Shown: positions 1-57,232 of the stretch, piece after piece
How positions within the stretch are numbered: the first letter of the stretch is position 1
Layout of the letters: every line of letters starts with the position of its first letter
NCBI GenBank assembly: GCA_003851245.1
Contig: BHEP01000014.1
Coordinates: forward strand, 1-57,232
DNA length: 57,232 nucleotides
Reading direction: 5' to 3'
Source of the DNA: Bacteroidales bacterium
GTDB taxonomy: Bacteria; Bacteroidota; Bacteroidia; Bacteroidales; Azobacteroidaceae
Made by a program: the position numbers and the translations under genes
Notes under the pieces: model-generated
Seen by the model: only the letters and a program-made list of their open reading frames with translations
What the model was told of the DNA's origin: nothing
The model's database searches: none

Positions 1-2
1 GA

Positions 3-1166
3 ATAATATTAATGATTGCTATTTGCTCTGCGTATTCATTGCAATGCTTTGCACAAAAAACAATTAATAAGGACGAATTTGATCGTTTAGTAGATTATGC
101 AAACTGCAAATATACTGCAGGATATATCGAGACCCGCAGAAATATTGAAAGTGAAAAAAAAGATATTGTCAGATATGACAATAATATAAAACCAATTATC
201 CAAGGAGCGACTATAGACAAATCTCCTACAATAGATGAGTTTGGACCGCTTTTGGAAAACAATGGCTGGAAAGATACATTTACCAATTTAACAAAAAAAA
301 TCGATGAGAAAAAATCCAAATTTGCTGGTAGCGAAATGTCTCTTGTTGAAGCTGTAGAATTACTTAAATTAGAAAAAGAGCCTTTCGGAGAGCGTTTCGT
401 AAAGATCTTAGAGAACGAGGTTGAAAATTTGCAAAATGAAATATCAACACATTATGCAAATCTTGAAAGAACAGAATCTCAAGCTTTAGAAGAGGTAGTG
501 TCAAATCAAGACAGGGATACTCAAGTAAAACAACTTCAAGACAAATATGACAAGCTTATTGATGATATTAAATGGCTAAAATGGATTTTTGGGGGAGTCT
601 TAGCTCTTTTTTTGATTGCTTTAATTTTTATATCAACAATGATTAAAGGAAGAGAATCTATCATACAAATAGTTCTCAATAGCGGTCGAATTAACAGAAG
701 AATCTCTTCTGAAACAGCTGTTACAACTACAAACTATACCAAATCTTATGCTTTTACAGAAAAAGATATTAATGGTCTTGTTGACAAAGTTTTAGAGCGT
801 TTAAGGTTGAATACGAAAGAAATAAAACCATCACCTCAAGATGTCGAAAATAGCAGTAATTCTATACCCAAAATCAGTGTATTCAAATACCTCAAAGGCA
901 AGAGAGGAAAGGTATTCAGCATAGCTGATAATACTCCTGAGGGAGGCTTCTTTAGACTTTTCAACGAGGAGGGAGAGCTTGCTGATTTTGAATTTTATGG
1001 AAACGAAAAAGAAGCAATAGCAAGAAGAGTATTCCATGATGATATTTGTAATATTATTTCCGGAAATTATGATGCAGGTTCAGTAGAAACGGCTCAAAAA
1101 GGGAAGATAAAACGGGTAGGAGAAAAATGGGAAGTGATAGAACCTATACAAATTAAATTAGTTTAA
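3..1166 (+). CDS. Coiled-coil single-pass membrane protein of the motor operon (5' partial)
   Basis: I do not recognise this family. The first ATG is at 12, but the frame stays open to the window edge and the codons before it are hydrophobic, so the signal peptide probably begins outside the window; cleavage would fall after CFA. Counting from the ATG, residues 15-189 are charged and helical with coiled-coil character, 190-210 form one membrane segment, and 212-384 should be cytoplasmic. The last ~100 residues look like a compact domain (FFRLFNEEGELADFEF, AIARRVFHDDICNII, RVGEKWEV). It ends 3 bp before the ZorA-like gene, so it is almost certainly co-translated with the motor genes. It could sense or transmit a signal across the inner membrane; that role is inferred from topology and position only. 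Confidence 0.75.
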   Translation: MILMIAICSAYSLQCFAQKTINKDEFDRLVDYANCKYTAGYIETRRNIESEKKDIVRYDNNIKPIIQGATIDKSPTIDEFGPLLENNGWKDTFTNLTKKIDEKKSKFAGSEMSLVEAVELLKLEKEPFGERFVKILENEVENLQNEISTHYANLERTESQALEEVVSNQDRDTQVKQLQDKYDKLIDDIKWLKWIFGGVLALFLIALIFISTMIKGRESIIQIVLNSGRINRRISSETAVTTTNYTKSYAFTEKDINGLVDKVLERLRLNTKEIKPSPQDVENSSNSIPKISVFKYLKGKRGKVFSIADNTPEGGFFRLFNEEGELADFEFYGNEKEAIARRVFHDDICNIISGNYDAGSVETAQKGKIKRVGEKWEVIEPIQIKLV

Positions 1167-1169
1167 GAT

Positions 1170-2672
1170 ATGCATTATAATATAATCACATTTGTAATTC
1201 TTGCCATTGTTTTTTTGCAGTTTAAGATGTTTTTGTCAAGCAAAACAAAAATAGGTGTTTTTAAGAAAATTTTCCCGCAAGGAAAAGAAAGTTTTAGCCT
1301 AGGAAAGCATACCAAAAAAGAAGATACGTCAATAGTTAGTCATCATAGCAACTCGGTATTAGCAGAAATTATTAATTCCATAAACAACTACCTTCACAAG
1401 AACAAGGGAGCTGTTAGCGATTTTCATTTGATGAAAGATATTGTCGATCGAAATTGCGACAGTTTAGAAGAAGAAATTGATGCTCAAATACCAATACCCT
1501 TGTATTTAGGCTTGGTGGGAACTATGTTGGGAATTCTCATTGGAATTGGATTTTTAGTATTTACAGGGAGTCTAAACGAATTACTTGATCCATCTTCAGC
1601 CTCTACAGATGGGGAAGGTATAACAGAGCTTTTTGGCGGAGTTGCCTTAGCTATGATAGCCAGTATCACTGGTATAATATTAACAATATTTGGGACATAT
1701 TTTGCTAAAAATGCAAAAAAAGATACTGAAAAAGGGAAGAATATTTTTTTAAGCTGGATGCAAGCAGAATTATTGCCAGAACTTTCTAGTGACACCACAG
1801 CTGTTTTAGAAAAAATGACAAGGAATTTACAAGGTTTTAACGAAACCTTTTCGGGAAATACCCATGAATTAAGAGAAACCCTTAAGACGGTAAACGAATC
1901 GTATCATCAGCAAACGAAATTAATGCAGTCGATTAATCAGTTAAAAATCACAAGTCTTGCAGCGGCAAATATTGAAGTTTATGAAAAATTAAAAAATTGC
2001 ACAGATGAAATCGGCATGTTTTCTCAATATTTAGAGAAGGCTAATGATTATCTGAAGGGTATTACCGCTTTAAATCATAAACTAGATGATTACGAAAGTC
2101 GCACGCAAATTTTAGAAAATGCCGGTAATTTTTTTGCAAAAAACGAGAAATGGCTTGCCGACAATATAGATAGTGCAAATTTAGAAACAAAGGGTTCTTT
2201 GCGAAGGTTTAACGAAGGGATGGAGGCTTCCCTCAGCAAAATTCAAGAGTCCCTTGGTGCTCAGCTTTTAGCGTTTAATAGCTCAATGCGCTCCCAGCAG
2301 GATTTGTTAAAGGAAACGCTCAAAGAGCAAAATGAAGCTTTGAAAGGGAAATCCCAAGAAATAAGCATGATCGTAGACGAAATCAAAAACTTGAGCGCAG
2401 TAAAAACAAGTATCTCTAATTTCGAAAGCACAACTAGTATTCAGAATAAAAAGATAGACGACTTAGTAAATGCTATTCAAAAGCTAACTAAAATTAAAAC
2501 AGCAGAGAAACCCAAGCTAGAAATCCCTCAATGGGAACCCAAGCTAGAAATTCCTCTATGGCTAAAAGCAACAATAGTTACGGTAGGTGGAATAATATCA
2601 GTAAGCTGTCTTGCTATATTAGTCCCCTTATTAATAGAGTGGGTATCTAACCTTATAAAGTGGTTATTCTAA
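1170..2672 (+). CDS. MotA/TolQ/ExbB-family channel subunit, ZorA-like, with long coiled-coil tail
   Basis: This is probably the ion-conducting stator subunit of a motor like MotA or Zorya ZorA. The protein has 500 residues. Membrane segments fall at about 4-20, 109-132 (LGLVGTMLGILIGIGF) and 152-178 (LFGGVALAMIASITGIILT); the last two carry the Gly/Ala-rich pattern of MotA/TolQ/ExbB channels. Residues 180-460 form a long coiled-coil tail, as in ZorA. A fourth hydrophobic segment at about 466-490 ends the protein, which I would not expect in a canonical ZorA. The next gene starts inside this stop codon (TAATG), so the two are translationally coupled, which fits subunits of one complex. ExbB and TolQ are less likely because the tail is long and the partner has an OmpA domain. 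Confidence 0.8.
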   Translation: MHYNIITFVILAIVFLQFKMFLSSKTKIGVFKKIFPQGKESFSLGKHTKKEDTSIVSHHSNSVLAEIINSINNYLHKNKGAVSDFHLMKDIVDRNCDSLEEEIDAQIPIPLYLGLVGTMLGILIGIGFLVFTGSLNELLDPSSASTDGEGITELFGGVALAMIASITGIILTIFGTYFAKNAKKDTEKGKNIFLSWMQAELLPELSSDTTAVLEKMTRNLQGFNETFSGNTHELRETLKTVNESYHQQTKLMQSINQLKITSLAAANIEVYEKLKNCTDEIGMFSQYLEKANDYLKGITALNHKLDDYESRTQILENAGNFFAKNEKWLADNIDSANLETKGSLRRFNEGMEASLSKIQESLGAQLLAFNSSMRSQQDLLKETLKEQNEALKGKSQEISMIVDEIKNLSAVKTSISNFESTTSIQNKKIDDLVNAIQKLTKIKTAEKPKLEIPQWEPKLEIPLWLKATIVTVGGIISVSCLAILVPLLIEWVSNLIKWLF

Positions 2673-3382
2673 TGTCAAAAGTGAAAAAAGAATCATTTTT
2701 TTGGACAAGCTATTCTGATTTAATGACAAGTTTGTTTTTTGTAATGCTTGTACTGTTCGTGTTAACCATTGTTATGTTGCATAAACGAATGGTACAATTA
2801 GAAATAGCCGAAAATCTAGCGCAAGAGCAAATAGATAAAATAGCCGAAAATCTAGCGCAAGAGCAAATAGATAAAATAGCCGAAAATCTAGCGCAAGAGC
2901 AAATAGATAAAATAGAAGAAATAGAACAAGCCACAAAAGATATAGACCCAAACTATTTTATATATAATGACGAATACAAGAAACATATATTAAACATAAA
3001 TGTAAACTTTCCAAGTGGAGTATCAGATATGAATTCAATAGATACTACTACACAAGAGAAGTTAATCGAAGCTGGGAGGGTTATTCAAGGTTTGATAGAG
3101 GAAAAAACAACGAAATATGGCATACAATATCTACTCATAATTGAAGGGCAAGCTTCAAGAGACAACTATGCGAGAAACTATGAACTTAGCTATGCTCGAG
3201 CATTGAATCTCAGTCATTTTTGGAAAGAAAATGGCCTGGATTTTGGAAGTAATTGTGAACTCTTAATATCTGGAATCGGTACAGGAGGAGTCATGCGCGA
3301 GAAAGAAGAACTAAAGAATCAACGCTTCCTAATACATATCATCCCGAAACCAGGTATCATAGAAGCAAGCAAAAATAAATAG
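2672..3382 (+). CDS. MotB/OmpA-family subunit, ZorB-like
   Basis: This is the peptidoglycan-anchoring partner of the ZorA-like channel. I chose the ATG at 2672, which overlaps the upstream stop, over the in-frame GTG at 2660. Residues 10-40 contain a short cytoplasmic start and one membrane helix (WTSYSDLMTSLFFVML); Asp16 sits where MotB and ZorB carry the proton-binding aspartate. Residues 45-80 are three identical 12-residue repeats (IAENLAQEQIDK) forming the periplasmic linker. Residues ~100-230 are an OmpA-like domain with the family pattern EGQAS, NYELSYARA and NQRF. A MotB-type protein in a phylum without flagella, next to a ZorA-like gene, points to a Zorya-related motor. Confidence 0.82.
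   Translation: MSKVKKESFFWTSYSDLMTSLFFVMLVLFVLTIVMLHKRMVQLEIAENLAQEQIDKIAENLAQEQIDKIAENLAQEQIDKIEEIEQATKDIDPNYFIYNDEYKKHILNINVNFPSGVSDMNSIDTTTQEKLIEAGRVIQGLIEEKTTKYGIQYLLIIEGQASRDNYARNYELSYARALNLSHFWKENGLDFGSNCELLISGIGTGGVMREKEELKNQRFLIHIIPKPGIIEASKNK
2804..2911 (+). repeat. Three perfect 36-bp in-frame tandem repeats in the ZorB-like linker
   Basis: The copies at 2804-2839, 2840-2875 and 2876-2911 are identical at every base and encode IAENLAQEQIDK three times. They lie just after the membrane helix of the ZorB-like protein. The lack of any synonymous difference implies recent or ongoing copy-number change. Because the unit is a multiple of three, gain or loss would change linker length without breaking the frame. 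Confidence 0.95.
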
Positions 3383-3385
3383 AGA

Positions 3386-4033
3386 ATGCTACGAATGAGA
3401 TTCACATTACATATCATACTTGTTATTATTCTATTCACATCATCCTCTTGTGTACGAAAATCAGGGAGAAAGGAGTTTGCGACTAACAAATCAGAAAGCC
3501 AGATAGAGAATAAGGAAAGGCGAGATGTTGCGAGTGCTGAAAGGGAATCGGAGACTTCAATGCAATCAAGCGCTAAATCGGGAAATAAAGAAAGATTTCT
3601 GCAAAAGCAAGAGCAAAAATATGATTACTACGTACAAGTTGTAGGTGTTTCTGATGGCGATACTTTCGATGGGCTAAGTCAGGAGAAAATAGAAATACGC
3701 TTTCGTATTTATGGTGTTGATGCACCGGAAAAGAAACAAGCTTTTGGTAATAAGTCAAAACAATATCTCTCGGACTTAATATATAATAAGAAAGTTGGAC
3801 TAAAGGTTCAGAAAAAAAGAGATGGATTTGGTCGCCCAATCGTATGGGTGTATACTTCTGACGGCAAAGATATTGGAGCCGAAATGTTGAAAGCGGGTAT
3901 GGCATGGCATTTCAAAAAATATGACAAGTCGAAAGAATATCATGGCTTGGAAAATACTGCAAGAAAAAATAGAGTAGGTCTATGGAATGATAGCAATCCT
4001 ATAGCTCCCTGGGATTATAGGAAGAAAAAATAA
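3386..4033 (+). CDS. Staphylococcal-nuclease-like (thermonuclease) lipoprotein
   Basis: The protein is an exported nuclease of the SNase family. The N-terminus is hydrophobic and ends in a lipobox, with SSSC placing the lipidated Cys at residue 22; a second ATG at residue 4 is an equally good start. Residues 23-78 form a charged, low-complexity spacer. The SNase domain covers ~80-213. By comparison with S. aureus nuclease, D92 (SDGDTF), R107, D112 and E115 (RIYGVDAPE) and R150 (GFGRP) correspond to D21, R35, D40, E43 and R87, so the active site looks complete. The gene starts 3 bp after the ZorB-like stop and is probably in the same operon. That makes an extracytoplasmic nuclease the likely partner of the motor, although it could be a passenger gene. 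Confidence 0.85.
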   Translation: MLRMRFTLHIILVIILFTSSSCVRKSGRKEFATNKSESQIENKERRDVASAERESETSMQSSAKSGNKERFLQKQEQKYDYYVQVVGVSDGDTFDGLSQEKIEIRFRIYGVDAPEKKQAFGNKSKQYLSDLIYNKKVGLKVQKKRDGFGRPIVWVYTSDGKDIGAEMLKAGMAWHFKKYDKSKEYHGLENTARKNRVGLWNDSNPIAPWDYRKKK

Positions 4034-4073
4034 TTAATACCCCATAACTAGAGAACTCATCAAATTAATATCG

Positions 4074-4081
4074 TAAATTTG
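4074..4081 (+). promoter_or_regulatory. Bacteroidota -7 box (TAAATTTG)
   Basis: TAAATTTG matches the TAnnTTTG consensus and lies 20 bp before the ATG of the truncated gene at 4102. It suggests that this gene has its own promoter, separate from the upstream motor operon. Confidence 0.45.
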
Positions 4082-4101
4082 AGCTCTTAATAATTTTCAA
4101 T

Positions 4102-4209
4102 ATGAAAAAAACATCCGTTCTAAAAAAATACATCATACTTGCATTCTCATGCCTTTCGTGCTTGAGCACACAGAGACAAGACTCTTTGCAGGTAGACTTA
4201 TTATATTAG
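4102..4209 (+). pseudogene. 5' remnant of an exported lipoprotein gene cut by the IS element
   Basis: A start codon at 4102 opens a 35-codon frame with a basic start and a hydrophobic stretch (KKYIILAFSCLSC), typical of a lipoprotein or secreted-protein signal. The frame stops at a TAG at 4207-4209 that straddles the junction: its G is the first base of the IS. The rest of the gene is not found beyond the IS, where integrase sequence begins instead. The remnant is too short to identify. It follows the nuclease by 68 bp and has its own -7 box, so it may once have belonged to the same locus. Confidence 0.6.
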
Positions 4210-4225
4210 GGTCTGCTGAAAAACC
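4209..4225 (+). repeat. IS left terminal inverted repeat
   Basis: GGGTCTGCTGAAAAACC is the inverse of the right end at 5841-5857 except for the last base, and marks the left end of the IS. Confidence 0.85.
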
Positions 4226-4274
4226 CTCAATCTCTTGTTTATAAGGTTATTTACCTCTATATTTGTGCAATTAA

Positions 4275-5819
4275 ATGCAAGAAAAAATGGCAAAACAGTG
4301 TAAAAGTCGTGCATATACCCCTACTTATGAGAGTTCTAAACAGCTCACATTGGAAGGTTTTGAACATCCTTTCGAACGCTCCTTGAACCTTGACAACCGT
4401 TGGGTAGTTCTATCTCACCTGATTCCTTGGGACGAATTGGTTGGGGTCTATAACAAACATGTGGGAGAGTAGCGTACAGGTCGTCCCGCTTTGAGTCCCC
4501 GGCTTATCATGGGTTCGCTGATCATCAAATATATGTGTAATCTGGACGACCGCGAAACCGTCGCTCAGATTTCAGAGAACGTCTATATGCAATACTTCTT
4601 GGGCTATTCTAGTTTTAGCAATGAAACTCCCTTTGATGCTTCCTTGTTTGTGAGTTTGCGTAAGCGCTTGGGTCTTGATGCCATCAATGCCTTGAACCAG
4701 CGTATTGTTGAGCTGAAAGTAACTTTGGAGTCCCCTGTGGAGAAGGTTGTCGATAAAACAGATAAGGGTTCTCAAGACGACAACTCAGGTCTTGATACTA
4801 CTGATAAAAAGGATTCACCCCATCGCGGCACTGTTATCTTTGATGCCACGGCTAGTGCCCAAAACATAGCCTATCCAAGCGATTTAAACCTACTCTCGGA
4901 TGCCTGAGAAGTATCCGAACGCCTCATTGACCAACTTTATGACCCGCTTTTACATGGAGCCAAACCTCGCACCTACCGCCAGATTGCCCGCAAGACTTAT
5001 TTGGCTACTGCTCAAAAGAAAACAAAGGGAAAGAATGTTATTCGTAGAGCTGTAAAACAACAGCTAGACTACCTCAAACGAAACCTAAGTCATATTCACC
5101 GTTTACTGGATGCTTTTTCTACCTTACCCTTTAACAAGAGGGATAGGAAATACTTCTACGTAATCCAAACCCTGTATGAACAACAACTGGAAATGTACCT
5201 GCAACGAAAGCATAGCATTGCAGATCGCATAGTAAGCATTCATCAACCGCACGTACGTCCCATTATCAGGGGAAAATCGCAGGCCAAAGTTGAGTTTGGG
5301 GCCAAACTCCATGTGACGTGGATAGATGGTATCAGTTTTCTGGATGAGCTTAGCTGGGATCCCTTCAATGAGGGTAGTCACATGGAACAATATGTTGAGC
5401 AATACCGAGAACGATTCGGCTGCTACCCTAGAGAAGTTTTGGCTGACAAGATTTATTGCACCCGCGCTAATCGAGACATGCTAAAGCACAAGGATATACA
5501 CTTAAGAGCTAAACCCCTAGGAAGACCATCGGCAGCGCCAATTCGCGTAAGTCCAGGAGAACGTAATGCGATTGAAGGAAAATTTGGACAGGCTAAAACG
5601 GCATATGGATTGAATTGTGTCAAGGCTAGACTAGCCCAAACAAGCGAATCGTGGATTGCGGGCATCTTCTTGGTGCTTAACCTCGTCACATTGGCGGGAG
5701 CGGCACTCCCGTGTCTATTAATCAAAGGGTGTTTGAGTTTTTCAGCAACTATCCAAAAGAAGATTGATCAGATTATAATGTATTATAGAATCTATTCAGA
5801 CTGCTCAGTTAAAAGTTAA
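4275..5819 (+). pseudogene. DDE transposase with two in-frame stop codons
   Basis: The 514-codon frame is continuous from 4275 to 5819 but is interrupted by TAG at 4470-4472 and TGA at 4905-4907. Everything between the stops stays in the same frame and keeps family sequence: an N-terminal DUF772-like region (GRPALSPRLIMGSLI), the first catalytic Asp in VIFDATA, the second in VLADKIYC, and the Glu in NAIEGKFGQAK. Restoring the stops by single C-to-T reversals would give Gln and Arg, both plausible (the second in LSDAREVSE). A functional enzyme would need both repaired or read through, so the IS is probably immobile unless helped by another copy. Confidence 0.88.
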
Positions 5820-5840
5820 ATCGATAATATGGGGTCGCTG

Positions 5841-5857
5841 AGTTTTTCAGCAGACCC
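5841..5857 (-). repeat. IS right terminal inverted repeat
   Basis: This is the reverse complement of the left end with one mismatch at the inner base. It lies directly against the integrase remnant. Confidence 0.85.
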
Positions 5858-6355
5858 TAAATAGACATCAGACAGATTGTACTTACTTTTAACAAACGAT
5901 GCCATGTGTTTTCGTGTAACCTCATACTTCTGGTAGGTTGCTTTCGCTTTAGTTTTGCCGATAAGGCTGAAAACATCGGCGTTGTGCTTTTGGAATAATT
6001 CTAACAGCATTTCATGCTTAGAATCAAGACCGAGAAAAGAGTTTTTAACCTTCTCTGAGGTAACATTACTTTCTCGCTCCTGTAGGTCTCGATAAATCTT
6101 GAATATTGTTGCCTTAGTGGTGTCAATAAGAGAATTTATTGCCATCACCTCTTTTGTACGCCCAATTGCCTTACCTAAATTAGTATCCCAATAACTAGGG
6201 GCAATATCGGCTTTCATTCCGAAACGGGATTCCTGTCCGTCAACTGTAATTCGGCAGAAAAGGGGTACGTTAATTACAAACATAAGTTTATTAATTGTAA
6301 ATGAGCTATATACAGGGTAGACAAATGACGACAGAAGGTAGACAATCTTGGACAA
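5858..6355 (-). pseudogene. Tyrosine integrase, N-terminal remnant
   Basis: The reading frame on the minus strand gives about 165 residues resembling the arm-binding and SAM-like core-binding domains of Bacteroidota phage or transposon integrases (CRITVDGQESRFGMKADIAP, then KATYQKYEVTRKHMASFVKSKY). It runs straight into the IS, so the C-terminal catalytic domain with its R-H-R-Y residues is absent. The upstream start is also poor: only a TTG at 6355, or an internal ATG, and the N-terminal strand seems about ten residues short compared with intact relatives. It reads away from the tRNA-Ser gene 175 bp upstream, the usual place for the integrase of a tRNA-targeting island. It should be inactive. 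Confidence 0.75.
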
Positions 6356-6405
6356 TTCGTAACCTGAGGTTTATTTCCTACTCAGGTTACGAGTTAGGTT
6401 ACGAA
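6356..6405. repeat. Nested inverted repeats between integrase and tRNA-Ser
   Basis: GTAACCTGAG at 6359-6368 pairs with CTCAGGTTAC at 6381-6390 around a 12-base loop. In addition TTCGTAACCT at 6356-6365 is the exact inverse of AGGTTACGAA at 6396-6405. The same core motif therefore appears three times within 50 bp. Such arrays next to an integrase gene often serve as arm-type recombinase sites or excisionase/operator sites; that role is inferred from position. Confidence 0.6.
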
Positions 6406-6461
6406 TCTTTGTCAATTACTGCCTATTTACTGTCTTTTAACCCGGACAAATCGCTAATAAA

Positions 6462-6493
6462 AAACCCTACAATATGCTGATATTGTAGGGTTT
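6462..6493 (-). terminator. Terminator of tRNA-Ser
   Basis: A perfect 14-bp stem (6462-6475 with 6480-6493) closes a 4-base loop. On the minus strand it is followed by a T run, so it should end transcription of the tRNA gene at 6614-6530. Confidence 0.75.
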
Positions 6494-6529
6494 GTCTAAC
6501 TTTTGGCTGGTTTTGTCCAGACCTGTCAG

Positions 6530-6614
6530 CGGAGAGAGAGGGATTCGAACCCCCGGTACCTTACAGTACAATAGTTTTCAAGACTACCGCAATCGACCAC
6601 TCTGCCATCTCTCC
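6530..6614 (-). tRNA. tRNA-Ser (anticodon UGA)
   Basis: The minus strand folds into a class II tRNA. The acceptor stem is GGAGAGA with TCTCTCC, there is a D arm, and the anticodon stem encloses CUUGAAA (anticodon UGA). A long variable arm pairs GTAC with GTAC, and the T arm contains GGTTCGAATCC. The discriminator base is G and CCA is not encoded. Its 3' end points to the integrase remnant, which marks it as the probable attachment site of the accessory region on the left. Confidence 0.95.
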
Positions 6615-6767
6615 ATTACGTCTATGCCTTATTTCTAAAGCGATGCAAAGGAACGACTTTTTTTTTACATTTCAAAATTTACGGGGGACTTTTTTGTCTG
6701 CAGCACATTTTTTTTGCTCAAAAATGGGTTTTTCTGAATTAGGGGACTTCTTTACACTATTTTATGG

Positions 6768-6775
6768 TACTTTTG
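6768..6775 (+). promoter_or_regulatory. -7 box for the thioredoxin/Wzi operon (TACTTTTG)
   Basis: TACTTTTG fits TAnnTTTG and lies 104 bp before the thioredoxin ATG. The implied ~95-base leader has no obvious riboswitch; it could encode an 11-residue peptide ([11 protein letters not shown]), which I do not call as a gene. Confidence 0.45.
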
Positions 6776-6879
6776 CGTTGGAGAATAACGAAATAGAAGA
6801 CTTGGTGAAGATGAACTTGAAAGAAATCTCCTTCTGTGAGTTTTAAAATTAAAATATAAGAATAATAAAATATACAGAC

Positions 6880-7317
6880 ATGAAAAAAAATATTTTTACA
6901 TTCCTCTTTCTCTTCATCCTTGTGGCGGCAAGTTTTGCACAAAACAAGGGAGAGGTTATAATGCTAAACAAGGCAGATTTTTTGTCGAAAGTCTATAATT
7001 ACGAAAAAAATACTGACAAATGGATTTTCGAGGGTAGTAGGCCCTGTATCATTGATTTTTATGCAGATTGGTGTGGTCCTTGCAAGAAAGTAGCCCCTGT
7101 ACTATCAGAGCTTGCCAAGGAATATGAGAGTCAGATAGATATTTACAAAATAGATACCGACAAAGAGCGTGAGCTAGCTAGGTTTTTTGGAATCTCCAGT
7201 ATCCCAACAATTCTTTTTGTAGATCTTGAAGGAGATCCACAAATAGCTAGAGGAGCATTGTCAAAAGAAGATTTTACAAAAGCAATAAATAATATATTTT
7301 CTATTAATAAATGGTAA
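6880..7317 (+). CDS. Exported thioredoxin-like protein
   Basis: The protein (145 aa) starts with a clear signal peptide (residues 1-20, cleavage after SFA) followed by a thioredoxin fold. The redox motif WCGPC is at residues 64-68 in YADWCGPCKK, and the cis-proline follows Ile in SSIPT (Pro109). It probably acts in the periplasm in thiol-disulfide exchange. Its stop overlaps the start of the Wzi-family gene by 7 bp, so the two are co-translated; the thioredoxin could help an envelope protein fold, although the Wzi partner has no obvious cysteine cluster. The start is supported by the signal peptide. Confidence 0.88.
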   Translation: MKKNIFTFLFLFILVAASFAQNKGEVIMLNKADFLSKVYNYEKNTDKWIFEGSRPCIIDFYADWCGPCKKVAPVLSELAKEYESQIDIYKIDTDKERELARFFGISSIPTILFVDLEGDPQIARGALSKEDFTKAINNIFSINKW

Positions 7318-8780
7318 ATTTTAGAATTAGAAAAAATCGTTTACTGTCTCTATTTTTAGTGTGTTCGCAAGTTCTATTTTCTCAGAGTGCTTTAGATTAT
7401 AAAATAGAGACTTTTGGTTCAGCGGCAACGAAAAACCAAACCCCATTTTGGATATTGAGCAACAATTATGGAGTAGTGCCCATGCAATCCGCAAACACCT
7501 ATATGAGGGCGGGTACTAAGTTTCTACACAATTCAGACAAAGGCTTTACATACAAAGCTGGGGTAGATCTTGTAGGTTCTAGCAATGAGCTTTCTCATCT
7601 TTTTTTGCAGCAGCTTTATGGAGAAGTAGAATTTAAGTCCTTGGTTTTAACTGCTGGAATTAAAGAGACTTACAATTCAATGCTTGATAAAGAGTTGAGT
7701 TCTGGCGATTTAAATTACTCAAGCAATGCACGTCCCATTCCTGAGTTGCGCTTGAGTGTGCCCAAATTTACGACAATCCCCTACACTAAGGGATTTTTTA
7801 AATTTAGAGGAGACTTTGCTGTCGGCAAATCAAGTGATAACTACTATACACTAAAGAGCAAAAATGATGTAGACGACTATGCCTTAGATGTGCTATGGCA
7901 TCACAAATCTTTATTTTTACTTCTGGAAGATCCTGAGCAAAAAAATCCTTTTTCAATCACCCTTGGAGTAGATCATGGAGCTCAATGGGGAGGCTGGATT
8001 ACCTGGGACGACAAGGGTAAGATGTCCGAGTCTTTTAGTGATTTCTTGCGCATTATGATGGTAAAAGAAGGAGGTGCAGATGCCTTCTTGGGAGATCAAA
8101 TTAATGTATTAGGCAATCATCAAGGCACTATGAATTTTAAATTAGACTACAAATACAAATCGCTTATCTTAGGAGCGTACAAACAGCATTATTTTGATGA
8201 CAAATCGGGTGTCGAATACGCCAATTGGAGGGATGGAATTTGGGGCTTAGAGCTAAGATTACAAGACAAAAAAATTATTAATAAGATTGTAGGCGAATTT
8301 ATAAACACTACCCACCAGAGTGGGCCCTTTCATTTTCTAAATGCAGGCAGACCAGGAAGGGGCGGAGGAAATGACGATTATTACAACCATGATTATTATA
8401 AGAGTGGTTGGTCGCATTGGGGACGTTCTCTGGGGAGCCCATTGATTACTTCGCCCGAATATAATGATGATGGTATCTTATTTTTTAAGAACAATAGAAT
8501 AAAATCATGGCATCTAGGCCTACAGGGGAGTTTAAATCAAGTATTCTCTTATAGGATACTTGCAACACAGACGCAATCTTGGGGGAAAATGAACCTTCCT
8601 TTTTTAGAGAAAAAAGATCAGTTTTCTAGTCTGCTAGAGTGTATTTATGAAAATAATGAGAAATATAGAGGGTGGAAATTGCAGCTGCAATTGGCTTTAG
8701 ACCAAGGAGCACTTTATGGCGATAATTTTGCTTGTTCGCTTAAGATTAGTAGGGCGGGTAGTCTGCTAAAAAACAGGTAA
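7311..8780 (+). CDS. Capsule assembly Wzi family outer-membrane protein
   Basis: The protein (489 aa) has a signal peptide (cleavage near LFSQS) and then strand-rich sequence typical of a large outer-membrane barrel. The opening ETFGSAATKNQTPFWILSNN followed by an even spread of aromatic residues matches the Wzi/CapB family common in Bacteroidota. In E. coli, Wzi binds capsular polysaccharide at the cell surface; in Bacteroidota the family is broader and the ligand is unknown. It overlaps the thioredoxin gene and is closed by the terminator at 8802-8832. No capsule cluster adjoins it, so a capsule role here is uncertain. Confidence 0.8.
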   Translation: MVNFRIRKNRLLSLFLVCSQVLFSQSALDYKIETFGSAATKNQTPFWILSNNYGVVPMQSANTYMRAGTKFLHNSDKGFTYKAGVDLVGSSNELSHLFLQQLYGEVEFKSLVLTAGIKETYNSMLDKELSSGDLNYSSNARPIPELRLSVPKFTTIPYTKGFFKFRGDFAVGKSSDNYYTLKSKNDVDDYALDVLWHHKSLFLLLEDPEQKNPFSITLGVDHGAQWGGWITWDDKGKMSESFSDFLRIMMVKEGGADAFLGDQINVLGNHQGTMNFKLDYKYKSLILGAYKQHYFDDKSGVEYANWRDGIWGLELRLQDKKIINKIVGEFINTTHQSGPFHFLNAGRPGRGGGNDDYYNHDYYKSGWSHWGRSLGSPLITSPEYNDDGILFFKNNRIKSWHLGLQGSLNQVFSYRILATQTQSWGKMNLPFLEKKDQFSSLLECIYENNEKYRGWKLQLQLALDQGALYGDNFACSLKISRAGSLLKNR

Positions 8781-8801
8781 GTTAGGGATATTTAGACAAA
8801 A

Positions 8802-8832
8802 AAAAACCTAAACAATAAATGTTTAGGTTTTT
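8802..8832. terminator. Bidirectional terminator between wzi-like gene and rpsP
   Basis: A 13-bp perfect stem (8802-8814 with 8820-8832) and 5-base loop is flanked by A and T runs on the two sides. It serves the converging Wzi-family and rpsP genes. Confidence 0.85.
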
Positions 8833-8867
8833 CTTTGTCTAAGAAAATAAATTTTCTTTTCAATGAT

Positions 8868-9440
8868 TTATTCTGCAGCAGGAGCTTCAGGTTCGGGAGT
8901 AGCCTCTTCTACTACAGGAGCTTTAGCAGCTTCAGCAGCAGCTCTAGCCTCATCTCTTTTTGCTGTTTCTGCAGCAATTATTGCAGCTTTCTTTTCAGCA
9001 AGTGCGGCAGCTCTCACATTATTAACCTCTTTTTCAGCTTCAAATCGAGCTTTCAAGTCAGCCCTTAGAGCTTCAGCATCTTTAGATACTGTTGCATCCA
9101 AAGCATTTTTCTTGGAGTCTACCCAAGCTTGAAATTTGGTGTCAGCTTCAGCTTCAGTGAAAGCCCCTTTCTTCACACCACCAAGGAGGTGTTTCTTCAA
9201 AAGCACCCCTTCGTGAGAAAGAATATTTTTTGTTGTGTCGGTAGGTTGTGCACCTGTTTGCAGCCAATACAAAGCTCTTTCGAATTTCAAATCTACTGTA
9301 GCAGGATTGGTGTTCGGATTATACGAACCTATCCTTTCGATAAACTTTCCATCACGTGGAGCTCTGCTATCTGCGATCACGATGTGGTAAAACGCGTACC
9401 CTTTGCGACCATGTCTTTGCAATCTAATTTTAGTTGCCAT
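8868..9440 (-). CDS. rpsP: 30S ribosomal protein S16
   Basis: The first ~85 residues are canonical S16 ([42 protein letters not shown]), a small-subunit assembly protein. The total length is 190 aa against 80-90 in most bacteria: the remainder is a charged, Ala/Glu-rich extension ending in a Pro/Glu/Ala tail. Such extensions are usual for Bacteroidota S16, so this is not a fusion. It is transcribed divergently from dnaB, with a -7 box at 9488-9495, and ends at the shared terminator. Confidence 0.97.
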
Positions 9441-9487
9441 TTTTTAAATTTAAATTTGTTAAAAATTGTATTAGCTATTAGCAACGA

Positions 9488-9495
9488 CAAAGGTA
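9488..9495 (-). promoter_or_regulatory. -7 box of rpsP (TACCTTTG)
   Basis: On the minus strand TACCTTTG matches the Bacteroidota -7 consensus, 47 bp before the rpsP start codon. Confidence 0.55.
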
Positions 9496-9580
9496 GTATA
9501 TTTTTTGAAATATTGCAGCTCAATTACACCTAAAATGTGTGTGAAATAAGATATTGCTATTTTTTACCCCTTTTATTGTC

Positions 9581-9588
9581 TACCTTTG
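9581..9588 (+). promoter_or_regulatory. -7 box of dnaB (TACCTTTG)
   Basis: TACCTTTG fits the consensus 114 bp before the dnaB ATG; it is divergent from the rpsP promoter. The leader of about 105 bases has no strong structure that I can see. Confidence 0.5.
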
Positions 9589-9702
9589 CATGCTTGTGAA
9601 GAAATATTAGAGATCGCATCTACGACACAAGAAAACACAAGAAAAAGAGCATAAAAAAATAGGGCATAGTATGAAACCTCTCATAAAAAACGAGAATTAG
9701 GA

Positions 9703-11229
9703 ATGGCAGAGCAAAACAAAAAAAGTAATTACACCTCCAACAGAAGCAAGAAAGCAGAAACTACCGAAGAGTCGGGGCGCTTACAACCCCAGGCCCGCGA
9801 GATGGAAGAGGCTGTATTGGGAGCCTTAATGATAGAGAAAGATGCCTACTCCATCACAAGCGATATTCTCAGGCCCGAGAGCTTTTACGACAAAACCCAT
9901 GAGCTGATATATTCTGCCATTCAGGATCTGGCATCCCAGCAAAAACCCATAGATATGATAACGGTGGTGGAGCAACTCAAAAAAAGAGGGGATATCGAAA
10001 CCATAGGAGGGCCCTTCTACATTGCCCAACTATCAAACAAGGTTGTATCCTCTGTACACCTAGACTATCACGCCCGCATCATTGCACAAAAATACCTCGC
10101 TAGAGAGCTTATTAGATTTTCTTCCAAGGTGGCCTCCAAGGCCTTCGACGAAACAATAGACGTAGAAGATCTTATGCAGGAGGCCGAAGGCACTCTCTTT
10201 GAAATATCGCAGCGCAATGTAAAAAAAGATGTGCAGCAAATAAATCCCATCATAAAGGAAGCCATAGAGCTTATGCAAATAGCAGCCCAACGAACTGATG
10301 GATTGTCGGGCATACAAACAGGATTTAAGCAGCTAGACAAGATAACATCGGGATGGCAAAAATCCGACCTTATCATCATTGCCGCACGACCTGCCATGGG
10401 AAAAACTGCCTTTGTACTTTCTATGGCAAAGAATATGGCTGTAGATTTCAATATTCCCGTTGCCGTTTTCTCCCTAGAAATGGCAAACGTACAACTAGTA
10501 AATCGCCTCATAGTAAACGTATGCCAAATACCTGGCGAGAAAATAAAAAATGGTCAGTTGGCGCCCTTCGAGTGGGAGCAGCTAGATTATAAAATAAAAG
10601 AACTCTTCGACGCTCCCATATATGTTGATGATACCGCCAGTTTGTCGGTATTCGAACTGCGCACCAAGGCCCGAAGGCTCGTAAAAGAGCACGATGTAAA
10701 ATGTATCATTATAGACTACTTGCAATTGATGAACGCCAGTGGCATGAGTTTTGGAAGTCGCGAGCAGGAGGTTAGTATGATTTCTCGTTCCCTCAAAGGA
10801 TTGGCAAAAGAGCTCAACATCCCCATCATTGCCCTTTCGCAGCTCAACCGTGGAGTAGAAAGCAGGGTAGGCAACGAGGGAAAGCGCCCACAGCTCTCCG
10901 ACCTTCGCGAATCTGGAGCCATTGAGCAAGATGCCGATATGGTATGCTTCATTCATAGACCCGAATACTACAAGATATTTACCGACGAGAAAGGAAATGA
11001 CCTCACCGGAAAAGCCGAAATAATTATTTCAAAACACCGAAATGGTGCCACTGGAGATGTGCTATTGAGTTTCAAAAAGGAATTTGCCAGGTTTCAGAAT
11101 CTCGATGACGACCAGCTGGTAGGAGAATTTCAATCAAGACTAAACAGCCAAGAGGAGCTTGTGCCCCCTCCCTCCTATCAAGAAAGAAATTTCACCATAG
11201 AAGCAGGTGCTGACAACCTGCCTTTTTAA
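9703..11229 (+). CDS. dnaB: Replicative DNA helicase DnaB
   Basis: DnaB is the hexameric 5'-3' helicase that unwinds DNA at the replication fork. The N-terminal DnaB domain follows a ~30-residue charged start (QAREMEEAVLGALMIEKDAY). The RecA-like C-terminal domain has Walker A ARPAMGKTA at 228-236, Walker B IIIDYLQLM, the LSQLNRGVE motif and DLRESGAIEQDAD. Length (508 aa) is normal and there is no intein. The gene is single and divergent from rpsP. Confidence 0.97.
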   Translation: MAEQNKKSNYTSNRSKKAETTEESGRLQPQAREMEEAVLGALMIEKDAYSITSDILRPESFYDKTHELIYSAIQDLASQQKPIDMITVVEQLKKRGDIETIGGPFYIAQLSNKVVSSVHLDYHARIIAQKYLARELIRFSSKVASKAFDETIDVEDLMQEAEGTLFEISQRNVKKDVQQINPIIKEAIELMQIAAQRTDGLSGIQTGFKQLDKITSGWQKSDLIIIAARPAMGKTAFVLSMAKNMAVDFNIPVAVFSLEMANVQLVNRLIVNVCQIPGEKIKNGQLAPFEWEQLDYKIKELFDAPIYVDDTASLSVFELRTKARRLVKEHDVKCIIIDYLQLMNASGMSFGSREQEVSMISRSLKGLAKELNIPIIALSQLNRGVESRVGNEGKRPQLSDLRESGAIEQDADMVCFIHRPEYYKIFTDEKGNDLTGKAEIIISKHRNGATGDVLLSFKKEFARFQNLDDDQLVGEFQSRLNSQEELVPPPSYQERNFTIEAGADNLPF

Positions 11230-11270
11230 GAATTTATATGCCAAATTGGTGGTTTTAAGGATATAATTAC

Positions 11271-11278
11271 TAATTTTG
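11271..11278 (+). promoter_or_regulatory. -7 box of pheT (TAATTTTG)
   Basis: TAATTTTG lies 27 bp before the pheT ATG in the short gap after dnaB, suggesting that pheT-yebC has its own promoter. Confidence 0.5.
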
Positions 11279-11304
11279 GCAAACAATTAAGAAACAATAA
11301 ACGC

Positions 11305-13767
11305 ATGAATATTTCCTACAATTGGCTTAAAGATTATGTGCAAACAAATCTTTCTCCCCAAGAACTCTCTGATGCCCTCACCTCCATTGGCCTGGAAACA
11401 GGAAGTGTAGAAAAAGTTGAAACCATCAAGGGTGGTCTCGAAGGACTTTTTATTGGGCTTATTATGACTTGCGAGGCACATCCCAACTCCGACCACCTAC
11501 ACATTACCTCCGTAGATATTGGGCAGCAAAGCCCCCTACAAATTGTCTGTGGTGCAGGCAATGTAGCCAAAGATCAGAAAGTTATTGTAGCCATCAATGG
11601 CACAAAATTATACAGCGGAGATGAATCTTTTACAATAAAAAAATCTAAAATACGAGGCGTAGAATCCAATGGAATGATATGTGCCGAAGATGAAATTGGG
11701 GTAGGCAAATCGCATGAAGGAATAATAGTGCTGCCGCAAGAGGCTTTAGTAGGAATGCCCGCAAAAGAATATTATAAAATAGAAGCGGATTATATACTGG
11801 AAGTAGACATAACACCCAACAGGGTAGATGCTGCCTCTCATTATGGAGTAGCGCGCGACCTCGCCGCCTACCTCTCTCAGCAAGGTGAAAAATCGATGCT
11901 CAGCAAGCCCAATATTGATAAATTCAAGATTGACGACCAAGAAACAAAACTCGACATAATTGTAGAAAATACCGAAGCCTGCGCTAGATACACTGGCATA
12001 TGCCTCAAAAATATAGAGGTCAAAGAAAGTCCCAAATGGCTATTAAACAGGCTGCAAGCCATAGGCATACGCAGCATCAACAATGTAGTAGATGCTAGCA
12101 ATTATGTGTTGCACGAACTCGGACAGCCCCTGCATACCTTCGACCTAAGAGCAATAACAAGCAATACGATACGCATAAAAACCCTAGCCCAAGACAGCTT
12201 ATTTACTACTCTTGATGGAGTAGAACGCAAGCTAAATGCACAAGACCTAATGATTTGCAACGACAATGAGGCAATGTGTATGGCTGGCATATTCGGTGGA
12301 CTGCAATCTGGAGTAAGCCTATCTACCACAGACATATTTATTGAGTCGGCTTATTTTAATCCTACATCGGTCCGAAAAACAGCGCGCAGACATGGGCTCA
12401 ATACAGATTCCTCATTTAGATTTGAAAGAGGTGCTGACCCAAATATTTGCGTATACGCCCTCAAAAGAGCGGCATTGCTCATACAGGAATTGGCTGGCGG
12501 CAGCATCTCTGGCCCTCTGCACGATATTTACCCCATAGAAATAAAGCCCAAGCTAGTCGATTTAGCTATCAGCAAAATAAACCAAGTAATAGGAAAGGTA
12601 CTGCCTATTGACACCATTACTAGCATCTTGCAACAATTAGAAATAGAGATACTGAGCCAAGATGATCAAAACCTACAATTGGCAATCCCCACATATAGGG
12701 TAGACGTGTTGAGAGACGTAGACGTAATAGAAGACATACTACGCATTTATGGATACAACAATATTGAAATTGGCGATAGGCTGCAAGCAAATCTTTCTTC
12801 ACGTACAGCCACAGACAAGAGCTACCAAATTCAGAAAACCATCTCTGAACAGCTTGCAGGAGCAGGATTTAATGAAATACTAAACAACTCCCTAAGTTCA
12901 TCGGCATACTACCAAGAACTTACAGATATGGGAACGCACAAAAGTGTAAAAATAAGAAACCCTCTCAGTGCATCCCTCGATGTTATGCGACAAAGCTTGC
13001 TCTTTGGTGGACTCGAAACAATTAGCTACAACATAAATAGAAAAAATACCGACCTCAAAATATATGAGTTCGGAAATGTATATTCCTACAACCAAGACAA
13101 ACTAAAAGACGACAAGGCACTTACGGCAATAAGAGAAAATTTTAACTTGGCACTGTTTGTTACAGGCAACAAGATACAAAACAATTGGGCTCATGCCAAT
13201 GAAAAAGCCTCGGTATTTGAACTCAAGGCCCATGTAGAAAATATACTCTGCAGACTAGGCATAGGAAATAAAAAAATAAAATATAGCACATATACCAACG
13301 AGATATTCTCGTCGGCACTGCTTATTCAAACAATGGCAGGACGCAAACTTGGTGTTTTTGGCCTTGTAGGCAAGCCAAATCTCAAGAAATTTGATATTGA
13401 TGTGGAAGTATATTTTGCCGAGCTCGATTGGAATGCCTTGATGAAAGAAAACGAATCGCAGAAGGTAGCCTATTCCGAAATATCCAAATATCCCGCCGTC
13501 AAGAGAGATTTTGCCCTATTGGTAGATATTTCACTATCCTTTGGAGAAATAGAAAAAGTAGCCTATGAGGCAGACAGAAAAATTCTTAAAGAGCTCATTC
13601 TCTTTGATGTTTATGAGGGGGAGAACCTCCCCGCAGGGAAAAAATCTTATGCCATAAGTTTTGTATTGAAAGATGAGAGCAAAACACTCAATGACAAGCA
13701 AATAGATGCTATAATGACGAAAATAAAAACAAATTTAGAACAAAAATTGGGTGCTACACTCAGATAA
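11305..13767 (+). CDS. pheT: Phenylalanyl-tRNA synthetase beta subunit
   Basis: This is the beta chain of the alpha2-beta2 PheRS, which charges tRNA-Phe and carries the editing site. Domains in order: the N-terminal tRNA-binding OB fold (~40-155), B3/B4 editing domain, B5 domain, catalytic-like core and the C-terminal FDX-ACB anticodon-binding domain (KYPAVKRDFALLVD onward). The length of 820 aa is typical. The alpha subunit gene is not adjacent, as is common in Bacteroidota. It is followed by yebC after 17 bp. Confidence 0.96.
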   Translation: MNISYNWLKDYVQTNLSPQELSDALTSIGLETGSVEKVETIKGGLEGLFIGLIMTCEAHPNSDHLHITSVDIGQQSPLQIVCGAGNVAKDQKVIVAINGTKLYSGDESFTIKKSKIRGVESNGMICAEDEIGVGKSHEGIIVLPQEALVGMPAKEYYKIEADYILEVDITPNRVDAASHYGVARDLAAYLSQQGEKSMLSKPNIDKFKIDDQETKLDIIVENTEACARYTGICLKNIEVKESPKWLLNRLQAIGIRSINNVVDASNYVLHELGQPLHTFDLRAITSNTIRIKTLAQDSLFTTLDGVERKLNAQDLMICNDNEAMCMAGIFGGLQSGVSLSTTDIFIESAYFNPTSVRKTARRHGLNTDSSFRFERGADPNICVYALKRAALLIQELAGGSISGPLHDIYPIEIKPKLVDLAISKINQVIGKVLPIDTITSILQQLEIEILSQDDQNLQLAIPTYRVDVLRDVDVIEDILRIYGYNNIEIGDRLQANLSSRTATDKSYQIQKTISEQLAGAGFNEILNNSLSSSAYYQELTDMGTHKSVKIRNPLSASLDVMRQSLLFGGLETISYNINRKNTDLKIYEFGNVYSYNQDKLKDDKALTAIRENFNLALFVTGNKIQNNWAHANEKASVFELKAHVENILCRLGIGNKKIKYSTYTNEIFSSALLIQTMAGRKLGVFGLVGKPNLKKFDIDVEVYFAELDWNALMKENESQKVAYSEISKYPAVKRDFALLVDISLSFGEIEKVAYEADRKILKELILFDVYEGENLPAGKKSYAISFVLKDESKTLNDKQIDAIMTKIKTNLEQKLGATLR

Positions 13768-13784
13768 AAATATACTATTGAATT

Positions 13785-14504
13785 ATGGGAAGAGCTTATG
13801 AATATCGCAAGGCAACAAAAATGAAACGCTGGGGCAATATGGCCAGAGTATTTACCAAGCTAGGTAAGCAAATAACGATAGCAGTAAAAGATGGAGGCCC
13901 CGATCCTGATACAAATCCTCGCCTCAGGGTATTGGTACAGCAGTCTAAGAAAGAAAATATGCCCAAGGAAAATGTAGAAAGGGCTGTAAAAAAAGCCTCC
14001 TCAAAGGATGAGACGGACTACAAAGAAATGATCTATGAAGGATATGGGCCCTACGGCATAGCCATCGTTGTGGAAACGGCTACCGACAACACTACCCGCA
14101 CTGTGGCAAATGTGCGCAGCTATTTCAACAAGATGAATGGCTCCCTGGGAACTTCTGGAAGCCTGGAGTTTTTGTTTGAACACAAATGCGTATTCAAAAT
14201 AACAGCAAAAGAGGGCATTTCATTGGAAGATTTGGAGCTCGAGCTTATAGATTTTGGAGTCGACGAAATAGAGCAAGAAGAGGATGATATATTAATTTAT
14301 GGAGAGTTCAAATCATATTCAGAGATACAAAAATACCTCGAAGAAAATGGTTTTGATATTCATAGTGCCGAATTTGAACGCATTCCCCACGAGCTCAAAG
14401 AGGTGACGAAAGAGCAAAGAGTACTGCTCGATAAGCTGCTCGATAAGTTTGAAGACGACGAAGACGTACAAAACGTATTCCATAACATGAAGGCTGCCGA
14501 GTAA
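13785..14504 (+). CDS. yebC: YebC/PmpR family (TACO1-type) protein
   Basis: The N-terminus (MGRAYEYRKATKMKRWGNMA, then the ENMPKENVERAVKKA pattern) is the hallmark of the YebC family. Members have been described as transcription regulators and more recently as translation factors that relieve ribosome stalling. Length (239 aa) is normal. The gene sits 17 bp after pheT in a likely operon, which fits a translation link. The C-terminus is acidic, as is usual for the family. Confidence 0.93.
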   Translation: MGRAYEYRKATKMKRWGNMARVFTKLGKQITIAVKDGGPDPDTNPRLRVLVQQSKKENMPKENVERAVKKASSKDETDYKEMIYEGYGPYGIAIVVETATDNTTRTVANVRSYFNKMNGSLGTSGSLEFLFEHKCVFKITAKEGISLEDLELELIDFGVDEIEQEEDDILIYGEFKSYSEIQKYLEENGFDIHSAEFERIPHELKEVTKEQRVLLDKLLDKFEDDEDVQNVFHNMKAAE

Positions 14505-14526
14505 TTTTAAACAGCAAAAAACCAAT

Positions 14527-14937
14527 ATGATGGAGAAATTTTTGATTTTCAAAACACGCGACGAACTTATAAGAATACAAATTGATAAGATTCTTTATTT
14601 TGAAGCTGATAGAAACTATACAAAGCTGATACTTTCTAGCGGTATTCAGTTTGTTTTTTCTGTCAATATTGGTAAAATTGAAGAGATATTGGCAAAACAA
14701 ATTCAGTCGTATTCCAATGTACTGCTAAGGGTGGGTAAAAGTCATATTATCAATAAGATGCATATTTTACAGATCAATATTCCTAAAACAAAATTGGTGT
14801 TTACTGGTCTTGATGGTAAAGCCAAGGAATTAATCGTTCCCAAAGAACCTCTAAAGGTGCTCAAGGAAACACTGGAAAAAGAGTTTTCAGCTCCCAAAGT
14901 GGATATCAAAGACGAAGAAATGGCAGACGAGCAATAA
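14527..14937 (+). CDS. LytTR DNA-binding domain protein without receiver
   Basis: Nearly all of the 136 aa is a LytTR DNA-binding domain (IQIDKILYFEADRNYTKLIL, then LLRVGKSHIINKMHI). No phospho-receiver or membrane segment is present, so it is a stand-alone LytTR regulator with an acidic tail. The stop codon overlaps the ATG of the FHA gene (TAATG), so the two products are made together and may act together; FHA domains bind phosphothreonine. It follows yebC by 22 bp and may share its transcript. Target genes are unknown. Confidence 0.85.
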   Translation: MMEKFLIFKTRDELIRIQIDKILYFEADRNYTKLILSSGIQFVFSVNIGKIEEILAKQIQSYSNVLLRVGKSHIINKMHILQINIPKTKLVFTGLDGKAKELIVPKEPLKVLKETLEKEFSAPKVDIKDEEMADEQ

Positions 14938-15581
14938 TGAATATAAAAATAGGGAAAGCGGATGATAATGATTATATTGTTGATAACCCTCATGTAAGTC
15001 GACACCATGCCCTGCTATCCTTGGGCAATAATGGTGAGTACACACTGCAAGACCTAGGGAGTGCCAATGGCACTTTTGTGAACGGGCAGCAGATATTGCG
15101 AAAAAATATAGTCCTTGAGGATAAAATAATTTTGGGAGGCAAGGTTGAAATATCCTTACAATCATTGTTGGATATAAGAAGTGATTTCAGCAAAGATTTT
15201 GAAGCCCTCAAGCCCATTTATACAAATTATCAAAGTGAAAAAGTAAGGATACAATCTTCCAATCAGTTCAAGACCCGCTTGTTTCAATCTCTGCCCTTTG
15301 CATTGCCCGGCATACTTGGATTGACTTATGGTTTTATAGGCTCTGAAAATAAAAATATCTTCTACCTAAGTCTTTCAATAACAATAATAGGGCCCGTAGT
15401 GGGCATTTTTTTAGGGGCAAAACAGGCTGCCAAAGTACCCGCCCAACTTCAGATATTGACCGATACTTTCAAAACCAATTATGTATGCCCTAAATGTGGG
15501 TTTTTTCTAGGAGAAATACCCTGGCAATCTATAAAAAATAGAGGCAAATGTGGGCACACGCCATGTAAAGCCCGGTGGTGA
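14937..15581 (+). CDS. FHA-domain membrane protein with C-terminal zinc ribbon
   Basis: Residues 1-75 form an FHA domain with the conserved signature (KIGKADDND, PHVSRHHALL, SANGTFVNG), which recognises phosphothreonine peptides. Two membrane helices follow at about 120-155 (FALPGILGLTYGFIG and LSLSITIIGPVVGIFLGA). The C-terminus carries CPKCGF and CGHTPC, a probable zinc ribbon. I do not know the function of this combination. Its start overlaps the LytTR stop, implying a coupled membrane sensor and DNA-binding protein; no Ser/Thr kinase is seen in the window. Confidence 0.85.
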   Translation: MNIKIGKADDNDYIVDNPHVSRHHALLSLGNNGEYTLQDLGSANGTFVNGQQILRKNIVLEDKIILGGKVEISLQSLLDIRSDFSKDFEALKPIYTNYQSEKVRIQSSNQFKTRLFQSLPFALPGILGLTYGFIGSENKNIFYLSLSITIIGPVVGIFLGAKQAAKVPAQLQILTDTFKTNYVCPKCGFFLGEIPWQSIKNRGKCGHTPCKARW

Positions 15582-15641
15582 AGAGCTACATTCTTTGCAA
15601 TTAAACTCCAAATTATTTTATCAGAAACAGGTTAGCACTGT

Positions 15642-15743
15642 ATGGGACGACTAACAAGAGAAGAAAAAAAGAAGAACAAAGAGGGGGCATTCTACACCCC
15701 CAAAAAAGATATTGCAAACCCTACAGAGCCCTCCCCTTCTTAA
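15642..15743 (+). CDS. Possible 33-residue basic protein
   Basis: A short frame starts with MGRLTREEKKKNKEGAFYT and ends in a Pro-rich tail. It lies 60 bp after the FHA gene and its stop overlaps the stop of the opposing outer-membrane protein gene. The sequence is strongly charged and plausible as a small protein, but there is no clear ribosome-binding site and I know of no family. Confidence 0.25.
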   Translation: MGRLTREEKKKNKEGAFYTPKKDIANPTEPSPS

Positions 15744-16423
15744 AAAACATAAGCAACAGATGCCTTGAAATTTTTGTTGTGGGCATTTTTTCCCTTTGTC
15801 TGCGCATTGCCCTCTACCTTCGTACTATTTACACGCAAAAAACCATACTCGTAAGCAACTCCTAAAACAAATTTATTGTACTCAAGATTGAGCCCCGCAC
15901 TCGTGCCCCAATCAATCTTGCGCACATTGCCATTGAAGTAATCTTCGCTTACTGGAGGATGAATATTATTGCCATTTGCAGTATACTCTTTATTTATTTT
16001 TCCACTCAAGCCATAAGCAACAAAGGTACCAATAGTAGGATATAATTTGAACTTATCGGATACATTAAACTTATATAGAAGCAGTACAGGTATTTGCAAA
16101 TAGGCTGGATCGGCTCTTACTTCATATTTTGCAGCTCCAACTTTTTTTACACCCTTCCCCCCTTGCACAGAATAGTAGGCCCCAGACTCAATGGCAAAAT
16201 CCTGCATGCGGTATTGGACAAGCATACCAATATGGTAAGAAGACTTATAATCCAAATCTGTAATTACAAACTCAGGATTTGGGCCCTCACTGGGTTTGTA
16301 TTCACTGGCACTTACTGTTGAGTAATTCAGTCCCCCCTTTACTCCAAAATGCAATTGAGCAAAACCAGACACACTTAGGGACAGTAGGCATAGCAAGAGT
16401 GTAAATTTTTTAAGATTCTTCAT
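15740..16423 (-). CDS. Outer-membrane beta-barrel protein (PorT/OMP_b-brl_2 type)
   Basis: The protein (227 aa) has a signal peptide cleaved after GFA and the opening QLHFGVKGGLNYST, typical of the small PorT-like barrels abundant in Bacteroidota. Alternating strands follow, and the protein ends in an aromatic residue (ASVAYVF), as outer-membrane barrels do. PorT itself acts in type IX secretion, but most relatives have unknown roles, so no specific function is assigned. It is monocistronic and reads away from manA. Confidence 0.85.
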   Translation of the reverse strand: MKNLKKFTLLLCLLSLSVSGFAQLHFGVKGGLNYSTVSASEYKPSEGPNPEFVITDLDYKSSYHIGMLVQYRMQDFAIESGAYYSVQGGKGVKKVGAAKYEVRADPAYLQIPVLLLYKFNVSDKFKLYPTIGTFVAYGLSGKINKEYTANGNNIHPPVSEDYFNGNVRKIDWGTSAGLNLEYNKFVLGVAYEYGFLRVNSTKVEGNAQTKGKNAHNKNFKASVAYVF

Positions 16424-16649
16424 ATTTATTTTTAATTCTATAATTTGTTCCGCATAAAAATGAGCCCATCAAGCAAACAAACTTGCCTGCTTTGACGAGC
16501 CACAAAAATAAGCATTATTTTTTATTATCCTTGCAAATATTCTAGTAAATCCTCTTGCAAATCCCTATCAAGAGTTTTGTATTATTGAATTGTTGCCCAA
16601 AATATTTATCTGGTTCTGATAAATATTTTTGTATTTGAAAATGAATGCC

Positions 16650-16657
16650 TACATTTG
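16650..16657 (+). promoter_or_regulatory. -7 box of manA (TACATTTG)
   Basis: TACATTTG fits TAnnTTTG, with a TTTTG at 16627-16631 at a suitable -33 distance. It lies 58 bp before the manA ATG. The rest of the 291-bp gap to the divergent outer-membrane protein gene shows nothing else clear. Confidence 0.5.
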
Positions 16658-16714
16658 TACTAGAATAGTATCGAAAATTTAGTTTTTAGAAACCCTCAAA
16701 TTATCAATTATTTA

Positions 16715-17698
16715 ATGAAATTATATCCTATTGTATTTGAACCTCTTTTGAAACCCATTATGTGGGGAGGTGATGAGATATGCAAATTTAAAGGCCTGTC
16801 GCCTATTCAAGATGGCATTGGTGAAAGCTGGGAAGTATCGCATGTCAAAAACTCAGTATCTGTGGTAAGTAATGGTGAATTGAAGGGCCAATCGCTTGAC
16901 CAGTTAATTCATACTTATGAGGCACAATTATTGGGTGAAAATGTGCTGGCTCGCTTTGGGAAGAAATTCCCCTTACTAATAAAATTTATTGATGCCCGCG
17001 ATCATTTGTCCATACAGGTTCATCCCGATGATGCCTTGGCAAAAGCCCGCCATGATAGTTTTGGAAAAACAGAAATGTGGTATGTGATAAGTGCCAAACC
17101 AGGAGCATTTCTTTATTCGGGTTTTGCCAAGCAGCTAGATGCCCAAACTTATGTTGAAAATGTTGAGGACAACACCTTTGTAGAAACTTTGGAAAAGCAC
17201 GAAACACAGGCTGGCGATGTTTTCTTTTTGCCTGCTGGGCGTGTTCATGCCATTGGTGCTGGCTGCTTCATTGCAGAAATACAGCAAACATCAGATATTA
17301 CTTACCGTATCTACGATTTCAACAGAAAGGATGCTCAAGGCAATTCTAGAGAATTGCATACAGAATTGGCAAAGGATGCCATAGACTATACCATTTCTCA
17401 GGAGTATAAATTATCCTATGCGCAGGAAAAAGATAAATTTACGCCCTTGGTAGATTGTCCTTATTTTACGACAAATCTTCTCGAAACTGACAAGCGCCTT
17501 GAAAGGGATCTGCAAGAGCGGGATTCTTTCAGCATCTATATTTGTATGCAAGGAAAATTGACTATCAAAGATGACCTCGGCGCTTTGGTAGAAATACGAC
17601 AAGGGCAAACGGCACTCATTCCTGCTTCGTGCAAATCCATTAGCCTTATTGCTAGCGAAAATTGTAAAATAATGGAAACCTACATCAACAAAGCGTAA
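16715..17698 (+). CDS. manA: Mannose-6-phosphate isomerase, type I
   Basis: ManA interconverts mannose-6-phosphate and fructose-6-phosphate, feeding GDP-mannose or glycolysis. The zinc site of the cupin fold is visible: Gln and His in SIQVHPDD, Glu in KTEMWYV and His in GRVHAIG. The substrate-binding ELA and YDFNRKD segments are present. At 327 aa it belongs to the shorter bacterial type I group. The M15 lipoprotein gene starts one base after its stop, so they share a transcript. Confidence 0.93.
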   Translation: MKLYPIVFEPLLKPIMWGGDEICKFKGLSPIQDGIGESWEVSHVKNSVSVVSNGELKGQSLDQLIHTYEAQLLGENVLARFGKKFPLLIKFIDARDHLSIQVHPDDALAKARHDSFGKTEMWYVISAKPGAFLYSGFAKQLDAQTYVENVEDNTFVETLEKHETQAGDVFFLPAGRVHAIGAGCFIAEIQQTSDITYRIYDFNRKDAQGNSRELHTELAKDAIDYTISQEYKLSYAQEKDKFTPLVDCPYFTTNLLETDKRLERDLQERDSFSIYICMQGKLTIKDDLGALVEIRQGQTALIPASCKSISLIASENCKIMETYINKA

Positions 17699-17699
17699 A

Positions 17700-18431
17700 A
17701 TGTGTTTTTCTCAATGGAGGCTTTCAAACATTCTATATTTCATAATTTTAGTGCTTATGTCTCTTAGCTGTGATTCATCAAAAAATGACAAGTCCTCAAT
17801 CCTTTCTGAAAGCAGTATGCATCAGGATTTGCCTACTGCGGCAGCAAATACAATAGCCTCCTCTCCCATTATTGACAGTGCAATGAGTCTTGAACAAGCC
17901 TTGGATGGGAGTGCTGCTCCAGAGAGCATTACCAGCCAATTGATTTTATTGGACGTATTGTATTATTCTTTCGATGGACTACTACACCAAGGGCAACTGC
18001 TTATAAATAAGCAAATCAAAGACGATATTATAGCCGTCTTTGATACGATTAGGCAAAATAAATTTCCTATTGCTAGAGCCATTCCCATCGCCCATTATCA
18101 ATGGAACGACAATTTGTCGATGGCTGCAAACAATAGCTCGTCGTTTTGCTACAGGACGATAGAAGGAACCAACAGGCTATCACATCATGCTTCGGGAAAT
18201 GCCATAGACATAAATCCATTGCTAAACCCCCTAGTTTGGAAAGAGCCCTATCAAGATAGACCCAACCAGCCCCAAGGGGCTATTTACGACATTAATATAG
18301 AGGGCACTTTGCACGCACAGCATATTGTGGTCAGGGAATTACAAAAAAGAGGTTTCCTTTGGGGCAGAAATTTTCAACGATACTACGACAACCACCATTT
18401 CCAAAAAAATATACCTGCCATAAGTTCCTAA
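17700..18431 (+). CDS. M15-family peptidase lipoprotein
   Basis: The protein (243 aa) has an N-terminal hydrophobic segment ending in a lipobox (MSLSC). Its C-terminal half matches M15 peptidases of the Peptidase_M15_4 type: the zinc motif SHHASGNAIDINP (S/H-x3-G-x-A-x-D) and a downstream HHF. Such enzymes cleave peptidoglycan peptides (D-Ala-D-Ala or L-Ala-D-Glu bonds). It is coupled to manA. Its last nine codons and the following ~40 bp are repeated at 19987-20053. Confidence 0.82.
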   Translation: MCFSQWRLSNILYFIILVLMSLSCDSSKNDKSSILSESSMHQDLPTAAANTIASSPIIDSAMSLEQALDGSAAPESITSQLILLDVLYYSFDGLLHQGQLLINKQIKDDIIAVFDTIRQNKFPIARAIPIAHYQWNDNLSMAANNSSSFCYRTIEGTNRLSHHASGNAIDINPLLNPLVWKEPYQDRPNQPQGAIYDINIEGTLHAQHIVVRELQKRGFLWGRNFQRYYDNHHFQKNIPAISS

Positions 18432-18461
18432 GCGAACAGAGCCCAAAAGCAAGCATATTAA
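18395..18461 (+). repeat. 67-bp direct repeat, left copy
   Basis: This covers the last codons of the M15 gene and the bases after it. The same 67 bp recurs at 19987-20053 with 5 mismatches and no gaps. The pair brackets the DUF4143 ATPase gene. Confidence 0.9.
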
Positions 18462-18555
18462 AATGAATTTAGGTACATATAAGGATATGCCTTATCAATT
18501 TTATATGTTTTGGCTTTTTATTCGCATAAAATGCCCAGATGGATGCAGTATTATA

Positions 18556-19677
18556 TTACATTAGGAATGATTCAAAGTTATCTCTATGAATGATCTCAAA
18601 TGAGCTATCAGGATAATTGTCCAAGAATTGTCGAGGAGTTTTGAATTTTGCATCAGGGTTCCACTTAAATTCAAAGGCTTTTAGTTTGCCGTCTCCCTCT
18701 TCGATATAGTCAATTTCTTTCTGATCTTTTGTTCTCCAAAACCACTGTTTGCACCAAACCGATGAATAATCGAGCATCTTCATTCGCTCCGAAATGAGAA
18801 AATTTTCCCACAATGCACCAATGTCAGTGCGTGTTTCGATAATGGAAAAATTTGCAATCAATGCGTTACGCATACCATTGTCGTAAAAGTAGATCTTCCT
18901 GCTGCTTTTGAGTTCGTTACGCAAATTACGGCTAAAAGAGCCTAAACGAAAAATAACATAGGACTGCTCAAGCAGGATGATGTACTTCTCCACCGTTTTA
19001 CTGTCTAAACCACAGAGTTGCCCCAACTCGTTGTATGACACTTGAGACCCCACTTGAAAAGCCAATGCTTGCAACAGACTAAGCAGCTTATCGGGTTTTT
19101 TTATCTGCTCCCACATCAAAATATCTTTGTACAGGTAGCTGTCGGATAGTTGTTTGAGGATCTCTTTTTCGTTGCCTGGATTATTCACCACATCGGGATA
19201 ATAGCCATAGACCAACCTATGCGGAATCATTCTCTTTTCATCAAGCAAGCCGTGGTGAGTAAGCATTTCTGAGAATGCAATCGGATACATTTTATATTCC
19301 CATTTGCGACCAGTCAAAGGCTCATTGACTTTATTTGCCAAATCAAACGAGGAACTGCCAGTGGCGATCAGCTGCACATTGGGAATTTGGTCAGTAATAA
19401 GTTTCAGACGAAGACCTATATCGGGTATGCGCTGGGCTTCATCAATGACCACGATCTTTTTATTTCCGAATATGGCCTTTAGGCGAGTGGAAGATATATG
19501 CTCGAATAGGGCCTGTACATCCGTTTCATCCCCATTCATCCAAAGCACATCGTCCATATTGGAAAACAAGCTCCTGAGCAGTGTTGTTTTACCAACCTGC
19601 CTAGCACCCATTAAAATAATAGCTTTCCCCTTGCCGATCTTCGATTGAACAGCTTTTTTTAATATCCTTTCTATCAT
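18556..19677 (-). CDS. AAA_14/DUF4143 ATPase
   Basis: This is a P-loop ATPase of the widespread AAA_14 plus DUF4143 family. Walker A is GARQVGKTT at 24-32 and Walker B VVIDEAQ around 76-82. The C-terminal half has the DUF4143 wHTH-nuclease-like region (SQVSYNELGQLCGLDSKTVEKY, then IYFYDNGMRNALI, IDYIEEGDGKLKAFEFKW). Family function is unsettled; links to mobile elements and defence have been proposed. The gene stands alone between convergent M15 and fabD genes, is bracketed by 67-bp direct repeats and has a tandem repeat in its upstream region, all signs of insertion as a unit of about 1.6 kb. Confidence 0.88.
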   Translation of the reverse strand: MIERILKKAVQSKIGKGKAIILMGARQVGKTTLLRSLFSNMDDVLWMNGDETDVQALFEHISSTRLKAIFGNKKIVVIDEAQRIPDIGLRLKLITDQIPNVQLIATGSSSFDLANKVNEPLTGRKWEYKMYPIAFSEMLTHHGLLDEKRMIPHRLVYGYYPDVVNNPGNEKEILKQLSDSYLYKDILMWEQIKKPDKLLSLLQALAFQVGSQVSYNELGQLCGLDSKTVEKYIILLEQSYVIFRLGSFSRNLRNELKSSRKIYFYDNGMRNALIANFSIIETRTDIGALWENFLISERMKMLDYSSVWCKQWFWRTKDQKEIDYIEEGDGKLKAFEFKWNPDAKFKTPRQFLDNYPDSSFEIIHRDNFESFLM

Positions 19678-19697
19678 GATGAATCAGTTTACAAAGG

Positions 19698-19705
19698 CAA
19701 ATATA
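19698..19705 (-). promoter_or_regulatory. Possible -7 box of the ATPase gene (TATATTTG)
   Basis: TATATTTG on the minus strand lies 20 bp before the ATPase ATG and immediately next to the 32-bp tandem repeats, which would then occupy the -33 region and beyond. Confidence 0.4.
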
Positions 19706-19708
19706 CAA

Positions 19709-19823
19709 TTTTTTGGATTATATTCCTCAAATAGTGCTACTTTTTTGGATTGCATTCCTCAAATAGTGCTACTTTTTTGGATTACGTTCCTCAAATAGTG
19801 CTACTTTTTTGGATTACGTTCCT
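19709..19823 (-). repeat. 32-bp tandem repeat, 3.6 copies, upstream of the ATPase gene
   Basis: Copies at 19709-19740, 19741-19772 and 19773-19804 and a partial at 19805-19823 differ only at 2-3 bases around the middle (TATATTCC, TGCATTCC, TACGTTCC). The period is about three helical turns, so repeated sites would face the same side of the DNA. There are no spacers, so it is not a CRISPR array. The remaining bases to 19986 are AT-rich with nothing recognisable. An operator array controlling the ATPase gene is plausible. Confidence 0.9.
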
Positions 19824-19986
19824 TATTATTACAATAATTCCCATAATTCGGACATAAGCCTCCATCTATCTTATTTTTATTTATTCGTTAATGTGTGTAA
19901 ACTATACCCTTAGTGTATCAAGTAAATCCGACAAATATCGAACAAAGTTGTATGGCAAATTGCCACCCTCATCACTGGCAAAATCT

Positions 19987-20053
19987 CCATTTCCAAAAAA
20001 ATCTACCTGCCATAAGTTCCTAAGATGACAGAGCCCAAAAGCAAGCACATTAA
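19987..20053 (+). repeat. 67-bp direct repeat, right copy
   Basis: This copy contains the end of the M15 coding sequence out of context, and its last bases form the fabD stop codon. Differences from the left copy are limited to 5 positions (for example AAGATGACAG versus AAGCGAACAG). Confidence 0.9.
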
Positions 20054-20919
20054 TTAGTTGTTACGCTGGAATCTATTTTTTTTATCAATCCAATCAAAAC
20101 ATTGCCTGGCCCTATTTCCGTAAAAGAAGTAGCACCATCGGCTATCATATTTTTGATAGACTGCGTCCATTTTACGGGGGCTGTAAGTTGTTTTATAAGA
20201 TTATCCTTAATTGTTTGAGGATCGGTCTCGCCCCTTGTTGTAACATTCTGATAGATAGGGCAAGATGGCTTGGCAAAAACAACAGCGTCGATAGCCTGGG
20301 CAAGTTCTATGGCGGCAGGCTGCATCAAGGGAGAGTGAAAAGCACCACCCACCTTGAGTTTGATTGCTCTTTTTGCTCCTGCCTCAAGCATTTTTTCGCA
20401 GGCCTGATCTATTCCATCTATCGATCCAGAGATAACAACTTGACCAGGACAATTGTAGTTGGCGGCAACTACAACCGCGTCTATACTAGCACAAATCTCT
20501 TCCACCTTTTCGTCGGGCAAGTTTAGTACTGCTGCCATGGTCGAAGGCTGTGCCTCACAAGCTTTTTGCATGGCCAAAGCTCTTTGGTAAACCAATCGTA
20601 AAGCATCTTCAAAAGACAATACTCCTGCTACTACTAGTGCCGAAAACTCTCCCAAAGAATGACCCGCTACCATCTCGGCTTTTATAGAATCGCCCATGGT
20701 AGCAGCCAAAATAACCGAATGCAGAAAAACTGCAGGCTGCGTGACCTTGGTCTGACGAAGATCTTCGTCTGTTCCTGCAAACATCATATCGGTAATGCGA
20801 AAACCCAAAATTTGATTGGCCTTTTCAAACATTTCTTTAGCCACTGTAGACGTTTCATACAAGTCCTTACCCATTCCTACAAACTGTGCGCCCTGACCTG
20901 GAAATACAAATACATTCAT
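20050..20919 (-). CDS. fabD: Malonyl-CoA:ACP transacylase FabD
   Basis: FabD moves malonyl from CoA to acyl carrier protein in fatty-acid synthesis. The oxyanion loop FPGQGAQ is at 6-12, the nucleophile Ser88 lies in GHSLGE, the carboxylate-binding Arg is in YQRALAMQ, and the catalytic His is in GAFHSPLM. Length (289 aa) is normal. The start gives the canonical MNVFVFPGQGAQ. It lies downstream of rplU-rpmA but is separated from them by a terminator, and its own -7 box is not clear. Confidence 0.96.
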   Translation of the reverse strand: MNVFVFPGQGAQFVGMGKDLYETSTVAKEMFEKANQILGFRITDMMFAGTDEDLRQTKVTQPAVFLHSVILAATMGDSIKAEMVAGHSLGEFSALVVAGVLSFEDALRLVYQRALAMQKACEAQPSTMAAVLNLPDEKVEEICASIDAVVVAANYNCPGQVVISGSIDGIDQACEKMLEAGAKRAIKLKVGGAFHSPLMQPAAIELAQAIDAVVFAKPSCPIYQNVTTRGETDPQTIKDNLIKQLTAPVKWTQSIKNMIADGATSFTEIGPGNVLIGLIKKIDSSVTTN

Positions 20920-20940
20920 ACTTTTAATTGATTAATTAAA

Positions 20941-20978
20941 AACGCCTGCTTGATTTTACTCAAGCAGGCGTTTTTTTA
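20941..20978 (-). terminator. Terminator of rplU-rpmA
   Basis: A perfect 13-bp GC-rich stem (20941-20953 with 20960-20972) has T runs on both sides. It lies 29 bp beyond the rpmA stop in the direction of transcription and just before fabD. Confidence 0.85.
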
Positions 20979-21000
20979 TTTGACAAATATAATATTTATC

Positions 21001-21267
21001 TTATGCTTGCGCAATAATAGGTAAAACAGATACAAAGGATCTGTTATCTTTTCTTTTTCTAAAAACAACTGTACCGTGTACCAAAGCAAACAAAGTATGG
21101 TCTTTGCCCATACCTACATTTTCACCTGGATGATGTGTTGTTCCTCTTTGACGAATAAGAATATTGCCTGCCTTACACAGAGCACCACCAAAAATCTTTA
21201 CACCCAATCGCTTGCTTTGAGACTCACGGCCGTTTCTTGAACTACCGACTCCTTTTTTATGTGCCAT
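21001..21267 (-). CDS. rpmA: 50S ribosomal protein L27
   Basis: This is L27, at the peptidyl-transferase centre of the large subunit. The start [22 protein letters not shown] and the GxxLIRQRGT(H)[17 protein letters not shown] pattern are diagnostic, and no cleavable N-terminal extension of the Firmicutes type is present. It follows rplU by 19 bp in the conserved L21-L27 operon. Confidence 0.98.
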
Positions 21268-21286
21268 TTTCTTTTTCTTTTAAAAT

Positions 21287-21598
21287 TTAAGCAATAACTT
21301 CTTTAACTAAAACCTCTGTAAATTGTTGGCGATGACCATTTAATTTACGGTGCCCTTTTCTTCTCTTCTTATGAAAAATAAGAACTTTATCACCCTTTAC
21401 ATGAGAAATTACTTCCACTACTACCTTTGCACCTTCAAGCAGGGGAGAGCCTATGCTCACCTTGCCATCTTTGTCTACTAGCATTACTTTCTCGAACTCC
21501 ACCTCTGCGCCTCTGTCGGCATTGATGCGATGAACAAACAATTTTTGATCTTTCTCAACCTTAAATTGCTGCCCTTGAATGTCTACAATTACGTACAT
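21287..21598 (-). CDS. rplU: 50S ribosomal protein L21
   Basis: This is L21, a 23S rRNA-binding protein. The opening [18 protein letters not shown] and the C-terminal [19 protein letters not shown] are diagnostic. Length (103 aa) is normal. It is the first gene of the rplU-rpmA operon, with a -7 box at 21682-21689. Confidence 0.98.
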
Positions 21599-21681
21599 CT
21601 GTTAATTATTACAGTTACCTCCCGAAGGTGGATTGGATTATTTCCAAGCACTTAAAATACCTTCTGCGGAATTTGATGGCA

Positions 21682-21689
21682 CAAAAGTA
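21682..21689 (-). promoter_or_regulatory. -7 box of rplU-rpmA (TACTTTTG)
   Basis: TACTTTTG on the minus strand lies 83 bp before the rplU start. An 80-base leader is long enough for autoregulation by L21, but I see no defined structure. Confidence 0.5.
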
Positions 21690-21806
21690 ATTCTTTTTTT
21701 TTATATTTTCAAATAAATATGCCTTTTTTGATCTAAGCTTTTTACTAATTAAATATATTTTTATTAATATTCTAGCTAAACAAGCCTTTTAATACAAAAT
21801 ATATAC

Positions 21807-21814
21807 TAATTTTG
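21807..21814 (+). promoter_or_regulatory. -7 box of the DUF3467 gene (TAATTTTG)
   Basis: TAATTTTG fits the consensus and lies 133 bp before the chosen ATG at 21948. The rest of the 349-bp gap between rplU and this gene holds only AT-rich sequence and the divergent rplU promoter. Confidence 0.45.
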
Positions 21815-21947
21815 TAAGTCAGCGAACAAATTGCATAATATAAAAGCGCAAGATAGACCGCAAATATAGACCGCAAGATAAACAATGTCTGCGGAAAAAA
21901 TAGGACTCAGCAATCTGCAAATTATAAAATATAAATATAACTACAAT

Positions 21948-22253
21948 ATGAATAAAGAACAAAACCAAGGTATCCAAATCGAACTCAGCGATGAGATAGC
22001 ACAAGGCACTTATGTCAATCTAGCCATTATAGCACATTCGTCCTCCGAGTTTGTGGTCGATTTTGTAAGAATAGTACCTAGTGTGCCTAAAGCCAAGGTA
22101 AAATCTAGGATTATACTCACTCCAGAACATGCCAAAAGGCTAATGTTTGCTCTTGAAGAAAATATTCGCAAATATGAAAATCAATTTGGCGAAATAAATG
22201 TGCTGGAACAGCAATTTAATCCACCTATTATTGGCCCTATAGGGGAGGCATAA
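21948..22253 (+). CDS. DUF3467 family protein
   Basis: A small (101 aa) protein of the DUF3467 family, recognisable by IQIELSDEIAQGTYVNLA, FVVDFVRIVPS and ILTPEHAKRLMFALEENI. I chose the ATG at 21948 because it gives the family start (MNKEQNQG); the longer frame from 21885 adds a Lys/Tyr-rich stretch with no similarity. The function is unknown; the protein is soluble and very common in Bacteroidota. It precedes thrA by 60 bp and may share its transcript. Confidence 0.88.
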   Translation: MNKEQNQGIQIELSDEIAQGTYVNLAIIAHSSSEFVVDFVRIVPSVPKAKVKSRIILTPEHAKRLMFALEENIRKYENQFGEINVLEQQFNPPIIGPIGEA

Positions 22254-22313
22254 GGTTTAAAGGTATAAGACATGCTAAAAAAGCAACAAACGTAAAAAAC
22301 AAATATAATACGT

Positions 22314-24749
22314 ATGAAGATATTGAAATTTGGCGGAACATCCGTAGGTTCCGTAAATAGCCTGTTGGGCGTAAAAAAAATCATTGAGTCTGTAGACGAA
22401 CCTGTCGTTGTTGTTGTTTCTGCCATAGGCGGGATAACAGATAAGCTTTTGGCTACAGCCAAATTGGCAGTCAAGGCTGACACTTTATACCAAGAGGCAT
22501 ACGCCGAAATAATAGGTATACATAAAGACTTGATTGATGGGATATTTTCTAAAACAGGCGAAAAAGAGATAGTATATAATCAAGTAGTAGAGCTGCTGGA
22601 CGAACTTGGCAATATTTATAAAGGAGTGTTTCTTATACAAGATCTATCTCTCAAGACTTCAGATATTATTGTTAGTTATGGCGAAAGAATTTCTTCCCTA
22701 ATCATAAGCCATCTTATTGAAGGGTCTAAATTGTTTGATGCTAGAAAATTTATAAAAACGGAAAAGCAATTCCACAAGCACATAGTAGATTTCAATATCA
22801 CCAACAGGCTCATAGAAGAACAATTTGCCAACTTGCCACAGCGATCTATTGTTCCGGGTTTTATATCTTCCAACAAAGATACAGGCGAAGTTACAAACCT
22901 AGGAAGAGGTGGCTCCGACTATACTGCCGCCATCATTGCTTCGGCCCTAAACGCATCCGTTTTGGAGATATGGACTGATGTAGACGGATTTATGACTGCC
23001 GACCCCAAGGTCATTAGTAATGCCTATGTGCTTGAGCAACTTAGCTACATAGAAGCTATGGAGCTATCCAATTTCGGTGCCAAGGTCATTTACCCTCCAA
23101 CGATTTTTCCTGCCTATCACAAAAATATACCCATCAGAATACGCAATTCCTTCAAACCCCAAGGTCTGGGAACACTCATTACGCGAGAAAATAAAAAAGA
23201 TGGCAAAGCCATTAAGGGCATATCCTCTATTGACGACACCTGCCTTATCACAGTACAAGGACTGGGAATGGTGGGCGTAATTGGCGTAAACTATAGGATA
23301 TTTAGGGTGTTAGCAAAAAATGGTATCAGCGTGTTTATGGTTTCACAAGCCTCCTCTGAAAACACTACATCAATAGCTGTAAGAAATGAATTTGCCGACC
23401 TTGCCGTCAAAGAATTGCAAGGAGAGTTTTCCCTTGAAATAAGTCAAGGAGAGATCAACGACATTAAGGCTGAAAAAGAACTTGCAACAGTAGCCATTGT
23501 TGGCGAAAACATGAAAAGAACACCAGGCATAGCAGGACAGCTCTTTGGCACCCTTGGCAAAAGTGGCATTAGTGTAATTGCATGTGCTCAAGGAGCTTCC
23601 GAAACAAATATTTCTTTTGTAATCAAAAAAAAATACCTGCGAAAGGCTTTAAATTCTATCCACGACTCTTTTTTTCTTTCTCAATATAAGGTGTTAAATA
23701 TTTTTCTGGTAGGAATTGGTACTGTTGGAGCCAGCCTTTTGGAGCAGCTAAAGCAGCAACAACCCAAGCTGATGCAGCAAAATAGCCTAAAAATACGTGT
23801 TGTAGGCATAGCAAACTCCAAAAAAGCCATTTTTGATAGAAAGGGAATAGACTTATCAAACTACGAACAAAGACTTAAGAACGAAGGCGTAGACTCTTCT
23901 CCAGAATTTTTGTGCAAGGAAATCGAAGAGATGAATATCTTCAACTCTATATTTGTTGATTGCACGGCTAGTGCTGAAGTAGCTGCCCTATACAAAAATT
24001 TGATAACAAACAATGTAGCGGTGGTGACGGCCAACAAAATAGCATCGTCATCGAGCTATAAAGACTATGCCGAGCTAAAGGATATTTCTCGCAAACTGGG
24101 TGTAAAATACTTGTTTGAAACAAATGTTGGTGCCGGACTTCCCATCATCAACACTATGAATGCCTTGATCAATAGCGGCGATAAGATACTAAAATTAGAG
24201 GCCGTACTTTCGGGCACTCTCAACTATATTTTTAATGTTCTTAGCGAAAGCATTCCCCTGAGTAAGGCCATACTTATGGCAAAAGAGGCGGGGTATGCCG
24301 AGCCCGATCCGCGAATAGATTTGTGTGGGCTTGATGTTGTTAGAAAATTGGTCATCCTTTCTAGGGAAGCTGGTTATAAGGTAGAACAAGGCGAAGTAGT
24401 AAAAAATTTGTTTATTCCCGAAAAATATTTTGACGGATCTATCGAAGATTTTTGGAAAAACATTCCTCAACTAGATGCACAGTTTGAAGCGCAGCGAAAA
24501 GAACTAGATGCGCAAGGAAAAAAATGCCGATTTGTGGCAAAAATGGAAAAAGGAAAATGTGAAGTTGGCTTGCAAACAGTAGATAGAAGTCACCCTTTCT
24601 ATGAATTGGAAGGGAGCAACAATATCATCACCATCACTACCGAACGCTACAACGAATATCCTATGATGATAAAGGGCTATGGAGCTGGTGCCAGCGTTAC
24701 GGCAGCAGGTGTTTTTTCAGACATCATTAGCATTGCCAATATAAGATAA
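22314..24749 (+). CDS. thrA: Bifunctional aspartate kinase / homoserine dehydrogenase I
   Basis: This fused enzyme makes the first and third steps from aspartate to threonine and methionine. The aspartate kinase domain opens with MKILKFGGTSVGS and contains GRGGSDYTA; ACT domains follow (~300-460); the dehydrogenase begins near residue 465 with an NAD(P)-binding GIGTVGAS and contains the EAGYAEPDPRIDL motif. Length 811 aa is typical. No thrB or thrC follows; the next gene is convergent. I see no threonine attenuator, as there is only a short leader. Confidence 0.97.
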   Translation: MKILKFGGTSVGSVNSLLGVKKIIESVDEPVVVVVSAIGGITDKLLATAKLAVKADTLYQEAYAEIIGIHKDLIDGIFSKTGEKEIVYNQVVELLDELGNIYKGVFLIQDLSLKTSDIIVSYGERISSLIISHLIEGSKLFDARKFIKTEKQFHKHIVDFNITNRLIEEQFANLPQRSIVPGFISSNKDTGEVTNLGRGGSDYTAAIIASALNASVLEIWTDVDGFMTADPKVISNAYVLEQLSYIEAMELSNFGAKVIYPPTIFPAYHKNIPIRIRNSFKPQGLGTLITRENKKDGKAIKGISSIDDTCLITVQGLGMVGVIGVNYRIFRVLAKNGISVFMVSQASSENTTSIAVRNEFADLAVKELQGEFSLEISQGEINDIKAEKELATVAIVGENMKRTPGIAGQLFGTLGKSGISVIACAQGASETNISFVIKKKYLRKALNSIHDSFFLSQYKVLNIFLVGIGTVGASLLEQLKQQQPKLMQQNSLKIRVVGIANSKKAIFDRKGIDLSNYEQRLKNEGVDSSPEFLCKEIEEMNIFNSIFVDCTASAEVAALYKNLITNNVAVVTANKIASSSSYKDYAELKDISRKLGVKYLFETNVGAGLPIINTMNALINSGDKILKLEAVLSGTLNYIFNVLSESIPLSKAILMAKEAGYAEPDPRIDLCGLDVVRKLVILSREAGYKVEQGEVVKNLFIPEKYFDGSIEDFWKNIPQLDAQFEAQRKELDAQGKKCRFVAKMEKGKCEVGLQTVDRSHPFYELEGSNNIITITTERYNEYPMMIKGYGAGASVTAAGVFSDIISIANIR

Positions 24750-24781
24750 AAAAGTATAAAAGGATATTTTTTATAGAACTC

Positions 24782-25879
24782 TTATTTTGGAGCTCTTATA
24801 TATAAAAATATAGCAATAAAGGTATACAATATATTGGGTATCCACATGGCAACCATGGGACTAACATATCCTGAAATCGCAAAAGAGGAGGTTATTTGCA
24901 TAAAAAGGATGTAAGAAAAGCTCAGTAGTATACCTATACCTATATTAAAACCCATTCCTCCCTTCACTTTTCGCGATGAGAGGGAAGCCCCTATGATGGT
25001 CAAAATAAATGCTGCTAGAGCCATAGAAAATCTCTTATGATACTCTATTTCAAACAGCTGAATATTACCAATGCCACGAGTTCGCTGCCTGTCGACATAG
25101 GCTTTGAGGGCTGGAGTAGTCATCTGTTCGCAATCATAGACCGAAATCAAAAAATCGGAAGGAATCACACTCAGCGTAGTATCTATTTTGTCGCCACTAA
25201 TAATTTCTTCTTTCATGGCGGTGAAATTGCGAATCATATAATCGTGAATCGTCCACTGATAAGCCGAATCATAAACAATTCTCTGTGCTGTCAATCGAGA
25301 TACCAGCTCTTTTTTATTGAATTTCTCTAATGAAAAGCGGTAGCCAGTTCTACTTTGGTCGTCATACTGATTAATATAGGCAATTACCCCCGGCGAAACT
25401 TCAAACTGCACATTGGAGGCATAATCTATCTTCTTATTATTGACATACTTATTTTGAAATTCAATTCTCTTTACATTAGCTGGTGGTATAACAAAGCTAT
25501 TCAATAAAAATGTTGAGCCAGAAATTATTGCCGCAGAAATCAAATAAGGACGCATCAAACGCTTAAAGCTAATGCCACTCGAAAGCATGGCTATAATTTC
25601 AGAATTGTCGGCCAACTTAGAAGTAAAAAAAATAACAGCTATAAAAGTAAATAGAGAACTAAAAAGATTAGCATAATAGGGAATAAAATTGAGATAGTAG
25701 CTAAATATAATTTCGGAGCTCGGCGCTGAATATTTTATAAACTTATCTACCTTCTCATTGAAATCAAACATTACAGAGACCGAAATTATCAAAAAAATGG
25801 CAAAAAGATAAGTGCCAAGAAACTTTTTAATAATATAAGTATCTATGCGTTTTAATCCTAAAACTCTAAAATTAAGCAT
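24782..25879 (-). CDS. LptF/LptG family LPS export permease
   Basis: This is an inner-membrane permease of the LptBFGC system, which extracts lipopolysaccharide for transport to the outer membrane. Membrane helices lie near the start (TYIIKKFLGTYLFAIFLIIS), around 60-115, and three near the end. The large middle part is the periplasmic beta-jellyroll. The family entry IDTYIIKKFLGTY is clear, but LptF and LptG cannot be told apart with confidence. It begins one base after tgt on the same strand, a pairing seen in many Bacteroidota. Confidence 0.88.
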   Translation of the reverse strand: MLNFRVLGLKRIDTYIIKKFLGTYLFAIFLIISVSVMFDFNEKVDKFIKYSAPSSEIIFSYYLNFIPYYANLFSSLFTFIAVIFFTSKLADNSEIIAMLSSGISFKRLMRPYLISAAIISGSTFLLNSFVIPPANVKRIEFQNKYVNNKKIDYASNVQFEVSPGVIAYINQYDDQSRTGYRFSLEKFNKKELVSRLTAQRIVYDSAYQWTIHDYMIRNFTAMKEEIISGDKIDTTLSVIPSDFLISVYDCEQMTTPALKAYVDRQRTRGIGNIQLFEIEYHKRFSMALAAFILTIIGASLSSRKVKGGMGFNIGIGILLSFSYILFMQITSSFAISGYVSPMVAMWIPNILYTFIAIFLYIRAPK

Positions 25880-25880
25880 T

Positions 25881-27014
25881 TTATGAAATTCTATTTTGAA
25901 CTCTTGGCATCATCGATCGCTTCCATGCAAGGAAATCTCCAGTAATGATATGCTTGCGTGCTTCTTTTACCAGCCACAAATAAAATGCCAAATTATGAGT
26001 GGAGGCTATTTGCAGACCCAATATCTCACTCGTTATGGTGAGATGACGAAGGTAGGCCTTAGAAAATCTAGTATCAACATAACTGGCTCCATCAGCCTCT
26101 ATGGGAGAAAAATCGTCGGCCCAGCGTCGGTTGCGAATGTTGATGATGCCATCTTTAGTGAAAAGCTGCCCATTGCGACCATTTCTAGTGGGCATAATGC
26201 AATCAAACATGTCGACCCCCCTTTCTATGGCTTCCAACAAATTGGCAGGAGTACCAACGCCCATCAAATAACGAGGCTTATCTTTAGGCAATATTTCGTT
26301 TACAATCTCAATCATTTCATACATCTTTTCTGCAGGCTCGCCCACCGCCAAGCCGCCAATGGCATTGCCCTCAGCATTCTTGGACGCTACATTTTCTGCC
26401 GCTCGCTGCCTCAAATCCTTATAAACACAGCCCTGAACAATGGGAAAAAGACTTTGCTGATAGCCATACTTTCCCTCTGTTTGATTGAAACGTGTCAAAC
26501 ACCTATCCAACCAACGCTCTGTTAGAGCCAATGATTTTTTAGCATATTCGTAATCTGCATCCCCAGGCGTGCACTCGTCAAAGGCCATAATGATGTCGGC
26601 ACCAATACTTCTCTGAATATCCATCACTCTTTCTGGCGAAAACATATGCTTGGATCCATCGATATGAGAACGAAATTCCGCTCCCTCTTCCTTCAGCTTT
26701 CTATTGTGAGCCAAAGAAAAAACCTGAAAGCCACCGCTATCGGTAAGAATAGGACCGTCCCATCCATTGAAACGATGCAAACCTCCAGCTTTTTCAAGTA
26801 TATCTATGCCTGGTCTAAGATAAAGATGGTAGGTGTTGCCCAAAATAATTTCTGCCTTAACGTCGTCTTTGAGAGTCACAAAATCAAGAGCTTTTACTGC
26901 CCCCTGAGTACCTACAGGCATGAAAATTGGGGTTTTTATAGCTCCATGATCAGTTATTATTTCTCCTGCACGGGCATTTGAATGAGGATCTGTATGTTGA
27001 AGATTAAAATCCAT
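25881..27014 (-). CDS. tgt: tRNA-guanine transglycosylase
   Basis: Tgt exchanges G34 for preQ1 in tRNAs for Asp, Asn, His and Tyr. The ATG at 27014 gives the canonical start (MDFNLQHTDP); the longer frame overlaps the promoter. Catalytic segments are present: ILTDSGGFQVFSL, and the nucleophile Asp in FDCIMPTRNGRNG. The usual zinc cysteines (CxCxxC) are replaced by Gly309, Ser311 and Asp314, while His340 remains. The rest of the fold is normal. It leads the tgt-lptF/G operon, from a -7 box at 27030-27037. Confidence 0.94.
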   Translation of the reverse strand: MDFNLQHTDPHSNARAGEIITDHGAIKTPIFMPVGTQGAVKALDFVTLKDDVKAEIILGNTYHLYLRPGIDILEKAGGLHRFNGWDGPILTDSGGFQVFSLAHNRKLKEEGAEFRSHIDGSKHMFSPERVMDIQRSIGADIIMAFDECTPGDADYEYAKKSLALTERWLDRCLTRFNQTEGKYGYQQSLFPIVQGCVYKDLRQRAAENVASKNAEGNAIGGLAVGEPAEKMYEMIEIVNEILPKDKPRYLMGVGTPANLLEAIERGVDMFDCIMPTRNGRNGQLFTKDGIINIRNRRWADDFSPIEADGASYVDTRFSKAYLRHLTITSEILGLQIASTHNLAFYLWLVKEARKHIITGDFLAWKRSMMPRVQNRIS

Positions 27015-27029
27015 TGCTTCTTTTTTCTG

Positions 27030-27037
27030 CAAAGGTA
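27030..27037 (-). promoter_or_regulatory. -7 box of tgt (TACCTTTG)
   Basis: TACCTTTG on the minus strand lies 15 bp before the tgt ATG, giving a very short leader. It is only 12 bp from the divergent -7 box at 27050. Confidence 0.5.
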
Positions 27038-27049
27038 AGTTATTTTTCG

Positions 27050-27057
27050 TACTTTTG
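27050..27057 (+). promoter_or_regulatory. -7 box of the glycan operon (TACTTTTG)
   Basis: TACTTTTG lies 30 bp before the chosen ATG of the glycosyltransferase at 27088. The two divergent promoters must overlap in their -33 regions. Confidence 0.5.
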
Positions 27058-27087
27058 TCTCTCAGTAAACACGAAATAGTACAAGCA

Positions 27088-28239
27088 ATGCGCATACTCA
27101 TTGTTCATAACGATTATGGAGCCCGTAGTGGCGAAGAGGTTGTGGTCGATAGACAAATTGTCATGCTAAAATCCTTAGACATGGAAGTTGTGGATTTTAG
27201 AAGAAGTAGTCAGGGACAAAGAAATTCCTTGTGGGGACAGCTCAAAGCCTTCCTCTCTGGTTTTTATGCCTATACTGCTATAAGTGCGCTTAAAAAATTA
27301 ATCAAAGATAACCCTCCCGACTTGGCTATTGTTCACAACTTATACCCTTTTATATCTCCGGCAGCACTAAAAGTGATAAAAAAGGCAAACATACCAATAA
27401 TAATGACAATTCATAATTATCGCCTTATTTGCCCCACAGGGCTTTTTATGAGGGATGCCAAGGTCTGCGAATTGTGCCTAAATGCTAGTGAATGGAATTG
27501 TATAAAACACAATTGCGAAAACTCAGTGCCCAAAAGTTTTGCGTATGCTTCCCGCAATTGGTATGCAAGAAAAACCAAGGCATATATAAATAATATTGAT
27601 GCTTTTGCGTGTATCACCAATTTTCAAGCCGTCAAACTTGTGCAAGCGGGCTTTGACAAAAGCAAAATGGAAGTCATTCCCAACAGTATGGATCAAATAC
27701 CGCCATACAAATATCAAAAAGGCGGATATGTAGGTATCTCTGGTAGAATAAGTAAAGAAAAGGGAATAGAACTCCTCCTGAAGTTAGCGCATGCAACGCC
27801 TCACATACAATACGTTTTTGCTGGCGCACAGAGAAAATCCGACAAGTGGGATACTTCCATCCCTGCAAACTGCAGTTTTTTGGGGTATCTCAATGAAAAA
27901 GACTTGGACAACTTTTATAAAAACGCACAATTTATACTAATAGCCAGCCTTTGGTATGAGGGCTTTCCAATGGTTATTCTCGATGCCTCGGCGAGGGGGA
28001 AAGCCTGCATTGGGCCTGCCCATGCGGGATTTATTGAAATTATTGACAAAGATATTACAGGCCTGCACTTCAAGGTAGGAGACCTCAACAGCCTGCAAGA
28101 TAAAGTGCTAAGGCTTTGGGGCAATGAAAATATTTGCAAACAAATGGGGGAAAATGCTTACAATAAATTAAAAAAACAGTATTCCTCGCAAGTTGTAAAG
28201 AAGGCTTGGAAAAAATTAATTGAAAAATATACTTGTTAA
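27088..28239 (+). CDS. Glycosyltransferase family 4
   Basis: A GT-B fold retaining glycosyltransferase (383 aa). The ATG at 27088 gives the family start MRILIVHNDYG and leaves room for the promoter. The N-terminal half contains IPIIMTIHNYRLICPTG with a Cys cluster (CELC..C..C); the C-terminal donor-binding half has GRISKEKGIELLL and the E-x7-E-like EGFPMVILDASA. It heads a three-gene module with WecG- and WecA-type enzymes, spaced 3 bp or overlapping, suggesting synthesis of a lipid-linked glycan. Its sugar specificity cannot be read. Confidence 0.88.
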   Translation: MRILIVHNDYGARSGEEVVVDRQIVMLKSLDMEVVDFRRSSQGQRNSLWGQLKAFLSGFYAYTAISALKKLIKDNPPDLAIVHNLYPFISPAALKVIKKANIPIIMTIHNYRLICPTGLFMRDAKVCELCLNASEWNCIKHNCENSVPKSFAYASRNWYARKTKAYINNIDAFACITNFQAVKLVQAGFDKSKMEVIPNSMDQIPPYKYQKGGYVGISGRISKEKGIELLLKLAHATPHIQYVFAGAQRKSDKWDTSIPANCSFLGYLNEKDLDNFYKNAQFILIASLWYEGFPMVILDASARGKACIGPAHAGFIEIIDKDITGLHFKVGDLNSLQDKVLRLWGNENICKQMGENAYNKLKKQYSSQVVKKAWKKLIEKYTC

Positions 28240-28242
28240 TAT

Positions 28243-28998
28243 ATGGCAGAAATATTTTTTGACATTGCTTATGAGTTTGATAAGGCTCTTGTCGACAATA
28301 CTATCAGAGAGATTGTTGACCGAAGGGAAAGTGCCTATATATGTGTTGCCGATGGAGTTACGCTGGCCACTTCTTACGAATCTTCGGAATTAAAGAAAGT
28401 TTTAGCGGGTGCGCGAATCACCATTTGCGATAGCTCGTGGGTACCTACATATTTGAAATTTTTATATGGCATAAATAGAGAAACCTATACTGGAAGTGAA
28501 CTATTCTACAACACAATTAGGTGCAAAAAATATAAGATGATGTTTCTTGGGTCAAACAAAGAAATTCTTGATGCCCTAAGGCAATCCCTGTCTGAAATTG
28601 ACCCAAACATATCAGACATGAAATTCGTAGAATTACCTTTCTGCAAAGTAGAAAATTTTAACTACCCCCAAATTGCAGAAATGATTAAGCAAGAATCTCC
28701 CGAAATCATCTGGGTATCATTGGGTATGCCTAAGCAAGAATTTTTTATGAGTAGGCTTCGAGACCATCTCAATCAAGGCCTACAAATCGGTGTTGGTGCT
28801 GCATTCAAATTCTACTCAGGAAAAAATGAACTAAAACGAGCCCCTCTGTGGATGAGAAAAATAAGACTGGAATGGCTGTTTAGGATCTTTCAAGAACCTC
28901 AAAAACAAATAAAACGCTGCCTGCTGATAGCTAAAAACATGCCCCCAATAATAATTAAAGAATATAAAATAAAGACTAGAAAAAATGGACAACAGTGA
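28243..28998 (+). CDS. WecG/TagA/CpsF-family glycosyltransferase
   Basis: Members add N-acetylmannosamine-type sugars to an undecaprenyl-pyrophosphate-linked GlcNAc in enterobacterial common antigen and teichoic-acid linkage units. The family core is visible: VADGVTLATSYE, ICDSSWVP, MFLGSNKE, WVSLGMPKQEFFM and the C-terminal RAPLWMRKIRLEWLFRI. Length (251 aa) is normal. Its end overlaps the start of the WecA-type gene by 14 bp. The acceptor is inferred from that neighbour. Confidence 0.9.
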   Translation: MAEIFFDIAYEFDKALVDNTIREIVDRRESAYICVADGVTLATSYESSELKKVLAGARITICDSSWVPTYLKFLYGINRETYTGSELFYNTIRCKKYKMMFLGSNKEILDALRQSLSEIDPNISDMKFVELPFCKVENFNYPQIAEMIKQESPEIIWVSLGMPKQEFFMSRLRDHLNQGLQIGVGAAFKFYSGKNELKRAPLWMRKIRLEWLFRIFQEPQKQIKRCLLIAKNMPPIIIKEYKIKTRKNGQQ

Positions 28999-30061
28999 AA
29001 AAATGATGCTTGCTTTTATTGTTAGTCTTTCTATTTCTGTCTTCCTTATCAATGGAATTATTAAATTTTCCAAAAGAAAGAATCTAGGAGATAATCCTTC
29101 TGAAAAAAGAAAAATTCATACCAGCATTATTCCCAATATTGGAGGCGTTGGCATATTTGTAGCGTCGATGTTCTCATATTTTGCCTTCAGCGATAATACC
29201 GATGCCTTTCGTCCCGACAAAATATTTTCAATTACCATCCTCTTGTTTTTCGTTGGCTTAAAAGATGATCTTGAGCCCATGAAAGCGACTACAAGGCTTG
29301 CCTATGAATTCCTATCCGCCTTTTTTATAATTATCATTACCGACGTACGCATCATGAGCCTCTATGGAATATTCTACATTGCAGACCTTCCATACTGGGC
29401 TAGTTTCGCCCTTACCTCTCTATTTATTGTTGCCTGCATCAATGCCTACAATATGATAGACGGAATTGATGGTTTGCTAGGCTCTGTATCTCTACTGGGA
29501 ACAATAATTTTTGGTGTAGTTTTCTTTCTTGTTGGAGAATACCTCTGGGCCCTACTTTCCTCAGCAATAGCGGGAGCCTTAACAGGCTTTCTTATCTTCA
29601 ATTGGCAAAAAGCAAAGATATTTATGGGAAATGGTGGATCCATGTTTCTAGGAACATTTTTTGCCTGCATGAGTCTGCGCTTTCTTCAAATAGAACCCTT
29701 CAGATACGAGTATTTACATATTTCCATGCCTCACGTAATCACCTTAGGAGTTATTGCCATACCATTATTCGACATGTTTTTTGTTGTTGGCACCAGACTA
29801 TACACGGGTATGTCGCCCATGAAGGCCGACAATAGGCACACCCACCACAGGCTATTAAAATTGGGCTTGAATCACGAACAAACAGTAGGAATTTTAATAG
29901 CAGCCAACTTATTAATTGTGGCCTTTGCCTATTTTGTACAAGGAATGGGGGCTTTACGCTCTCTTTTATCCACCATTGGTTTTTGTATACTTATTTACCT
30001 GCCCTTGATAATGCTTAACCGAAGGAAACTTAGGAATAACCAAAGAGATATCAAAAGTTAA
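28985..30061 (+). CDS. WecA/MraY-family undecaprenyl-phosphate sugar-1-P transferase
   Basis: This polytopic enzyme (358 aa, about ten helices) starts lipid-linked glycan synthesis by moving a HexNAc-1-phosphate to undecaprenyl phosphate. The signature motifs are GLKDDLEPM, NAYNMIDGIDGL and MGNGGSMFLG, with the C-terminal NRHTHHRLLKLG loop. WecA-like is preferred over MraY because there is no murein cluster and the partner is WecG-like. It overlaps the preceding gene and ends the operon. A WecA-type start, WecG-type second step and GT4 later step make a coherent short pathway. Confidence 0.9.
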   Translation: MDNSEKMMLAFIVSLSISVFLINGIIKFSKRKNLGDNPSEKRKIHTSIIPNIGGVGIFVASMFSYFAFSDNTDAFRPDKIFSITILLFFVGLKDDLEPMKATTRLAYEFLSAFFIIIITDVRIMSLYGIFYIADLPYWASFALTSLFIVACINAYNMIDGIDGLLGSVSLLGTIIFGVVFFLVGEYLWALLSSAIAGALTGFLIFNWQKAKIFMGNGGSMFLGTFFACMSLRFLQIEPFRYEYLHISMPHVITLGVIAIPLFDMFFVVGTRLYTGMSPMKADNRHTHHRLLKLGLNHEQTVGILIAANLLIVAFAYFVQGMGALRSLLSTIGFCILIYLPLIMLNRRKLRNNQRDIKS

Positions 30062-30141
30062 ATATTTTAAAATACCATCTAAAACAAGGTTACTGCAAGT
30101 CTTTTTTGCAATTATATACATCAAATTCAAAAAAATATACG

Positions 30142-30149
30142 TAAATTTG
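30142..30149 (+). promoter_or_regulatory. -7 box of the winged-helix gene (TAAATTTG)
   Basis: TAAATTTG lies 72 bp before the ATG at 30221. Confidence 0.45.
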
Positions 30150-30220
30150 TGAAGTTTATACTTGGCTTTTATACATTTGCTAAGCATAAATGTATTATTC
30201 ATAATCTAAACTAAAGGACA

Positions 30221-30418
30221 ATGAAAGAAAAAATTGGAAGTAATGCAGGTCTAGTATGGAATGCATTAAATGAACAAGAGTCAACTTGTATCAAAGATGT
30301 AAAAAAAGCAACAAAACTTAGTGAAAAGGAATTATTTGCTGCTTTGGGTTGGCTGGCAAGAGAAGAAAAAATTAATTTCAATGAAGTTGAAGGTGATATT
30401 TTCATTGCTGTAATCTAA
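30221..30418 (+). CDS. Small winged-helix protein (DUF2582-like)
   Basis: A 65-residue protein that is little more than one winged helix-turn-helix: GLVWNALNEQE, TCIKDVKKATKLSEKELFAALGWLAREEKI, then a short wing. It resembles the DUF2582 family common in Bacteroidota and archaea. A DNA-binding role is likely from the fold, but targets are unknown. It has its own promoter and is followed by a strong terminator, so it is monocistronic and probably well expressed. Confidence 0.8.
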   Translation: MKEKIGSNAGLVWNALNEQESTCIKDVKKATKLSEKELFAALGWLAREEKINFNEVEGDIFIAVI

Positions 30419-30467
30419 AAAATGCATTCCGCTTTTATTGTAGTGTCACTTGATGCGCACTCACAAA

Positions 30468-30506
30468 AAAAAACAAGCTTTCTCTAAAAAAGAAAGCTTG
30501 TTTTTT
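30468..30506. terminator. Bidirectional terminator
   Basis: A stem of about 16 bp (30468-30483 with 30491-30506) and a 7-base loop, with A and T runs on the sides, separates the convergent winged-helix and HAD phosphatase genes. Confidence 0.85.
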
Positions 30507-30512
30507 ATACAA

Positions 30513-31154
30513 TCATACCAAGGCCTCCAAATCCGACAGCGCAAAATTCTTGAAGTCGGGGATCACCTTGAGCACCAAACTTTCAAGAGAGGCGGCCGAA
30601 TTGGTGGTAGACAAACCCACAAGCTTCATGCCTGCGTCTCTTCCCGAGGCTATGCCTGCAAAGGAATCTTCCAACACAAAACAGGTAGATGGATCCACCC
30701 CCAAGTCTTTAGCTGCCAAAAGATAGCACATAGGATGTGGCTTGCCTTCAGCGACTCTTGAGGAAGTAACGAGGGTATCAAAAAGGGGGGCTAAGGACAA
30801 CTTGTCGTATACTGCCTCAACTTTTTCCTCGCCAGAGCTAGTAACCAAGCCTGTTTTGATACCTGCAGCTTTCAGCGACTTTATAAAATCTATGGATCCC
30901 GCAATTTCAAAAAAATCCATGCGTAATTCAAAAGCAGCCACCATTTCTTCTATCTCTTTATGTACAGAAGCAGGAAAATTAGAAAAATAATTCTTTAATA
31001 TATTTGGCATCGTCGTTCCCTTGATAATGCGCCCCAGATCTTTTATTTCAGGAAGAAATTTTAGCCCTATCTCTCGCCAAATAATATCATATTGGGGCTC
31101 TGTATCAATCACCACCCCATCCATATCGAACAATACAGTCATTTTTTGTGTCAT
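30513..31154 (-). CDS. HAD-family phosphatase (beta-phosphoglucomutase-like)
   Basis: A subfamily I haloacid dehalogenase hydrolase (213 aa). Motif I is FDMDGVVIDTEP with the nucleophile and acid/base aspartates, motif II TSSG, motif III near KPHPMCYLLAAKDLG, and motif IV VLEDSFAGIASG. A helical cap domain lies between motifs I and II. It resembles beta-phosphoglucomutases and sugar or nucleotide phosphatases; the substrate cannot be told from sequence. The next gene upstream (S9 peptidase) is 64 bp away on the same strand. Confidence 0.88.
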   Translation of the reverse strand: MTQKMTVLFDMDGVVIDTEPQYDIIWREIGLKFLPEIKDLGRIIKGTTMPNILKNYFSNFPASVHKEIEEMVAAFELRMDFFEIAGSIDFIKSLKAAGIKTGLVTSSGEEKVEAVYDKLSLAPLFDTLVTSSRVAEGKPHPMCYLLAAKDLGVDPSTCFVLEDSFAGIASGRDAGMKLVGLSTTNSAASLESLVLKVIPDFKNFALSDLEALV

Positions 31155-31217
31155 GCTTATTTATTTTATTTGAATATTTATTATTTTAGAAATTCAAAAA
31201 TCACCAAATTTTACCAT

Positions 31218-33785
31218 TTACCAATTCTTTTCAGGGTATAGGGCATCCCACCAAGAAGTATCATCCTTGAGCCATTTGGCAAACCAAGCATAAGAAGTCT
31301 TGCTCCAGTCTAAGCGTTTTTGATAAGATGCTATGCCATGGTTTTCACCTTCCACCTGCACAAATTCAACTGTCTTACCCAAAATTTTTAGGGCATTATA
31401 CATCTGAATACTTTCGCCTATGGGCACATTGGTATCTGCACTGCCATGAAGAAGCAATAGGGGTGTATTTATTTTGTCGGCATTAAAAAGGGGGCTTTGT
31501 TCTACATAGAGCTTGGCATTGTTCCAAGGATAGCTACCAGCACTTGCAGTGGCACTGTAAGCATATCCCCAATACCCTTCACCCCAGTAGCTCGACAAGG
31601 CACTGATGCCAGCATGCGATACTGCAGCGGCAAAAATATCGGTTTTTGTAATTATATATTGGCTCATAAAACCTCCATAAGAAGCCCCAATACAGGCTAT
31701 TTTCTCATTGTTTACAAAAGGGTGCTCTTTGCAAAATTGCTTGGTTCCCTCTATGATTTCTTCAGCCGCAGGATTGCCCCAGGCATTGACATGGCGCGCC
31801 GAAAATTCTTGACCAAAACCTATGGCCCCACTGGGTTGCAAGGTGTAAACAATATATCCCAAAGCGGCAAAAACATGGAGAGGGTAGTAGCTCTCGAAAC
31901 TACGTGCCGTGGGTGTGGTGCCTCCATAATAATAGACAATCATGGGATATTTTTTTTGGGGATCAAAATTGGCAGGCAGATAATAACGTCCTTCGATGTT
32001 ATTGCCATCTTTTGTTTTGAAATTCCAATCTTGAACCTTCCCTAAGGACAATTCATCCAGCTGATTGGCAAAGGGGTCTTCTAGCAATTTACTTTTATGG
32101 GTTTTAATATCGTAAGAATACAGTCTTTGAGAATTAGAACAACTCTGCCCCCTATAAAGTGCTATGGGAGCGGTTTTAGCCAAACGAATATTGGTAATTA
32201 GTTCTTCTTTGAGATCCAACAAATCAAATATATCTTTTTTATCATCATAAACATAAACATTTTTCTTATCCTTGTCTACTACCTCAAAATATATTTTATT
32301 TTCGTATTTAGACCAATATGAAGAGGCTATACTGGGATCAAATTCTTTGGTGATAGCTCTTATTTTTTTTGTTTTAAGATCCATTATAAACGCCTGCTCA
32401 TCATAGGCGTTTGCTGTTTGATTGGGCAATATATTTTGCCCAATTTCCCCAAAAGCTTGTCCTGCTGCATGGAAAAGTACTTTTTGGGCATCGGGCGAAA
32501 ATTTGGCCTGTGAGAGATAGGCATCATTAGCAAGCGTATCTATTTTATTTGTAGCCATATTTAGCATGTAAACAGCGGTTTTTCTAAATGGTATTTCCGA
32601 CATATCCTCTTTTGAGGTCACCAGTAGAAGCTTCTCTCCATCATTACTGATATCAGAAATACTGGTGCTTGTGATTCCAAAAGATATTTTTTCTACCAGC
32701 TGGGTATCGAAGTTAAATATATTCAGGACGTTGCGACTTCTCCAAGAGCCCACCCTATCGGATGGAGAAAGATGCCTTTTCAAATTTCCCTTTTCCGCAG
32801 GCAGTTCCTCTTTGGTCTGAAAGGCAAGAAATTTTTCGGTGGGAGAAACAAGGATGCTTGCTATCTTTTCTTGGCTAAACAATTTTGATTCTTCCAAGGT
32901 TAGTACATCAAAAACACACAAATCGAAATTTTGAAGTCCCTGTTTCCAATAATAAATATTATCAGAACTAGGCATCCAATATGGCTTTATGGATGAGGGA
33001 AATCTATAAACGACTTTTTGCGAATGCAATTCTTTAAGGCTATAAGAAGAATAGGACTTGCCCCCTTTGGCAATTTCGGAGGATGCATAAAAATAATATT
33101 TTCCCGAAGGAGATATACTAGAATCCACCAATCGTTTTCCCTCAATTACGTCATTTACTGTTATATATCGCTTGTTGTCAAGGGACACATCGAGCTTTGT
33201 AAGGAAGTTCTTATCATCCGCTTTGATAATTACTTTCAACTCCGATTGATTAAAATTTTTCACCTGCACCAAGCGTTTAATAACAATTTCGTAGCGCTGG
33301 GGTTCCAAGGAGAGATCAAGCACCACGCTTGTAGTTCGAGAAAGGCTGTCTTCCTTCGATACTTTAATATTTTCTCTCTTGCTATTGACATACAATTCAA
33401 ACATCTCGGTGCAATTGACTTCAATTTTAGCCTTGCCGTATTCCAAAGCATCAATATAAAAAGATAACAATTGAATACCCATATCTTTTTCGGCATAGGG
33501 CAAGGCAATTTTGCCGGCTGTGTCGGCACTCATTATAATTTTTGATTGACGAAGCCTTTTGAAATCCAATGCTACCCCCGACAAATAATCCTTGTCGCTG
33601 TATTCTTTCTTATTTTGATCCAAGCTATCGACCATTATTGGAGTTCGCAGGGCAAAAATTTCTGAGCACTTATATTTTTCTATGCTAATAAAATCTTGCG
33701 CCTCGACATTGAATTGTAGCCCACTAAAAATCACTACGATACTTATTTTTACAAGATTATTTGCCTTTTGCAATATTGTTTTCAT
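31218..33785 (-). CDS. Exported prolyl-oligopeptidase-family (S9) peptidase
   Basis: The ATG at 33785 gives a good signal peptide (cleavage after VEA); the longer frame adds eight residues. The large N-terminal part should form the beta-propeller that gates the active site. The C-terminal alpha/beta-hydrolase domain has the nucleophile in GASYGGF, the acid in HGSADTNVP and the histidine in GENHGI. At 855 aa it fits the S9 dipeptidyl-peptidase-like group used by Bacteroidota in peptide uptake. Periplasmic location is inferred from the signal. Confidence 0.9.
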   Translation of the reverse strand: MKTILQKANNLVKISIVVIFSGLQFNVEAQDFISIEKYKCSEIFALRTPIMVDSLDQNKKEYSDKDYLSGVALDFKRLRQSKIIMSADTAGKIALPYAEKDMGIQLLSFYIDALEYGKAKIEVNCTEMFELYVNSKRENIKVSKEDSLSRTTSVVLDLSLEPQRYEIVIKRLVQVKNFNQSELKVIIKADDKNFLTKLDVSLDNKRYITVNDVIEGKRLVDSSISPSGKYYFYASSEIAKGGKSYSSYSLKELHSQKVVYRFPSSIKPYWMPSSDNIYYWKQGLQNFDLCVFDVLTLEESKLFSQEKIASILVSPTEKFLAFQTKEELPAEKGNLKRHLSPSDRVGSWRSRNVLNIFNFDTQLVEKISFGITSTSISDISNDGEKLLLVTSKEDMSEIPFRKTAVYMLNMATNKIDTLANDAYLSQAKFSPDAQKVLFHAAGQAFGEIGQNILPNQTANAYDEQAFIMDLKTKKIRAITKEFDPSIASSYWSKYENKIYFEVVDKDKKNVYVYDDKKDIFDLLDLKEELITNIRLAKTAPIALYRGQSCSNSQRLYSYDIKTHKSKLLEDPFANQLDELSLGKVQDWNFKTKDGNNIEGRYYLPANFDPQKKYPMIVYYYGGTTPTARSFESYYPLHVFAALGYIVYTLQPSGAIGFGQEFSARHVNAWGNPAAEEIIEGTKQFCKEHPFVNNEKIACIGASYGGFMSQYIITKTDIFAAAVSHAGISALSSYWGEGYWGYAYSATASAGSYPWNNAKLYVEQSPLFNADKINTPLLLLHGSADTNVPIGESIQMYNALKILGKTVEFVQVEGENHGIASYQKRLDWSKTSYAWFAKWLKDDTSWWDALYPEKNW

Positions 33786-33833
33786 AATTATAAATTTTAA
33801 TAATATCAATTGTCAATTATATAGTATCATTTA

Positions 33834-34664
33834 TCATCCATTGTTATTTGCCAATGGCTCCACATACAATGTTTTACAATGGGAAAATAATCCATCAACA
33901 CATATCTTATCTTCAAAAATAGCAAATACCGAAGATCCTGATCCCGTCATAGAAGCATATTTAGCTCCAAGAATGTATAGACCTTCTTTTATTTGCGCTA
34001 TTGCAGGATATTGCAAAAAGACACTTTTCTCAAAATCATTTTTCATTAGTCCTCCCCACTCTCGGATTGGTTTTTTGATGATGTCCAATAGGGATATTTC
34101 TACGGGTGAGGGTTCTACCAAAGAATAAGCATTCGGTGTAGAGACACTAATTTCAGGTTTTACTAAAACAAAATGATATTGACTAAGATCAAGTTCTATT
34201 GGTGTAAAAATATTGCCAATACCGCTGGCAAACACGGGCATGTTTTTTATAAAAAAAGGACAGTCGGCACCAATTTGTGATGCCAAGGTTTCTAGCTCGT
34301 TGTCGGAAAAAGATAGCTGTGCAAACTCATTGACTAGCTTCAACATAAAAGCAGCATCGGCAGAGCCACCCCCCAAACCTGCACCAAAAGGTATGTTTTT
34401 ATGTAAATACACATCAAACTCGGGGATTTTCTTGTGCTCCTTTATAAGTTCAAGAGCCCTCACCACAAGATTGTTTTGAGCATCTACATCAATGGGAATA
34501 CCCACTTGTTTGAAAACTCCTCTGCTGTTTTGAGCAGGAACAATTTCCAGAGCATCTTTTATAGCCAGTGGATAGAAAATTGTTTCTATATTATGATAGC
34601 CATCGGGTCTCTTATTAATTATATTTAGGCCTAAATTAATTTTGGCATTGGGAAAGAAAATCAT
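33834..34664 (-). CDS. ispE: 4-diphosphocytidyl-2-C-methyl-D-erythritol kinase
   Basis: IspE phosphorylates CDP-ME in the MEP route to isoprenoids. The GHMP-kinase ATP motif PFGAGLGGGSADAAF is intact, the N-terminus (FPNAKINLGLNIINKRPDGYHNIET) is the family signature, and the C-terminal motif MTGSGSSVFAIF is present. Length (276 aa) is normal. It is on the same strand as the disrupted methyltransferase gene, 48 bp downstream of it. Confidence 0.96.
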   Translation of the reverse strand: MIFFPNAKINLGLNIINKRPDGYHNIETIFYPLAIKDALEIVPAQNSRGVFKQVGIPIDVDAQNNLVVRALELIKEHKKIPEFDVYLHKNIPFGAGLGGGSADAAFMLKLVNEFAQLSFSDNELETLASQIGADCPFFIKNMPVFASGIGNIFTPIELDLSQYHFVLVKPEISVSTPNAYSLVEPSPVEISLLDIIKKPIREWGGLMKNDFEKSVFLQYPAIAQIKEGLYILGAKYASMTGSGSSVFAIFEDKICVDGLFSHCKTLYVEPLANNNG

Positions 34665-34712
34665 TTTTTTAGGAATTAAGTTTGTTGTTTATACTGAAAT
34701 TATTTCTTAAAA

Positions 34713-35501
34713 TCAGAAACCTCTTTGTCTCATAGCCTCAAAAGTAATGATGGCAGCAGAAACAGAAACATTCAAGGAATCTATACAGCCCCTCATGGGG
34801 ATCTTTATTCTTGCAGAAGCATTTTGCAAGCAGAACTCAGAGAGGCCATCAGCCTCAGTACCCATCAAGATGGCCGAAGCTCCGCGAAAATCCGTGTCGT
34901 GATACCACTGTGAGGCTGTTAATTCAGCAGCATAGCTCTGAATATTATTGGATTTGAAAAACTCAAAAGCCTCTTCTTTGGTGCAGGTAGCAAGGGGAAC
35001 AGTAAACACACAGCCAATACTTGACCGTATGGTATTGGGATTGTATATATCCGTTAGGGGATCGCAAACAATGACGGCATCTACTCTTGCAGCATCTGCC
35101 GTGCGAAGTATGGCGCCCAAATTCCCTGGTTTTTCTACCGATTCTATTAAAATAAGAAAGGGATTGGAAGGCAAAGAAAGTTGGCCTAGTGTATGTGCTT
35201 TTGCTTTTGCCAAAGCAAGCAATCCATCAGAACCCTCACGATAGGCTATTTTTTGAAAAACTTCTTTATCAACTTCAAAACATATATTATCAGGTATTTT
35301 AGAAAGCAAATCTTTGTAATAGCTTTGCTGATATAGCTCCCAACAAAAATAAATAGAGTCTATTTCTTATCCTCCATCAAGGGCTATTGTTATTTCTCGG
35401 GCTCCCTCTATGATAAAAAGTTGCTGTAAACTTCTTTCCTTAGCCTTGGATGCAAGTTTTACAATATTCTTTATTTTGTTGTTTTGTAGGGCGGTAATCA
35501 T
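34713..35501 (-). pseudogene. SpoU/TrmH-family RNA 2'-O-methyltransferase interrupted by TAA
   Basis: The full frame runs from an ATG at 35501 for 262 codons but meets TAA at 35369-35367, codon 45. Before it is a normal family N-terminus (KIKNIVKLASKAKERSLQQLFIIEG), and the frame continues unchanged afterwards. All three SpoU motifs downstream are intact: EKPGNLGAILRTADAA, LMGTEADGLSE, and IPMRGCIDSLNVSVS. Downstream of the stop the only start available early is a TTG at 35309, so a truncated product with the SAM-binding knot domain is possible. It could equally be a sequencing error. The enzyme would methylate rRNA or tRNA ribose. Confidence 0.85.
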
Positions 35502-35531
35502 TTGTCTTTCGTATTATTCTTTGAAGTCTTC

Positions 35532-35867
35532 TTAGGAATCTTCTTTTTCCTTATTCTTAACAATCATTATATATATCTGAAGAAAAGCAAAGATGCTAAG
35601 ACACAAAAACCACTCGTTTCTTCCCTTAAACATAAAAAAAGATGAGAGAGGAAGCATTATTGCGCCAATTATTTCGGGAAATCTAAGTCTTTTTACACGA
35701 AAATTTTTACCCTCGTAAGGAGAACTTAGAATAGTAACTGCCAGCCCTGCCCCTGCAACAGCATATACGTAGGGTATAAAAGCCCATTGCGTAAAATGGA
35801 GTGCTGAAGAGATAAGAAGCAGTATGGCAGAAATATAGAATAAATAGTTCTTGTATTTTGAATTCAT
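35532..35867 (-). CDS. Small four-helix membrane protein, unknown
   Basis: A 111-residue protein with four hydrophobic segments (about 8-24, 28-47, 65-80 and 86-103) and charged ends (KNKEKEDS). I do not recognise the family. It begins one base after the FtsB/DivIC-like stop and lies 30 bp before the disrupted methyltransferase frame, so the three belong to one transcript. A role in the envelope is suggested only by location. Confidence 0.75.
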   Translation of the reverse strand: MNSKYKNYLFYISAILLLISSALHFTQWAFIPYVYAVAGAGLAVTILSSPYEGKNFRVKRLRFPEIIGAIMLPLSSFFMFKGRNEWFLCLSIFAFLQIYIMIVKNKEKEDS

Positions 35868-35868
35868 C

Positions 35869-36180
35869 TTAGGGTTTTATTATAAATAAATCTTCATTGG
35901 GCTTGGTCATAAAAAATTGTTCTCTAGCAAAGCGTTCTAAACTTTCATTATCACTTTGCAAATCCTCCAGTTTTTGTATGTTTTCATCTCTACTTTTTTT
36001 GAAATATTCTATTTCATTTTTTAGATCGTTTATCTTACTATCATTTATAAAGCGAATATAAAGCGTACTGTCGCCAATAAAAAAGGTAAGCATAACAAAA
36101 ACTATAGTTGCCATCACATATTTATTGACGGGCATACTATACCTATTCAAGATTGATTGCAATTTTTTAATTATAGCCAT
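35869..36180 (-). CDS. FtsB/DivIC-family septum protein
   Basis: A short (103 aa) bitopic protein: a cytoplasmic N-terminus of ~20 residues, one membrane helix (VMATIVFVMLTFFIG), a periplasmic coiled coil (INDLKNEIEYFKKSRDENIQKL) and the family end ERFAREQFFMTKPNEDLFII. FtsB/DivIC forms a complex with FtsL and FtsQ that activates septal peptidoglycan synthesis. Length and layout fit; sequence conservation in the family is low. It starts 30 bp after topA on the same strand. Confidence 0.85.
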   Translation of the reverse strand: MAIIKKLQSILNRYSMPVNKYVMATIVFVMLTFFIGDSTLYIRFINDSKINDLKNEIEYFKKSRDENIQKLEDLQSDNESLERFAREQFFMTKPNEDLFIIKP

Positions 36181-36210
36181 GTATAAATAAAATCAATAAA
36201 ACTATATATT

Positions 36211-38679
36211 TCACTCCTTAGATTTGACGGAGGTTTTTGCCTTAGGCTTGGCCTTTTCGCCTACCTTAGCCTTAGCTTTTGGGCTAGCCTTAGCCTTGGT
36301 CTTAGCAGCGGGTTTAGCAGTCTTGGCTTTCGCTGCCTTGCCCTTAGCTGCAGGTTTTGCCGCCTTTGCTTTTGCCCTAGCCTTTGTTTTTTCGGGAGCG
36401 TCTTCTATTATTTTGAGACATTCTTCGTAGGTCAAATCTGCCGGAACCTTATCTTTGGGGAGTTTATAATTTCCTTTTTCAAAAGCAAGATAAGGACCAT
36501 ACCTTCCGTTAAGCAGCTGCATATTTTCGTCTTGGGAAAAAGATTTTATGAGACGCTCGGCATCTTTTTTCTTTTTTTCAAGAATCAATATTTCAGCTTC
36601 TTGGAGACTGATAGTTGCCGGATTATACTCTTTGGGAATGCTGGTGTATGCCCCATCGTACTTTATGAATGGACCAAAACGCCCTATGGCGACGGTGACA
36701 TCTTTTTCATCGAGAAGACCCAAATTTATTGGCCAAGCAAAAAGCTTCAGAGCTTCTTCTATGCTAATGGTTTCTATAGACTGATCTTTCATAAGGGATG
36801 CAAACAGAGGTTTTTCCTCGTCATCGGCGTGCCCTATTTGTGCAAAAGGTCCATATCTGCCAATCTTTACCGATATTGGCTTTCCTGTTTTAGGATCGGT
36901 TCCCAGTATACGTTCCCCGATTTTATGAGCTGTTTTGGCGGCGGCAACCTCTTCTACTATGGGATGAAAAACCTCGTAAAAAGCTCCAATGGTATTTGTC
37001 CATTCTACTTCCCCATCGGCCACCTTATCGAATTCCTTTTCTATGTCTGCCGTAAAACTATAGTTTAGAACTGTAGGAAAAGATTCGGTCAAAAAATCGG
37101 TGACTACCAATCCTGTATCTGTGGGCATAAGTTTTCCCTTGTCGGCCCCTACCCTTTCGACTTTTATTTCCTCACTTATTTTATCATTTGTGAGCCTCAA
37201 TATATTGAAATCTCTTTCTATCCCGTCTTTGTTGCCCTTGATAACGTAGCCCCTATTTTGAATAGTAGAAATAGTTGGGGCATAGGTAGATGGGCGACCA
37301 ATACCTAGCTCTTCCAACTTGCGAACAAGGCTAGCTTCGCCGTAGCGTGCTGGTCTTTGCGAAAGTCGCTCTGTTGCTGTTGATTCTAGCAAACTCAAAG
37401 GGCTATCAACGAGCATTGGTGGAATGATTGACTCATCGCCATCTTCAGAATTTTCTTCATCATGGCCTTCTAAATAAACCCTCAAAAAGCCATCAAATTT
37501 TATTACCTCACCACTAATAAAGAATTTTTCCTTGTTGTTGTTGCTTATTGCCACAGAAACTACTGTCCTTTCTAGTTGAGCATCAGCCATCTGAGAGGCA
37601 AGCGTACGTTTCCATATGAGTTCATACAGCCTTTGTTCTTGAGCCGAACCCTTGACCTGATTTTTATCCATATATGTGGGGCGTATGGCCTCGTGGGCTT
37701 CTTGCGCCCCCTTTGATTTGGTTTGATAAGTCCGCATTTTGAAATACTCTTCACCAAAAGTGCCCTCTATTTCAGACTTTGCTCCAGCAATTGCCAGGTT
37801 TGAAAGGTTTACAGAATCTGTACGCATATAAGAAATATGCCCTGCCTCATACAATTTTTGTGCTACCGACATGGTTTGAGAAACTGAGAAACCCATCTTT
37901 CGTGAGGCTTCTTGCTGCAAGGTAGAAGTTGTGAAAGGAGGTGCTGGCGACTTCTTCGCGGGTTTTGTTGTGACATCTTCAACAGAGAAACTGGCATTTT
38001 TTATTTGCTCAAACAGTGCCCTAGCTTCTTCCAATGTTTTTAGCCTTCTTCCCAATTCTGCTTTAAGGACATGCCCATTGCTTAAGACAAATTGAGCCAA
38101 GACCCTATAAGATACCTCCGCTTGGTGGGCGTTTATTTCGCGCTCTCGCTCTACTATTAGCCTCACCGCTACCGATTGTACGCGACCCGCAGAGAGCGAG
38201 GGGCCTATTTTTTTCCATAAGATGGGAGATAGTTCAAAACCCACAATCCTATCCAATACCCGTCGGGCTTGTTGGGCATCTACCAGATTGTAATCAATAT
38301 CTCGAGGATTTTCTACAGCATGGAGGATGGCATTTTTTGTTATTTCGTGAAAAACAATGCGCTTAGTTTCCTTTTTATCCAATCCCAAGGTCTCATAAAG
38401 ATGCCAAGCAATGGCTTCTCCCTCCCTATCCTCATCCGAGGCCAACCATACGGTGGTGGCGGCTTTAACTTCTTTTTTCAAGGAATTTACTACCGCCTCT
38501 TTGTCGGCAGAAACCACATATATAGGTTTGAAATTATTTTCTATCTCTATCCCCAGACCCTTGTCTTTCAAATCACGTATATGACCATAACTCGAAAGAA
38601 CCTTGAAATCGGGTCCCAAAAATTTTTCAATAGTTTTCCCCTTGGCGGGGGACTCTACAATAACGAGATTCTTTTGCAT
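36211..38679 (-). CDS. topA: DNA topoisomerase I
   Basis: TopA relaxes negative supercoils by single-strand passage. It opens with the Toprim domain (NLVIVESPAKGKTIEKFLG, then SDEDREGEAIAWH); the catalytic Tyr is in HISYMRTDSVNLS; GRPSTYAPTISTIQNRGY is present. In place of Cys4 zinc fingers, the C-terminal region has repeats of the KIGRYGPFAQIG / AIGRFGPFIKYD / LNGRYGPYLAFE type, then a ~60-residue Lys/Ala-rich tail that probably binds DNA nonspecifically. Length 822 aa. A -7 box lies at 38710-38717. Confidence 0.97.
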   Translation of the reverse strand: MQKNLVIVESPAKGKTIEKFLGPDFKVLSSYGHIRDLKDKGLGIEIENNFKPIYVVSADKEAVVNSLKKEVKAATTVWLASDEDREGEAIAWHLYETLGLDKKETKRIVFHEITKNAILHAVENPRDIDYNLVDAQQARRVLDRIVGFELSPILWKKIGPSLSAGRVQSVAVRLIVEREREINAHQAEVSYRVLAQFVLSNGHVLKAELGRRLKTLEEARALFEQIKNASFSVEDVTTKPAKKSPAPPFTTSTLQQEASRKMGFSVSQTMSVAQKLYEAGHISYMRTDSVNLSNLAIAGAKSEIEGTFGEEYFKMRTYQTKSKGAQEAHEAIRPTYMDKNQVKGSAQEQRLYELIWKRTLASQMADAQLERTVVSVAISNNNKEKFFISGEVIKFDGFLRVYLEGHDEENSEDGDESIIPPMLVDSPLSLLESTATERLSQRPARYGEASLVRKLEELGIGRPSTYAPTISTIQNRGYVIKGNKDGIERDFNILRLTNDKISEEIKVERVGADKGKLMPTDTGLVVTDFLTESFPTVLNYSFTADIEKEFDKVADGEVEWTNTIGAFYEVFHPIVEEVAAAKTAHKIGERILGTDPKTGKPISVKIGRYGPFAQIGHADDEEKPLFASLMKDQSIETISIEEALKLFAWPINLGLLDEKDVTVAIGRFGPFIKYDGAYTSIPKEYNPATISLQEAEILILEKKKKDAERLIKSFSQDENMQLLNGRYGPYLAFEKGNYKLPKDKVPADLTYEECLKIIEDAPEKTKARAKAKAAKPAAKGKAAKAKTAKPAAKTKAKASPKAKAKVGEKAKPKAKTSVKSKE

Positions 38680-38709
38680 AATGGATACTCTCTTTTATTT
38701 ATAAGGACG

Positions 38710-38717
38710 CAAAGTTA
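38710..38717 (-). promoter_or_regulatory. -7 box of topA (TAACTTTG)
   Basis: TAACTTTG on the minus strand, 30 bp before the topA start, separates its operon (topA, ftsB-like, small membrane protein, methyltransferase) from the upstream barrel gene. Confidence 0.5.
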
Positions 38718-38747
38718 TTAAAAAACCCATGCCTACAAGCATAAATT

Positions 38748-40532
38748 TTAAAATTTAATGTTTATTCCTGCCATTACATTGAAATTATGGGCTGGATAAG
38801 CATACCAAAGTTCGTATCGCTGAAAGAGTAAATTATTTCCTTTTAGGTAAAAAGAGAAATTATCGTTGAGGGTATAGCTTGCTTGCATATTGACTTGGTG
38901 AATGTCTTTGAGGGAAGCTTCAAAAGCCTTGAGCCCTGTTTCTAAATGATATATTAAGTTCAATTTAATAGGAGCTGGCAAAAAAGAATACGAAAGGTTT
39001 ATATCCGATTCAAAGCTGGGCTTATACCAAGCTTCTATAATGCCATTGTTGAACGAATTTGTCTCGTTTGCATCTACAGTCCATTTGGCATATTTGGCTC
39101 TCAACTCAAGATCAAATATTTTGTTGAGACTGTATTTCATATTGGTTCCTAGAGTCCAAGTTTTTGCTGTCGCATAGCAAGGCTCAAACACAGCTACATT
39201 TAGGTCTAAATCCGACGATTTTGAGTAGCTGCTAACAAAAAAATGCTCGCCTTTGGTATAAGAATAAGATGTGTAAACATCAAACCAAAATCGCTTTAGT
39301 ACCGACGATTTAATTCCCAAGGAAGCTTCCAAGCGAGTGTCGGCATCTAATACCCTGTAAAGGGGTGAAACATATCTGTTTTCGTCATACATGCGTCTAT
39401 TGCTATTGTCTTTAACCTCTCCTTGAGCAAGCAGATACATTAAAATATTTTCTTTGGGGCGAAAGTTAAATGCCAAATCGGGAGCAAAACTCACCTTGTC
39501 TACCTGGTTTATCAAGATGCTGGCACGAAGTCCTAAGCGTGTATCCCATTGATCGCCTTCCATTATAAAATAAGGATTTACGGCAAAAACGCCATAGTTT
39601 TCATAGGAATTAAAACTATCTTTAATTGCCGTGGGCAAACTATAAGCGGTATTTCTGAAGTCAAAACCCAAACCTATACGTTTTTCATTGGCTAATGCCT
39701 TGTTTATATCTCCTTTAAATTTTAAGATGTTTTCTTTTGCTCCTTCAAAATATTTCCATGCTATTGCTTCTTGCTCTTTAATGCCTGAATGCTTCTGAGT
39801 AAAATACGCATAAGTAAAATCGGCAGAATAATTTATATCATTTATCCCCTTGGAAGAGAGCCCTAAGTCAAGATCGAAAATATTATTTATCTGATTTTTA
39901 CCTTTTAAAATAGACCTATCAGAGAGAGGAATTGAGGTAAAAGAATTTACAGAGGGTGTGAAACCGTAATAATTAAAAGCGGCAAAAGTGTACTTTGCAT
40001 CAACAAAAAAGCGCAATAGGCTAAGTTCTTTGTTGAAAGCCAAACCCAAGGAGCTGACGTATTGCCTCATTTTTTGCTTTTCATCATCTTGCAAATATTT
40101 AACATTGCCATTGGAAGACCTATGCATTCCCCACATATTGAGGGAACTGCTAGATGTATTGATGAGGGAAAGGCCCAAATCAGCGTCTATATCAACGAAA
40201 CTACCTACAGCAAGATGCGCATAGCCTCTCTTTTTGGAAGATACTAGCGCTGTTAAATAATCGGCTGGCTGCAGAATATTCAAGGACGGTTGAAGCTCGT
40301 AGGGTATAGTAAAATTTGAAAATTCTACATTGGCTTTTGTTGCTTCTGGCTCTTTTATTTCTGGCAAATAACTTATCTTCGACACATCGCGCACAGACAA
40401 ATTATACTCTTTTTCCAAAATTAATTCCCTACTTAAACTACTATCTTTACGAGCTGATTCTTGCGCCACCAAGGACTTAGGTGCTAGAAAGCCCAAAACA
40501 AACGCAAGTGTTATTATTTCAATATATTTCAT
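38748..40532 (-). CDS. TonB-receptor-like outer-membrane barrel lacking a plug
   Basis: The protein (594 aa) has a signal peptide (cleavage after LVA) and then about 500 residues of alternating strands with many aromatics, ending in AGINIKF as outer-membrane barrels do. It resembles the barrel of TonB-dependent receptors, but I see no plug domain or TonB box, so active TonB-driven uptake is doubtful. The first ~80 residues are polar and could form a periplasmic segment. It lies 45 bp after the large TPR gene on the same strand, which suggests the two act together in the envelope. Confidence 0.8.
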   Translation of the reverse strand: MKYIEIITLAFVLGFLAPKSLVAQESARKDSSLSRELILEKEYNLSVRDVSKISYLPEIKEPEATKANVEFSNFTIPYELQPSLNILQPADYLTALVSSKKRGYAHLAVGSFVDIDADLGLSLINTSSSSLNMWGMHRSSNGNVKYLQDDEKQKMRQYVSSLGLAFNKELSLLRFFVDAKYTFAAFNYYGFTPSVNSFTSIPLSDRSILKGKNQINNIFDLDLGLSSKGINDINYSADFTYAYFTQKHSGIKEQEAIAWKYFEGAKENILKFKGDINKALANEKRIGLGFDFRNTAYSLPTAIKDSFNSYENYGVFAVNPYFIMEGDQWDTRLGLRASILINQVDKVSFAPDLAFNFRPKENILMYLLAQGEVKDNSNRRMYDENRYVSPLYRVLDADTRLEASLGIKSSVLKRFWFDVYTSYSYTKGEHFFVSSYSKSSDLDLNVAVFEPCYATAKTWTLGTNMKYSLNKIFDLELRAKYAKWTVDANETNSFNNGIIEAWYKPSFESDINLSYSFLPAPIKLNLIYHLETGLKAFEASLKDIHQVNMQASYTLNDNFSFYLKGNNLLFQRYELWYAYPAHNFNVMAGINIKF

Positions 40533-40577
40533 ATGTGCTTCTTTATTTTATTTATCAAATGAAACCTAAATTTTATA

Positions 40578-43500
40578 CTACTCGTTTAGTTTTTCCAAAC
40601 GCTGATCAATCATAGTAGATATATCATCACTGTCATTCTTGTAGTTGTGTTGGAGACTTTCCAAATACTGACGAGCTTGCAGATTATCGCCTTTTTGCAA
40701 ATAAACATCCGATAGTAAGATAAAACTTCTAGCCAACCAATAGGCGTGGGGCGTACCTTTCTTTATGTAATCCAGCACTTCAGCCTCAGCCTTGGCACTT
40801 TCATTTGTTGAGAAATAATACTCTGCCAATAAGAATTTTGCTTCTGCCCCAAAAATATCTCTGGTATCTTTTGCCAATAACTGCAAGTCAACAAGTGCTT
40901 TTGCCCCATTCTTATTTGCCAAATAAGCCTTGGCCCTATAATAATGTGCTTCTCGCTTAATTTCGGGATCTATCTTAGCCTCTTTTAGGAGTGCGTCGCC
41001 CGATTTAATAACAGCCTCTGGCTTGTTAAGAACATTGGCGCAACGCATAATTCCGATAAGGGCGGCATGCTTTTGTTCCAATGTCACTGCCCTAACTTGC
41101 AATTGCTGATACGATTTCAATGAGGCCTCATAATCCTTGGTTTCAAATTGTATCTCTGAAAGTCTAAACAAAACATCCAGCGTAAATTTATTGTCGCCAC
41201 TATCCAATACTTTTTGATATTCTGTTTTTGCCAAAGACAATTCCTTTTTGTTGTAATAAATAGAAGCCAAATAATAATGTGCATTTATCTTAAAAGCTCC
41301 ATTAGGAAAATCTTTCAGATACTTACTCATTGCATTTTGTGCCTGGCTAGCATTTCCTCCTTTGAGAAACAAGCGTTCGGCTACTATAAAAGTAAGAGAA
41401 TCTTCTTCACTGACTTCAAATTTAGCTGTTCCGCCCAAGCTATTTATATATTGAGCATAGGCAGGTATATCATTTAGTTCAACATACACAGATTTTAAAT
41501 CCTGTATAGCCACCTTTGCCTCTTCACTATTTGGATATGTGTCAACTATTTTTTTGTACGCATTTAGGGATTTCTCGGGCTGATTTTCATTAAAATAAAG
41601 AAGCCCCAATTGGATTCCAGCCTTTCTGGCATTATCTGTTTGAGGGTAATCGTTTGCCAAAATCTCATACGTTTGAATGGCAGCAGCATCGTTTTCTAGC
41701 ATCAAGTAAGCCTTTCCTTTTTCATACAAAGTTTCAGTAATATACCTAGAATCGGGATACGACTTAATAAGCTCATCCATAAGCTGAATTTTGCCCTTAT
41801 AGTTTTTTTGTAGCCCCATCATAAAGCCTCTCTGATAGAGGGAATAATCGCCCATGGAAGGCTGCAACTTCTCGGCTTCCAGATAGGCTCTGTCGGCTTC
41901 AGTATAGCGACGCATAAAAAAGCTGCAATCGCCTTTTCTTGCATAGGCATCGGCATAGCGCACATCGTCTCTATTGGTTTCTGCATTTATGTAATTGGAA
42001 AAATTATTGGTAGCGGGCTCATATTCCTGTTGTTGAAAGTAGGAATAAGCCAAGCCATAATAAGCCGCAATATTTAAGTCCGTTTTTTTTGTAGACCTCT
42101 GCAAAAATAACTTGTAGTCACCTGCCGACGCCCCATATTTTGCCTGCCTATAATATGATTCTGCCCTCCAATATAAAGCATTATTTTTTTCTTGAGGAGC
42201 ATAATTGCCAGCTTCAATGGCATAAGTCAAGTTTTTTATTGCCTCATCGAATTGGGCATTAGAAAAATAAACGGTTCCCAAATGAAAGAATATTTTTTGC
42301 CTTGCCTCATTGATTTTATTTCCCGGATTTTTAATCCTACTTATTGATTCCAGAGCGGTATCATAGTTTTTTGTTGTCATATAAACTTCTACCAAACAAT
42401 CATTTATTTGGTCCAAATATTTTGACTTAGTATAGGTGTTGAGAAATTCTTCCAATACAATAACCGATTCTCCAAAGGGAGAGAGCGAGGTTTGATGCAA
42501 TAAAACAGCATAGTTGTACATAGCATTTTCTCGTATCTGCGCATCAAAATTCATCCTTGAAGCGGCCTCAAAAGACCTCATGGCATTGTTTTTATCGCCC
42601 ACATACAAATAGGATTGAGCCAAATACAATAGAGCGTTTTGCGTCAACTCATCATTGTCGCCAACTGCCTTTGCCATATTTGAGGCGGACTGCTCATAGT
42701 TTTTTAATTGAAAATAAGATCTTCCCAAGATGTAGTGATCAGCACGCGCTGTTGTTGCATCTTCTTGAATAGACCCATTTAGATACCGCGTACAATCTTC
42801 AAAATTACCGCCTTGGTAATAGGATATTCCAAGTATGCGCTTTATTTCAGTATTATGTGCACTATTTGGAAAATTACTCAAGAGAGACAGTCCCTCATTA
42901 ATACTTTGCTCATATCTTCCTTGCACAAAGTGAATTTGAGTTAAGAAATAAGAAACCTCCAAACGAAATTCGGACTTATCTTTCAAGCTACTTAACAAGG
43001 GAATTGCTTTTGCATAATCCTTTTCTGTATAGTATATGTAAGCCAAATAAAAACTCGAAGCATCCTTGTATATCTTGCCATTTTCTCGAAGACCCATAAA
43101 CAAAAGTTTGGCCTTATCCTTGTCTCCAGTTTTAAGATATGAGTATGCCATCCTATAAGTATAATCTTCTTGGTCTTGCAGAGGAAGCAAATTTATCTCC
43201 GATTTCTGAAGCCAATAGAGTGCCAAGGGAAAATCTTTGTCGGCAAAATGGGTAGAGGCTATCATAAAGCAAGCTTCTGCATAATTATTCGTTTCTGTAT
43301 ACTTGTCAAGATAGTCTTTTAACTGCATACCAACACCCTCTTTGCCCTGTCTAAAGGCGGCACTTAAGAGCAAAAATTCAGTCTCTTGCATGAGATTGGC
43401 ATCTCGCACATTTTTTTTGAACTCCTGCAATTTGTCTATACATCCCGCATAGTTTTTATCTTGAAACATCGCTTTAGCTTCAAAAAACATACTCTCATCG

Positions 43501-43580
43501 GTTTTGTATACAATGGATCTTTGACCCTCAAGCATACTAAACGAGAGACAAAAGCATAAAAGCATAGTAATTTTTCTCAT
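40578..43580 (-). CDS. Exported protein of tandem TPR repeats
   Basis: A 1,000-residue protein with a signal peptide (cleavage near LEG) followed by tetratricopeptide repeats along its whole length (for example ALYWRAESYYRQAKYGASAGDY, GLLYFNENQPEKSLNAYKKIV). TPR arrays bind other proteins. It probably sits in the periplasm or on the inner face of the outer membrane. It is the first gene of an operon with the barrel protein at 38748-40532. This pair occurs in other Bacteroidota as far as I recall, with no established function. Confidence 0.88.
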   Translation of the reverse strand: MRKITMLLCFCLSFSMLEGQRSIVYKTDESMFFEAKAMFQDKNYAGCIDKLQEFKKNVRDANLMQETEFLLLSAAFRQGKEGVGMQLKDYLDKYTETNNYAEACFMIASTHFADKDFPLALYWLQKSEINLLPLQDQEDYTYRMAYSYLKTGDKDKAKLLFMGLRENGKIYKDASSFYLAYIYYTEKDYAKAIPLLSSLKDKSEFRLEVSYFLTQIHFVQGRYEQSINEGLSLLSNFPNSAHNTEIKRILGISYYQGGNFEDCTRYLNGSIQEDATTARADHYILGRSYFQLKNYEQSASNMAKAVGDNDELTQNALLYLAQSYLYVGDKNNAMRSFEAASRMNFDAQIRENAMYNYAVLLHQTSLSPFGESVIVLEEFLNTYTKSKYLDQINDCLVEVYMTTKNYDTALESISRIKNPGNKINEARQKIFFHLGTVYFSNAQFDEAIKNLTYAIEAGNYAPQEKNNALYWRAESYYRQAKYGASAGDYKLFLQRSTKKTDLNIAAYYGLAYSYFQQQEYEPATNNFSNYINAETNRDDVRYADAYARKGDCSFFMRRYTEADRAYLEAEKLQPSMGDYSLYQRGFMMGLQKNYKGKIQLMDELIKSYPDSRYITETLYEKGKAYLMLENDAAAIQTYEILANDYPQTDNARKAGIQLGLLYFNENQPEKSLNAYKKIVDTYPNSEEAKVAIQDLKSVYVELNDIPAYAQYINSLGGTAKFEVSEEDSLTFIVAERLFLKGGNASQAQNAMSKYLKDFPNGAFKINAHYYLASIYYNKKELSLAKTEYQKVLDSGDNKFTLDVLFRLSEIQFETKDYEASLKSYQQLQVRAVTLEQKHAALIGIMRCANVLNKPEAVIKSGDALLKEAKIDPEIKREAHYYRAKAYLANKNGAKALVDLQLLAKDTRDIFGAEAKFLLAEYYFSTNESAKAEAEVLDYIKKGTPHAYWLARSFILLSDVYLQKGDNLQARQYLESLQHNYKNDSDDISTMIDQRLEKLNE

Positions 43581-43615
43581 TCTGTCCGAAATTATTTAAA
43601 AAATAAGAATTTAGA

Positions 43616-43623
43616 CAAAGTTA
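43616..43623 (-). promoter_or_regulatory. -7 box of the TPR/barrel operon (TAACTTTG)
   Basis: TAACTTTG on the minus strand lies 35 bp before the TPR gene start. Confidence 0.5.
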
Positions 43624-43741
43624 GCATTTTCATTCTAAATACAATGTCTCAGCAATTAAAATAAATAGAAAATTAAGCTTGCGCCTATATCCTGATTATT
43701 AACCACTCTTTAATATTACGATGACCAGAAGACAAAATAAT

Positions 43742-45754
43742 CTACTTGTAGGCTTTTTTAAACACCAAAGCAGTGCGTGCAGGCAGATATAAGCGCAGCC
43801 AGCCTTTCTCTTCTTTTTCATAAAGAGGATCGGCGATAGCAGAGTATTCGAGGCCGACATTTACCCTATCGAAACCTCCAAAAGCAGGATCGTCGCTACT
43901 TAGTGCCAACTTATAATCAGCGAGTTCGCACAAGATACCATAGTCTGCAAACGATTGGTTGGGATTGAAATTGAATACAAATACAAGGTCTTCTCGCTGA
44001 AAGGCCAAAACCTGATCCTTATCATTTTCCCAGCGCTTGACAATATCGCTTGCTTGAAAGTTTTTTATTGATTTAATGAGCCTTATCATTTCCTTATCAA
44101 AACTATCTAAATAGCAATATTTCAAGTCCTTATTGTCTACCAAAGACCATTGACGTCGGGTATATTTATAGGACCAATTATTGTCTTTTCGAGGAAAATC
44201 TATCCATTCGGGATGTCCAAATTCATTTCCTATAAAATTTAGGTATCCTCCATTCATGCTACTTGCTGTTGCCAGGCGAATCATTTTGTGCAAGGCAATG
44301 CCTCTATCTACTGCCAAATTTAAGTCGCCCTTTGCCATGTGCCAGTACATCTGATCATCAATAAGCCAAAAGATAAGAGTTTTGTCGCCCACCAATGCCT
44401 GATCATGGCTTTCGGCATAGTTTATTGTTTTTTCGTCCTGTCTTCTGTTTGTTAGCTCCCACCAAATGGCCGTTGGCAGCCAATCTTGGTCTCGCTTTTC
44501 TTTCAAGGTTTTGATCCAAAAATCGGGGATGTTTAATGCCATCCTATAATCGAAACCAAAGCCTCCGTCTGCAAGGGAGCTCGCCAATCCAGGCATGCCG
44601 CTTACCTCTTCGGCAATAGAAATAGCATGCGGATTTACTTCATGAATGAGCTTATTTGCCAACATCAAATAATTGATGGCATCTACATCTTGGTATCCAT
44701 TAAAATAATCCTCGTAGGCAGAGAAAGTTTCTTCCAAACCATGGCTATTATACAACATGGAAGTTACTCCATCAAAACGAAAGCCATCAAAATTAAATTC
44801 TTCTAACCAATATTTACAATTGGAGAGTAAAAAATGGAGTACAGGATTTTTCTCATAATCGAAGCACAAAGAATCCCAAGCAGGATGTAGTCTGCGGCTG
44901 CCTGTATGAAAATATTGATGATAAGAGCCATCAAATTGTCCTAGTCCTTCTATATCATTTTTAACGGCATGCGAATGAACTATATCCATAATAACAGATA
45001 TACCACTAGAATGAGCCTCGTCGATAAGTGCTTTTAGCTCCTCGGGAGTTCCAAAGCGCGATGAGGGTGCAAAAAAGCTTGAAACATGGTATCCAAAAGA
45101 TCCATAATAGGGATGTTCCTGAATTGCCATAATCTGAATGGCATTATAGCCGGATTTTATAATTCGGGGTAGCACATTTTCACGAAATTCATTGTAAGTT
45201 CCCACCTTTTCCTCTTCAGTTGCCATGCCAATATGGCATTCGTAGATCAGTAAGGGAGAAGTATCTGGAATAAAATCCTTTATTTTGAAGGAGTAGGCAG
45301 ATGAGGGATCCCATACCTGAGCGGAAAAAATATGCGTCCTATCATCTTGAACCACCCTACGCGACCAAGCGGGAATGCGCTCTCCTCTTCCATTTTCCCA
45401 ATGTATGTGCAACTTATAAAGCTGTCCATGGTGCAGGGCATCTAAGGGCAGGGTAATCTCCCAATTGCCATTGCCAGTAGGGTGCAAAGAAAAATTTTGT
45501 TTTTCATGCCAATTATTAAAATCGCCTACCAAATAAATCGCATTTGCATTGGGTGCCCATTCTCTAAAAACCCAAGAATCTGCTTGTTTGTGGAGACCAA
45601 AATACAAATGCCCAGAAGCAAACTCAGCCAAAGAAATTTTCCCATTTTGTGTTAGCAAATTTTCTTTTTGTTGGGCAGATACATATCGCCCTACAATGGC
45701 TTCTTGGAAAGGCAACAACCAAGGGTCATTCTTTAAAATATTAAGTGTTTCCAT
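43742..45754 (-). CDS. glgB: 1,4-alpha-glucan branching enzyme (GH13)
   Basis: GlgB-type enzymes make alpha-1,6 branches in glycogen. An N-terminal CBM48 domain (WAPNANAIYLVGDFNNW) precedes the GH13 barrel, which shows MDIVHSH (region I), DGFRFDGVTSML with the nucleophile Asp (region II), IAEEVSGMPG with the acid Glu (region III) and ESHDQ (region IV). A C-terminal all-beta domain ends the protein. At 670 aa it is closer to eukaryote-like branching enzymes than to E. coli GlgB, as is frequent in Bacteroidota. It follows yhcH by 17 bp. No other glycogen gene is in the window. Confidence 0.92.
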   Translation of the reverse strand: METLNILKNDPWLLPFQEAIVGRYVSAQQKENLLTQNGKISLAEFASGHLYFGLHKQADSWVFREWAPNANAIYLVGDFNNWHEKQNFSLHPTGNGNWEITLPLDALHHGQLYKLHIHWENGRGERIPAWSRRVVQDDRTHIFSAQVWDPSSAYSFKIKDFIPDTSPLLIYECHIGMATEEEKVGTYNEFRENVLPRIIKSGYNAIQIMAIQEHPYYGSFGYHVSSFFAPSSRFGTPEELKALIDEAHSSGISVIMDIVHSHAVKNDIEGLGQFDGSYHQYFHTGSRRLHPAWDSLCFDYEKNPVLHFLLSNCKYWLEEFNFDGFRFDGVTSMLYNSHGLEETFSAYEDYFNGYQDVDAINYLMLANKLIHEVNPHAISIAEEVSGMPGLASSLADGGFGFDYRMALNIPDFWIKTLKEKRDQDWLPTAIWWELTNRRQDEKTINYAESHDQALVGDKTLIFWLIDDQMYWHMAKGDLNLAVDRGIALHKMIRLATASSMNGGYLNFIGNEFGHPEWIDFPRKDNNWSYKYTRRQWSLVDNKDLKYCYLDSFDKEMIRLIKSIKNFQASDIVKRWENDKDQVLAFQREDLVFVFNFNPNQSFADYGILCELADYKLALSSDDPAFGGFDRVNVGLEYSAIADPLYEKEEKGWLRLYLPARTALVFKKAYK

Positions 45755-45771
45755 ATTTTAAATGATAATTT

Positions 45772-46224
45772 TTATAAATTTTCTACCAATATTTTGATAA
45801 CTATTTTTTTAATCACACCTTCTCCCACAGAAGGAGCATGTGCGTCGTGTGGAAAGAAAACAACAAATTCGCCCGCCTGGAGAGAAAAATAAGTCGAAGC
45901 TTTGTCAGCAAAAAACTGCAAGTCTTTTTCCTTATCTAAAATTTCTGCATCCTTGCATTCTGCCCTATCCTTCCATCCAAAGGATTCTACAGCATTCAGG
46001 GGTATTTGAATGTCTATATATTTGTTGTGTGCTTCTAATTTAGTATCACTCTTATTTTTAAGTTTCACCTCATTGATATTAACAATAATGGCATCGCCCA
46101 AAACATGGGTTTTGGATGGAGCTAAGTTAGCTAAATTTAAAGTTTTTAAATATTCAAAAGCCTTCTTAAAATAGGGATTAATACTGTAGTATAAATCGGC
46201 ATTTTGTAGCGAATCAATGATCAT
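45772..46224 (-). CDS. YhcH/YjgK/YiaL family cupin protein
   Basis: A 150-residue protein of the YhcH/YjgK/YiaL (DUF386) family. Visible family features are KTHVLGDAIIVNINEVKLK, EAHNKYIDIQIPL and a C-terminal FFPHDAHAPS with metal-binding His residues. Relatives are linked to sialic acid or other sugar breakdown (anomerase or isomerase roles proposed). Here it leads an operon with glgB, which hints at general sugar metabolism. Its -7 box is at 46253-46260. Confidence 0.88.
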   Translation of the reverse strand: MIIDSLQNADLYYSINPYFKKAFEYLKTLNLANLAPSKTHVLGDAIIVNINEVKLKNKSDTKLEAHNKYIDIQIPLNAVESFGWKDRAECKDAEILDKEKDLQFFADKASTYFSLQAGEFVVFFPHDAHAPSVGEGVIKKIVIKILVENL

Positions 46225-46252
46225 GATTATAAATTCTTAAGTAATATTATGA

Positions 46253-46260
46253 CAAAGATA
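46253..46260 (-). promoter_or_regulatory. -7 box of yhcH-glgB (TATCTTTG)
   Basis: TATCTTTG on the minus strand lies 28 bp before the yhcH-like ATG and is divergent from the antiporter promoter. Confidence 0.45.
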
Positions 46261-46281
46261 AAATATTTGTAGAAATAACCC

Positions 46282-46289
46282 TACCTTTG
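46282..46289 (+). promoter_or_regulatory. -7 box of the CPA2 antiporter (TACCTTTG)
   Basis: TACCTTTG lies 23 bp before the antiporter ATG at 46313. Confidence 0.5.
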
Positions 46290-46312
46290 TTGAGATAAAA
46301 TATATTTCTTAT

Positions 46313-48538
46313 ATGAGTAAGGGACTTCGAAACTTAACTTTTTACATTTCTATGCTGCTTATTTTCGTACTCCTAATGTATGGAATTACGGAGCTAGGCA
46401 AGGGTTTTGAAACTAGCTTTGAAGTCCCCGCAAAAGTTGAAACAGAAAAAAATTATTTGCAGCAAGGCTTCTCAATGTTTATAAAAGTTTTGGATGAAAA
46501 TTTGCACTCTCCGCTAGGGATCTTACTTTTGCAAGTTATAGCAATACTTTTTACAGCCCGTGTATTTGGATATATTTTCGTCAAACTGGGACAACCCTCA
46601 GTAATTGGAGAAATTGTGGCGGGTATTGTGCTGGGGCCTTCTGTATTGGCACATGTTTTTCCTGAAGTATCATCCTTCCTTTTTTCTCCCGAAAGCCTAG
46701 GCAATATAAATATATTGAGTCAGATAGGGCTCATTCTTTTCATGTTTGTAATAGGCATGGAATTGGATATAGAGGAAGTAAAAAAGAAACTCAAAGAAAC
46801 CATTTTTATTAGTCATGCAAGCATGATTGTGCCTTTTATTTTGGGAATGCTTGCGGCCTATTTTACATATCCTTATTATGCCTCTCACACAAGTCCCTTT
46901 TTGTCGTACGCACTCTTCATAGGAGTTGCTATGAGCATTACAGCCTTTCCTGTATTGGCACGTATTATTCAGGAGAAAAATCTTTCCAAATCACATGTAG
47001 GCACCATTTCTTTGGCAAGTGCTGCCAATAACGATCTCACTGCCTGGTGTTTGCTGGCTGTGGTCATTGCCATTGCACAATCGGGAACTTTTATAGGCGC
47101 TATCTATGTGATTTTGTCTGCAATACTGTTTGTTGTATTCATGTTTTTTGTGATCAAACCATTTTTGAATACCATTGGTAATGTCTATTACAATGCCGAG
47201 GTAATCAACAAAAGCATAGTAGCATTTATGCTATTTATTTTGATGGTGTCGGCCTACATCACCGAAATAATTGGAGTTCATGCCCTCTTTGGTTCTTTTA
47301 TAGCAGGCGTTGTGATGCCTTCTAACATAAAATTTAGAAAGATAATTACAGAAAAAGTTGAAGATGTGGCTCTCTGCCTTTTCTTACCATTATTTTTTGT
47401 TTCCACAGGACTAAAAACAGAGATAGGATTAATTAATACTCCTACAGAATGGCTTGTTTGCCTCATGTTTATTGTGGTGGCAGTGATTGGAAAAATAGGA
47501 GGGGCAAGCCTTTCTGCACGTTTTGTGGGTGAAAGCTGGAAGGACAGCTGGACAATAGGAGCTCTGATGAATACCAGAGGACTTATGGAGTTGATTGTGC
47601 TCACTATTGGCTATGAAATGGGTATTTTATCGCCGTCAATATTTGTGATGCTTGTATTGATGACCCTTGTTACAACCTTTATGACAGGCCCCTTAATGAA
47701 TTTTATTGACTATTGCTATCGAAAAAAAACCAAATCTACAGACTCCCCTCACTCCAAGGAGAGTCATTTGTTTCGCCTGCTGCTATCTTTTGGAAGGGCA
47801 AATAGTGGAGGGATAATGCTGCACATGGCACATCAGGTGTTGAGCAAGGGCAGAGACTCTATGGATATTACAGCCCTTCACTTGACCGTAGGAGCGGAAA
47901 TAAACCCCATACATACAGATAATTTTGAATCCATTAGTTTTGAACCCATTTTGGAAGAAGCCAAAAAACTAAATGTGCCGCTCAAAACCTTGTACCGGGT
48001 AAGCAACAATGCCAGCGAAGATATTGTGGGCATGGTCAATGAAGGAAATTTTGACTTCCTTCTTGTGGGTGCAGGCATTGCTCAATCAGACTTGCCTTCT
48101 CGCTCATGGTTTTATCCCGGCGATTTGTTGAAAGACAAAACCAAATCCTTTATCGAAGAGGCTAATTGTACCGTTGGCGTATTTATGAATAGAAATTTTG
48201 AAAAGGCCGATCATGTTCTCCTTGTCTTAGACAATGTAAGTGATACTTTCTTGATTCAATACGCAGAAAATTTGATGCAATCCAATAATGCAAAAATTTC
48301 TTTTATTGATATTGCGCAGGATATTAATCAAAGTAAGGAGATATTAAAAGCCATCGCCCCGTTTTTGAGTAAGCATCCCTATTGTAATTTCATACAAGAA
48401 AAAAAATTGAGTGGGCATATTTTTCAAAATCATAATTTTATGCTTATCGCCTACAAAACATGGAATGAAATATCCGAAAGGAGCAAAGATGCTTTTCAGT
48501 ATATACCGTCAACATTAATTGTAAATTGTAAAAAATGA
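46313..48538 (+). CDS. CPA2-family cation/proton antiporter with C-terminal USP-like region
   Basis: A Na+(K+)/H+ antiporter (741 aa). One N-terminal helix and a loop precede about twelve helices of the Na_H_Exchanger fold, recognisable by FVKLGQPSVIGEIVAGIVLGP, IGMELDIEEVKKKL and GALMNTRGLMELI. The last ~250 residues are cytoplasmic and resemble a universal-stress-protein-type regulatory domain. Such proteins keep pH and cation balance. It is divergent from yhcH-glgB and precedes the acyltransferase pair by 42 bp, without obvious functional link. Confidence 0.92.
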   Translation: MSKGLRNLTFYISMLLIFVLLMYGITELGKGFETSFEVPAKVETEKNYLQQGFSMFIKVLDENLHSPLGILLLQVIAILFTARVFGYIFVKLGQPSVIGEIVAGIVLGPSVLAHVFPEVSSFLFSPESLGNINILSQIGLILFMFVIGMELDIEEVKKKLKETIFISHASMIVPFILGMLAAYFTYPYYASHTSPFLSYALFIGVAMSITAFPVLARIIQEKNLSKSHVGTISLASAANNDLTAWCLLAVVIAIAQSGTFIGAIYVILSAILFVVFMFFVIKPFLNTIGNVYYNAEVINKSIVAFMLFILMVSAYITEIIGVHALFGSFIAGVVMPSNIKFRKIITEKVEDVALCLFLPLFFVSTGLKTEIGLINTPTEWLVCLMFIVVAVIGKIGGASLSARFVGESWKDSWTIGALMNTRGLMELIVLTIGYEMGILSPSIFVMLVLMTLVTTFMTGPLMNFIDYCYRKKTKSTDSPHSKESHLFRLLLSFGRANSGGIMLHMAHQVLSKGRDSMDITALHLTVGAEINPIHTDNFESISFEPILEEAKKLNVPLKTLYRVSNNASEDIVGMVNEGNFDFLLVGAGIAQSDLPSRSWFYPGDLLKDKTKSFIEEANCTVGVFMNRNFEKADHVLLVLDNVSDTFLIQYAENLMQSNNAKISFIDIAQDINQSKEILKAIAPFLSKHPYCNFIQEKKLSGHIFQNHNFMLIAYKTWNEISERSKDAFQYIPSTLIVNCKK

Positions 48539-48580
48539 CGCTTTTATACCTATTTGTAAAAATAAATATAATTATATTTA

Positions 48581-49438
48581 ATGCCAATAAATAAACCTGG
48601 GCAAATGACAAAAGAAGATATTTTTAAGATAGACGTAAAAAAAATATTACAAGATAAAGCACCGGAAAAAGCTAATAAAATTCCTGGCTTTGTAACAAGC
48701 ATTCTTTCCAAGATATTATGTGTGAAAGGATTGAATGATTTTTTGACAAAAAATGGAGACGCGCAGGGTGTAGATATGATGGAGAATGCTGTAAAGTATT
48801 TTGACGTTAAATTAAAAATTCTAAACTCAGACAATATTCCCTCCACAGAAGAGCGTTTAATATTTGTTTCCAATCATCCCCTGGGAGGCTTGGATGGGAT
48901 ATGTCTTTCAATGTTTATTGGCAAACGTTTTAAGCATAAGATAAAATACCTGGTCAATGACTTATTGTTTTTTATAAAACCTCTTCAAAATATTTTCGTT
49001 CCCATCAACAAACACGGAGCACAAGCCAAGCAAGGAGCATTGGCTATCAATGAGGCCTTTTCTTCCGACAATCAGATTATTACTTTTCCAGCAGGGCTGT
49101 GTTCAAGAAAGATAAGTGGAAAAATTATTGACTCAGAATGGAAAAAAACATTCGTACTCAAGGCCATAGAATACAAGAGAAATGTAGTGCCAGTGCATTT
49201 TGAAGCAAGAAATTCCAACTTTTTTTACATGTTAGCCAATTTTAGAACCCGTATGGGCATTAAAATCAATATAGAAATGTTACTTTTGCCCTACGAAATG
49301 TTTAAGTCAAAAGGAAAGTTGTTAACAATTCAATTTGGGGAGCCTATTCCTTGGGAGTTTTTCGACAATTCCAAGACAGCCCAACAATGGGCAGATTGGA
49401 CAAAAGAACTTGTCTATGATATGGGAAAACAACAATAA
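48581..49438 (+). CDS. PlsC-type O-acyltransferase, GlsA-like
   Basis: A 285-residue acyltransferase with the glycerol-acyltransferase motif (NHPLGG in place of NHxxxxD, followed by LDGICL), FVPINKHGAQ and TFPAGLCSRK. Paired with the GNAT gene 92 bp downstream it matches the arrangement of glsA and glsB in Bacteroides, where GlsB makes N-acyl-glycine and GlsA adds a second acyl chain to form glycine lipids. I infer this role from family and pairing; phosphatidic-acid synthesis is the alternative. Confidence 0.8.
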   Translation: MPINKPGQMTKEDIFKIDVKKILQDKAPEKANKIPGFVTSILSKILCVKGLNDFLTKNGDAQGVDMMENAVKYFDVKLKILNSDNIPSTEERLIFVSNHPLGGLDGICLSMFIGKRFKHKIKYLVNDLLFFIKPLQNIFVPINKHGAQAKQGALAINEAFSSDNQIITFPAGLCSRKISGKIIDSEWKKTFVLKAIEYKRNVVPVHFEARNSNFFYMLANFRTRMGIKINIEMLLLPYEMFKSKGKLLTIQFGEPIPWEFFDNSKTAQQWADWTKELVYDMGKQQ

Positions 49439-49530
49439 AACCCATTGAAGAAACAAGATAGAGATGGCATAATAGCCGACAGAGAAATAAGTAGCTTACA
49501 AATCAAAACTAAAACAAGAGTAGCAAAAGC

Positions 49531-50517
49531 ATGCAAGATATTATTTCCAAAATAGCAAGAAAAGAACTGAAAGCTGAGCTTACAGAGGACAAGCTATTGC
49601 GAAAAACTAATAAGTCAGGCAATGAAATTTATATTTTCACTGCCCACAATGCGCCAAACTTAATGCGGGAAGTTGGAAGATTGAGGGAGATTGCTTTTAG
49701 ATACTATGGAGGAGGAACGGGAAAAAGTCTTGATATTGACCAGTTCGATACCATGGAAAACTCCTACAAGCAACTTATAGTTTGGGATCCGGAGGAAGAA
49801 GAGGTGCTTGGAGGCTATCGCTTCTTGTGTGGCAAGGAAGTTGTTTTCGACGACAATAACCAAGCCTGCTTGGCCACTGCCGAACTTTTTCGTTTTTCCA
49901 GACGTTTCATAGAAAAATATTTGCCGCGAACGGTAGAATTGGGGCGCTCTTTCGTTTCTTTAGACTATCAGTCTTCAAAATTGGGCTCCAAAAGCCTCTA
50001 TGTCTTAGATAATCTTTGGGATGGACTGGGGGCACTATCGGTAATAGACAATAGTTTACAGTATTATTTTGGAAAAATAACCATGTACAACACATACAAT
50101 CGGGAAGCAAGAAACATGATTTTGTATTTTCTCAACAAATATTTTGCCGATAAAAAAAAGCTTATTACGCCCATCAATAGCTTGCAAACCAACACCGACT
50201 ATGCCAAAATGAAAAGAATATTCTCTGCTTGGACTTACAAGGAGGACTATAAAACATTGAATGCCGAAGTACGAAAATTTGATATAAATATACCCCCATT
50301 GGTCAGTGCCTACATGAACCTTTCGCCCGAAATGATATCCTTTGGAACAGCCATCAATCCAGATTTTGGGGACGTAGAAGAAACAGGCATCCTCATTGAC
50401 TTCAATAAAATATTTGAGGAAAAAAAACGTCGCCACATAGAATCCTTTCTCCAAGAAAATCACTCTACGAGTATTTTGCACAGAATTAAAATGGCCATAA
50501 GTAAAAATAACAAATAA
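49531..50517 (+). CDS. GNAT-type N-acyltransferase, GlsB/OlsB-like
   Basis: A 328-residue protein of the OlsB/'hemolysin' acyltransferase group: LREIAFRYYGGGTGKSLDIDQFD, LIVWDPEEEEVLGGYRF, ELGRSFVSLDYQ. OlsB makes lyso-ornithine lipid, while the Bacteroides relative GlsB acylates glycine. The PlsC-like gene lies just upstream as in the glsA-glsB locus, so the product is probably an N-acyl amino acid, most likely glycine in this phylum. These lipids are linked to stress tolerance in Bacteroides. Confidence 0.8.
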   Translation: MQDIISKIARKELKAELTEDKLLRKTNKSGNEIYIFTAHNAPNLMREVGRLREIAFRYYGGGTGKSLDIDQFDTMENSYKQLIVWDPEEEEVLGGYRFLCGKEVVFDDNNQACLATAELFRFSRRFIEKYLPRTVELGRSFVSLDYQSSKLGSKSLYVLDNLWDGLGALSVIDNSLQYYFGKITMYNTYNREARNMILYFLNKYFADKKKLITPINSLQTNTDYAKMKRIFSAWTYKEDYKTLNAEVRKFDINIPPLVSAYMNLSPEMISFGTAINPDFGDVEETGILIDFNKIFEEKKRRHIESFLQENHSTSILHRIKMAISKNNK

Positions 50518-50566
50518 AATAATACAGTGAAATAATACAGTAAAAACAATAAAATATCGTTTTATC

Positions 50567-51352
50567 ATGAAAAAAATTATTATTACATTATTTCTGTGCC
50601 TGATAGTACTACAAAGTAAGGCTCAAGACAAATCTCTTTTTGAAAAGGAGATATTTTCCCATAAAGGTATGAGCCTACCCTACCGTATTTTATACCCCCA
50701 AAATTATGATCATACCAAGCAATATCCTTTGCTGCTCTTTCTACATGGAGCGGGAGAGCGAGGAAATGACAATGAATCGCAATTGATTCATGGCACCTCC
50801 TTTTTTATTGAAAATAATTACTACGAAGCTCAATTTCCAGCCATCGTGATAGCCCCTCAATGTCCGCAAGATACCTATTGGGCAAATATAGATAGGAAAA
50901 CTCAAGATGGAAAAGCCCATTTTCAATTTACTTCGCCCAAGCAGGCAACACCTCCCTTGGAAGCAGTCATTGCGCTGACTAAGGAGTTTATAGCTTCTGG
51001 CAAAATAAATAAAAAACAGGTCTATGTGGGCGGTTTGTCAATGGGTGGAATGGGTACTCTGGAAATTCTTTGGCGCATGCCCAATACCTTTGCTGCGGCC
51101 TTTCCTGTTTGTGGGGGCGCAGACCTCAGCAAATTGTCAAGATATGCCAAAACAAACCTTGGCATGTGGCTTTTTCATGGCGATGTAGACGGAGTTGTTC
51201 CGGTAGAAAACTCTCGCCGAATATACCAAACATTAAAAGACCTAGGTGCCGATGTGAGGTATACTGAATACCCTGGGGTAGACCACAATAGCTGGGACTA
51301 TACCTTCAAGGAATGCACACTAATGCCATGGCTCTTCGGACACAGAAAGTAG
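50567..51352 (+). CDS. Exported alpha/beta-hydrolase (esterase/phospholipase-like)
   Basis: A 261-residue protein with a signal peptide (cleavage after SKA) and an alpha/beta-hydrolase fold. The oxyanion segment LLFLHGAGERG, nucleophile in GLSMGGMG, acid in FHGDVDGVVP and His in GVDHNSW are all present. It resembles the exported 'prolyl oligopeptidase/phospholipase-carboxylesterase' group, often acetyl-xylan or other carbohydrate esterases. It stands before the large regulator gene but is convergent to it. A terminator follows at 51390. Confidence 0.85.
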   Translation: MKKIIITLFLCLIVLQSKAQDKSLFEKEIFSHKGMSLPYRILYPQNYDHTKQYPLLLFLHGAGERGNDNESQLIHGTSFFIENNYYEAQFPAIVIAPQCPQDTYWANIDRKTQDGKAHFQFTSPKQATPPLEAVIALTKEFIASGKINKKQVYVGGLSMGGMGTLEILWRMPNTFAAAFPVCGGADLSKLSRYAKTNLGMWLFHGDVDGVVPVENSRRIYQTLKDLGADVRYTEYPGVDHNSWDYTFKECTLMPWLFGHRK

Positions 51353-51389
51353 GGTTGATACTCTATCCATGGTAGATGAAAGCTGTTAG

Positions 51390-51420
51390 ACGAGCCTTTT
51401 GCGAGGCTCGTTCTTTTATT
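51390..51420 (+). terminator. Terminator after the hydrolase gene
   Basis: ACGAGCCT at 51390-51397 pairs with AGGCTCGT at 51404-51411 around a 6-base loop and is followed by a T-rich run. Confidence 0.75.
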
Positions 51421-51546
51421 TCAGTAAGGTAAAACCTACAAGCTAAATCTTTATATGGTTTGCATCTTGCAAAGTCAATAGATGCAATCTCGCTATTTGA
51501 ACCATGAAAAAGTATCATAAAATCTAATCATAGTGGCAAAGTAGAA

Positions 51547-54447
51547 TTAAGTAATTGATTTTAAGTAGTCAAGTAAGGATTCATCTCTGGTGAGATTAAG
51601 TTTTTTTCGCAGGCGGTAGCGCATAGTTTCTACCCCTCGCACCGATATATTCATCAAGGGGGCAATCTCTTTGGAGGGAAGTTCCATTTTTAAAAAGGCG
51701 CACATTTTTCTTTCATTGAGAGCAAGCTCAGGATGTTTTTGTTCCAATTTATGCATAAAATTATTGTGAAGGATGTCGAACTGCGCCTCAAATTGCTTCA
51801 ACAAATCGTCCGACTGTATATTGGTTTCAATTTTTCGATTTACAAGCATGAGCTCTCCCTTTATTTTCACCTTGTCTTTGTTTAGTATTTCGCCAACAAT
51901 TTTATTCAGCTCTTGTTTTATATCAGAAAGCATGTCATTTTTCCTTGAGAAGTTGAGCATTAAATTTGCCATTTCCTGAACTTTGAATTTTAGTTCGTGC
52001 TCCAATTTTTCATTTTCAAGTTCAAAAATCTGCTTTTCAAACACATCTTTTTGCTGGAGCTGCTCCCTCATTTTCTGCACAATTATTTTTTTCTTCTTCA
52101 AATACAAACGATACCTATCCCATCTGTAGATAAGAAAAATGAGAATAATAGCCACTGTGATGTAAAGCAAGTAGGCGTACCAAGTGCGATACCAAGGAGG
52201 AAGAATGAGGAAATTAATCGCTGCGTCGGCAGTTTCTCCGGAGCTAAACTCTGCCCTTAGCTCAAAGGTATAAGAGCCCTCACCCAAGGATGTGAAGCTT
52301 TTATAAGAATTGTTTGACGAACCAATCCACTGCTTATTGGGCAATAAGCGATACCAATACTCAATGGATTCCTTGTCAAAGTTGTGAGCCGCATACTCAA
52401 TAAGTATGTTGTTGTATTTCCAAGGTATAATCAATTCCTGCGGGCTGCTGTTGAAAGAGCTGGAGAATACAAGAGAATCTAGCGTTTGATTGATAAAAAA
52501 GTTCTTTATAAATATCTTTTTACTCTCTGCCTGCGGAAGTATCTGCCTGACATTAAACTTCGAGAAACCCATCTCATTAGGAAAAATAATGGAAGAGTCG
52601 GGTAGAATACAAATGCCATCAATACGTTCCGAGAGATCGATATTTTGAATTTGCCTGGGTATTTTTAATAAAATATCGAATTGGTCACTTACCCAATTCC
52701 CTATCATTATCTGCTTGCTGGTAAGGCCAAAAAGGAGATCGTTTTTCGTGATTAATTGCAAAAAATAATTTCCCCCGGAAGAAGTGGACTGAGGTATTTG
52801 AACGTTTTTTAGGCGAAAAATATTTTTGGCATTATCAAAATAAAATACCCCTTTGGAACTTGGAAACAAAACCTGCCCTCCAATTTTTGTTACATGGATA
52901 TTTTTGTTAGCATCGGGCAATTCCGAATGTCCTTCTTTTTTGCTGTAATATTTCCCCTCAATTATCTCAAAATTATCTTTATTTAATGCTATTCGCAGTA
53001 TTCCCAATTGAGAATTACGCAAATATACAAGGGAATCACCTTCTACTTCAAAGTCTCTAAAAGACTCATTGCCCCATTTTATTTTTTTCACACATTTCCA
53101 TAAAACCTTTTTGGAGGCTAAGTATTCTTTCTCAAGTATATACAATCCATCGTAAGCACCTACCCACATTTTTTGCTCGTTTGTATCGAAGGGAAGTATT
53201 TTCCAAGCATTTGCTAGGCCATTTATTTTGTGTAAGCCTTTCCCATCTACCACAAACAATCCCTTGTCATGACAGCAAAAAAGCTGTTCCCCAATTCTTG
53301 CCAAGGACCATACCTGCCCACTAGAACCAGCAATATACTCCATGTTTTGTGTTCCAGCATTCGTTTTTTCTGTCCTGTAAAGTCCCCTGTTTGTTGCCAG
53401 ATATAGCCAACGGTCATGAATTTCGGCTCCGTAGCCGGCTCCTAAAAATTGAGTATTGGTATACAAACTCGTAAAAGGCGAATGGAGGTGAATGCAGTCG
53501 ATGCCATTGTCGAGACCTGCCCATAGGCGACCACTTTGATCAAAATCCATGGAAAGCACCGTATTGTTTTGCAATCCATTCATTTCATTGATATAATCGA
53601 CCTGGTGGCTCTCGGCATTGAGAAGTACAATGCCACCTCTGACTGTGCCTACAGCCAATATATTTTCGTATTGGCTGATGGTAAAAATTTCGTTTCTCAG
53701 CAAAAAGTCGCCCGTATATGTTTCAAAAGGTTCAATTATATTTCCATCGAAGAAAAATATCCCATGCGAAGCTGTGGCAATTAAAATTCCGCCCTTGAAT
53801 TTTGATATGGCTCTTATCTTTTTGTTTAAAAGAATTTCATTTCCTGGAATTGGCATAAACTCCTGCCCAAGGAGTCTGCAAACACCTTTCTCTGTTCCAA
53901 TATATATCAAATCATCTATCAATGCCGAACAATCAATTTTATAGCGACTTTCGATTTTCTTAAAAGCTATATTTGACTTATCTTCAAACTGCTTTAAAAT
54001 AATTTTGTCGCCTTGGTAGTACAGGGTATTATCTAGCTCGTATATCTTCCAAATATTGCCACACGAGACCTTATCTTCTGACAAGGAATCCGACAAAGAA
54101 TCCGACAAGGAGGTGTAAGCAATCATTCCTTTTTTGTCTGCTTCAAAGTAACCAAACTCATTAATCCCTCCCACATAAATTCGCCTTTGAGTGAGAGATA
54201 CATGCAAGGAGCGGGCATCCATATCGTTTACTAGGGGCATCAATTTCCATTGGGAGCCATCAAATTGCAATAAGCCATTGCTATTGGCGCAGAAAATATA
54301 TTGGTCTTTGTATGTCGATATTTGCCAAGTTTGCGAGCCAGCTCCATACTCTTTCTTCTCATAGTTATTGATAAAAAAATTCCAATCCGCTTGCAAATGA
54401 GGCGAAAATGTAAAAAATAAGAAAATAACTAAAACCGCATATCTCAT
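51547..54447 (-). CDS. Membrane-anchored propeller / Y_Y_Y / LuxR-type regulator
   Basis: A 966-residue one-component regulator. A signal peptide is followed by ~620 residues of two-component-regulator-propeller repeats, a Y_Y_Y domain (~650-750), one membrane helix (YAYLLYITVAIILIFLIYRW), a coiled coil and a C-terminal LuxR-like helix-turn-helix (MCAFLKMELPSKEIAPLMNIS, GVETMRYRLRKKL). No histidine kinase or receiver domain is present, unlike hybrid two-component systems with the same sensor. It likely senses a periplasmic ligand, perhaps a glycan, and acts at the membrane. The GH20 gene is divergent and could be a target. Confidence 0.88.
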   Translation of the reverse strand: MRYAVLVIFLFFTFSPHLQADWNFFINNYEKKEYGAGSQTWQISTYKDQYIFCANSNGLLQFDGSQWKLMPLVNDMDARSLHVSLTQRRIYVGGINEFGYFEADKKGMIAYTSLSDSLSDSLSEDKVSCGNIWKIYELDNTLYYQGDKIILKQFEDKSNIAFKKIESRYKIDCSALIDDLIYIGTEKGVCRLLGQEFMPIPGNEILLNKKIRAISKFKGGILIATASHGIFFFDGNIIEPFETYTGDFLLRNEIFTISQYENILAVGTVRGGIVLLNAESHQVDYINEMNGLQNNTVLSMDFDQSGRLWAGLDNGIDCIHLHSPFTSLYTNTQFLGAGYGAEIHDRWLYLATNRGLYRTEKTNAGTQNMEYIAGSSGQVWSLARIGEQLFCCHDKGLFVVDGKGLHKINGLANAWKILPFDTNEQKMWVGAYDGLYILEKEYLASKKVLWKCVKKIKWGNESFRDFEVEGDSLVYLRNSQLGILRIALNKDNFEIIEGKYYSKKEGHSELPDANKNIHVTKIGGQVLFPSSKGVFYFDNAKNIFRLKNVQIPQSTSSGGNYFLQLITKNDLLFGLTSKQIMIGNWVSDQFDILLKIPRQIQNIDLSERIDGICILPDSSIIFPNEMGFSKFNVRQILPQAESKKIFIKNFFINQTLDSLVFSSSFNSSPQELIIPWKYNNILIEYAAHNFDKESIEYWYRLLPNKQWIGSSNNSYKSFTSLGEGSYTFELRAEFSSGETADAAINFLILPPWYRTWYAYLLYITVAIILIFLIYRWDRYRLYLKKKKIIVQKMREQLQQKDVFEKQIFELENEKLEHELKFKVQEMANLMLNFSRKNDMLSDIKQELNKIVGEILNKDKVKIKGELMLVNRKIETNIQSDDLLKQFEAQFDILHNNFMHKLEQKHPELALNERKMCAFLKMELPSKEIAPLMNISVRGVETMRYRLRKKLNLTRDESLLDYLKSIT

Positions 54448-54465
54448 AAGGTATATTTAATAAGG

Positions 54466-54473
54466 CAAAGGTA
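54466..54473 (-). promoter_or_regulatory. -7 box of the propeller/LuxR regulator (TACCTTTG)
   Basis: TACCTTTG on the minus strand lies 18 bp before the regulator start codon. Confidence 0.5.
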
Positions 54474-54506
54474 ATATATATTGGCCTAGATCACTCCAAT
54501 TTCGCG

Positions 54507-54603
54507 GAACTAATGCCCACCGGGCATCATTCTTTGTCATAAATCTATTCTAGGGGTTCACACCCCTAGGTTTGTTTTTCATTTTAAAGATACACATTAG
54601 TTC
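54507..54603. repeat. 97-bp MITE/REP-like element with terminal inverted repeats
   Basis: GAACTAATG at 54507-54515 and CATTAGTTC at 54595-54603 are exact inverse repeats. Inside are two palindromes, ATGCCC-ACC-GGGCAT at 54513-54527 and CTAGGGG-TTCACA-CCCCTAG at 54550-54569. The layout suggests a small non-autonomous element or a REP-type doublet. It occupies the gap between the regulator and GH20 genes, outside the -7 boxes. Confidence 0.6.
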
Positions 54604-54701
54604 ATTAGAATTGAAATACGAGAACATTTACCATTTTTTTTGATAATTTTACTTATCTTCGTAGTTCAAAATAAATCAATTACAATTAACTAAAAAGAAA
54701 C

Positions 54702-57050
54702 ATGAAGAAGCTCTTTTTTGCAGTTTTTATCTGCACTGTATCTTGTTTTTGCTCCTCCTGTAGTGAAACTCAAGTTGTTCAAAAACCCTACAATGATGGT
54801 ATAAACATCATTCCCGCTCCCTTAAGCCTTGTTCAGAATGAGGGAAGCTTTCACTTAGACAAGTCAAGCTCGTTTTTTGCATCAACACCTGAGGCAAAAA
54901 CTCTTGCAGATTTTTTTGCCCACAAGATAAAGCTTTCCACAGGCTATCAGTTGGCTATCAGTGAAAAAGAATCTGACAATGCAATCACTCTCCTGATTGA
55001 CAACACATTAGACGGCAATCAGGAGGCTTATACCTTAGATGTTTCTAGTGGCAAAGTGCTTGTAAAAGCAAAAACGGCTCAGGGCTTATTTTATGGTATG
55101 CAAACTTTTATGCAATTGCTACCTGCAGAAATCGAAAGCCCTTCTGTAGTCAAAGACATCGCCTGGATTGCCCCTGCTGTATCCATCAAAGACGAACCGC
55201 GATTTGCTTACAGAGGTATTATGCTTGATCCTTGCCGCCATTTTATTCCTGTAGAAAATATAAAAAAGCAGCTGGATGTGCTGGCTCTGTTCAAAATCAA
55301 CCGCATGCACTGGCATTTGACGGAAGACCAAGGCTGGCGTATTGAAATTAAAAAATATCCCAAATTGACAGAGATAGGCTCCAAACGTATCGAAGGAGAG
55401 GGAAATGAGTACGGAGGATTTTATACACAAGAGGAAATAAAGGAGGTAGTGAAGTATGCTGCCGATCGTTTTATTACGGTAATACCCGAAATTGAATTGC
55501 CAGGGCATGAGTTGGCAGCCATTGCTGCATACCCTGAACTTTCTTGTAAGGGCGATTCTATTACGCCACGCATAGTGTGGGGTGTGGAAGATGTGGTCTT
55601 ATGTGCTGGAAAAGAAGAGACTTTTGAGTTCTTGGAAGATATTATTACCGAAGTCATTGCATTATTTCCTGGCGAATATTTTCATATAGGAGGCGACGAA
55701 TGCCCTAAATCAAGCTGGAAAAGCTGTCCCCTTTGCCAAAAACGCATCAAAGACGAGGGCTTGAAAGCCGAAGCCGGACATTCGGCAGAAGAGCGTTTGC
55801 AAAGCTACTTTGTGCAACGTATAGAGAAGGTATTGACCAAACATGGCAAAAAAATGATTGGTTGGGACGAGATATTAGAAGGTGGTCTCGCTCCTTCTGC
55901 AACAGTGATGTCGTGGAGGGGTGAAGCTGGCGGCATAGCTGCGGCAATCATGAATCACAATGTGATAATGACTCCTGGAGCAAATGGCATGTACCTAGAT
56001 CATTATCAGGGCGACCCAAAAATCGAACCCGTAGCGATTGGTGGATATACATTGCTCGAAAAAACATATAGCTACAACCCCATACCCGACACATTGCTAC
56101 AATTGGGCAAAAGTCATTATGTGCAGGGAGTGCAAGGCAATATATGGTCGGAGTATATGTACACTACCGACTTGATGGAATACCGCATTTACCCAAGAAT
56201 TATTGCCCTCGCGGAAATCGCCTGGACACAAATGCCGCAAAAAAACTACCAGGATTTTGAACGTCGACTGAACAATGCCTTGGTGAGACTCGATGAACAC
56301 AATATCAACTACCACATACCACAGCCCGAACAGCCAAATGGCTCCTGCGACTTTGTGGCCTTTACCGACAAGGCAAGTTTGGAATTTAAGACCACGAGAC
56401 CCATCAAAATGGTTTATACCATAGATGGTACTGAACCTAGGGCTGAATCAACACCATATACAGAGCCTATAGAATTTGCAGAATCGGGTATGCTAAAAAT
56501 TCGATCCCTACTTATTTCTGGGAAAATGAGCAAAACACGAAATATAAGCATTGAAAAACAAACCTTGGCACCTGCAAAAGAACTCGCAGAAACTAAAGCG
56601 GGACTAAAACTAGAGCTTGCCCACGGATATTTTCTTGAAACATCCAAATTTGCTGATGTGCAACAATGGGAACCCTCAACTATTAAGAATCTTAGAGAGA
56701 TTACCCGCATGGAGAAATCGGACGAATCAATGAGGGGAGTAAAACAATATGCGGCCATTGCTTCTGGATATCTTGATATACCCGAAGACGCGGTATATTA
56801 TATATCTTCCGACAACGAAGAAGTTTGGATGGATGGAAAACTTCTAATCAGCAACAAGGGTGAAACAAAACGCTTTTCTCGCAATGACAGATCCATAGCA
56901 TTGGCGAAGGGCTTGCATGAGTTCAAGGTAGTTTTCTTAGGTCATATTATTGGCGGATGGCCTTCCAATTGGAACAATGGCAGTGTATCTCTTCGCAAGG
57001 CTGGTGATGAGAAATTTACGCCTATTGGACCCGATATGTTGTTTCATTGA
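54702..57050 (+). CDS. Beta-N-acetylhexosaminidase (GH20) lipoprotein
   Basis: A 782-residue exo-hexosaminidase with a lipobox (SSC near residue 20). An N-terminal GH20b domain (IIPAPLSLVQNEGSF) precedes the TIM barrel, which has FAYRGIMLDPCRHF, MHWHLTEDQGWRIEIK and the catalytic Asp-Glu pair in HIGGDECPKSSW (about residues 332-333). A chitobiase-like C-terminal domain (YTIDGTEPR) and a final ~130-residue beta-rich domain resembling PA14 follow. It removes terminal GlcNAc or GalNAc from host or bacterial glycans at the cell surface. It is divergent from the propeller/LuxR regulator. Confidence 0.94.
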   Translation: MKKLFFAVFICTVSCFCSSCSETQVVQKPYNDGINIIPAPLSLVQNEGSFHLDKSSSFFASTPEAKTLADFFAHKIKLSTGYQLAISEKESDNAITLLIDNTLDGNQEAYTLDVSSGKVLVKAKTAQGLFYGMQTFMQLLPAEIESPSVVKDIAWIAPAVSIKDEPRFAYRGIMLDPCRHFIPVENIKKQLDVLALFKINRMHWHLTEDQGWRIEIKKYPKLTEIGSKRIEGEGNEYGGFYTQEEIKEVVKYAADRFITVIPEIELPGHELAAIAAYPELSCKGDSITPRIVWGVEDVVLCAGKEETFEFLEDIITEVIALFPGEYFHIGGDECPKSSWKSCPLCQKRIKDEGLKAEAGHSAEERLQSYFVQRIEKVLTKHGKKMIGWDEILEGGLAPSATVMSWRGEAGGIAAAIMNHNVIMTPGANGMYLDHYQGDPKIEPVAIGGYTLLEKTYSYNPIPDTLLQLGKSHYVQGVQGNIWSEYMYTTDLMEYRIYPRIIALAEIAWTQMPQKNYQDFERRLNNALVRLDEHNINYHIPQPEQPNGSCDFVAFTDKASLEFKTTRPIKMVYTIDGTEPRAESTPYTEPIEFAESGMLKIRSLLISGKMSKTRNISIEKQTLAPAKELAETKAGLKLELAHGYFLETSKFADVQQWEPSTIKNLREITRMEKSDESMRGVKQYAAIASGYLDIPEDAVYYISSDNEEVWMDGKLLISNKGETKRFSRNDRSIALAKGLHEFKVVFLGHIIGGWPSNWNNGSVSLRKAGDEKFTPIGPDMLFH

Positions 57051-57103
57051 CGGGACTTCTATAAACCCAATTTTCAGAAGCCCTCATAATATAAAAGTTA
57101 TTT

Positions 57104-57156
57104 AAAAAACGGAAGCTATTTTATCTGCCAAGCAGATAAAATAGCTTCCGTTTTTT
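57104..57156 (+). terminator. Terminator of the GH20 gene
   Basis: A perfect 25-bp stem (57104-57128 with 57132-57156) with a 3-base loop ends in a T run. It is one of the strongest hairpins in the window and may serve both strands. Confidence 0.85.
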
Positions 57157-57232
57157 AATAAATACAAGGCTCAAAAAAGCCTTTGTAGGGCTCAAGCTAT
57201 GATACAAAGGGATGATAAAAGAAGTATAATAT

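Follow-up and report, generated by a model that had tools for sequence, protein, structure and literature searches.

A Bacteroidota operon combining ZorAB-like proteins, two cytoskeletal-fold NTPases and an interchangeable exported hydrolase: a candidate envelope-sensing defence system

Over the past years, several bacterial systems have been described that share individual parts with the locus considered here. Zorya systems of types I to III pair the ZorAB motor with ZorC/D, ZorE or ZorF/G. Furthermore, operons encoding FtsZ-like 1, vWA and OmpA proteins have been predicted, for which a role in membrane remodelling was proposed (Makarova and Koonin 2010; PMC2875224). The main text of that paper names Bacteroides caccae among the organisms, lists operons with vWA and OmpA genes and gives an associated P-loop GTPase or protein kinase as a frequent but not universal feature. 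A precedent for nucleolytic attack at the envelope is SNIPE, a membrane-bound nuclease cutting phage DNA during injection (PMC13190303).

The window, i.e., the whole stretch of 57,232 nucleotides that was analysed, is an entire contig of a Bacteroidales bacterium. At positions 3-4033, gene 1 and the genes for a ZorA-like protein, a ZorB-like protein and an SNase lipoprotein are arranged head to tail on the same strand (Table 1). The four tightly spaced genes had been described in an earlier note as a Zorya-like operon. All four are indeed present; however, they represent the 3' half of a larger operon, which also encodes tubulin-like and Hsp70-like proteins. The contig end cuts off the upstream part of the operon, and a 15-base overlap joins the window to a second contig of the same assembly (G000:C87). 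The latter contains genes for two NTPases, one a tubulin/FtsZ-like GTPase and the other an Hsp70/actin-like ATPase of 1,047 amino acids, as well as for a membrane protein and a lipoprotein bearing a vWA-like motif. Because contig C87 overlaps the window and carries these upstream genes, the whole unit comprises about eight genes, of which the window has only the 3' half. The full start of gene 1, MRRIILMIAICSAYSLQCFAQ, spans the junction. The small open reading frame behind the SNase gene is probably, although not certainly, the remnant of a further operon gene.

Table 1 Features of the operon and of its flanking DNA in the window
Feature	Coordinates	Strand	Description
Gene 1	3..1166	+	Exported single-TM protein with coiled coil and conserved C-terminal domain; 5' end outside the window
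ZorA-like channel protein	1170..2672	+	500 aa; three TM helices and long helical tail
ZorB-like stator protein	2672..3382	+	236 aa; one TM helix and OmpA-like domain of the peptidoglycan-binding type
SNase lipoprotein	3386..4033	+	215 aa; lipobox ...SSSC-VRKSGRK; Pfam SNase 2.9e-22
Small lipoprotein-like ORF (MKKTSVLKKYIILAFSCLSCLSTQ...)	4102..4209	+	Cut by the insertion sequence
Insertion sequence	4206..5860		Perfect 19-bp inverted ends; broken transposase ORFs (DUF772, DDE_Tnp_1_2)
Integrase fragment	5861..6355	-	Arm-DNA-bind_5; truncated by the insertion sequence
tRNA-Ser (tga)	6529..6614	-	Context

The ZorB-like protein, whose ATG overlaps the stop codon of the ZorA-like gene (TAATG), matches the PADLOC ZorB1 model (6.7e-12). 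When the whole PDB was searched with the profile of its family, the best matches were chains of Zorya type I ZorB (8vvn_B, 2.6e-12; 8qyd_F, 7.5e-8), followed by Zorya type II ZorB (8vvi_A, 5.5e-4); no TolR or ExbD chain was matched up to an E-value of 0.1. The transmembrane helix contains the ion-path aspartate in the motif SYSDLMT, and this residue (Asp15) as well as Arg175 and Arg217, which are candidates for peptidoglycan binding, are invariant in 22/22 ZorB sequences. The OmpA-like domain and the PDB matches thus bear out the earlier view of a ZorB-type stator rather than a Tol/Exb-type protein.

The ZorA-like protein, which has a fourth, C-terminal hydrophobic helix in addition to the three transmembrane helices, is predicted to adopt the TolQ/ExbB/ZorA fold. 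The type II ZorA of S. kujiense (8vvi_C) is matched over 99 residues at 1.7 Å; ExbB, TolQ and ZorA tie in Z, and the fold score separates none of them. By sequence alone, the protein stays below the thresholds of Pfam and PADLOC, and a profile of its transmembrane region reaches ZorA chains only at 0.05-0.5, ranked under chance matches to lactose permease. Matches of the coiled-coil tail to apolipoproteins, JetC and LmuB were likewise dismissed as chance, and sequence alone was not relied on. The proposed MotA/ExbB/ZorA nature of the protein rests on predicted fold, transmembrane layout and position.

It could be asked whether the operon is a true Zorya subtype with unrecognised cytoplasmic effectors, in which the tubulin-like and Hsp70-like proteins take the role of ZorC/D. 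The close match to Zorya ZorB in the PDB and the large cytoplasmic NTP-binding proteins encoded next to ZorAB would agree with this idea. However, PADLOC recognised no ZorC, ZorD, ZorE, ZorF or ZorG among the four window proteins, the proteins of a related operon (L011) and those of two other loci. Since the effectors that define the Zorya types are not recognised in the operon, the latter falls outside the definition of Zorya; the absence of known effectors stands as previously noted, and membership in Zorya does not. Moreover, all rows of the ZorB-like family form one clade (100*) in the ZorB tree, apart from a classical Zorya I ZorB and MotB, with long branches leaving the depth of the clade unsure. 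A Zorya subtype is therefore considered quite unlikely.

The upstream genes can be compared with the operons predicted in 2010. The tubulin-like family was matched by Pfam Tubulin in 33/33 and by Tubulin_2 in 31/33 members at E-values up to 0.1; the copy of the window genome scores under the curated Pfam cut-offs. The predicted fold matches CetZ/FtsZ (Z 14-16), and the protein carries the GGTG signature of a divergent tubulin/FtsZ protein. Tubulin_2 is taken to correspond to the FtsZ-like 1 set, as far as the latter is described in the main text (Makarova and Koonin 2010). The profile of the Hsp70-like protein matches Hsc70 at 6e-4 and its phosphate motifs are conserved. In the upstream lipoprotein, an invariant E-x-S-x-S motif (ENSGSM) resembles a MIDAS loop; Pfam gave no vWA match for this protein, and its putative vWA assignment derives from the motif alone. 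A P-loop GTPase or protein kinase was not recognised in the core operon; one class of loci (L027/L029/L055) has a P-loop NTPase-like gene after ZorB. In 55/56 core loci, the Hsp70-like gene and ZorA are separated by a gene for a protein with a transmembrane segment or signal peptide; a membrane protein upstream of ZorA thus recurs in other genomes.

These matches bring up a second explanation: following the 2010 proposal, the operon would encode a complex for membrane remodelling or envelope maintenance. The tubulin-like and Hsp70-like proteins would shape or repair the envelope, ZorAB would energise the process and the lipoprotein enzymes would clear debris. This explanation gains from the Tubulin_2 matches, from the listing of B. 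caccae and of vWA- and OmpA-containing operons in the main text of the 2010 paper, and from loci having the core without ZorAB (L127, L136, L137, L139), which indicate that the motor is not indispensable. The distribution of the genes, however, is not what would be expected of a repair complex. Among 295 genomes of the order, only 17 have the tubulin-like gene and 14 have ZorB (about 5%), and an integrase directly adjoins the operon on its upstream side in seven loci. In the window, the tRNA-Ser gene and the adjoining integrase fragment confirm that the operon lies in accessory DNA at a tRNA gene. The tRNA-Ser is the likely integration target; a search for a second copy of its 3' end as attachment site matched only the tRNA itself. 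The insertion sequence between the operon and the integrase fragment belongs to the flanking context, outside the system.

The scan revealed 212 relatives, and the best 80 of these 212 mostly have the same gene order. Loci labelled as MAGs of Holosporaceae, Oscillibacter and Bacilli were taken as binning errors and not as spread beyond Bacteroidota. Among plasmid records, one Prevotella oral replicon has the core without recognisable ZorAB. No homolog was found in phage records searched with ZorB and the Hsp70-like protein, and no relative in viral contigs scanned with ZorA. In a PADLOC scan of 88 flanking proteins, for which there was no control set, very few proteins matched known defence genes (AbiE, mads, MkoA and PDC types); a defence-island setting is not counted as support, and this scarcity, like the lack of homologs in phage records, speaks against a defence role.

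The position behind ZorB is variable. In the earlier note, an exported nuclease had been seen in place of the known Zorya effectors, and the window protein is indeed a predicted exported SNase with an intact active site, as judged by its lipobox and the motifs DGDT and R..G.D.PE, which are intact in 7/7 SNases of the family longer than 150 aa; the window protein also has the FGR motif. SNase genes adjoin ZorB in seven loci, window included, so the nuclease does recur. However, SNase is only one of five types of lipoprotein hydrolase in this slot. The first enzyme downstream of ZorB is a trypsin-like serine protease in 35 loci, an aspartyl protease in 12, Endonuclease_NS in 4, SNase in 3 and a transglutaminase-like protein in 2, and 11 loci belong to a DarT class. 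On the ZorB tree, the enzyme type changed at least 15 times. The unrelated slot enzymes have a common leader motif, SG followed by R/H/K/N just after the lipid cysteine, in 28/64 cases, a count inflated by related genomes; the motif occurs in 0/195 other lipobox candidates. At one locus (L012), a serine protease and an SNase are present in series. The window SNase shares 83% identity over 46 aa with the L012 SNase and has a longer, protease-like leader and linker. Because both enzymes occur at L012 and the window SNase has this leader, a deletion fusing a protease leader to SNase is as likely as a direct swap of the leader, which was not adopted. In the best explanation, which we regard as slightly favoured, the lipoprotein hydrolase would be the interchangeable effector.

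So frequent an exchange of proteases for nucleases is likewise not expected of a repair complex. Moreover, in a sister class of loci, ZorAB shares one operon with a DarT-domain protein (4.5e-30), a DNA ADP-ribosyltransferase, and a DUF6939 protein whose match to NADAR-DarT1 (6e-6) stays below the threshold; one P. distasonis plasmid carries this DarT class. Such a pairing also speaks against envelope maintenance, which thus appears unlikely. The earlier note had tentatively proposed a motor that would sense envelope damage and control a periplasmic nuclease acting on incoming DNA. Since protease and nuclease are interchangeable, attack on incoming phage material is more plausible than housekeeping. 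Antagonism systems typically have interchangeable nucleases and proteases, so the swappable enzymes would also suit a weapon or secretion device, in which competing bacteria would receive the exported hydrolase through the action of the motor and the cytoskeletal-fold proteins. However, in the relatives' loci no immunity gene recurs beside the enzymes, nor was any component of a tube, a needle or a secretion apparatus recognised. In addition, the basic residues after the lipobox cysteine appear to set the enzyme leaders apart from surface-export signals, which to our knowledge lack such residues. Delivery to competitors is therefore very unlikely.

On balance, we lean slightly towards defence as the best-supported function of this accessory, Bacteroidota-type operon, which would sense the state of the envelope and act through an exported effector of interchangeable type. 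The products would build an envelope-spanning machine, with a proton- or sodium-driven motor of the ZorA5B2 type in the inner membrane and the ZorB domain gripping peptidoglycan. Gene 1 may link the motor to the cytoplasmic tubulin-like GTPase and Hsp70/actin-like ATPase, and the lipoprotein with the vWA-like motif would also be part of the machine. Phage attachment or injection would disturb the wall, which the ZorB domain would sense, and the motor would turn or change its state. This change, gated by the cytoskeletal-fold NTPases, would allow the presumably periplasmic lipoprotein enzyme to cleave phage DNA or ejected phage proteins where the wall is disturbed, before these enter the cytoplasm. 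It is tentatively proposed, as a possibility falling short of an even chance, that this is an undescribed Bacteroidota immune machine, in which wall-anchored ZorAB and two cytoskeletal-fold NTPases control a freely interchangeable exported hydrolase, so that the DNA or proteins of a phage would be degraded without reaching the cytoplasm.

If this proposal is true, ZorAB is not bound to the cytoplasmic effectors of Zorya and is a reusable sensor-motor; together with the ZorAB-DarT-NADAR operons, it would be a general sensor plugged into unrelated effectors. Defence could then act in the periplasm via lipoprotein nucleases and proteases. The tubulin-like and Hsp70/actin-like NTPases and the ion-driven motor would provide a testable set of partners for the FtsZ-like membrane system predicted in 2010, and the enzyme exchange would give that system a likely job. 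With natural variants whose main difference is the effector gene, the way in which ZorAB signals can be tested directly.

The operon can finally be compared with the known systems. With Zorya it shares a ZorB that has the ion-path Asp and an OmpA-like domain and best matches solved ZorB chains, a ZorA-like protein with three transmembrane helices and a long helical tail, and the gene order ZorA-ZorB. Unlike Zorya, it also encodes the tubulin-like and Hsp70-like proteins upstream, the product of gene 1 and a hydrolase that is predicted to be exported and is interchangeable, and core-class ZorA has an extra C-terminal hydrophobic helix. With the FtsZ-like 1/vWA/OmpA operons, as described in the main text of the 2010 paper, it shares the joint occurrence in one operon of a Tubulin_2-type protein, a protein that is putatively vWA-like and one with an OmpA domain (ZorB-like); that text describes no MotA/ZorA partner, Hsp70-like protein or slot for an exported hydrolase (PMC2875224). 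SNIPE differs in being a single protein with its GIY-YIG domain on the cytoplasmic side and no motor (PMC13190303). The TolQ/ExbB fold of the ZorA-like protein is shared with Tol-Pal and ExbBD, whereas the B subunit has a MotB/ZorB-type transmembrane helix plus OmpA domain and the distribution is accessory. The GldLM motor of the T9SS was set aside because the B protein of the operon has the MotB/OmpA layout, from which the layout of GldM differs. DarT1-NADAR toxin-antitoxin pairs have their counterpart in the sister class with DarT and the NADAR-like partner; no description of such a pair sharing an operon with ZorAB was found in the literature. Nor was a description found there of ZorAB combined with tubulin-like and Hsp70-like proteins and an exported hydrolase; the parts have precedents in Zorya and in the FtsZ-like 1/vWA/OmpA prediction of 2010.

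The window carries four head-to-tail genes at its left end (3-4033, plus strand; see table), the last of which unambiguously encodes an SNase. The window is an entire contig and the operon is cut at its start. In relatives, the Hsp70-like gene lies upstream, and this genome's own copy is located at the end of a second contig, C87. Reversed, that end is identical to bases 1-15 of the window, an overlap with an expected number of about 5e-7 across all contig ends. Across this junction, gene 1 starts with MRRIILMIAICSAYSLQCFAQK, which is an ordinary signal peptide. Because the C87 end joins the window start and carries four more genes, the full unit comprises about eight genes: lipoprotein (412 aa), membrane protein (167 aa), tubulin-like (479 aa) and Hsp70-like (1,047 aa, counted from the start codon matching relatives), in this order on C87, followed by gene 1, ZorA, ZorB and SNase. 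The four genes described in the earlier note are tightly in line, but they lack the upstream half of the unit. On the right, an insertion sequence and an integrase fragment adjoin tRNA-Ser. The insertion sequence splits both a small lipoprotein-like ORF and the integrase.

Features of the window discussed in the text
Feature	Position	Strand	Description
Gene 1	3-1166	+	Exported single-TM protein
ZorA-like	1170-2672	+	500 aa; hydrophobic helices near residues 12, 115, 160, 472; long helical tail
ZorB-like	2672-3382	+	236 aa; N-terminus MSKVKKESFFWTSYSDLMTSLFFVMLVLF; C-terminal domain OmpA-like
SNase lipoprotein	3386-4033	+	Pfam SNase, 2.9e-22
Insertion sequence	4206-5860		Perfect 19-bp ends; transposase reading frames broken

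The proposal of a MotB/ZorB-like OmpA protein was borne out. The PADLOC ZorB1 model matched the B subunit at 6.7e-12, and the top matches of a ZorB profile among all solved chains were ZorB of Zorya types I and II (structures named in PMC11890865), with no MotB, TolR or ExbD chain among them. For the proposed MotA/ZorA-like channel, the long tail and the TolQ/ExbB/ZorA fold were recovered, and S. kujiense ZorA aligned with the model over 99 residues at 1.7 A; however, ExbB and TolQ reached an equal Z, and the kinship with ZorA is therefore argued from the ZorB partner rather than from the protein itself.

The tubulin-like family matched Pfam Tubulin in 33 of 33 members and Tubulin_2 in 31 (E up to 0.1), and its predicted fold (pLDDT 83) aligned with those of CetZ, FtsZ and tubulin along some 200 residues (Z 14-16). 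The Hsp70-like profile reached Hsc70 at 6e-4, and the phosphate motifs DFGTTNT and DIGGGTTD are conserved. The first lipoprotein contains an ENSGSM motif resembling a vWA metal site, a reading that Pfam did not support for this protein. The B. acidifaciens operon encodes an additional protein of this kind, which is FtsZ-like (L042:11386-12642; 418 aa, with the motif GVGGGGGNAV) and directly follows the serine protease.

A ZorB alignment, scanned against 84,980 genomes, yielded 212 relatives, the best 80 of which were examined, and loci were compared by gene calling and clustering. The gene order recurs repeatedly; all six core families are present in 44 of 85 loci, many of the others being cut by contig ends. 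In 55 of 56 core loci, ZorA is separated from the Hsp70-like gene by a further gene, whose product mostly has a signal peptide, a TM helix or both. Several operons have gene 1 in duplicate, and zinc-ribbon membrane proteins in genome G026 (L007:1858-3111, 5643-6107), one of them with MORN-like repeats, either carry the gene 1 C-terminal domain or adjoin gene 1. Tandem ZorB-like genes follow a single ZorA in L046 (9986-11395) and L077, where one is very divergent. The hosts are Bacteroidota almost without exception. Among 295 genomes of the Bacteroidales, the tubulin-like gene occurs in 17 and ZorB in 14, often adjacent, and the operon is therefore accessory. Seven loci have a tyrosine recombinase immediately upstream.

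The gene behind ZorB encodes a lipoprotein enzyme whose type varies. The first enzyme is a protease (trypsin-like serine protease, 35; gag-type aspartyl protease, 12; transglutaminase-like, 2) or a nuclease (Endonuclease_NS, 4; SNase, 3). Some loci carry two enzymes in series, for instance an SNase together with an aspartyl protease (L015, L035) or with a serine protease (L012, L070). The active-site motifs GxSGG (34/38), DTG (14/14) and DGDT (7/7) are conserved. On the ZorB tree, the first-enzyme type changes at least 15 times, with the DarT class described below scored as one state, and SNase presence changes five times. These unrelated enzymes have a leader in common: CVRKSGRK begins the SNase of the window as well as the L011 and L012 serine proteases, CERKSGRK the L028 and L035 aspartyl proteases, and CAHKSGHK one Endonuclease_NS. 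Close to the lipid Cys, an SG with R, H, K or N as the next residue was found in 28 of 64 slot enzymes versus 0 of 195 other lipobox candidates, a count that is inflated by kinship.

Modularity runs both ways. A sister class with two origins on the ZorB tree has ZorAB without the core, its partners being a DarT-domain protein (4.5e-30) and a DUF6939 protein that matches NADAR-DarT1 weakly. These genes head the ZorAB operon (L006:6713-10835, L008, L009, L072, L074-L076, L079-L081, L084). The hosts are Bacteroides and Parabacteroides, with one case on a P. distasonis plasmid; the class looks like an undescribed ZorAB-DarT system. In a third class (L027:1680-6450, L029, L055), ZorAB precedes a DUF4407-like membrane protein, a P-loop NTPase-like protein, a protein of about 510 aa and an aspartyl protease. 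Conversely, the core of lipoprotein, membrane protein, tubulin-like and Hsp70-like genes stands alone, with no ZorAB that could be recognised, in L127, L136, L137 and L139, although a hydrolase is retained in L136 (aspartyl protease) and L139 (serine protease). Two copies of the ZorAB-less core are present in G006, a genome from the window's family.

Zorya ZorAB is a 5:2 complex whose function depends on ion flow, on the ZorB Asp and on attachment to peptidoglycan (PMC11890865), and DarTG systems are reported to protect against phage. The composition and order of the operon, its conserved residues and the enzyme exchange are shown by the sequences; the mechanism that we consider most likely is inferred. 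The ZorB domain would sense the wall disturbance caused by an infecting phage, the motor state may be relayed to gene 1 and the NTPases, and the lipoprotein enzyme, kept in the periplasm, would attack incoming DNA or protein. Replacement of proteases by nucleases is consistent with phage particles being attacked in transit, whereas a role in envelope repair fits this swapping poorly. Counting against phage defence, a PADLOC scan of 88 neighbourhood proteins revealed no clear defence-island enrichment.

The earlier note had called the operon Zorya-like without known Zorya effectors. ZorB is of the Zorya kind, but PADLOC scans of the four window proteins, the L011 operon and proteins of two other loci recognised no ZorC-G, and the operon was therefore not filed as Zorya itself. 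Searches of open-access papers found no account of the gene combination, which hints only weakly that it is undescribed so far. There is overlap with the FtsZl1/vWA/OmpA operons that Makarova and Koonin predicted in 2010 (PMC2875224). The main text of that prediction names neither a motor partner nor an Hsp70-like protein or a slot for hydrolases.
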